DNA of 28,433 nt. Source: Bacteroidales bacterium UBA1253. GTDB taxonomy: Bacteria > Bacteroidota > Bacteroidia > Bacteroidales > Paludibacteraceae. This document shows, piece by piece, positions 1 to 28,433 of this stretch (position 1 is its first letter; each line of letters begins with the position of its first letter). The notes beneath the pieces are model-generated. The model did no database searches, had not been told where the DNA came from, and saw nothing but the letters and a program-made list of their open reading frames with translations. The position numbers and the translations under genes were made by a program. The DNA is taken from positions 2,096 to 30,528 of the forward strand of contig DBVX01000017.1 in NCBI GenBank assembly GCA_002308815.1. Reading direction: 5' to 3'.

Positions 1-839
1 ACGTCAATCTCCTGAATGACCATCGACGAGTCGTGACGGAAGCGGTCGCCCTCGGTGAGCAGTTCGCCGTTCTCGGCGATGTAGGTGGAGCCGGAGAAGA
101 CGATATCCGATGACGATTCGCCCACGCCGGAGGATGTATAGACGTAGCCGCAATGCACGCGGGCGGACTGCTGGGTGATCATCTGGCGGCGGAAAGCGTG
201 CTTGCCCGTTATGCAGTTGCTGGACGAGAGGTTGAAGACAAGTTCAGCGCCCTGAATGGCCAGCTGGGTGGACGGAGGCAGCGGTGACCACAAGTCCTCG
301 CATATCTCGATGCCGAAGCAGCAGTTGCGCGTCATGAACAGCAGGTCGGGTCCGAAGGGCACGTCGCCGCACCACAGTTCGATGGTGGGGATGCGGGGTA
401 TCAGTCCCTCCGCCGAATGCTGCATAGCCGCCCTGCCGGAGGTGAACCAGCGTTTCTCATAGAACTCGCCCGTGTTGGGGAGATTGACCTTGGGAACCAC
501 GCCGACCACATCGCCATCGGTCATAACGAACGCGCAGTTGTAGAGGTTGTTGTCCACCTTGAGCGGTGCACCAACGAGGACGATGATTGGTTTCTCGCGG
601 GTGAAATCGCAGATGTTCTCCAATCCTTTGAGGGTGTTCTGCTGCAGGCGTTGGGTGAAAAAGAGGTCGCCGCAGGTATAACCTGTCAGGGTCAGTTCGG
701 GGAAGCAGATGATCTCCACACCTTCCTCCACGGCTTCCGTTATCTGTTGCTTGACCCGCTCCACGTTGTAGGAGCAGTCTGCCACGCGCATCATCGGCAC
801 CGCCGCCGCCACGCGCACAAATCCAAAATTATCTTTCAT
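1..839 (-). CDS. nadE: Glutamine-dependent NAD+ synthetase, N-terminal part (cut by window edge)
   Basis: NadE makes NAD+ from deamido-NAD+ and ATP, using ammonia released from glutamine by an N-terminal nitrilase-fold glutaminase domain. Only about 279 residues of that N-terminal region are in the window; the C-terminal synthetase domain lies beyond position 1. The start is the ATG at 837-839 (MKDNFGFVRV...). The nitrilase triad is visible: Glu48 in CFPELTLTGY, Lys117 in VVPKVNLPN and Cys180 in GIEICEDLW. The motif GKHAFRRQMITQQSAR and the following YTSSGVGESSSD also fit the bacterial two-domain enzyme. It is the last gene seen in the minus-strand run from relA/spoT and lies 16 bases after the CvpA-like gene. 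The glutaminase domain makes NadE of the glutamine-dependent type much likelier than a stand-alone amidase, but the synthetase half was not seen. Confidence 0.92.
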   Translation of the reverse strand, partial: MKDNFGFVRVAAAVPMMRVADCSYNVERVKQQITEAVEEGVEIICFPELTLTGYTCGDLFFTQRLQQNTLKGLENICDFTREKPIIVLVGAPLKVDNNLYNCAFVMTDGDVVGVVPKVNLPNTGEFYEKRWFTSGRAAMQHSAEGLIPRIPTIELWCGDVPFGPDLLFMTRNCCFGIEICEDLWSPLPPSTQLAIQGAELVFNLSSSNCITGKHAFRRQMITQQSARVHCGYVYTSSGVGESSSDIVFSGSTYIAENGELLTEGDRFRHDSSMVIQEID

Positions 840-855
840 ACTGTTTGTGTTATCA

Positions 856-1332
856 TTATCGGGCAAGTATCTGATTGGCAATAGACAGTGCGGGGTCATA
901 AAGCAGCGAACTCTCGTGCAGGGACTGGGGCAGCAGGTTCCACTGCGCGTCCACTTGACCCATGAGGAAAATGACCACCAGCACAATGACCGCCCATTTG
1001 GCCACGCCGAACACCGCCCCAAGCAGGCGGTTCGCCCAACCGAGACTGATGGCTTTCAGTAACTTGGACAGCAGCGAACCGACTATATGAAGGACGATGG
1101 CAATCCCTATAAAGAGCAGCGAATACGCCACGAGGTTGCATACGGGTTCCGGCCATGCGAACTGACCGAGCAGCCACGCGGCAAAGACACCGCCCCACAG
1201 GCGCGCACCGAAATAGCCGAGGATGACAGCCGCAATCGCCATAATCTCCTTGACAAGTCCGCGCATGATACCCCTCACCAGTCCTATGAGCAGGGGCAGC
1301 GCAATCACTATGTCCAGCCAGCAGATGTTCAC
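856..1332 (-). CDS. CvpA-family inner membrane protein
   Basis: This 158-residue hydrophobic protein has about four predicted membrane spans (roughly residues 5-25, 28-50, 62-88 and 105-128). The N-terminus, WLDIVIALPLLIGLVRGIMRGLVKE, is the typical CvpA/colicin V production family opening, in which a short first helix is followed by a G-x-x-R-G-x-x-R-G motif. The family is linked to colicin V export, envelope homeostasis and purine-gene neighbourhoods, but its biochemical role is not established. It starts 3 bases after the stop of the DUF5689 lipoprotein gene and ends 16 bases before nadE, so it is very likely co-transcribed with both. Family assignment is confident; function is not. Confidence 0.85.
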   Translation of the reverse strand: MNICWLDIVIALPLLIGLVRGIMRGLVKEIMAIAAVILGYFGARLWGGVFAAWLLGQFAWPEPVCNLVAYSLLFIGIAIVLHIVGSLLSKLLKAISLGWANRLLGAVFGVAKWAVIVLVVIFLMGQVDAQWNLLPQSLHESSLLYDPALSIANQILAR

Positions 1333-1335
1333 CTC

Positions 1336-2508
1336 TTATTCGCCGTACTCGATGCGCGGCCACAATTGACCCGTTGTCGTATGATAAAGCATCAGATCGT
1401 CCAGCGAGCGGATAGTGATTGACCAGTCGTCCCAAGCGGGAGCATTGCTGTCCGAACCGCTGTATATCTTGGTTTGATTGTTGTCACGGTAATAACTCAA
1501 TATGCCCGTTACGTTGCCCACGTAGGCGGGGCAGTTGGCAATGCCCTGGCTGTCCGCGCCGGGCAAGTAGAAATGGGAGAACTTGGCGTACTCGGAAACG
1601 GAAACCAATGTCTGATTGCCGTTGTCGTCGGCTATGATGCGCGACTGCGGATACCCAATGTTGCCCGTGGTCGGAGCGAAGACATTGGCACCGGAGCCGT
1701 TGGTGAAATCGTCGGGATTGTTGGTCGTGCAGTCTGTCGCATCGCCGTAATTGGAGTACTGCCCAGTGTAATGCACGTCCTTGATGCAGACCAGTTTGCC
1801 GTCCTCCAGACGGTTGTCCACCTGGTTGAGGTTGTTGACAAAGTCGGTTATCAGCACCGTGTCGCAGTGGGGTGTCTGGGGAAGACCGACCAATGTGGTG
1901 CGTTTCTTAAACTCGGCAAACGGGATGCGTCCCGGCGCCCAGCCCACTTTCTCCTCGGCTTTGTTGGCATAGACGTTGTTGTTGTAGGTGGGAACGCAGA
2001 GCTGGGGCTGGTTGGCGTAACGACCTATCGCCAATCCGTCAATGCGGATGAGCACTTCCTGTCCGAGCTGGTACATGCCGCCTACCGAACTGGCATCCAC
2101 CGAGATACGCAACGCCTGCTGCTTGCCGTTCACCATCTGTTGGATGCAGAGCGACTTGTAGAAATTGCCGGACAGGTCGTCCGTCGTGATGCGTCCGCAT
2201 ATAAACAATGGCTGACCGACGGGCAGCGTGTCGATGGAGAAGAGCCAGACGGTGTCAAGATACGGGTCGTATGTGTGCCCCTTGCCCGAGGCGCGGAGGC
2301 GGTACAAGGCAGGGTCGCAGTAGTTGCCTTGTTCGGTCATATAGGGGGGCTGCTTGAGTTCGTTGAGCGTTAGCAGTTTGCCGCCAGCGGCGGAAACCAA
2401 CCCTGCAACGTCTTCCATATAGCGTGTCTGCGGCTCTTCCGTGCGGCAGGAGGCGAGAAACAAACCGACAAGAATAATGGCGGAAAGAATAAAAGACTGT
2501 GTTTTCAT
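1336..2508 (-). CDS. DUF5689-type surface lipoprotein
   Basis: This 390-residue protein has a lipoprotein signal: a hydrophobic stretch, then the lipobox LASC with the lipidated cysteine at residue 21. It is followed by RTEEP, whose acidic residues resemble the export signal that sends Bacteroidota lipoproteins to the cell surface. The body (GRITTDDLSGNFYKSLCIQ..., repeated VSVDASS and IRIDGLAIG segments) matches the DUF5689 domain as I know it: OB-like beta structure, often with DUF5017 or a bacterial-nuclease-like C-terminus. These lipoproteins commonly accompany a TonB-dependent receptor, and here the receptor gene is 18 bases upstream. The pair probably forms an outer-membrane uptake complex in which the lipoprotein acts as a surface lid or binding subunit. 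The substrate is unknown. Confidence 0.75.
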   Translation of the reverse strand: MKTQSFILSAIILVGLFLASCRTEEPQTRYMEDVAGLVSAAGGKLLTLNELKQPPYMTEQGNYCDPALYRLRASGKGHTYDPYLDTVWLFSIDTLPVGQPLFICGRITTDDLSGNFYKSLCIQQMVNGKQQALRISVDASSVGGMYQLGQEVLIRIDGLAIGRYANQPQLCVPTYNNNVYANKAEEKVGWAPGRIPFAEFKKRTTLVGLPQTPHCDTVLITDFVNNLNQVDNRLEDGKLVCIKDVHYTGQYSNYGDATDCTTNNPDDFTNGSGANVFAPTTGNIGYPQSRIIADDNGNQTLVSVSEYAKFSHFYLPGADSQGIANCPAYVGNVTGILSYYRDNNQTKIYSGSDSNAPAWDDWSITIRSLDDLMLYHTTTGQLWPRIEYGE

Positions 2509-2526
2509 GGTTCTGTTCCTCCTGAT

Positions 2527-5500
2527 TTAGAATTTGTAGGTGAGAGTAAGGTAGAAGTTAGCACCCCAGGCGTAGTAGTACTTGGCGGGGAATTTCCACG
2601 CGTTGGCGGTGATGACGGAGTTCTTGTCATCCTCCACACCCTGTTTGGTGGCGCGAGGCAGACGCGCCTGCTGGTAACCGCCGGTTTTGAAGTGAACGTT
2701 GTTGCCGATGTTGGTGCAGGAAAGGTTGATGGAAAGTGACTGGCGTTTGGGCAGGTAGATGAGTTTGCCGATGCTCAAGTCAATGAGAAAACGATTCCAC
2801 ACATTCTCCGCCGCAAGACTCTCTTGCTGGTCAAGGATGTTATAGGGGTATTTGAGTTCGGGTTTGCCGTTTGCGTCTGTTTCGCCTGTCAGTGCGCCGG
2901 CATCCTTGTACGAGCCGTTCACATTGATGGCACTGCCCGTGAGGTCATCATACGTCACATCCGTATAGAGGCTCTTCATGCGGCGGGAAGGAGCGACACC
3001 AAGATAGTTCCAATCGTAGTAACTGAGTGTCACATCGGCGAACCACATCTTCGGGTGGAAGAACGAGAGTTTGAGCGAGGCGTTCACCTGCGGACCGTTG
3101 CTCACGCGTACACCCTTCATCATCACCGAGTCACGCAGCTCATACACGTTGCCCTTGGCCGTCGTGCCTAATGCCATACCGTTCTCCGCCGATGTTACCA
3201 CCGCAGCGTTGTCGGTATAGCGGTAGTCGCCGATGGAGGTTGCAGCCGAAAGGGTGAAATAGGTGCCAAGTTTGACAGCCGCAGCGGCTTCAATACCGCA
3301 GTGGCGGCGGTTAAGTCCCGTCATCGCCTGATTGACAAACGTGCGCGCCTCGTCATCGTAGTAGCCGTTCAGTTCCATACCGTCCCAAAAACGCGAATAG
3401 AAGCCTGTGATGCGACCGCGCACAATGGGATAGTTGAACTCATACGTGAGGTCGCCGCCCACTGTCTTTTCCGAAGCTCCGTAGTACTCTTTCAGGTTGC
3501 GGGCTGTGTCATGAGTGTAGATGGAAGCCACGGCACGGTCGTGAACGCGCGGCGAAATGTAGGCGTTGCGCGCCAGCGGAGCCTGCGTCATTGCCAGAGC
3601 GTTGAACTTGATATGGTTGCGTCCGTTAATCTTGTAGGTGAAACCAGCCTTGAAAGAAGGGTCAACAAAATGGTGACGGAAACCGTGGTAGATGTCCAGA
3701 GTCTTGACCAGTTTTCCATCCTTTATCACTTGCGAACCTTCCTGCCCGATGTAGTATTCCTGCATATCCTTCTGAAGGATGCTCAGATAGACGGCGCGAC
3801 CGTTGAGCATCGTGGAGGTACGCTGTATCTGCGTGTAGGCGATTTGCAGCGCATAGTAAAGATCAAAGTTGCGCCAGTTCCATTCGTTCTGATACCACAA
3901 CTTGTCGTTGGACATCTCGATATTGTAGTCATAGCCGAAGCGGTCTCCCTGCTTGATTACGCGGGCATCCGCTATTGTTCCGTCGGCTTTGAGAGCCACA
4001 TTGTTCTGCTTCACCACAACCATCTGCGCCTGCGTCATACCGATGTTCTCCGCCAGTTCGGCAATATCCCGCTCGGCGAAGGGGTCGATGTCAATCCACT
4101 GGTTGCCGCCCAGCAGGTCGTCAATCGTCTTGTAGTGGCGGCCTGTGGATTGTTTGAATTCCAGTCCGGCGGTCATCCTCAGATGGTCAAACTGCGTGTT
4201 CTGATAGACAGCCGATGCCATCATCTCGCCTATATCGTTGTGGCGGCGCTCCTGTATGTAGCGGGCGGAGCCGTTCGGGTTGTTGATGTTGTTGGCGTGG
4301 TTGGCAAGGTAGATGGCATCCCAGTCAATCTGCGTGGTCTGGCTGTTGCGGGAGGTCCAGTCGTTGTGCATCCGCTCGTAGGTGGTCCGGTCGATGCTTC
4401 CTCCCACATAGTTGCCAGCCTCGTCGTAGAATCCGTTGCCTAATGGCTTGCCACTCATATCTTTATCAATAAAATTTCCATTTTGGTTAATCTGGTTGTC
4501 CCACAGGAAGGAGGGCATGTTACGGTAGTAATCGGGACGCGGGTCGGGAGCGTTGTAGTAATTCAGCGCGGAGTTGGAGTAGAACGAGTAGTGTCCGCCG
4601 GCAGCAACGTGCAGCGACTGCTTGTCGCTGATCTTGAAGTTGTAGCCAAGAATAACGGTGGGGTCGTAACTGTGGACGATGCGTGAGTTGCGCATCTTGC
4701 CGTCCTGATAGCCCCAGTAGGGGTTGTAGTTGTTCCATCCCCACTGGGTGGCGTTGTATTGGTTGGTCAGGTCATAGACCTCCTGCGTCACCGCCGCCGA
4801 CTGTCCGCGCATCGTGGGCGCGCCGAACGTGATGATGTTCAGTTTGTGGCGCGTACCCCATTGCTTTTCCGCCGAGAAGAAATAGCCGAAGGAGTTGTAA
4901 ACGATGCCTTCCCCAATCATGCCCTTCCGGTTGATATACGGCGTGCCGCGATAGGCTATCTGTGCGGCGAACGCCCAGCCGTTGTCAAGCAGTCCGCTCG
5001 AATAGGTGGCGCGGACAACGCCCTTGTAGTTGCGGTTGGTGGCGGCAATGCCCACTTTCCAGCCCTGCGCGTAGCGGGTCGCCCCCATCAGGTAGTTGGT
5101 CGCGTTGCCCACACCGCCGAAGGTGTAGTTGGTCGCCTCAATCGCCTGATTGGTCTCCTTGTAGCGGGACGCGTCGTTCAGACCTCCCATCGCGGAGAAG
5201 TTGAACTGTCCGCGCTCGGCGGAGTTGAACGACAGACCCTCCACGTAGTAGGTCTCGTAGGTCTGGTTGTAGCCGCGGTTGCGGTAGCGCGCCGTGGACC
5301 AAGCCCAGGATGTGAGCGAGTTGAACACGTCCTTCGAGGAGGAGGTCATCGATGCCTGCTCCTGCGACGAGCCTTCGTCATCGTTCAAATCCTGCTCAGC
5401 GAGGTTAAGCAGCACCTCGTCCTGCGACTCTTTAACAATGTCGGGCTGAAGGTAAATGACATCCAATACGGTTGACTGACCCTCATGGAGTTGGATCAGT

Positions 5501-5754
5501 TCCACGGTAGCCTTGAAACCGTCCGCCTCCACAATCAGTTCCTCGTCACCGCCTTGCAGTTGGATGAAGGAGAACTGACCTTCCTGATTGGTGACGGTCG
5601 ATATGGCCTGATTGCCCAGTGTGACGGTGGCACCGGCTATTCCCTTGTCGTCCTGCTTGGAGACGACACGCCCGTAGAGCGAGACCTTACCGCTTTGCGC
5701 CCATAGGGATGCCAAAGCGGAGAAGAGTATCAGAAGAGTGGTGATTTTCTTCAT
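2527..5754 (-). CDS. TonB-dependent outer-membrane receptor with carboxypeptidase-regulatory-like N-terminal domain
   Basis: The protein is 1075 residues from the ATG at 5752-5754. The frame stays open upstream to 5844, but that extension lies inside asnS and lacks the signal peptide; MKKITTLL...LWAQ gives a clean one (cleavage near residue 20). Residues about 24-105 form a CarboxypepD_reg-like beta-sandwich (GRVVSKQDDKGIAGATVTLG). The plug region (about 140-240, including YYVEGLSFNS) is divergent and lacks the usual clear IRG/DG plug signature. The rest is a large barrel rich in aromatic strand ends, finishing in LTLTYKF with the terminal phenylalanine expected for barrel assembly. It imports an unknown substrate across the outer membrane using TonB energy. 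It begins 19 bases after asnS and is followed by its likely lipoprotein partner. Confidence 0.85.
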   Translation of the reverse strand: MKKITTLLILFSALASLWAQSGKVSLYGRVVSKQDDKGIAGATVTLGNQAISTVTNQEGQFSFIQLQGGDEELIVEADGFKATVELIQLHEGQSTVLDVIYLQPDIVKESQDEVLLNLAEQDLNDDEGSSQEQASMTSSSKDVFNSLTSWAWSTARYRNRGYNQTYETYYVEGLSFNSAERGQFNFSAMGGLNDASRYKETNQAIEATNYTFGGVGNATNYLMGATRYAQGWKVGIAATNRNYKGVVRATYSSGLLDNGWAFAAQIAYRGTPYINRKGMIGEGIVYNSFGYFFSAEKQWGTRHKLNIITFGAPTMRGQSAAVTQEVYDLTNQYNATQWGWNNYNPYWGYQDGKMRNSRIVHSYDPTVILGYNFKISDKQSLHVAAGGHYSFYSNSALNYYNAPDPRPDYYRNMPSFLWDNQINQNGNFIDKDMSGKPLGNGFYDEAGNYVGGSIDRTTYERMHNDWTSRNSQTTQIDWDAIYLANHANNINNPNGSARYIQERRHNDIGEMMASAVYQNTQFDHLRMTAGLEFKQSTGRHYKTIDDLLGGNQWIDIDPFAERDIAELAENIGMTQAQMVVVKQNNVALKADGTIADARVIKQGDRFGYDYNIEMSNDKLWYQNEWNWRNFDLYYALQIAYTQIQRTSTMLNGRAVYLSILQKDMQEYYIGQEGSQVIKDGKLVKTLDIYHGFRHHFVDPSFKAGFTYKINGRNHIKFNALAMTQAPLARNAYISPRVHDRAVASIYTHDTARNLKEYYGASEKTVGGDLTYEFNYPIVRGRITGFYSRFWDGMELNGYYDDEARTFVNQAMTGLNRRHCGIEAAAAVKLGTYFTLSAATSIGDYRYTDNAAVVTSAENGMALGTTAKGNVYELRDSVMMKGVRVSNGPQVNASLKLSFFHPKMWFADVTLSYYDWNYLGVAPSRRMKSLYTDVTYDDLTGSAINVNGSYKDAGALTGETDANGKPELKYPYNILDQQESLAAENVWNRFLIDLSIGKLIYLPKRQSLSINLSCTNIGNNVHFKTGGYQQARLPRATKQGVEDDKNSVITANAWKFPAKYYYAWGANFYLTLTYKF

Positions 5755-5773
5755 ATTATGAGTGTTTTGATGT

Positions 5774-7183
5774 TTAGAACTCTGCGTTTTTGGGTGTACG
5801 CGGGAAAGGTATGACATCGCGTATGTTCTGCATACCTGTAACAAACAGCATCAGCCGTTCGAAGCCCAGACCGAATCCGGCGTGGGGTGCGGAGCCGAAG
5901 CGGCGCGTGTCGAGATACCACTGGTAGTTGGACATATCCATTCCGCGACGCTCAATCTCGCGGTCGAGTTTGTCGAAACTCTCCTCGCGGACAGAACCGC
6001 CGATGATTTCGCCTATCTGCGGGAACAGCACGTCCGTTCCCTGCACTGTTTCACGTCCTTTCTCTTCGCCCTCGTTCTGCTTCATATAGAAAGCCTTGAT
6101 GGTACGGGGATAGTCGGTCATGATGACGGGTTTGCGGAAATGCTCCTCCACGAGATACCGCTCGTGCTCCGAACTGAGGTCATCGCCCCATTCGCAGGGG
6201 AACTCGAATTTCTTTCCGTTGTTGATTGCCTCTTTCAGAATACGGATGCCCTCGGTGTAGGGCAGACGGACAAATTCGGTGTCCGCCACGCTCTCAAGAC
6301 GCGCTATCAGACCTTTGTCCACGAACTGGTTGAGGAACTGCAGGTCGTCCTGACAGTGGTCCAACGCCCAGCGGACACAGTACTTGATGAAGTCCTCCTC
6401 GATGTCCATCAGTTCCTTCTTGTCGATGAAAGCCATCTCCGGCTCAATCATCCAGAACTCCGCCAAGTGACGCGGCGTGTTGGAGTTCTCGGCGCGGAAC
6501 GTGGGACCGAAGGTGTAGATTCTGCCCAATGCGAGTGCTCCGAGTTCCCCCTCCAGCTGCCCGCTCACGGTCAGGGAGGTCATCTTGCCGAAGAAATCGT
6601 CGGAGTAGTCAATGTGTCCCGCCTCGTCGTATTGGAGTTTGTACAGGTTCTTGGTGGTAACTTGGAACATCTGACCCGCTCCCTCCGCATCGGAGGCGGT
6701 GATAAGCGGGGTATGGAAATAGTAGTAGCCGTGTTCGTGGAAGTAAGTATGGATAGCCATCGCCATATTGTGACGTATGCGGAACACGGCTCCGAACGTG
6801 TTGGTACGGGGACGCAGATGAGCGATTGAACGCAGATACTCCATGCTCAGCCCTTTCTTCTGGAGCGGGTATCTCTCCGGATCCGCTGTGCCATAGACTT
6901 CCAGTTCAGTCAGCTGGATTTCGACATCCTGTCCCGCTCCCTGCGAGGGGACGAGTATGCCGGTGGCGGATATGCAGGAGCCGGTGGTGACAGGCTTGAG
7001 CTGCTCCTCGCTGAACTTGGTCAAGTCGACCACAATCTGTATGTTCTTTATCGTTGAGCCGTCGTTGAGGGCGATAAAACTGACCTGTTTGTTGCCGCGA
7101 CGGCTGCGAACCCATCCGCGTACATTGACGGGACGGTCAAACTCCCTGCTTTGAAGAGCGGTGCGAATATCTGTGCGTTGCAT
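5774..7183 (-). CDS. asnS: Asparaginyl-tRNA synthetase
   Basis: AsnRS charges tRNA-Asn with asparagine. The 469-residue length is typical. An N-terminal anticodon-binding OB fold (about residues 18-100, [23 protein letters not shown]) precedes the class II catalytic core. Motif 2 is [22 protein letters not shown] (about 228-249) and motif 3 is [15 protein letters not shown] (about 436-450). The ending [15 protein letters not shown] distinguishes AsnRS from AspRS. The gene starts 45 bases after dnaB, and I see no convincing promoter in that gap, so it is probably read from upstream. Confidence 0.97.
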
Positions 7184-7228
7184 TTGTGTGTATGATTTTT
7201 GATTGGTTTTTCAGTAAGTGTGTATGGC

Positions 7229-8776
7229 TCAGAACGGAGGTGCTTCCTCACCGAATCCTCCGCTGACGGACGCGCCATCGGATGTCTCTACATAGTTGGC
7301 TTCGACGGTTTGGTTCATTCGGGAATGGAACACGCCGTTCAGTTCGTCCGACGGGATGGCGTCATCCTCGTTCTGGAACTTGGCATATTGGGCGCGGAAA
7401 CGAAGCCAGATGTCATCGGTGGCACCGTTACGGTGCTTGGCGACAATAATCTGCCCCAGACCGATGAGGCTCCGGCTGGTCTTGTCGTCGTTGGTTATGC
7501 CGTAATATTCGGGACGGTGGATGAAGCATACGATGTCCGCGTCCTGCTCGATGGCACCCGATTCGCGCAGGTCGCTCAATTGGGGTTTCTTGCCCGCAAT
7601 GCCCGTTCCGCCTCGCTGCTCCACGCTGCGGTTCAGCTGCGACAGGGCGATAATGGGAATATCCAGTTCCTTGGCAAGGGCTTTGAGGTTACGCGAGATG
7701 ATGCTGACCTCCTGCTCGCGGGAGCCGAAATTGACCCCGTTGGCGTTCATCAGCTGCAGGTAGTCGATGATGATAATCTGCACATGCTTCTCGCGGACCA
7801 GTTTGCGGGCTTTGGAACGGAACTCAAGAATGGACATGGCGGGCGTATCGTCCAAATACAACGGTGCGTTGCTCAGTTCGCCCACTTTGTTGTCCAGCTG
7901 CGCCCACTCCGCCTGTGTCAGGTTGCCGTTCTTGATTTTCTCGCCGGGAATCTCGCAGACGTTCATTATCAGACGGTTCGCAAGTTGTACGTTGGACATT
8001 TCCAGTGAGAACATCGCCACGGGTACGTGATAATTTACCGCAATGTTCTTCGCCATCGAAAGCACGAACGCCGTCTTGCCCATAGCGGGTCGGGCGGCGA
8101 TGATAATCAGGTCGCTTTTCTGCCATCCGCTGGTGATCTTGTCCAAAAGCGTGAATCCGGAAGGTATGCCGCTGATGTTGCCTTTGTTCTCTGCGGCTTT
8201 GTGCATACGGCTGAAGGCTGCGGACAGTACGGAGTCAATCTTGACCACATCGCGTTTCTGGTTGCGCTGCGAGATGGCGAAAATCTTTCCCTCCGCCTCT
8301 TCCAGCAGTTCGTCCACGTCCTGCGTGTCGTCGTATCCTTTCTCCTCCACTTCGGCAGCCATCCGTATCAGTTCGCGCGCCGTGGCTTTCTGCGCCACCA
8401 CCTGCGCGTGATAGCGGAGGTGGGCTGTGGATGCCACGCGCCGCGTCAGTTCGCTCAGGTACGCCGCTCCGCCCGCTTCCTCCAACGTGCCTAACGAGCG
8501 CAGACGGTCGGTAACCGACAGCAGGTCAATTGGCTGGTCTTTGACAGACAGCGACACCAACGCCTCGAAGATGCGCTGGTGCTTGTCGGAATAGAACGAG
8601 TCCACACGGAGCAGGTCGCTGACCATGGAGAACGCCTCCTTGTCAAGCATCAGCGCGCCCAGCACCGACTCCTCCATATCAAGAGCCTGCGGGGGCAGCT
8701 TGCCCATATCGTTAGCCCCGACCTTACGCGGGGCTGTCTCCTTGCGTCGGGGATTACTGGCGGTTGAGGCGGGCAT
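7229..8776 (-). CDS. dnaB: Replicative DNA helicase DnaB
   Basis: DnaB is the hexameric 5'-3' helicase that unwinds DNA at the replication fork and binds primase through its N-terminal domain. The 515-residue protein has the N-domain (about residues 25-130, LPPQALDMEESVLGALM), then the RecA-like core with Walker A ARPAMGKTA (228-236), Walker B IIIIDYLQLM (334-343) and the SQLNRSVEQR motif (379-388). No intein is present. The first ATG (8776) lies inside the end of meaB, giving a 23-base overlap and a 23-residue basic extension. Met24 (at 8707) is an alternative start, but Bacteroidales DnaB proteins often carry such an extension, so I keep the longer form. Translational coupling to meaB is likely. 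Confidence 0.97.
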   Translation of the reverse strand: MPASTASNPRRKETAPRKVGANDMGKLPPQALDMEESVLGALMLDKEAFSMVSDLLRVDSFYSDKHQRIFEALVSLSVKDQPIDLLSVTDRLRSLGTLEEAGGAAYLSELTRRVASTAHLRYHAQVVAQKATARELIRMAAEVEEKGYDDTQDVDELLEEAEGKIFAISQRNQKRDVVKIDSVLSAAFSRMHKAAENKGNISGIPSGFTLLDKITSGWQKSDLIIIAARPAMGKTAFVLSMAKNIAVNYHVPVAMFSLEMSNVQLANRLIMNVCEIPGEKIKNGNLTQAEWAQLDNKVGELSNAPLYLDDTPAMSILEFRSKARKLVREKHVQIIIIDYLQLMNANGVNFGSREQEVSIISRNLKALAKELDIPIIALSQLNRSVEQRGGTGIAGKKPQLSDLRESGAIEQDADIVCFIHRPEYYGITNDDKTSRSLIGLGQIIVAKHRNGATDDIWLRFRAQYAKFQNEDDAIPSDELNGVFHSRMNQTVEANYVETSDGASVSGGFGEEAPPF

Positions 8777-9848
8777 ATTCCTGCAGAAGTTTATTGGCAG
8801 CGATGAAGCTGCTTATCTTGTTGTCCAACACCTGTTTTTCCATTTCCGGTATCATCCGCTCCATCACGGGGTTCTGATAGAAGCCGTTCAGTAGCGCGGA
8901 GTGGATGGTCTCGTACATCCAGTACTTCGCCTGCTGCGTGCGCCGGTGGTCAAAGTAGCCGGTCTCCTTGGTGAAGCGTACATAGTCCTCCACCATCTTC
9001 CACACTTTGAGCACGCCGGTCTTGTCCACCGACGAGCAGGTCTCGGCGTAGGGCTTCCATCCTGATTCAGTCGGCGGGAAGAGAGCCAGCGCGTTCTTGA
9101 AGCTGACGCGGGCAGCCTGCGCGCGCTCGATGTTGCTGCCGTCACACTTGTTGATGGCTATTCCGTCCGCCATCTCCATTATGCCGCGCTTGATGCCCTG
9201 CAGCTCATCGCCTGTACCCGTCACCTGCAGCAGCAGGAAGAAATCCACCATCGAGTGGGCGGCTGTCTCGCTCTGCCCAACCCCGACGGTCTCCACCATA
9301 ATGGTGTCATACCCTGCCGCCTCGCACAGGACGATGGTCTCGCGTGTCTTTCTCGCCACGCCTCCCAGACTGCCCGCCGAAGGGGAAGGGCGTATGAAGG
9401 CGTTGGCTTCGGTGGAGAGTTCGTTCATGCGGGTCTTGTCGCCCAGTATCGACCCTTTGCTCCGTTCGGAGGAAGGGTCGATGGCGAGGACGGCGAGACG
9501 CTTGCCCTGATGGCAGAGCATCGTGCCGAGGGCTTCGATGAAGGTTGATTTGCCCGCTCCCGGAACACCCGTTATGCCCAAGCGTACCGAATTGCCCGAA
9601 TAAGGCAGGCACTGCTCAATCACTTTCTGGGCTGTCGCCTGATCTTTCGGCAGGCTGCTTTCTATCAGGGTGACCGCCTGACCGAGGAGCGTGATGTCAC
9701 GGTTGAGTATGCCCTCCACGTACTCCTCGGCGGTCAGTTCGCGTTTCTTGCGGCGGAACGTGGCGTAAGGGTTCACCTGCGGGAGGTTCTTCACCCCCTC
9801 GTTCACCACCAGCCCTTTGTACTGCTTGTCGTTTTCCGGATGCTGCAT
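8754..9848 (-). CDS. meaB: MeaB/ArgK-family G3E GTPase (methylmalonyl-CoA mutase chaperone)
   Basis: MeaB proteins use GTP hydrolysis to gate adenosylcobalamin loading and protect methylmalonyl-CoA mutase, which many Bacteroidales use to make propionate via succinate. The 364-residue protein shows the P-loop GVPGAGKST (94-102), a switch region with DPSSERSKGSILGDKTRM (about 124-141), ETVGVGQSE (about 186-194) and the guanine-specificity motif NKCD (233-236). The C-terminal helical dimerisation arm is present. The mutase genes are not in this window. The gene lies 22 bases after the DUF1573 gene and overlaps dnaB by 23 bases. A role for a different B12 enzyme cannot be excluded. Confidence 0.93.
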   Translation of the reverse strand: MQHPENDKQYKGLVVNEGVKNLPQVNPYATFRRKKRELTAEEYVEGILNRDITLLGQAVTLIESSLPKDQATAQKVIEQCLPYSGNSVRLGITGVPGAGKSTFIEALGTMLCHQGKRLAVLAIDPSSERSKGSILGDKTRMNELSTEANAFIRPSPSAGSLGGVARKTRETIVLCEAAGYDTIMVETVGVGQSETAAHSMVDFFLLLQVTGTGDELQGIKRGIMEMADGIAINKCDGSNIERAQAARVSFKNALALFPPTESGWKPYAETCSSVDKTGVLKVWKMVEDYVRFTKETGYFDHRRTQQAKYWMYETIHSALLNGFYQNPVMERMIPEMEKQVLDNKISSFIAANKLLQEYARLNRQ

Positions 9849-9870
9849 AAGGACTAAATTGCCTGTCGGC

Positions 9871-10968
9871 TTAAAAACCTATCTGTTGAACTCCCTGTTC
9901 CACGCTCCAGCGCAGGTTCACTTTCTTGACTGGCTGCTCGGGGTCGTTGGTGATGACGGTGACGGGCATCTCAAAGCTGCCGGCATCGGGGGTCATGAGG
10001 GTCACGGTGCAGTTGCCCTTCTTGCCCGAGCGGACGGATTTCGGATGCGATATGCTTACCTTCTCGTTGTCCACGACAATGCGGTGGATAAGCAAAGGAT
10101 TCTGACCGGCGTTCGAGATATGGAAAGCGGCTTTTGCTTTCTTGCCTTGCTTGAACATACCGAGGTTCAGGTCGTTGCTCATCGTCAGGATGGGCGCGTT
10201 GGCAAGCTGCTCTGCGGTCAGCATGGAGAAGTCCTCCACGACGTTGGCGCGCACCTTGACAACGTGCTTCGCGTCTTTCTGTCCGTTGATAACGACGGCA
10301 ACCGTCTCCTCCACGGGACCGTAGGTCGGGAAGAGTTGCGAGTCAAACTGCACCTGCACGTCGCCTTTCTGGCTCTTGTCAACAGTCAGTTGTTCCTGGT
10401 TGAGGGCAGGGAAGACGTTTATGTAGTTCACGGTGTTGTTGAACGCCAGAGTGAACACAGAGTCAGACTGGTTGGCATAACCGATGGTTTTGGTAACGAT
10501 AGCGCCTTTCTTCACATCGCCGAAATCCATCTCGCCGGTCACCAGACTGAGTGCGCCCATCTTCACGGGGAACTTGTCCACGGGTTTGACGGTCTTGGGA
10601 ATGACCTCGCCCTTGATATACAGTTTGGTTGTCTCCTTCTTGGCGTTGGAGGTTACGGTGATAGTCTTCGAGAAGTGTCCCGGACGGCCGTTCGGGTTGT
10701 ATGTCACCGTTATCTGTCCCTCTTGTCCGGGTTCAACGGGTTCCTTGGTCCATTTGGGAGTGGTGCATCCGCAGCTGGCGCGCACGTTGTTGAGCACCAA
10801 CGGAGACATACCCGTGTTGCGGAACGTGAACACGGTCGTGACACGGCCGTCCGCCTCGTTAATCTTGCCGAAATCGTGTTCCGTCTTGTCATACTCAATG
10901 ACAGGCTCCTGGGCGCACAGCATACCGGCTGTCATCATGCCCGCAAAAAACAAAAGAATCTTTTTCAT
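9871..10968 (-). CDS. Secreted DUF1573 (HYDIN/ASPM-like) protein
   Basis: This 365-residue protein has a signal peptide (cleavage near MLCAQ, residue 20). Its first mature domain is clearly DUF1573: HDFGKINEADGRVTTVFTFRN, then a cysteine pair in SCGCTTPKW (Cys66 and Cys68) and ITVTYNPNGRPGHFSKTI. Two or three further Ig-like beta-sandwich repeats follow, one beginning DFGDVKKGAIVTKTI and a last one ending TVITNDPEQPVKKV. DUF1573 proteins are abundant, envelope-associated and of unknown function in Bacteroidota. The start codon overlaps the relA/spoT stop codon (ATGA arrangement at 10965-10968), so translation is probably coupled. Confidence 0.85.
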   Translation of the reverse strand: MKKILLFFAGMMTAGMLCAQEPVIEYDKTEHDFGKINEADGRVTTVFTFRNTGMSPLVLNNVRASCGCTTPKWTKEPVEPGQEGQITVTYNPNGRPGHFSKTITVTSNAKKETTKLYIKGEVIPKTVKPVDKFPVKMGALSLVTGEMDFGDVKKGAIVTKTIGYANQSDSVFTLAFNNTVNYINVFPALNQEQLTVDKSQKGDVQVQFDSQLFPTYGPVEETVAVVINGQKDAKHVVKVRANVVEDFSMLTAEQLANAPILTMSNDLNLGMFKQGKKAKAAFHISNAGQNPLLIHRIVVDNEKVSISHPKSVRSGKKGNCTVTLMTPDAGSFEMPVTVITNDPEQPVKKVNLRWSVEQGVQQIGF

Positions 10969-12779
10969 AATAAATTTTGTTGTTTATGTGTTAATGTGTT
11001 ATTTTCTTCAGGAGATTGGTTGGATTCCTCATCGCGCACCCTCTCCACGCTGGTCAGGTCAGGCAGTTCCTTAAGTTTGCGGCACAACTCGCTGACTGAC
11101 TCCTCGTCATACACCGACAGTACGATACGGCACTCGAACCGCTTGTCCTCCACCTCCGTATGCAGGCTCTTCAGATTGAGGTGCATATCCTCACTGATGA
11201 CGTTCAGTATCTTCACCAGCACGCCGAAATTGTCGTTGCCCCGCAGTGAGATGGTTATCCATTTCAGTTCCGTGATGCGTTTGTCGACTCCGTACTGTCT
11301 GTTGAGATACCGTTTGATGGCAGTCTGCGCCTTCGCCGTCAGCACCATATTCAGCCACTCGGGTTCCGGCTGCTGCTTCTGCGAGGTCAGTATCTCCACC
11401 TGATCGCCCCCCATCAGACGGTAACTGACGGACTCCATCTTGTGGTTGACCTTCGCCCCGATGCAGTGCTCTCCCAGCTCCGAGTGGATATAGTAGGCGA
11501 AATCAAGGATGGACGAGCCTTTCGGCAGCGTCTTCATCTCGCCTTTCGGAGTGAACACGAACACCTCATCGGCAAACAGGTTCAGTTTGAACGTGTCCAG
11601 AAACGCCATCGCGTCCGAATCGGGATGATCCAGTATGTCCTTGATGTCCAGCAGCCAGTGGTCCAGCTCCGACTCCTCGAAGTTCTCCGACTTGTATTTC
11701 CAGTGCGCCGCCAGACCTTTCTCCGCCAGCTCATGCATCCGCTCCGAACGGATCTGCACCTCCACCCAATAGCCGAAACTGCTCATCACCGTCACGTGCA
11801 GTGCTTCGTAACCGTTGGCTTTTGGCGTGGAAATCCAGTCGCGGATACGTTCCGGATGGGGGCGGTAGATAGATGTTACAGCCGAATAAATCATCCAGCA
11901 CTGGTCTTTCTCCGGCAGGCCTTCCGTTGGCTCGAAGATGATGCGGATGGCGAACAGGTCATAGACATCCTCGAACGGGATGTTCTTCTTCTGCATCTTC
12001 TCCCATATCGAATAGACCGACTTGACTCGGGCGGAGATACTGAAACGCATACCCATCGCCGTCAGCTTCTCACGGATGGGTTCCATAAACGCGCGGTGAT
12101 CCTCCTTCTGCGTCTCCAGCACTTTTTCCAGTTTCTTTTCAATCTCCTGATACACATCCGGATGCAGGTAGCGGAAACTCAGGTCTTCCAATTCGCTCTT
12201 GATAGGGAACAGCCCCAGCCGATGTGCCAAAGGCGCGTAAATCAGCATCGTCTCCTTGGCAATCTTGCGTTGGTTGGCGGGCGACTGCGCAGCCAGCGTG
12301 CGCATGTTGTGCAGCCGGTCGGCTATCTTGATGAGTACCACCCGCACATCGTCCGACATAGTGAGCACCAGTTTGCGGATGTTTGTCGCCTGCTTCTCGT
12401 CCTGCGTGGCGAAAACACCTCCGCTGATCTTCGTCAGACCGTCCACAATCGTCGCTATCTTCTTGTCAAAGCGCTGCTCGATGTCCTCCACCGTGTAGTC
12501 CGTGTCCTCCACCACATCGTGTAGCAGCGCGGCGCAGATACTCGTACTCCCCAGCCCTATCTCACGCACCACAATGCGCGCAACAGCCAAAGGGTGAAGG
12601 ATATACGGTTCGCCGCTCAAGCGGCGCATCCCGTGATGAGCCTGACTGGCGAAACGGAATGCACGGGTGATAATCTCCACTTTCTGACGGTGCATCGTAT
12701 GGGCGTAATCGTCCAGCAACGCCTCAAACTCGCGCTCTATCATCCGCTCCTCTTCCTGTGAGAAATCGCTTTCTTTCAT
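10965..12779 (-). CDS. rsh: RelA/SpoT homologue ((p)ppGpp synthetase/hydrolase), short form
   Basis: This enzyme makes and/or degrades the alarmone (p)ppGpp of the stringent response. I start it at the ATG at 12777-12779 (604 residues): the frame is open to 12842, but the promoter at 12820-12850 lies inside that extension and AGGAAAG precedes this ATG. The HD hydrolase domain has HHGMRRLSGEPYILHP (48-63), HDVVED (87-92) and KIADRLHNMR (151-160), so hydrolysis is probably intact. The synthetase domain has RVKSVYSIWEKM (251-262), DLFAIRII (274-281) and STPKANGYEALH (317-328). A TGS domain (about 403-466) and an ACT domain (about 507-582) follow. It is shorter than the usual roughly 730 residues because the helical/zinc-finger stretch between TGS and ACT is nearly absent. 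It is the first gene of the nine-gene run. Confidence 0.95.
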   Translation of the reverse strand: MKESDFSQEEERMIEREFEALLDDYAHTMHRQKVEIITRAFRFASQAHHGMRRLSGEPYILHPLAVARIVVREIGLGSTSICAALLHDVVEDTDYTVEDIEQRFDKKIATIVDGLTKISGGVFATQDEKQATNIRKLVLTMSDDVRVVLIKIADRLHNMRTLAAQSPANQRKIAKETMLIYAPLAHRLGLFPIKSELEDLSFRYLHPDVYQEIEKKLEKVLETQKEDHRAFMEPIREKLTAMGMRFSISARVKSVYSIWEKMQKKNIPFEDVYDLFAIRIIFEPTEGLPEKDQCWMIYSAVTSIYRPHPERIRDWISTPKANGYEALHVTVMSSFGYWVEVQIRSERMHELAEKGLAAHWKYKSENFEESELDHWLLDIKDILDHPDSDAMAFLDTFKLNLFADEVFVFTPKGEMKTLPKGSSILDFAYYIHSELGEHCIGAKVNHKMESVSYRLMGGDQVEILTSQKQQPEPEWLNMVLTAKAQTAIKRYLNRQYGVDKRITELKWITISLRGNDNFGVLVKILNVISEDMHLNLKSLHTEVEDKRFECRIVLSVYDEESVSELCRKLKELPDLTSVERVRDEESNQSPEENNTLTHKQQNLL

Positions 12780-12819
12780 TTGACTCTTTCCTGATTGCTT
12801 CGACTGCAAAACAAGCGCG

Positions 12820-12850
12820 CAAAAATAGCCGTTTTCCGCCACTTGTGCAA
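12820..12850 (-). promoter_or_regulatory. Bacteroidota-type promoter for the relA/spoT operon
   Basis: Read on the minus strand, TTG (12848-12850), exactly 20 bases, then TATTTTTG (12820-12827) match the TTG-N(19-21)-TAnnTTTG pattern of the Bacteroidota primary sigma factor. Transcription would begin near 12813, leaving a leader of about 33 bases before the ATG at 12779. Confidence 0.8.
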
Positions 12851-12931
12851 CTATTCGGATTTTTTATCGTATTTTGTCCGTTTTTCAGCATTTTTCGTGC
12901 CAAAGTACCATACAGGTAATGTTATTGGCAT

Positions 12932-12939
12932 TATTTTTG
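12932..12939 (+). promoter_or_regulatory. Possible -7 box for the amidase gene
   Basis: TATTTTTG matches the Bacteroidota -7 consensus and lies 26 bases upstream of the amidase ATG. I do not see a TTG at the right distance upstream, so this is only half a promoter. It would place transcription divergent from the relA/spoT promoter about 90 bases away. Confidence 0.45.
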
Positions 12940-12964
12940 CCGTGTTATCAAAAAACATAATCCT

Positions 12965-14125
12965 ATGCGACACGTTTTCCGTACGGTTATCATTCTTCTT
13001 CTGCTGCTGACACCTTTCACTGCCTCCGCTTTCACTGTTGTCATTGACGCGGGACACGGAGGAAAGGACTACGGAGCCATCGGTCATAACCTCAAACTGC
13101 GCGAGAAGGATCTCAACCTTGATATCTCGCTGCGCCTCGCATCGAGAATCCGTACCGCGTATCCTGATGTGAAGGTTGTTCTCACACGCTCCACCGACAT
13201 CTTCATTCCCTTGCAGGAGCGCGCGAACATCGTCAACCGTAACAAAGCCGACCTCTTTATCTGTGTTCACACCAATTCCGCCGAGACACGCACCGCCTAC
13301 GGGGCGGAAGTCTATATACTCGGAACGGAGAAGATGGAGAAGAACCTTGATGTTGCGATGCGCGAGAACGCCGTCATCAAACTTGAGTCGGACTATCAGA
13401 CCACCTATCAGGGTTTCGACCCCAACAGCATTGACTCATACATCATCTTTGAGTTGATGCAGAACAACTATATGGACAACAGTCTTCGCTTCGCGTCTAT
13501 GGTGCAGCAGCGTTTCGTGGGCGACAACAACCGCACCAACCGCGGTGTCAGACAAGCGGGGTTCTTGGTTCTGCTCAAATCCGCCTGCCCCAGCGTGCTG
13601 GTTGAAATGGGATTCATATCCAACAAGGAGGAGGAAAAGTACCTCGGATCCGACAAAGGGAAACGCGAGATAACAGACGCTATCTTCAACGCCTTCGCCG
13701 ACTACTACCAGCCCGAACCGAAAAAAGAAAACACGCAGCCCGCACAGCCCATAACCACCTCTCCCGAATCAGGGCAACCCGCCGCCGTTCCTGTAGGACA
13801 ACCCAAAGCACAAGAGCAACCAAAAGCAGACAATCAGCCACAGCCCTCCGAACAGTCACATCCCTCCGAGCAGCCGCAAGCGGCCACCAAGGACAAGTCC
13901 CGCTTCACTGTCCAGCTATTCGCCTCACGCAGCATCCTCAAGAAGAACGCCCCCGAGTTCAAAGGGATGACAAACTGCTTCTACATCAGGCGCGGCGAGT
14001 GGTACAAGTACATGCACGGTGCATTCGCCACCGAGGAAGAGGCTAAAAAAGCGTGCAGGGAACTTGACAGCCTGTTCAAGGGATGTTTCGTAGCACCCCT
14101 GCCGGACGATATTGTAAATTTCTGA
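12965..14125 (+). CDS. N-acetylmuramoyl-L-alanine amidase (Amidase_3) with C-terminal SPOR-like domain
   Basis: This zinc amidase cleaves the bond between MurNAc and the stem peptide of peptidoglycan, typically during daughter-cell separation. The 386-residue protein has a signal peptide (about 1-22), then the Amidase_3 domain (23-247). The zinc and catalytic residues are visible: His31 in DAGHGGKDYGA, Glu47 in REKDLN, His102 in CVHTNS and Glu214 in VEMGFISNKEE. A Pro/Gln/Ser-rich linker (about 250-310) leads to a C-terminal region (about 312-380, RFTVQLFASRS...FYIRRGEWYKYMHGAF) that resembles a SPOR domain, which binds denuded glycan at the septum. It is transcribed alone, divergently from relA/spoT and convergently with the SPFH gene, from which it is separated by 38 bases. 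Confidence 0.92.
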   Translation: MRHVFRTVIILLLLLTPFTASAFTVVIDAGHGGKDYGAIGHNLKLREKDLNLDISLRLASRIRTAYPDVKVVLTRSTDIFIPLQERANIVNRNKADLFICVHTNSAETRTAYGAEVYILGTEKMEKNLDVAMRENAVIKLESDYQTTYQGFDPNSIDSYIIFELMQNNYMDNSLRFASMVQQRFVGDNNRTNRGVRQAGFLVLLKSACPSVLVEMGFISNKEEEKYLGSDKGKREITDAIFNAFADYYQPEPKKENTQPAQPITTSPESGQPAAVPVGQPKAQEQPKADNQPQPSEQSHPSEQPQAATKDKSRFTVQLFASRSILKKNAPEFKGMTNCFYIRRGEWYKYMHGAFATEEEAKKACRELDSLFKGCFVAPLPDDIVNF

Positions 14126-14163
14126 ATCGGACGTGCATTGAGTCCGTTGTCGGCATATTTGGA

Positions 14164-15114
14164 CTATTGCACGTTCTTGAACATTTCCTTGATGGTGCCG
14201 AGCGAGCCGAGAACGCCTGTCGCCTCGTAGGGCAGATAGACGGTCTTGTTGTCCTTGCCGGATGTCATCTCCTTGAGGCTCTCGATGTACTTGATGGCAA
14301 GCAGGTAGTTGACGGGGTTGGATTTCTGCCCCTTGACTGCCTCCGCCACCTGGTTGATGGCTTTGGCTTCGGCTTCCGCCTGCAGAATCTGGGCTTGTGC
14401 GGCACCTTCCGCACGGAGGATTCGTGCTTGTTTCTCGGCTTCGGCGGCGTTAATCTCGGCGGATTTCTCACCTTCGGACTTGAGGATGGCGGACTGCTTC
14501 TCTCCCTCGGCGGTAAGGATTGCGGCACGCTTGTCACGCTCGGCTGTCATCTGCTTCTCCATCGCTTCCTGAATGTTTACAGGCGGCATGATGTCCTGCA
14601 ACTCAACACGGTTGACCTTGACTCCCCATTTGTTGGTGGCATCATCGAGGACGGTGCGCAGCTTGGAGTTGATGGTGTCACGCGAAGTGAGCGTCTCGTC
14701 CAATTCCAGTTCACCCACCACGTTACGCAAAGTGGTCTGCGTGAGTTTCTCAATGGCGAGAGGCAGGTTGGTAATCTCATAGACAGACTTCACAGGGTCA
14801 ACAATCTGGAAATAAAGGAGGGCGTTAATCTCGGTCATTACGTTATCTTTGGTGATGACGGTCTGACGGTCAAAATCAAAGACCTGTTCGCGCAAGTCAA
14901 TGCGTGAGGACATACCTACGCCGCGTTGGCGCACCACGCGGGCGCGCTCGATGATGGGCAGCATGATGTGGATACCTGCGTTCAGCGTGCGCTGGTACTT
15001 ACCAAGACGCTCCACGATAATCACTTCCGACTGCGACACAATCTTGATGCCGCTCAATACGTAAAGGACAACTACAATTGCCAGAGCAATGAGTACAAAA
15101 GTTCCTGAATCCAT
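14164..15114 (-). CDS. SPFH/band-7 (stomatin/prohibitin-like) membrane protein
   Basis: This 316-residue protein has one N-terminal membrane anchor (about residues 5-24), then a band-7/SPFH domain (VSQSEVIIVERLGKYQRTLNAGIHIMLPI... to about 180). A long Ala/Glu/Lys-rich coiled coil follows (about 185-265, AEGEKQSAILKSEGEKSAEINAAEAEK). The order and length match the QmcA-like paraslipin family, which oligomerises into membrane microdomain scaffolds. The NfeD-like gene ends 48 bases upstream on the same strand. SPFH and NfeD genes are a classical pair, with NfeD thought to act as the partner of the SPFH oligomer. Confidence 0.93.
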   Translation of the reverse strand: MDSGTFVLIALAIVVVLYVLSGIKIVSQSEVIIVERLGKYQRTLNAGIHIMLPIIERARVVRQRGVGMSSRIDLREQVFDFDRQTVITKDNVMTEINALLYFQIVDPVKSVYEITNLPLAIEKLTQTTLRNVVGELELDETLTSRDTINSKLRTVLDDATNKWGVKVNRVELQDIMPPVNIQEAMEKQMTAERDKRAAILTAEGEKQSAILKSEGEKSAEINAAEAEKQARILRAEGAAQAQILQAEAEAKAINQVAEAVKGQKSNPVNYLLAIKYIESLKEMTSGKDNKTVYLPYEATGVLGSLGTIKEMFKNVQ

Positions 15115-15162
15115 AGTGGTAAAGTATTTAAGGGTTGTTAGTTTTTGAAGAAATATGCCGGT

Positions 15163-15597
15163 TTACACGGGCGTGACGGTAAGGACAAGGCTGTCCTGCG
15201 CGGTAATCCGGACCATCGTTCCGGCTTGGACGGGTTCGGCGGCATCGGTAACGGCTTTCCACACGTCGCCGTCCACCGCCACATATCCCGTACCGGCAAC
15301 AGGGTCAATGGTTTCGGTCACACGCACTTTGCGGCCAATGAGCGCGTCGGTGTTGGTTCTGACCTCATCGTTCTTGCCGCGAAGCAGGAACTTGACGGCG
15401 AAGGGACGGACAAAAATGAAGAAAACAAGCGAGACGAGGATGGCGAGCAGCAGCTGCCAGTTGAGCGACAAGTCACAAGCGGATGCAATCGCGCCTGCCA
15501 CGCATCCGAACGCGAAGGACAGTACGCCGAAACCACCAGTAAACAGTTCTATAACCACAAGAGCCGCAGCGGCAATGAGCCATATATACCAAATCAT
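15163..15597 (-). CDS. NfeD-family membrane protein (short form)
   Basis: This protein of about 144 residues starts IWYIWLIAAAALVVIELFTGG, the usual opening of short NfeD proteins. It has two or three membrane segments (about residues 2-20, 23-45 and 50-65) and a C-terminal OB-fold (about 85-144, IGRKVRVTETIDPVAGTGYVAVDG). The frame extends ten codons further to 15627, but the inferred transcript start near 15640 would then leave only about 12 bases of leader, and the family start fits 15597 better. It lacks the N-terminal ClpP-like protease domain of long NfeD. It is followed by the SPFH gene, its expected partner in membrane-domain organisation. Confidence 0.88.
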   Translation of the reverse strand: MIWYIWLIAAAALVVIELFTGGFGVLSFAFGCVAGAIASACDLSLNWQLLLAILVSLVFFIFVRPFAVKFLLRGKNDEVRTNTDALIGRKVRVTETIDPVAGTGYVAVDGDVWKAVTDAAEPVQAGTMVRITAQDSLVLTVTPV

Positions 15598-15645
15598 AGC
15601 AGTAGAGATAAAAAGGTTGTCAAACACAGATTCTTAAAAACACCG

Positions 15646-15676
15646 CAAAGTAAAAGCATTTTTCCGACATACACAA
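15646..15676 (-). promoter_or_regulatory. Promoter for the NfeD-SPFH operon
   Basis: On the minus strand, TTG (15674-15676), 20 bases, then TTACTTTG (15646-15653) fit the Bacteroidota consensus with one mismatch in the -7 box. It lies just upstream of the NfeD-like gene, and nothing else nearby would use it. Confidence 0.55.
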
Positions 15677-15933
15677 GACAATAATCGGAAATATGTGAGA
15701 TATTCCCCGAATCCACGACGAATCCGCGAAAAATGGTATCAAAATCCGCACCAATAGTTCTGCCCCAAAGCAGAAATACGGTATCCAACTCATGGCTTAT
15801 GTCAATGAACGATGTGAGCAGCAGACGGAACAGTTCCGGCTCTTTTCTTACGAACGATTTGCCTATCATAACTTGTCAATCTCTGCAATGTTTTAACGCC
15901 GCAAAGGTTTATATGAGCGGATACTATAGCGCG

Positions 15934-15974
15934 GCACAAGCCTGCTTGACACAATCGGTCTGACAGGTTTGTGC
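15934..15974. other. Strong inverted repeat in an otherwise empty intergenic region
   Basis: GCACAAGCCTG (15934-15944) and CAGGTTTGTGC (15964-15974) form an 11-bp stem with one G-T pair and a 19-base loop. The surrounding stretch 15677-16052 holds no gene I can support. There is no T-run after the stem on either strand, so a simple terminator is not obvious. It may be a structured end of the 16053 transcript or a protein-binding site. Confidence 0.4.
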
Positions 15975-16052
15975 TACTGGGCATTGTCTGTACTTGTGCT
16001 GTATGCCGGAGCGGCTGCAGACCAATGCCCCTATCGGGGCTGATGGCGGTTA

Positions 16053-16612
16053 CTACAGTTCCGCGCCTTGGGCGGTGTAGGTCTTGCCGTTGCGCTCGAT
16101 GAGGAGGATGCCGTTGTTGATGAACTTGCGGGCGGGCTGAATGTCCTGCATGTCCGCCTCGCCGTTCATCACCTCCAGTTCGGTGACGGTTTCGCCCTCC
16201 ACCATGATGCGGACGCGCTGCGGGGCTGCCGGCTCATCATCGTCATCGCCTTCCTCAATCACGCCGCCCATGCCGCTGCGGAAGAAACCTCTGTACGCGC
16301 GGACGGCGGTGCCTGTCGTGGTGTTCGGATAGTAGAGTTTGTTGTCCTTCAGACCGAGGTAGGTGTTTCCGCCGGCATAGTTGTACAACGTGCCTGTGCG
16401 GAGCGTGCCTACCATGCAGATACTGCCACGACCCGAATTGTCGTTGTAGCCTGTGAGAGTGGCTATGTCGCCGTTGTCGGCATCGGTGCTGATGGTCACG
16501 CCCGGGAAGACGAAGGAGGTCTTCTGCGCCAGTTTGGCGTTGGCATTGACGATATAGCCTTTGCCCGCCTCGAGGGACTGCGCCACGGCGAAGTGCGCTT
16601 TCAGTTTATTTC
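16053..16612 (-). pseudogene. C-terminal fragment of a secreted Bacteroidales surface protein (5'-truncated)
   Basis: The frame is open from an in-frame stop near 16611 down to 16053, but it has no ATG near its beginning and no signal peptide; the only candidate start is a GTG at 16584-16586, giving 177 residues. The sequence opens in mid-domain (HFAVAQSLEAGKGYIVNANAKL), a type of segment normally found deep inside long secreted proteins. It ends in an acidic DDDDEPAAP linker and the tail RKFINNGILLIERNGKTYTAQGAEL. The same kind of tail ends the neighbouring BspA-like protein. I infer that the 5' part of the gene was lost, with the break close to the tandem repeats at 16599-16649. A short expressed protein remains possible because a TACCTTTG box lies upstream. 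Confidence 0.55.
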
Positions 16613-16649
16613 AGTTTACTCGTGCAATTTCAGTTTATTTCAGTTTACT
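16599..16649. repeat. Tandem 29-base repeat at the truncated gene's break
   Basis: A 22-base unit (16599-16620) recurs exactly at 16628-16649, separated by CGTGCAA. Each unit itself contains two copies of the minus-strand word AAACTGAAA. The array abuts the first surviving codons of the truncated fragment. It is not recognisable to me as a named element. Confidence 0.8.
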
Positions 16650-16663
16650 GTCTGTTTTTTTCG

Positions 16664-16671
16664 CAAAGGTA
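16664..16671 (-). promoter_or_regulatory. Isolated -7 box upstream of the truncated fragment
   Basis: TACCTTTG on the minus strand is a perfect Bacteroidota -7 box, but no TTG is found 19-21 bases upstream. If active, it would transcribe the 29-base repeats and the truncated fragment. This may be the original promoter of the gene, now brought close to its 3' end. Confidence 0.4.
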
Positions 16672-16893
16672 CGATACGGAGGGAAGGCGGGTTGGGGAAT
16701 AGAGGGACTTCGGTGGGAATAAAGACACTTACGGGCAAATGGAGGACTATTTGTGCGCCAGATAATATCCGGTGTAATGGACGAAACCGAAAGAGGCCGA
16801 ATAGTATTCGGCAAAACGGACGAAGCAAACAGGTGTCTGAATGACATTCTAACGATCTGCTTCGCTGTACAGACGCAACAAAGTGGCAGATTG

Positions 16894-16959
16894 CCGCAAC
16901 ACAACAGCGAAAGGTACATGCAGTGCCTTTCGCTGTATTGCGGCGGGGGTAGCCCGCCG
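16894..16959. terminator. Two overlapping hairpins downstream of the BspA-like gene
   Basis: Stem 1 pairs CAGCGAAAGG (16905-16914) with CCTTTCGCTG (16926-16935) and is extended by CCGCAA/TTGCGG (16894-16899 with 16938-16943). Stem 2 pairs CGGCGGG (16941-16947) with CCCGCCG (16953-16959). The stems share bases 16941-16943, so the outer part of stem 1 and stem 2 exclude each other. The position, about 45-110 bases after the BspA stop on the minus strand, suggests a transcription end, though neither is followed by a clear T-run. The rest of 16672-17004 shows no gene I can support. Confidence 0.5.
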
Positions 16960-17004
16960 AGTTGAACCTTCTACGACCTGTTTAGTCGAGACGGTGACCT
17001 TGTT

Positions 17005-18756
17005 TTAATCGATACGCTGACCTTGCAGGTCATAGGCGGTGCCGTCAGGAGTAAGGATGCGGAGAATGCCGTTTTTCAGCAGTTTGCGGGGAGCGGGAGC
17101 GGCATCTCTTTCAGTCTCGTCCACGGGTGTTCCGCCAATGGTCTTGAAGGTGCCGGTCTTCGTGTCAATGGCTTTGCCTTGACTGTCTTTGGCTGTGAGG
17201 GTGTAGGTGTATTCGGTGTTTTCTTTCAGCCCTGTGACGGTGTACGAGAAAGTGCCTGCTTGTGGTTGTTTGCGGATGTTGTCCCTGTCCGGCGCACCAA
17301 AATTGAGGCTTGTCAGGTGTCCTTCTGCATCAAAGACAAGTGTACAAACGACATTGCCGCTTTTATCTTTTATCACCAGTTCGTATGATGCGGCACCTGA
17401 TATTTGCGGCCAGGCAATATCAGCAGAAGTGGTAGTAACGGTGACGGTAGGTGTAGTAACATCTCCCGATTGAGAGCTTATAGGCTGGATATTGGTAAAG
17501 TCTTTCCAGCCTTTTGCCAACTTGTACTGCTGAACCGAACTTGACGGAACATAAAGAGGAATGGATTTGTTCACGCCCTCGAAGGCATTATCTCCCAATG
17601 TTGGCGGGTTAACAGCTTCGCAGGTTATATAGGTCAAACTGCTGCAATAGTAGAAAGCAGCATATCCAATGCTTATGACGCTGTTGGGAATGGTTATGGA
17701 GGTCAAACTGTAGCATAGAGAGAAAGCACCGTGTCCGATGCTTGTGACGCTGTTGGGAATGGTGTACGAGGTGGCAGACTTATCTGCGGGATACTGAATA
17801 AGTGTTGTTTTATTCTTGTTAAATAACACACCATCTATATCGCAGTAATTTGGGTTTTTGGAATCAACCGTTATGGAGGTCAAACTGTAGCATTCATAGA
17901 AAGCCCAGTCTCCGATGCTTGTGACGCTGTTGGGAATGGTTACGGAGGTCAAACTGCGGCAATACTCGAAAGCATACCTTCCAATGCTTGTGACGCTGTT
18001 GGGAATGGTGACGGAGGTCAAACCGATGCAATTAGAGAAAGCCCATTCTCCGATGCTTGTAACGCTGTTGGGAATGGTTATGGAGGTCAGACTGCTGCAA
18101 GAAGAGAAAGCAGCTCCTTCAATGATTGTGACGCTGTTGGAAATGGTTACGGAGGTCAGACTGCTGCAATCCCAGAAAGCATAGCTTCCAATGCTTGTGA
18201 CGCTGTTGGGAATAACCAAGTCAGTAATTAATGTGCCATTCAGATATAGGTTTTGGGCATAATATAATGGATTAGAGAAGGGACGACTAAATGCTATTTT
18301 GCACCATGCGGCTATATCGGATATGTGTACGGAGGTCAAACTGCGACAATTATAGAAAGCCTCTACTCCAATGCTTGTGACGCTGTTGGGAATGGTGATG
18401 GAGGTCAGACTGCTGCAAGAAGAGAAAGCCCAGTCTCCGATGCTTGTGACGCTGTTGGGAATGGTTACGAAGGTCAAACTGCTGCAAATATCGAAAGCAT
18501 AGTTTCCAATGCTTGCCACGCCGTCTTCGATGATGACGGTTTTAATGGAAGTTCTATAGGAGGAATACCACGGTGATTTTGCATAAGAATCGTCGTAATC
18601 CGTCATTGCTCCGGTGCCGGAGATGGTAAGGGTGCCGGATTCGGTGTCAAGGGTCCATGTGAGGTTGTCGCCGCAGGTGCCGTTGTAGGTCTCGGCAAAG
18701 ATGGTTCCTACGCTTGCGGCAAGAGCAAGGAAGAGGGTTAGAAGTTTGTTCTTCAT
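17005..18756 (-). CDS. BspA-like leucine-rich-repeat surface protein with fibronectin-type domain
   Basis: This 583-residue secreted protein has a signal peptide (cleavage near residue 21, TIFA-ETYNG). A short N-terminal domain with [11 protein letters not shown] precedes about eleven LRR_5 (TpLRR/BspA) units of 23 residues, consensus [23 protein letters not shown]. These are interrupted by longer irregular segments such as [14 protein letters not shown] and [14 protein letters not shown] fibronectin type III-like domain follows (about 435-540, [22 protein letters not shown]...YTLTAKD). The tail [27 protein letters not shown] is typical of secreted Bacteroidales proteins. BspA-like proteins act in adhesion to host or bacterial surfaces; the ligand here is unknown. 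It is transcribed alone from upstream of 18756. Confidence 0.9.
17630..18560. repeat. 69-base tandem coding repeats of the BspA-like gene
   Basis: Within the LRR region, 69-base units recur with the near-constant plus-strand word GATGCTTGTGACGCTGTTGG and the word GGAGGTCAAACTG. Conservation is at the DNA level, beyond what the protein consensus needs, so the array has probably expanded or been homogenised recently and may vary in copy number between strains. Confidence 0.85.
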
Positions 18757-18805
18757 AGTTGTTTGGTGTTTTAGATTGCTATTGTGTTAATTTGGTTAGT
18801 CAAAG

Positions 18806-18813
18806 CAAATATA
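18806..18813 (-). promoter_or_regulatory. Probable promoter box for the BspA-like gene
   Basis: TATATTTG on the minus strand matches TAnnTTTG and lies about 50 bases upstream of the ATG. Twenty bases further upstream is TGG rather than TTG, so the -33 element is imperfect. An inverted repeat AGCGTG/CACGCT lies just upstream (about 18819-18840). Confidence 0.45.
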
Positions 18814-18898
18814 AAACAAAGCGTGAATGTTATCCACGCTTATTCTCCTTAACGAGGTTCCGGAAATGACCCTACACACAAGAATAAACAATAACGCC

Positions 18899-18947
18899 CA
18901 CGCTGATATGCATATCACGCCGTATCAGCGTGAGGATATACATATCC
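18899..18947. other. Nested palindromes upstream of the BspA-like gene
   Basis: CACGCTGATA (18899-18908) pairs with TATCAGCGTG (18923-18932). Inside it lies the 12-base perfect palindrome GATATGCATATC (18905-18916). Directly after it is GGATATACATATCC (18934-18947), arms of six with a two-base centre. These could be operator sites for the BspA gene or structure in a long leader read from the spacer promoter at 19119-19150. The remainder of 18757-19012 contains no gene I can support. Confidence 0.5.
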
Positions 18948-19118
18948 GAGGACATCTATTGCACTAATCTTGTTTTGGGTACACAAAATTTACCAGATTC
19001 TACGATGCCAAAACAAGCGTCAATAAACGCCTTTATTATGTACGTAACGTTCACTTCGGGGCGCAATGAACGGGAGCATATCCCGCCCACTTTCTTCCAG
19101 CGCGAAACATTACGGCGG

Positions 19119-19150
19119 CAAAAGTACAGAACAAAAGCGACATACGCAAA
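19119..19150 (-). promoter_or_regulatory. Spacer A promoter, reading toward the BspA-like gene
   Basis: TTTG (minus strand, 19147-19150), exactly 20 bases, then TACTTTTG (19119-19126) is a full Bacteroidota promoter. The same arrangement occurs in copies B and C. With no DUF1016 gene following, it would make a leader of about 355 bases before the BspA ATG. Confidence 0.65.
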
Positions 19151-19165
19151 GGGTATGTCGCTTTT
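19133..19165. terminator. Bidirectional terminator hairpin in spacer A
   Basis: AAAAGCGACATAC (19133-19145) and GTATGTCGCTTTT (19153-19165) form a perfect 13-bp stem with a 7-base loop, with T/U runs possible in both directions. The loop holds most of the -33 box of the promoter just described. Confidence 0.75.
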
Positions 19166-19276
19166 TGTTGTGTTTATAGTGCTTGTATCGGCAGGCAGCG
19201 CACGCTTTATTTATGTATGTCGTTGCACTGGCTGTCAGTGCCGGTGGGGCAGAGGCGGATATATTTAGCTCATTTG

Positions 19277-20413
19277 TTATTCATCCTCGGCAGAGGGCAG
19301 AGCGGATTGCACTTCCTCAATGAGTTGCTTGATTTCGTATTCAGCTACGCCCATCGGCTGTGAGAAACCCCGTAAAGAGAAACGAACTTTCTCATCGCTC
19401 TTGGTAGGGCAAAGGAGCAAGCCAATAGTAGGATTATCCTGCGGTGTCTTCACATACTCATCCACCGCAGAGATGTAGAAATTCAACTTGCTGACAAACT
19501 CGGGAATGAACTCCACCGCCTTCAGTTCTATGACCACATAGCGGTGCATCCTGAGATGATACATCAGCAAGTCCATCTTGTACTCATCGCCATCAACCGT
19601 TATGCGGAACTGTCTGCCGACAAAAGCAAACCCGCGCCCCATCTCCAGCAGGAAATCCACAATATGCTCCGTCAGTTTCTCCTCAATCGCCCGCTCGTTC
19701 TTCAGTTCCTGTGTGCCCAAGAAGCCAAAACAATACGGATCCTTGAACGCGTACCGTGCGAAATCCGAATCCACTGGCGGCAACGTGCCGGAGAAGTTGG
19801 TGACCGCTCTGCCCTTGACAGATATATAATCCGCAGCGATATTGGCCAACATGACATCGCGGCTCCATCCTTGCGCAGCCGTCTCCATAATGTAGAACGC
19901 GCGTTCGGTCAGCGATTTGACTTTTGGAAGAAGCGATATATGGTGATACCACGTGATTTGTGCAAGCGGCACTTGCACAAATGTCTCACCGTCTTTCTCT
20001 ATTTTGGCAAGCGGGACTTGCCAAATTGGTGTTCGGTTATTTTTGGCAAGTGCCACTTGCCAAAAATCATCTTCTTCTATTTGTGCAAACGGGACTTGCA
20101 GAAACGGGAAATCAGGATACTCTTGCGCAAAACGCTTCATGTTGCGTAAGTTACGATCTGAATAACCGTCATCTCCAGGAAAACGGCGGTGCAAGTCATT
20201 AGACAATTGTATGATGACCTGCGTACCCCATCCCAACTCCGCTTGTTTTTGTAGTATGTCTTTACCGATTTTCCAATATAGCGCAAGCAGTTCCTAGTTG
20301 ACATTGAGGACAGCCTGCAACTTGGATTTTTCAATGAGCGAAATGATGTTATCGCGCCATTGAGGATATTCCAGCGGAAGGATAATGGATGATAGATGTG
20401 CTATATTAGCCAT
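19277..20413 (-). pseudogene. DUF1016 (YhcG-like PDDEXK) gene 1, interrupted by an in-frame amber codon
   Basis: From the ATG at 20411-20413 the frame runs 378 codons to 19277, but codon 40 (20294-20296) is TAG, within the context VLNVN-stop-ELLALYWKIG. That is exactly where the DUF1016 N-terminal domain continues, so this is a nonsense mutation unless it is suppressed. After it the protein is intact: YSDRNLRNMKRFAQEYP, then four QVPLAQI-type repeats (about 104-153), TWYHHISLL, and the C-terminal PDDEXK nuclease domain with Asp281 (KMDLLMYH) and ELK (296-298). DUF1016 proteins are presumed nucleases, often near restriction-modification or defence genes; exact function is unproven. Restart at the first in-frame Met (about residue 92) would lose the N-terminal half-domain. 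Confidence 0.85.
19956..20104. repeat. Four in-frame palindromes inside DUF1016 gene 1
   Basis: Four palindromes recur every 37-47 bases. 19956-19982: 11-bp perfect arms, loop CGGCA. 20003-20025: 9-bp perfect arms, loop CGGGA. 20039-20067: 12-bp perfect arms, loop TGCCA. 20080-20104: 9-bp arms with one mismatch. They encode FVQVPLAQI, IWQVPLAKI, FWQVALAKN and FLQVPFAQI respectively. The arms differ from one another yet remain self-complementary. Confidence 0.92.
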
Positions 20414-20522
20414 TTTTTCGCAGCAACATAAACGCCTTTGTTATGTACGTAACGTTCACATCGGGGTATGATGAACGGGGCATATCCCGCCCACTTATCC
20501 CCAGCGTGAAACATTACGGCGG

Positions 20523-20554
20523 CAAAGGTACAGAACAAAAGCGACATACGCAAA
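20523..20554 (-). promoter_or_regulatory. Spacer B promoter for DUF1016 gene 1
   Basis: TTTG (20551-20554), 20 bases, TACCTTTG (20523-20530) on the minus strand is a consensus Bacteroidota promoter. Transcription would start near 20516, giving a leader of about 100 bases to the ATG at 20413. Confidence 0.8.
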
Positions 20555-20569
20555 GGGTATGTCGCTTTT
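20537..20569. terminator. Bidirectional terminator hairpin in spacer B
   Basis: The same perfect 13-bp stem with loop GCAAAGG as in spacer A, followed by a T-run on each strand. It should end transcripts coming from DUF1016 gene 2, while its loop carries the -33 box for gene 1. Confidence 0.75.
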
Positions 20570-20680
20570 TGTTGTGTTTATAGTGCTTGTATCGGCAGGC
20601 AGCGCACGTCTTATCTATGTATGTCGTTGCACTGGCTGTCAGTGCCGGTGGGGCAGAGGCAGGTGGTTTAGTATTCGTAT

Positions 20681-21721
20681 CTATTGTGTTGAGTTATCTT
20701 TTAGTCTCAATGTGCTGTTTTCTATCTCACGCTTGATTTCTTCCTCGGACGGCATATATGGGAGATACTTGGAAGCAAACATCTGCTTCGATTCATTGAG
20801 TACAGAATATTTGACAATCGTTTCGTCCTTATCGGCACAAAGCAAAATACCGATTGTAGGGTTGTCGTCTTTGCCACGTTTGATGTCATCGAACATACGG
20901 ATATACATATCCATTTGTCCCACATCGCGATGAGTGAGTTTTGTCGTTTTCAAGTCAATCAGCACAAAGCATTTGAGCAGGTAGTTGTAAAACACCAAAT
21001 CAATGTAGAAATGATTCGTCTCTGTGCTGATGCGGTATTGACGCTGAACGAACGAGAACCCCTTTCCCAATTCCAACATGAATTCCTGCAAGTTGTCTAT
21101 GATGGCATCTTCCAAAGGCTTCTCCCGATGGTGAGGGAAAGGCGGAAGCCCGACAAACTCCAGCACATAGGGATCTTTGACAAACTGCCTGATGTCCATC
21201 GGTTTCTCTTTCGCGGAAGTCTGCATTGCAGAATCCGCAGACGAAAGCATTCTCTGATAATAAAACGACTGTATATTCCGTTCCAACTGGCGCACACTCC
21301 ATTGCCGCGCCGCTGTTTCCTTCAGATACCATTCACGAACATCAGGATCTTCCACGCGCATTATCAGACGGTTATGACTCCACGGCAAATTGATACACAG
21401 TGTGTAGCAAATCTGTTCATCGGGATAAGTGCGATAGAACTGCCGCATGTTGCGCAAGTTGGCATAGGAAAAGCCGTTCCCGTATTCTGTTTCGAGTTTT
21501 CGGGATAGATTTTGCAACAGTTGTTCCCCGTATTTCGCCTTGTCCGCCCCACGTTGTTCCTCCAATACAATCCGGCGCCCTATCAACCAATATGCCGCCA
21601 CCATATCCGAGTTCACCACTTTCGCAGCATGCACGCGGGCTTCCGCAAGAATGGCACGGATATCTCCGAGCACATCTCCCGTTGCAGGCGTATTATTGGA
21701 CGGAATGGTGATTCCTTTCAT
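20681..21721 (-). CDS. DUF1016 (YhcG-like PDDEXK nuclease domain) protein, gene 2, intact
   Basis: This 346-residue protein is the only complete member of the array. The DUF1016 N-terminal helical domain spans about residues 15-160 (VVNSDMVAAYWLIGRRIV, YANLRNMRQFYRTYP, LPWSHNRLIMRVEDPDVREWYLKE, QWSVRQLERNI). The C-terminal PDDEXK domain spans about 180-330: VKDPYVLEFVGLP, FVQRQYRI, Asp241 in YIDLVFYN and DLK at 256-258. It is presumed to act on nucleic acid; YhcG relatives are often found with restriction systems and mobile elements, but no substrate is established. The start ATG is at 21719-21721, with a conserved leader and promoter in spacer C. A quasi-palindrome (21390-21410) precedes the WSH motif, as in its neighbours. 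Confidence 0.88.
   Translation of the reverse strand: MKGITIPSNNTPATGDVLGDIRAILAEARVHAAKVVNSDMVAAYWLIGRRIVLEEQRGADKAKYGEQLLQNLSRKLETEYGNGFSYANLRNMRQFYRTYPDEQICYTLCINLPWSHNRLIMRVEDPDVREWYLKETAARQWSVRQLERNIQSFYYQRMLSSADSAMQTSAKEKPMDIRQFVKDPYVLEFVGLPPFPHHREKPLEDAIIDNLQEFMLELGKGFSFVQRQYRISTETNHFYIDLVFYNYLLKCFVLIDLKTTKLTHRDVGQMDMYIRMFDDIKRGKDDNPTIGILLCADKDETIVKYSVLNESKQMFASKYLPYMPSEEEIKREIENSTLRLKDNSTQ
21390..21410. repeat. In-frame quasi-palindrome in DUF1016 gene 2
   Basis: TTGATACACA-G-TGTGTAGCAA pairs as 10-bp arms with one mismatch around a single central base. It encodes part of QICYTLCIN, directly before LPWSHN, the position at which gene 1 carries its palindromic repeats. Confidence 0.75.
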
Positions 21722-21876
21722 AAATTGATGTTCTGTTACAATTGTTGTGAAAATTCAGTGTGTCGCAAACTGCGTTCAACAAGCGCTGTGTTATTATGTA
21801 CGTAACGTTCACTTCGGGGTGCAATGAACGGGAGCATATCCCTTCCACTTATCCCCAGCGTGAAACATTACGGCGG

Positions 21877-21908
21877 CAAAAGTACAGAACAAAAGCGACA
21901 TACGCAAA
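21877..21908 (-). promoter_or_regulatory. Spacer C promoter for DUF1016 gene 2
   Basis: TTTG (21905-21908), 20 bases, TACTTTTG (21877-21884) on the minus strand. Transcription would start near 21870, about 150 bases before the gene 2 ATG. Confidence 0.8.
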
Positions 21909-21923
21909 TGGTATGTCGTTTTT
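21891..21923. terminator. Bidirectional terminator hairpin in spacer C
   Basis: AAAAGCGACATAC pairs with GTATGTCGTTTTT around GCAAATG. One G-C pair of copies A and B is replaced by a G-T pair, so the stem is retained. Confidence 0.75.
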
Positions 21924-22022
21924 TGTTGTGTTTATAGTGCTTGTATCGGCAGGCAGCGCACGTCTTATTTATGTATGTCGTTGCACCGGCTGTCAGTGCC
22001 GGTGGGGCAGAGGCGGGTGGTG

Positions 22023-22818
22023 TTATTCGTTACTATCCATTAGTTGATTGAGTTGCTCCTGCAGTTCTGCTTTATTGGGCAGATAGAGTTGATAACGAGC
22101 CGCAAAAAGATTGTTATCAATGCCTGCAAGGGCATACTCCATCAGCAGTTCGTCTTTCTTCGCCCCCAAGACAACACCAATAGGCGGATTGTCGTCAGGC
22201 TGGCATACTTCATTCTTGAAATAGTTGATATACACATTCATTTGCCCGATGTCCTTATGAGTGACTGCACCTCTTTTCAAATCAATCAGAACAAAACACT
22301 TCAATATCCGATGATAGAAGGCGAGATCCACATGGTAACGGGAATTATTGATGGTCATCCCATATTGCCGCTTAACAAATGTAAACCCCTTACCCAACTC
22401 CAACAAGAACATTTGCATATTGTCAATCAGTTTTTTTTTCCAACTGGCTTTCCTTGTACTTATCGGGCAGTCCCCAAAATTCCAAAGTGTACGTGGCTTT
22501 TACCACATCTTCGGGAGATTGAACCTGTTGTCCTTTTTTCGCTAATGCTAGTACACCAGCCTTGTCTTTATCCAGAGCCAGACGCATAAAAAGTCCGCTC
22601 TCTTTCTGGCGATGCAGACAGCCAACCGTCCAGCTCTCTGCTATACATTCATTGGCGTAGAATTCCCGCTCCAAATCATCATCAATCGTTATCAGCTCGC
22701 AGATGTGCGACCAAGTCAATTTGTCAGATGTCTGACAGATTGCACCAGATTTGTCAGATGTCTGAAATTTTCCGACGGAACAGAAGAAAGAGCGGCTGTG
22801 GTCAAACACCACCGGCAT
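22023..22818 (-). pseudogene. DUF1016 gene 3, 5'-truncated and frameshifted
   Basis: Two frames together form most of one DUF1016 protein. The upstream part (22423-22818) carries LTWSHICELITIDDDLEREFYANECIAESWTV and YTLEFWGLPDKYKESQLEKK. The downstream part (ending 22023) carries ELGKGFTFVKRQYG, HVDLAFYH and IDLK, so the nuclease motifs are kept. They are split at a run of nine A (22431-22439, T on the plus strand); eight would restore SQLEKKLIDNMQMFLLELGKG. The first hundred or so residues of the family's N-terminal domain are missing: the frame starts only 58 bases after the TonB-type gene's stop and no homologous start is visible. Two QTSDK repeats precede the WSH motif. It may be a decaying gene or, less likely, a slippage-controlled one. 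Confidence 0.8.
22717..22765. repeat. Palindromic direct repeats in DUF1016 gene 3
   Basis: A 17-base word (ATTTGTCAGATGTCTGA) occurs at 22719-22735 and 22749-22765, a 30-base (ten-codon) period. The first copy sits in a near-perfect palindrome at 22717-22742, 12-bp arms with one G-T pair and a two-base centre. The second keeps only 5-bp arms. They encode the two QTSDK units just before TWSH. Confidence 0.85.
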
Positions 22819-22876
22819 ACAACGCCGATGTTACAGACGGGACAACGGCAAAGTGGCTGACTGTTATGTTCCGGCA

Positions 22877-25390
22877 TTATTTACCCGCCTGGATGCCTCC
22901 GCCTCCGCCAAGACGGGATGATTCGTCCATAACGCCGACCTTGCGGTATTTATGCTGTTGGTGCTGTCCGAACATCCATGTAAGGGAAAGCGTGACACGC
23001 TGTTCGCGGACGGTGTTGCAAAACCAACTCCTGTAGCCCGGCGTAAGTCCCATATCCGTAGAGGAGAAGCGCATCGAGCGCGTCAGGTCCTGCACATTCA
23101 GGTTGAAAATAAGTCCTTTTTTCATCCATGTCTTTCTCACGCCGAAATTGAGATAGTACATGCTTTCCTGACGGTCGTAACCTGTCGTCATCGGCGATGA
23201 CCAGTTTCCGTCCAGCGTCATTATCCAATCTTCGGGCAGGTAAGCCGAGAGTGTGCCGCCCACATAGCCATAGTGGCTGCCCAGCTGATACTCAGGCGTG
23301 CCGTCTGTCTTGAGGTCGTAGGATTTGTTGAGGAAATGATACCAACCGGCATTGACAGTGAGAGCCAGCCATGCTCCAACCAATTGGCGATTGGACAGTT
23401 TGCCATTTCCCCCGTCTCCGCTATCGGCAAACTTCGGTACGAGCGGCAGTTCGGTCAGCGACAGATTGCCGCCGTGCGTGGTACACGTGCCGAAATTAGT
23501 CCATTGCAACTGACCTCTGCCGTCGGGAAGGATAGTGGTCTTCTGCGAGAACATGCCTTGCGTGTGCGCGAAGTTGAAAGTCAGATTGAGGTATTGCGTC
23601 CAACTGAAATGCAGTTCCACATCGTTGTTGAACTCCGGCGAGAGACTGGTGTTCCCCTCCTGATAACTATAGGCATCCACATAGGTGCGGAAGGGGTTGA
23701 GCATCCAGTAGTTAGGACGTTTGATACGGCGGGTATAGGATGCCGAAACGCTGACGGGCTGCGCAATCCTGCCTAACGGCGAGGTGGTGTAGCCCACATA
23801 GGCGGTGGGGAAGGGATTGAAATACGACTTGTTGGTCACAGAATCCGCGCTGCTCCAGTCGCCGTGGCTGAAGGTATATTCTCCGCGAAGACCTAACTTG
23901 ACCGTCCAGTGCTCTCCGAACTGCCTGCCCACTGAGATATAGGCTGCGGCTACGTGTTCGCGGTAGAGGAAATCCGAAGGTGTCTGACCTAAAGGAACAC
24001 TGTTGAGCACTGAATCGGTAGTCATGTGGTTGTCGGTGGACGAGAGGGCGTACTTGACACCGGATTCAATCGTACCTGTCTGCCAGAACTTGGTCTGAAA
24101 ATCCAATTTAGCAGAATAAATATCCGCCGCCTGACGGGTGTTTATATCCAGCCCGATTGAGCGGTTGTCAAACCCGGTAAGCTGATGGTTGAACGAGCGG
24201 GTGGAGTAGCGGTTGTAATCCACATTGACGGTCAGTTCGCGCTCCAACGCTTCGTCGAACGTGTGCGTGTAATTGAGGTTGGCAGTGTGTTGCGGAGCAC
24301 GTGTGCGGGTGCTGGTCTCCGTTGTGCTGAATACGGTGTCGTTGCCACGCACGGTGTAGCCTGTATTGCGACCGGGCATAATCTCCTGCCGCATGTCCAT
24401 ATACGGCACTTGCAGGATAAAGCCGAATGTGTTGGCAGAGTCGATATACCAGTCGTTACCCACTTTCATCATATAGTATTGAAAATCTATGTTGTATCCA
24501 GACTTGGAATAGCTGGTAACAGAGGGATCAGAGTATGTCGCAGGTATCTCGCGTCCCGCCTCAAAATCGATGTCATTCTGCGCATATACCTGTGTCAGTT
24601 GTCCGAACGTATATGTCTTTGCGCCCCGGTAATTGAGATTAAGCGACACCATGTCCCTGCTCAGCCATCGTTTGACGTCGCCGAAATACATACCTCCGTA
24701 TCCCGCAGAGAGCATGCCGTTCAGACCTTTCGACATGTTGCGTTTGGTCTTGATATTGATTATGCCTCCTTGTCCCGACGCGTCGTATTTGGCGGAAGGA
24801 TTGGATATAATCTCTATTTTCTCGATGGTGTTTCCGTCTGTGCCGTCTAACATGGCTTTTAGCTGTTGCCCGCCCAGATACGAAGGCTTGCCGTCTATCC
24901 ACACTTCCACGGCCTTGCCGTTGACGGTTATGTTCCCGTCCTTGTCTATACGCACGCCCGGTGCGCGACGGAGGATATCGTTGCCGTTGCTGCCGGCAGA
25001 GAGAGGCGACGCGCTCACGTTCACCACTAATTTGTCCATCTGACGTTCTATCAGAGGTTTCTTGGCTTTGACCTCCACTTCCTGCAGCCGTTCGGTCTCT
25101 TCACGCAACACGAAATCCGGACCCCCGAATTCTGTCCTGTAACCGATATACGAGGCTTGCAGGATATAGTTTTTTGCCTGAACCTCCACAATGTACGAAC
25201 CGTCATCGTTGGTAATCGTACCTGTCAGCAAAGCAGAGTCTTCGGACAACACGGAGATGGTCACAAAAGGCATAGCCTGACCTCGCGAATCGATTACCGT
25301 ACCGTGAATAGTCTCTGCAGAGCAGTGTGCCGTAAGAATAAATGTCAATAACACCCAAAAAAGTAATCGGACAGCATTTTTTGCTTTCAT
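22877..25390 (-). CDS. TonB-dependent receptor-like outer-membrane protein (OMP_b-brl_3 type)
   Basis: This 837-residue protein has a signal peptide (cleavage near CSA-ET, residue 25) and a CarboxypepD_reg-like domain (about 27-95, IHGTVIDSRGQAMPFVTISVL). A clear plug domain (about 112-218) includes GNDILRRAPGVRIDKDGNITVNGK, VWIDGKPSYLGG, IEKIEIISNPSAKYDASGQGGIINIKTK. A barrel of the outer-membrane beta-barrel 3 family follows, with SVSASYTRRIKRPNYWMLNPF typical of that family. It is probably an uptake receptor with an unknown ligand. Instead of ending at the last strand (LSLTWMFGQ), it carries a tail of about 25 residues rich in Gly (RLGGGGGIQAGK). The AraC-type gene lies 82 bases upstream on the same strand and may regulate it. 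Confidence 0.88.
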   Translation of the reverse strand: MKAKNAVRLLFWVLLTFILTAHCSAETIHGTVIDSRGQAMPFVTISVLSEDSALLTGTITNDDGSYIVEVQAKNYILQASYIGYRTEFGGPDFVLREETERLQEVEVKAKKPLIERQMDKLVVNVSASPLSAGSNGNDILRRAPGVRIDKDGNITVNGKAVEVWIDGKPSYLGGQQLKAMLDGTDGNTIEKIEIISNPSAKYDASGQGGIINIKTKRNMSKGLNGMLSAGYGGMYFGDVKRWLSRDMVSLNLNYRGAKTYTFGQLTQVYAQNDIDFEAGREIPATYSDPSVTSYSKSGYNIDFQYYMMKVGNDWYIDSANTFGFILQVPYMDMRQEIMPGRNTGYTVRGNDTVFSTTETSTRTRAPQHTANLNYTHTFDEALERELTVNVDYNRYSTRSFNHQLTGFDNRSIGLDINTRQAADIYSAKLDFQTKFWQTGTIESGVKYALSSTDNHMTTDSVLNSVPLGQTPSDFLYREHVAAAYISVGRQFGEHWTVKLGLRGEYTFSHGDWSSADSVTNKSYFNPFPTAYVGYTTSPLGRIAQPVSVSASYTRRIKRPNYWMLNPFRTYVDAYSYQEGNTSLSPEFNNDVELHFSWTQYLNLTFNFAHTQGMFSQKTTILPDGRGQLQWTNFGTCTTHGGNLSLTELPLVPKFADSGDGGNGKLSNRQLVGAWLALTVNAGWYHFLNKSYDLKTDGTPEYQLGSHYGYVGGTLSAYLPEDWIMTLDGNWSSPMTTGYDRQESMYYLNFGVRKTWMKKGLIFNLNVQDLTRSMRFSSTDMGLTPGYRSWFCNTVREQRVTLSLTWMFGQHQQHKYRKVGVMDESSRLGGGGGIQAGK

Positions 25391-25416
25391 AACATTTTAA
25401 ATTTTGAAATCCGGTG

Positions 25417-25424
25417 CAAAAGTA
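25417..25424 (-). promoter_or_regulatory. -7 box of the TonB-type receptor gene
   Basis: TACTTTTG on the minus strand matches the consensus and lies 26 bases before the ATG. No TTG lies 19-21 bases upstream, which would suit a promoter that needs an activator such as the neighbouring AraC-type protein. That link is inference. Confidence 0.5.
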
Positions 25425-25472
25425 CTGCTTTTCGAGGATGTGGGATATGAAAAAACGGACATTTGCCGTTCT

Positions 25473-26333
25473 CTATGCGAAAAAGACAGAGAAATCGTCG
25501 CTGAGCGGAATGCCTAACATGCGGAATTGCCCGGGTGATACGCATCCCATCTGCTGAAACTCCAATGCCGCGTGGCTCAGGTCGTAATATCCGTGGCGCA
25601 AGACGGTAGCCAGCAAATCAATCGTTCTGCCTTGTGCCGATTGCTGCTGCATATCCTGAACCGTGCGATGGAAACGCCTGAGGCGGATAAACTGCTTGGG
25701 CGCTATACCCACGTATTGGCGGAAAACACGCAGAAACTGCCGCTCGCCCAGACACGCCACTGAAGCCATATCTGCCGCAGAGACAGCGCCTTCAGCCTGA
25801 TCGCAGGCAGCCACAACGCGGCAAATACGGGTGTAATTGTAATCCTCCGTTTTAGGCAGACGGCCGAGAAAGAAAGCATCCAAGAGCGACGCAATATCTT
25901 CCGAGCGAGGCGTGGATTTGAATATCCTGTCGCAGTATCCCAGCCCCTCGTCCGCATATTCGCTCACCGAGAGTACCTGCCCCGCCAACTGCTGAAGGTC
26001 AATACCCAATAGCGCATGCATACCGCCCGGCTGGAAATCCATCATCATTCCTTCAAACCAACCGCAGACGGTCGTCAGTCCCAAGGTCGTCTGGTTGGCT
26101 CCCAAAAGCATCAGTTCGGAGGATTGTTTGCCAGCCACTTCCACCACGGCGTTCCGCATAAAAATAAAACTGCCGTAGTTGGGCAGCAGCGGTTGCACAT
26201 GCTTGCCATTTACAAACCGCATGTCATCCGTCGGCGGAGTCATCGTGTCGGTAGAACCATCGGCTCGCACAAACACATAGCGGCAGATATACGGCCGCAG
26301 GGCTTCGGTGGGTGGGATGATTTGAAAATCCAT
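25473..26333 (-). CDS. AraC-family transcriptional regulator
   Basis: This 286-residue protein has an N-terminal sensing domain (about 1-155) with FQIIPPTEALRPYICRYVFV and FQPGGMHALLG, resembling the DUF6597-type domain of some AraC regulators. A C-terminal AraC DNA-binding domain (about 165-270) follows: a first helix-turn-helix around VSAADMASVACLGERQFLRVFRQYVGIAPKQFIRLRRF and a second around LLATVLRHGYYDLSHAALEFQQMGCVSPGQFR. It is followed after 82 bases by the TonB-type receptor gene, its most likely target. The effector is unknown. Confidence 0.9.
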   Translation of the reverse strand: MDFQIIPPTEALRPYICRYVFVRADGSTDTMTPPTDDMRFVNGKHVQPLLPNYGSFIFMRNAVVEVAGKQSSELMLLGANQTTLGLTTVCGWFEGMMMDFQPGGMHALLGIDLQQLAGQVLSVSEYADEGLGYCDRIFKSTPRSEDIASLLDAFFLGRLPKTEDYNYTRICRVVAACDQAEGAVSAADMASVACLGERQFLRVFRQYVGIAPKQFIRLRRFHRTVQDMQQQSAQGRTIDLLATVLRHGYYDLSHAALEFQQMGCVSPGQFRMLGIPLSDDFSVFFA

Positions 26334-26378
26334 GTGTCTAATCTGTTTCTTATAATAGGGTAGATACTATTTTTGTTG

Positions 26379-26408
26379 CAAAGATAGACATAATGTTTGA
26401 AGAAGCAA
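26379..26408 (-). promoter_or_regulatory. Promoter for the AraC-family gene
   Basis: TTG (26406-26408), 19 bases, TATCTTTG (26379-26386) on the minus strand match the Bacteroidota consensus. Transcription would start near 26372, about 40 bases before the ATG at 26333. Confidence 0.75.
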
Positions 26409-26732
26409 TCCTTCGGCGTATCAAAATTTATTTTTCTCTTGGTATTGTGTTTGGTTTGTTATGAGCATTCATTATGAACGTATCAGAAAATCTGTTAAAA
26501 TGTTGCGCGCTTAGGTACAATACATATTCTATCGTAAAACTGTCTGTACAGTAAAAGACCTGTTCCTGACAGCATAGGACGCGCAAGGGATGCGCTACTG
26601 CAGTAATTCTCTTCCATTCCTTGTTTGTCCGTAGATATATCAGATATACTTACCCACCTTGCCACAAGGGTTAGTAAATTCGGATAATAATCGGAAATAT
26701 GATAGAAAAAAGCGGGAGTTTGCAAATTTATG
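26409..26732. other. Intergenic region with no supported gene
   Basis: This AT-rich stretch between the divergent AraC-type and mfd promoters holds a 76-codon minus-strand frame (26495-26725) without recognisable domains, which I do not believe is a gene. I see no tRNA, strong hairpin or repeat array in it. Confidence 0.6.
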
Positions 26733-26740
26733 TACCTTTG
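26733..26740 (+). promoter_or_regulatory. -7 box of mfd
   Basis: TACCTTTG is a perfect -7 box 29 bases before the mfd ATG. The -33 element is not recognisable; the nearest TTTG (26719-26722) is too close. Confidence 0.55.
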
Positions 26741-26769
26741 CGCGCTTTTTTATCCGCTTTGCAAAGCCT

Positions 26770-28433
26770 ATGACCATTCAGGAATTCCACAGCCAGTCTG
26801 CACTCACCGTGCCTTCTTTTTCCCTGTCCTCCTATCCTTCCCATTGCCTGTTCAGCGGTCTGCACGCCTCCTGCCGCGCGGTCGTCCTGCTGTCACTGAT
26901 GCGTAGGCAAGGCACGGATCGGACGCTGATTGTGGTGATGGCGAACGAGGACGAGGCACTGTACATGTTCTCGGACATGCAGACGCTGACGGCGGACGCG
27001 CCCGTGTTCTATTTCCCCTGCGCGCGCCACCGCCAAAGGGTGGACGAGGCGATGCTGGTGGAGCGCACGAAGTCGCTCGGGGCGATAGCGGGAGGGCGGC
27101 CGTGCATCGTGGTCACTTATCCGCAGGCGTTGGAAGAGAGTGTGCCGCCCGCAGAGTCGCTGCGGACGGAGCAGTTCGCCCTGCGTACGGGCGAGGATAT
27201 GTCCGTCAGTGACCTGGCCGGACTGCTGGATGAGATGGGGATGGAGCGCGTGGACTTTGTCTATGAGCCGGGTCAGTACGCCGTGCGAGGCGGGATAGTG
27301 GACATCTACAGTTACAGCAACGAGGAGCCGTACCGTCTGGACTTCTTCGGTGACACGATTGACTCGCTGCGCACGTTCGACATAGAGACGCAACTGAGCA
27401 AGGAACGCGTGCAGGAAATAAGCGTGGTGGGCAGGCATTCGGACGCGGTAGCCGAGACAGGGATAGAAGAGTACCTGAAGGACAGAAAGGACCTGCAGTG
27501 GGTGTCTGACGACTGGACGAACATGGCGGACAGCGCACTGTTCGCGCTCATCCGGCGCAGCGGCACGATAGAGATGCGCGACCGCAGCACGTTCCCCGAA
27601 ACGGCACAGGAGGTGGCATTCCATACCGAACCGCAGCCGCTGTTCCACAAGAACTTCTCCCTTCTGATAGACGATCTGCGGCGCAAGCAGGCGGAGGGGT
27701 ACACCGTCTATATCCTTGCCGACCAGAAGAAACAGACCGACCGCCTGCAGGCCGTGCTGGACAACGAGAACGCGGAAAGCGGCTGCGCGCCTCTCTCCTT
27801 CACGCCCGTTGACCGCACGCTTCACGCAGGCTGGGTGGACAAGGCGGGCAAGACCGCGTGCTACACCGACCACGAGATATTCGAGCGCTACCACCGCGTC
27901 AGCATGCGTCACGACAACGCCCGCCGCGGCAAGGCGGTGATGACCCTGCGCGAAATCAACGAACTGCGTCCGGGCGACTATGTGGTGCACAGCGACCACG
28001 GCATAGGGCAGTTCGGCGGACTGGTGACCACCGCCGTCAACGGCAAGCGGCAGGAGATGCTCAAAATCATCTACCGCGACGGCGACACGCTGTTCGTGAG
28101 CATCCACAACCTCCACCGCCTCGCCAAATACAAGGGCCGCGAGGGCTCGGCACCGACCATCAGCAAACTCGGCTCCGGCGCATGGGAGCGGCTGCGCGAG
28201 CGCACGAAAGACAAGATGAAGGACATCGCGCGCGACCTTATCCGCCTCTATGCCAAGCGCAAGCAGGAGAAGGGCTACGCGTACATGCCCGACGGCTACA
28301 TGCAGCACGAACTGGAGGCATCCTTCCTCTATGAGGACACGCCCGATCAGGCGAAGGCGACGCAGGACGTGAAGCGCGACATGGAAAGTCCGATGCCGAT
28401 GGACCGGCTCATCTGCGGCGATGTGGGCTTCGG
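26770..28433 (+). CDS. mfd: Transcription-repair coupling factor Mfd, N-terminal half (cut by window edge)
   Basis: Mfd removes RNA polymerase stalled at DNA damage and recruits UvrA. About 554 codons are present from the ATG at 26770-26772. The UvrB-like N-terminal module is seen in FYFPCARHRQRVDEA, PCIVVTYPQALEESVPP and VDFVYEPGQYAVRGGIVDIYSYSNEEPYRLDFFGD. The RNA-polymerase-interacting (CarD/Tudor-like) domain begins LREINELRPGDYVVHSDHGIGQFGGL. The linker to the translocase follows (WERLRERTKDKMKDIARDLIRLYAKRK, DQAKATQDVKRDMESPMPMDRLICGD). The window ends inside the Walker A motif (GDVGFG...), so the helicase motifs and UvrA-contacting C-terminus are not seen. Confidence 0.95.
   Translation, partial: MTIQEFHSQSALTVPSFSLSSYPSHCLFSGLHASCRAVVLLSLMRRQGTDRTLIVVMANEDEALYMFSDMQTLTADAPVFYFPCARHRQRVDEAMLVERTKSLGAIAGGRPCIVVTYPQALEESVPPAESLRTEQFALRTGEDMSVSDLAGLLDEMGMERVDFVYEPGQYAVRGGIVDIYSYSNEEPYRLDFFGDTIDSLRTFDIETQLSKERVQEISVVGRHSDAVAETGIEEYLKDRKDLQWVSDDWTNMADSALFALIRRSGTIEMRDRSTFPETAQEVAFHTEPQPLFHKNFSLLIDDLRRKQAEGYTVYILADQKKQTDRLQAVLDNENAESGCAPLSFTPVDRTLHAGWVDKAGKTACYTDHEIFERYHRVSMRHDNARRGKAVMTLREINELRPGDYVVHSDHGIGQFGGLVTTAVNGKRQEMLKIIYRDGDTLFVSIHNLHRLAKYKGREGSAPTISKLGSGAWERLRERTKDKMKDIARDLIRLYAKRKQEKGYAYMPDGYMQHELEASFLYEDTPDQAKATQDVKRDMESPMPMDRLICGDVGF

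Follow-up and report, generated by a model that had tools for sequence, protein, structure and literature searches.

In-frame palindromes of DUF1016 (YhcG) nuclease genes as probable cognate sites of the encoded proteins

The DNA analysed here, a stretch of 28,433 nucleotides from Bacteroidales bacterium UBA1253 (the window), carries three DUF1016 genes with palindromic DNA inside their coding sequence, just ahead of a conserved tryptophan codon. A sequence-only reading had drawn attention to these palindromes, whose words differ between the genes but whose self-complementarity and location are shared, and the question arises of what maintains them. The genes and their palindromes are the following.

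19277..20236, minus strand: gene 1, DUF1016 (Pfam PF17761 and PF06250); listed open reading frame, downstream of an in-frame TAG
19956..19982, minus strand: gene 1 palindrome at the standard position (offset -18), perfect 11-bp arms
20003..20025, minus strand: second palindrome of gene 1, perfect 9-bp arms
20039..20067, minus strand: third palindrome of gene 1, perfect 14-bp arms
20080..20103, minus strand: fourth palindrome of gene 1, imperfect
20681..21721, minus strand: gene 2, intact DUF1016 gene (Pfam, list of open reading frames), whose structure was modelled
21390..21410, minus strand: standard-position palindrome of gene 2, arms of 10 bp, one mismatch
22023..22818, minus strand: gene 3, broken DUF1016 gene, 5' part missing and remainder in two open reading frames
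22717..22742, minus strand: standard-position palindrome of gene 3, arms of 12 bp, one mismatch
22749..22765, minus strand: second, partial copy in gene 3

By profile, the window genes are members of the DUF1016/YhcG family, the PADLOC candidate PDC-S02. Genes 1 and 2 score above both Pfam cut-offs for DUF1016_N (PF17761) and the YhcG_C nuclease domain (PF06250) and match the PDC-S02 profile with E-values of 1.3e-107 and 4.1e-139, respectively; the PF17761/PF06250 match of gene 3 is split in two pieces. Of the three, only gene 2 is intact: one in-frame TAG lies inside the profile match of gene 1, upstream of the listed open reading frame, and gene 3 lacks the 5' part of its N-terminal domain, its two open reading frames being in different frames. 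The single quasi-palindrome reported for gene 2 and the near-perfect palindrome with a partial copy reported for gene 3 were recovered as described, and all four reported for gene 1 are present, three of them perfect, although the longest arm (14 bp) exceeds the 9-12 bp originally given. In the whole genome five DUF1016 (YhcG) places were found, all five with a palindrome, including two further genes (L002 and L004).

These palindromes are real and not limited to the window. Among the first 119 non-redundant relatives, 107 reach a palindrome score of at least 8 within (up to) 180 nt 5' of the Trp codon, whereas the same score is reached by 5.2% of sequences recoded synonymously, by 3.3% of those with shuffled codon order and by 6 of 229 segments taken downstream. 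Once frames without the anchor (22/343), with fewer than 25 codons before it or alike around it had been dropped, a palindrome was present in 276 of 308 DUF1016 relatives from bacteria, archaea, plasmids and viral contigs, as compared with 43 of 1540 synonymous recodings and, in the final set, 11 of 300 downstream 180-nt segments. The odd-centre score is blind to even-centred sites, and 15 of the 39 genes without an odd-centre match score at least 8 at any parity, up to 210 nt. An excess of inverted repeats over codon-preserving controls is found across the family. The standard copy does encode a conserved peptide, mostly of the type I-V-x-T-L-S-x-x-L, as expected if symmetric codons had arisen by chance in a conserved stretch of protein; such a coincidence has a negligible probability, however, and is refuted because synonymous recodings lose the palindrome and because copies exist off-frame (at -56 in six genes) and outside the frame.

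The centre of the standard copy lies 18 nt ahead of the conserved Trp codon, and most other copies lie upstream in the same codon phase. According to the gene 2 model, a short helix and a turn belonging to the predicted DNA-binding domain are encoded by the standard copy, so that the suggestion of palindromic insertions tolerated at a linker does not suit it, but does suit the extra copies, which lie within in-frame insertions and differ in number between E. coli strains. Words differ between genes and their arms change in compensation, at distances 3-9 from the centre, self-complementarity thus being kept at the DNA level; likeness of words is 0.79 within a gene versus 0.39 otherwise. Where a gene has tandem copies, 98% of them keep position 7 paired, and the base there is common to two copies of one gene in only 50%. 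This pattern, in which outer arms differ between copies of one gene with pairing kept, together with the in-frame insertions, would be expected of hairpin-templated copying or small insertions, and the palindromes could then be selfish or mutational, without a protein role. Such an origin leaves unexplained, however, the fixed place at -18, the residue-base covariation outside palindrome-coded codons described below, and the non-recurrence of the searched words elsewhere in the genome (the search covered those of genes 1 and 2 only: the gene 2 word occurs once in its own genome, and recurrence of the gene 1 word is not above control). We consider it very improbable as the whole account, even though a process of this kind may act in addition to a site for the gene's own protein.

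The transcript offers another possible target of the constraint, since the strand is transcribed and an mRNA hairpin is possible. Yet in the arm-pair counts, for which 162 of 213 genes had been selected by their pairing, G.T exceptions are not commoner than A.C at positions 2-12 (34 vs 45), and the pairs flanking the one-base centre, which could not form in RNA, are kept (position 2 in 154/162). As E. coli cognate copies also occur outside coding sequence, a constraint on the transcript is barely credible. G.T is commoner than A.C at position 1 (30 vs 8) and position 13 (44 vs 0); at both, the 3' base is nearly invariant and pairing is not above shuffles.

Our results further show covariation between the letters of the site and amino acids in the predicted DNA-binding domain. 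Residues are numbered here from the conserved Trp, and r denotes the base position from the palindrome centre; in gene 2 the codons concerned are the following.

21449..21463, minus strand: gene 2 codons -27, -24 and -23 (helix 85-97), proposed readers of positions 7, 8 and 5-6
21368..21382, minus strand: gene 2 Trp codon (21380-21382), with codons +1 and +4 as putative readers of positions 3 and 4
21293..21295, minus strand: gene 2 codon +29, proposed second reader of position 3

In a nearest-pair test on 130 near-independent gene pairs, considering couplings outside palindrome-encoded codons, those that stood out were -27/r7 (44/68 vs 5/55), +29/r3 (33/45 vs 8/64), +4/r4 (24/54 vs 2/57) and +1/r3 (28/40 vs 13/70), none of them equalled by any of 315-321 control columns. 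With training on genes less than 50% identical, two residues sufficed to predict base 3 correctly in 215 of 238 genes (for displaced sites, in 53 of 57), and r4, r5, r6 and r7 in 180/244, 199/254, 162/249 and 197/257, respectively. Amino acid-base preferences are also evident, as for Arg with G at -27/r7 in 71 of 72 standard sites. Couplings of -58/-59 with position 8 were dropped after the nearest-pair test. A ranking of displaced sites only had position 2 with many columns on top, which was taken as subfamily signal and left unused; +29/r3 and +1/r3 stood lower down in it.

Site letters changing in step with residues suggest that each nuclease recognises its own gene, and we regard it as highly probable that each DUF1016 protein has its cognate site in the palindrome of the gene encoding it. 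The sequence-only reading had listed DNA sites that matter to the nuclease among its options, and this one is strongly supported. In the mechanism that we propose, DUF1016 (YhcG) would be a sequence-specific DNA-binding nuclease, in which a NucS-like PD-(D/E)XK domain comes after a ParB/Noc-like helix-turn-helix domain, and would bind its own palindrome as a symmetric dimer, each subunit contacting one half-site. Residue -27 would read position 7, -23 positions 5-6, +4 position 4, and +1 together with +29 position 3, whereas -24 may read position 8. In the gene 2 model these putative reading residues are placed at the starts of three helices (85-97, 113-120 and 142-150), and in Foldseek the N-terminal part of the model aligns to Noc and ParB DNA-binding domains, a middling match among the folds ranked. 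An alignment of 56 sequences shows no variation in the Asp, Lys and other motif columns, which is no more than suggestive of nuclease activity. Sequence searches returned no credible solved relative, and the literature excerpts and database descriptions found do not name an own-gene site for DUF1016/YhcG/PDC-S02.

Part of the evidence would also fit recognition of a cruciform or hairpin, in which pairing itself is read besides the core letters, as with junction-cutting nucleases of the superfamily. Pairing at positions 7-9 is kept where base identity between copies is not, the 12-13 bp arms reach past the positions to which a putative reading residue could be assigned, and a 2005 survey linked the YhcG nuclease domain to junction resolvases (PMC1189080). 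The base-specific couplings at positions 3-7 fit duplex reading instead. Cruciform reading is in our judgement unlikely, and it may be an addition to recognition of the own-gene site rather than its replacement.

In E. coli K-12 lines the gltF-yhcG island has a cognate site at either end; strain FDAARGOS_1264 has no such island but carries a single site, with the outer flanks unchanged. For the 31-base E. coli site, the best place is in a yhcG/DUF1016/PDDEXK gene in all 40 entries listed out of 3526 matching genomes, and a blind search with a 30-bp E. coli site retrieves DUF1016 genes in unrelated plasmids. Among phages the E. coli site gave 6 records, one being a DUF1016 gene already in the set (L211) and the others weak or unannotated. 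Extragenic sites are not clearly above control at a loose threshold (17 in 12/117 genes vs 102 in 1043 trials); at a strict one they number 4 in 114 genes versus 8 in 4109 control trials. A Cetobacterium plasmid (L346), which has a similar palindrome with no DUF1016 match within 3 kb, speaks against strict exclusivity to DUF1016 genes. A dispersed repeat or regulon was rejected: neither the gene 1 word nor the gene 2 word is scattered through its own genome, and among the 40 matches listed the E. coli site has its best place in yhcG/DUF1016/PDDEXK genes. Likewise, the idea that like words exclude each other in one genome was unsupported (half-site identity 0.333 within and 0.366 between genomes; perfect like-word pairs within genomes 1/66 vs 1.09 expected).

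With binding as proposed above, the palindromes could be action sites of a mobile or self-targeting locus, with cutting or recombination there by the nuclease, possibly aided by a tyrosine recombinase, leading to insertion, excision or renewal of the element. The paired sites around the K-12 island and the single site without it are in line with this notion, as are the differences in palindrome copy number in yhcG between E. coli strains (a variation in repeat number that the sequence-only reading had asked about), the integrase genes overlapping the DUF1016 start in four plasmids, and the reported synthetic lethality of yhcG deletion with weakened dnaB, dnaN or parE (PMC2672614). On the other hand, the lone FDAARGOS_1264 site is itself perfectly palindromic, which a simple crossover would not have produced, strain 405 carries yhcG with the left site absent, integrases account for only 3 of 101 flanking frames, and a gene keeping its own target would itself be cut, with no known protection. 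Restriction genes occur among DUF1016 neighbours in low counts. Action sites of this kind, and use of the site for moving, excising or cutting the locus, are a possibility to which we give limited credence. Somewhat nearer to an even chance, and still tentative, is the view of the site as a portable intragenic operator coupling the nuclease to its own gene; such an operator would keep a mobile, potentially harmful gene self-controlled wherever it lands. Self-contained autoregulation is thus slightly favoured over mobility or self-cleavage. A broader reading, that of a self-addressed nuclease family of bacteria and archaea in which the site often lies within the segment coding for the DNA-binding domain, protein and site co-evolve into many specificities, the site serves action on the own locus (cutting, excision, insertion or renewal) and the cruciform is part of recognition, seems doubtful in its full extent.

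DUF1016, represented by yhcG in E. coli K-12 and listed as phage-defence candidate PDC-S02, is a nuclease family that is common but uncharacterised; these findings provide it with a concrete candidate target specific to each member, and with a partial recognition code directly testable at the bench. Unusually, one DNA stretch is constrained by what it encodes and, apparently, also by having to be bound by the very protein it encodes, and word specificity appears to have been naturally re-targeted across many lineages.

Among known systems, ParB-parS and Noc-NBS share with the proposed mechanism a helix-turn-helix domain, dimeric reading of a palindrome and specificity at few residues, features that would apply to DUF1016 by analogy. 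A parS site lies inside a parB-type gene of B. subtilis. DUF1016 differs in having a nuclease domain, many different words and the site inside the own gene in most members, and no ParB CTPase domain is among the Pfam matches of gene 2 with E-values up to 0.01. EndoMS is a mismatch nuclease; compared with EndoMS/NucS and other PD-(D/E)XK enzymes, a predicted word-specific ParB-like domain precedes the nuclease in DUF1016. In ParB, residues 173 and 201 are 28 apart (PMC7383237), a spacing equal to that of residues 86 and 114 in the gene 2 model. Rickettsial palindromic elements, evoked earlier as a loose precedent, are palindromic DNA in-frame within genes (PMC4316617). They prove a poor parallel: they span ~100-150 nt in varied genes and intergenic DNA, whereas DUF1016 sites span ~25 nt in one family with member-specific words, and the words of genes 1 and 2 do not recur in the genome above control as one repeat dispersed in unrelated genes or intergenic DNA would. 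RAYT/REP pairs and homing endonucleases combine a DNA-acting enzyme with a cognate site tied to its gene; REPs are dispersed, and homing genes interrupt their own target. The words tested, those of genes 1 and 2, show no REP-like dispersal, and the domains in the Pfam scan are DUF1016_N and YhcG_C, with no RAYT HUH tyrosine transposase. With respect to homing endonuclease genes, the proposed DUF1016 site is not destroyed by insertion but persists intact inside the gene.

Re-examination of the sequence confirmed the palindromes that the sequence-only reading had described in the three minus-strand DUF1016 genes of the window: gene 1 carries four (perfect arms of 11, 9 and 14 bp, and one imperfect), gene 2 a single one with a mismatch, and gene 3 one near-perfect palindrome plus a partial copy. 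Of the three, gene 2 alone is intact: a TAG codon lies in frame in gene 1, and in gene 3 the domain's 5' portion is missing and what remains is split over two ORFs. The source genome has five DUF1016 places, all five with a palindrome in the corresponding gene part. L002, a DUF1016 gene of the same genome, shows two palindromes with one word (the palindrome's sequence in a given gene), the upstream copy encoding an unrelated peptide in a different phase. The window also holds a repeat of ~235 bp (19023-19256, 20425-20660 and 21791-22014; 93-94% identity to the middle copy) that contains a 13-bp-arm hairpin. Its copies are found upstream of both gene 1 and gene 2 and also on the downstream side of gene 1, with shorter partial ones on contigs C11, C59, C81 and C104 of this genome. 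A gene for a BspA-type leucine-rich repeat protein (17005-18756) adjoins the DUF1016 cluster.

The palindrome is a trait of the family. The sample comprised 343 distinct DUF1016 frames, drawn from the bacterium's own taxonomic family and phylum, from other phyla and archaea, and from plasmids, phages and viral contigs; 321 could be anchored at the conserved Trp column, and a non-redundant set of 308 was kept. A palindrome score of at least 8 within up to 180 nt 5' of the Trp was found in 276 of the 308 genes; at the same threshold, synonymous recodings gave 43 of 1540 and downstream segments 11 of 300. This bears out the proposed excess of inverted repeats over codon-preserving controls. By a strict odd-centre score, 200 genes have a palindrome centred exactly 18 nt before the Trp codon (-18), in 69 the only copies are displaced, and 39 lack one, several of these having even-centred palindromes; 320 of 336 odd-centre matches share one codon phase.

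The constraint on the palindrome is at the DNA level. At least 7 of 10 positions are paired about the -18 centre in 162 of 213 genes, compared with 0-4 of 210-213 at each of 14 control centres. In these 162 genes, Watson-Crick pairs occur in 132-158 at distances 3-9 (shuffled means, 46-97), and the exceptions at distances 2-12 comprise 34 G.T and 45 A.C, G.T being not commoner. At distances 1 and 13, G.T is commoner than A.C (30 vs 8; 44 vs 0), pairing is within the shuffle range and the 3' base is near-invariant. Additionally, six genes carry an off-frame copy at -56, and in 4 of 114 genes (vs 8 of 4109 control trials) a near-perfect copy of the gene's own word lies beyond the frame, as is also seen outside the yhcG frame in E. 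coli.

Own-word copies outside the frame in loci gathered for comparison
L181: copy within 50 nt
L136: copy within 50 nt
L156: copy within 50 nt
L172: copy at 1310 nt

Half-site word identity is 0.79 within genes (n=63) vs 0.39 between genes (n=2256), and the word of the second fixed site (-123 to -129) resembles that at -18 (0.868, n=33, vs 0.576).

Covariation between residues and bases suggests that the DUF1016 protein reads its palindrome. When aligned residues were compared with site bases by mutual information, a few residues outside the palindrome-coded codons stood out. At standard sites, residue -27 (counted from the Trp) goes with position 7 (r7, counted from the palindrome centre): 71 of 72 sites with Arg have G there, and 42 of 45 with Lys have C. 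For residue +4, C accompanies Arg (55 of 59), G accompanies Val, and A is the usual base for both Leu and Ile. For +1, A predominates with Ser, Gly is matched by C, and Thr by either G or T; for +29, Val is usually found with A, and Lys and Arg usually with C. Shared ancestry was limited by matching every gene to the closest relative not yet paired, which gave 130 pairs with a median identity of 0.67. In these pairs the base changed, when the residue differed vs when it was the same, in 44/68 vs 5/55 for -27/r7, 33/45 vs 8/64 for +29/r3, 24/54 vs 2/57 for +4/r4 and 28/40 vs 13/70 for +1/r3, and none of 315-321 control columns equalled any of these couplings. Further couplings came from scanning 4005 residue-position pairs: -24/r8 (24/56 vs 1/67), -23/r6 (22/43 vs 8/72) and -41/r3, residue -41 being encodable by the second site. 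The coupling -23/r5 was weak; -58/r8 and -59/r8 failed the nearest-pair test and were rejected.

Site bases could be predicted from residues using teacher genes less than 50% identical to the tested gene: 215/238 at position 3 (majority guess, 80), 180/244 at 4 (11), 199/254 at 5 (145), 162/249 at 6 (97) and 197/257 at 7 (78), with no gain at position 8 (170/257 vs 175/257 by majority). At displaced sites, position 3 was predicted in 53 of 57 (majority, 22) from residues that lie 3' of the Trp and are encoded by no scored site; positions 5 (50/61) and 6 (48/63) hold, and 4 (31/63) and 7 (35/64) are weaker.

In the 22 tandem-copy genes, pairing at position 7 holds in 98% of 51 copies, but the base there is the same between copies in only 50% of 36 comparisons; across all 48 multi-copy genes it is paired in 95%, with a base common to the copies in 60% of 58 comparisons. 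A dimer that reads bases does not require pairing to be kept without base identity, so template-switch copying or reading of a cruciform may contribute as well. The palindrome may serve autoregulation, mobility or self-cleavage; an extragenic search for own words around DUF1016 genes did not find promoter location as a rule. On four plasmids (L204, L209, L210 and L347), a tyrosine-recombinase-type integrase gene overlaps the DUF1016 start by 4 nt.

An own-gene palindromic site for DUF1016/YhcG/PDC-S02/COG4804 is not named in the titles and abstract openings of the papers that keyword searches of an open-access library listed; most subscription papers fall outside that library. In yhcG of E. 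coli K-12 lines (L322, 3623-4750), Arg occupies the conserved column that is Trp in almost every relative; the other E. coli yhcG alleles examined keep Trp. A blind check took the 30-bp site found in E. coli FDAARGOS_1264, a strain without the gltF-yhcG island, and compared it with 72,556 plasmid records, of which 27 matched. On a Cetobacterium plasmid (L346, 3001-3029), a palindrome sharing the E. coli core lies near a tyrosine recombinase gene, with no DUF1016 match within 3 kb. Among the 15 matches listed of the 27, four are E. coli records, four fall in genes annotated as PDDEXK nucleases (Hymenobacter, Citrobacter, Pseudomonas and Nostoc) and one is the Nostoc gene already in our comparison set. 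Four of the remaining six were inspected: on the Cetobacterium plasmid the E. coli site lies outside any DUF1016 frame, and on the other three (Variovorax, Cupriavidus and Pseudomonas) it lies inside one.
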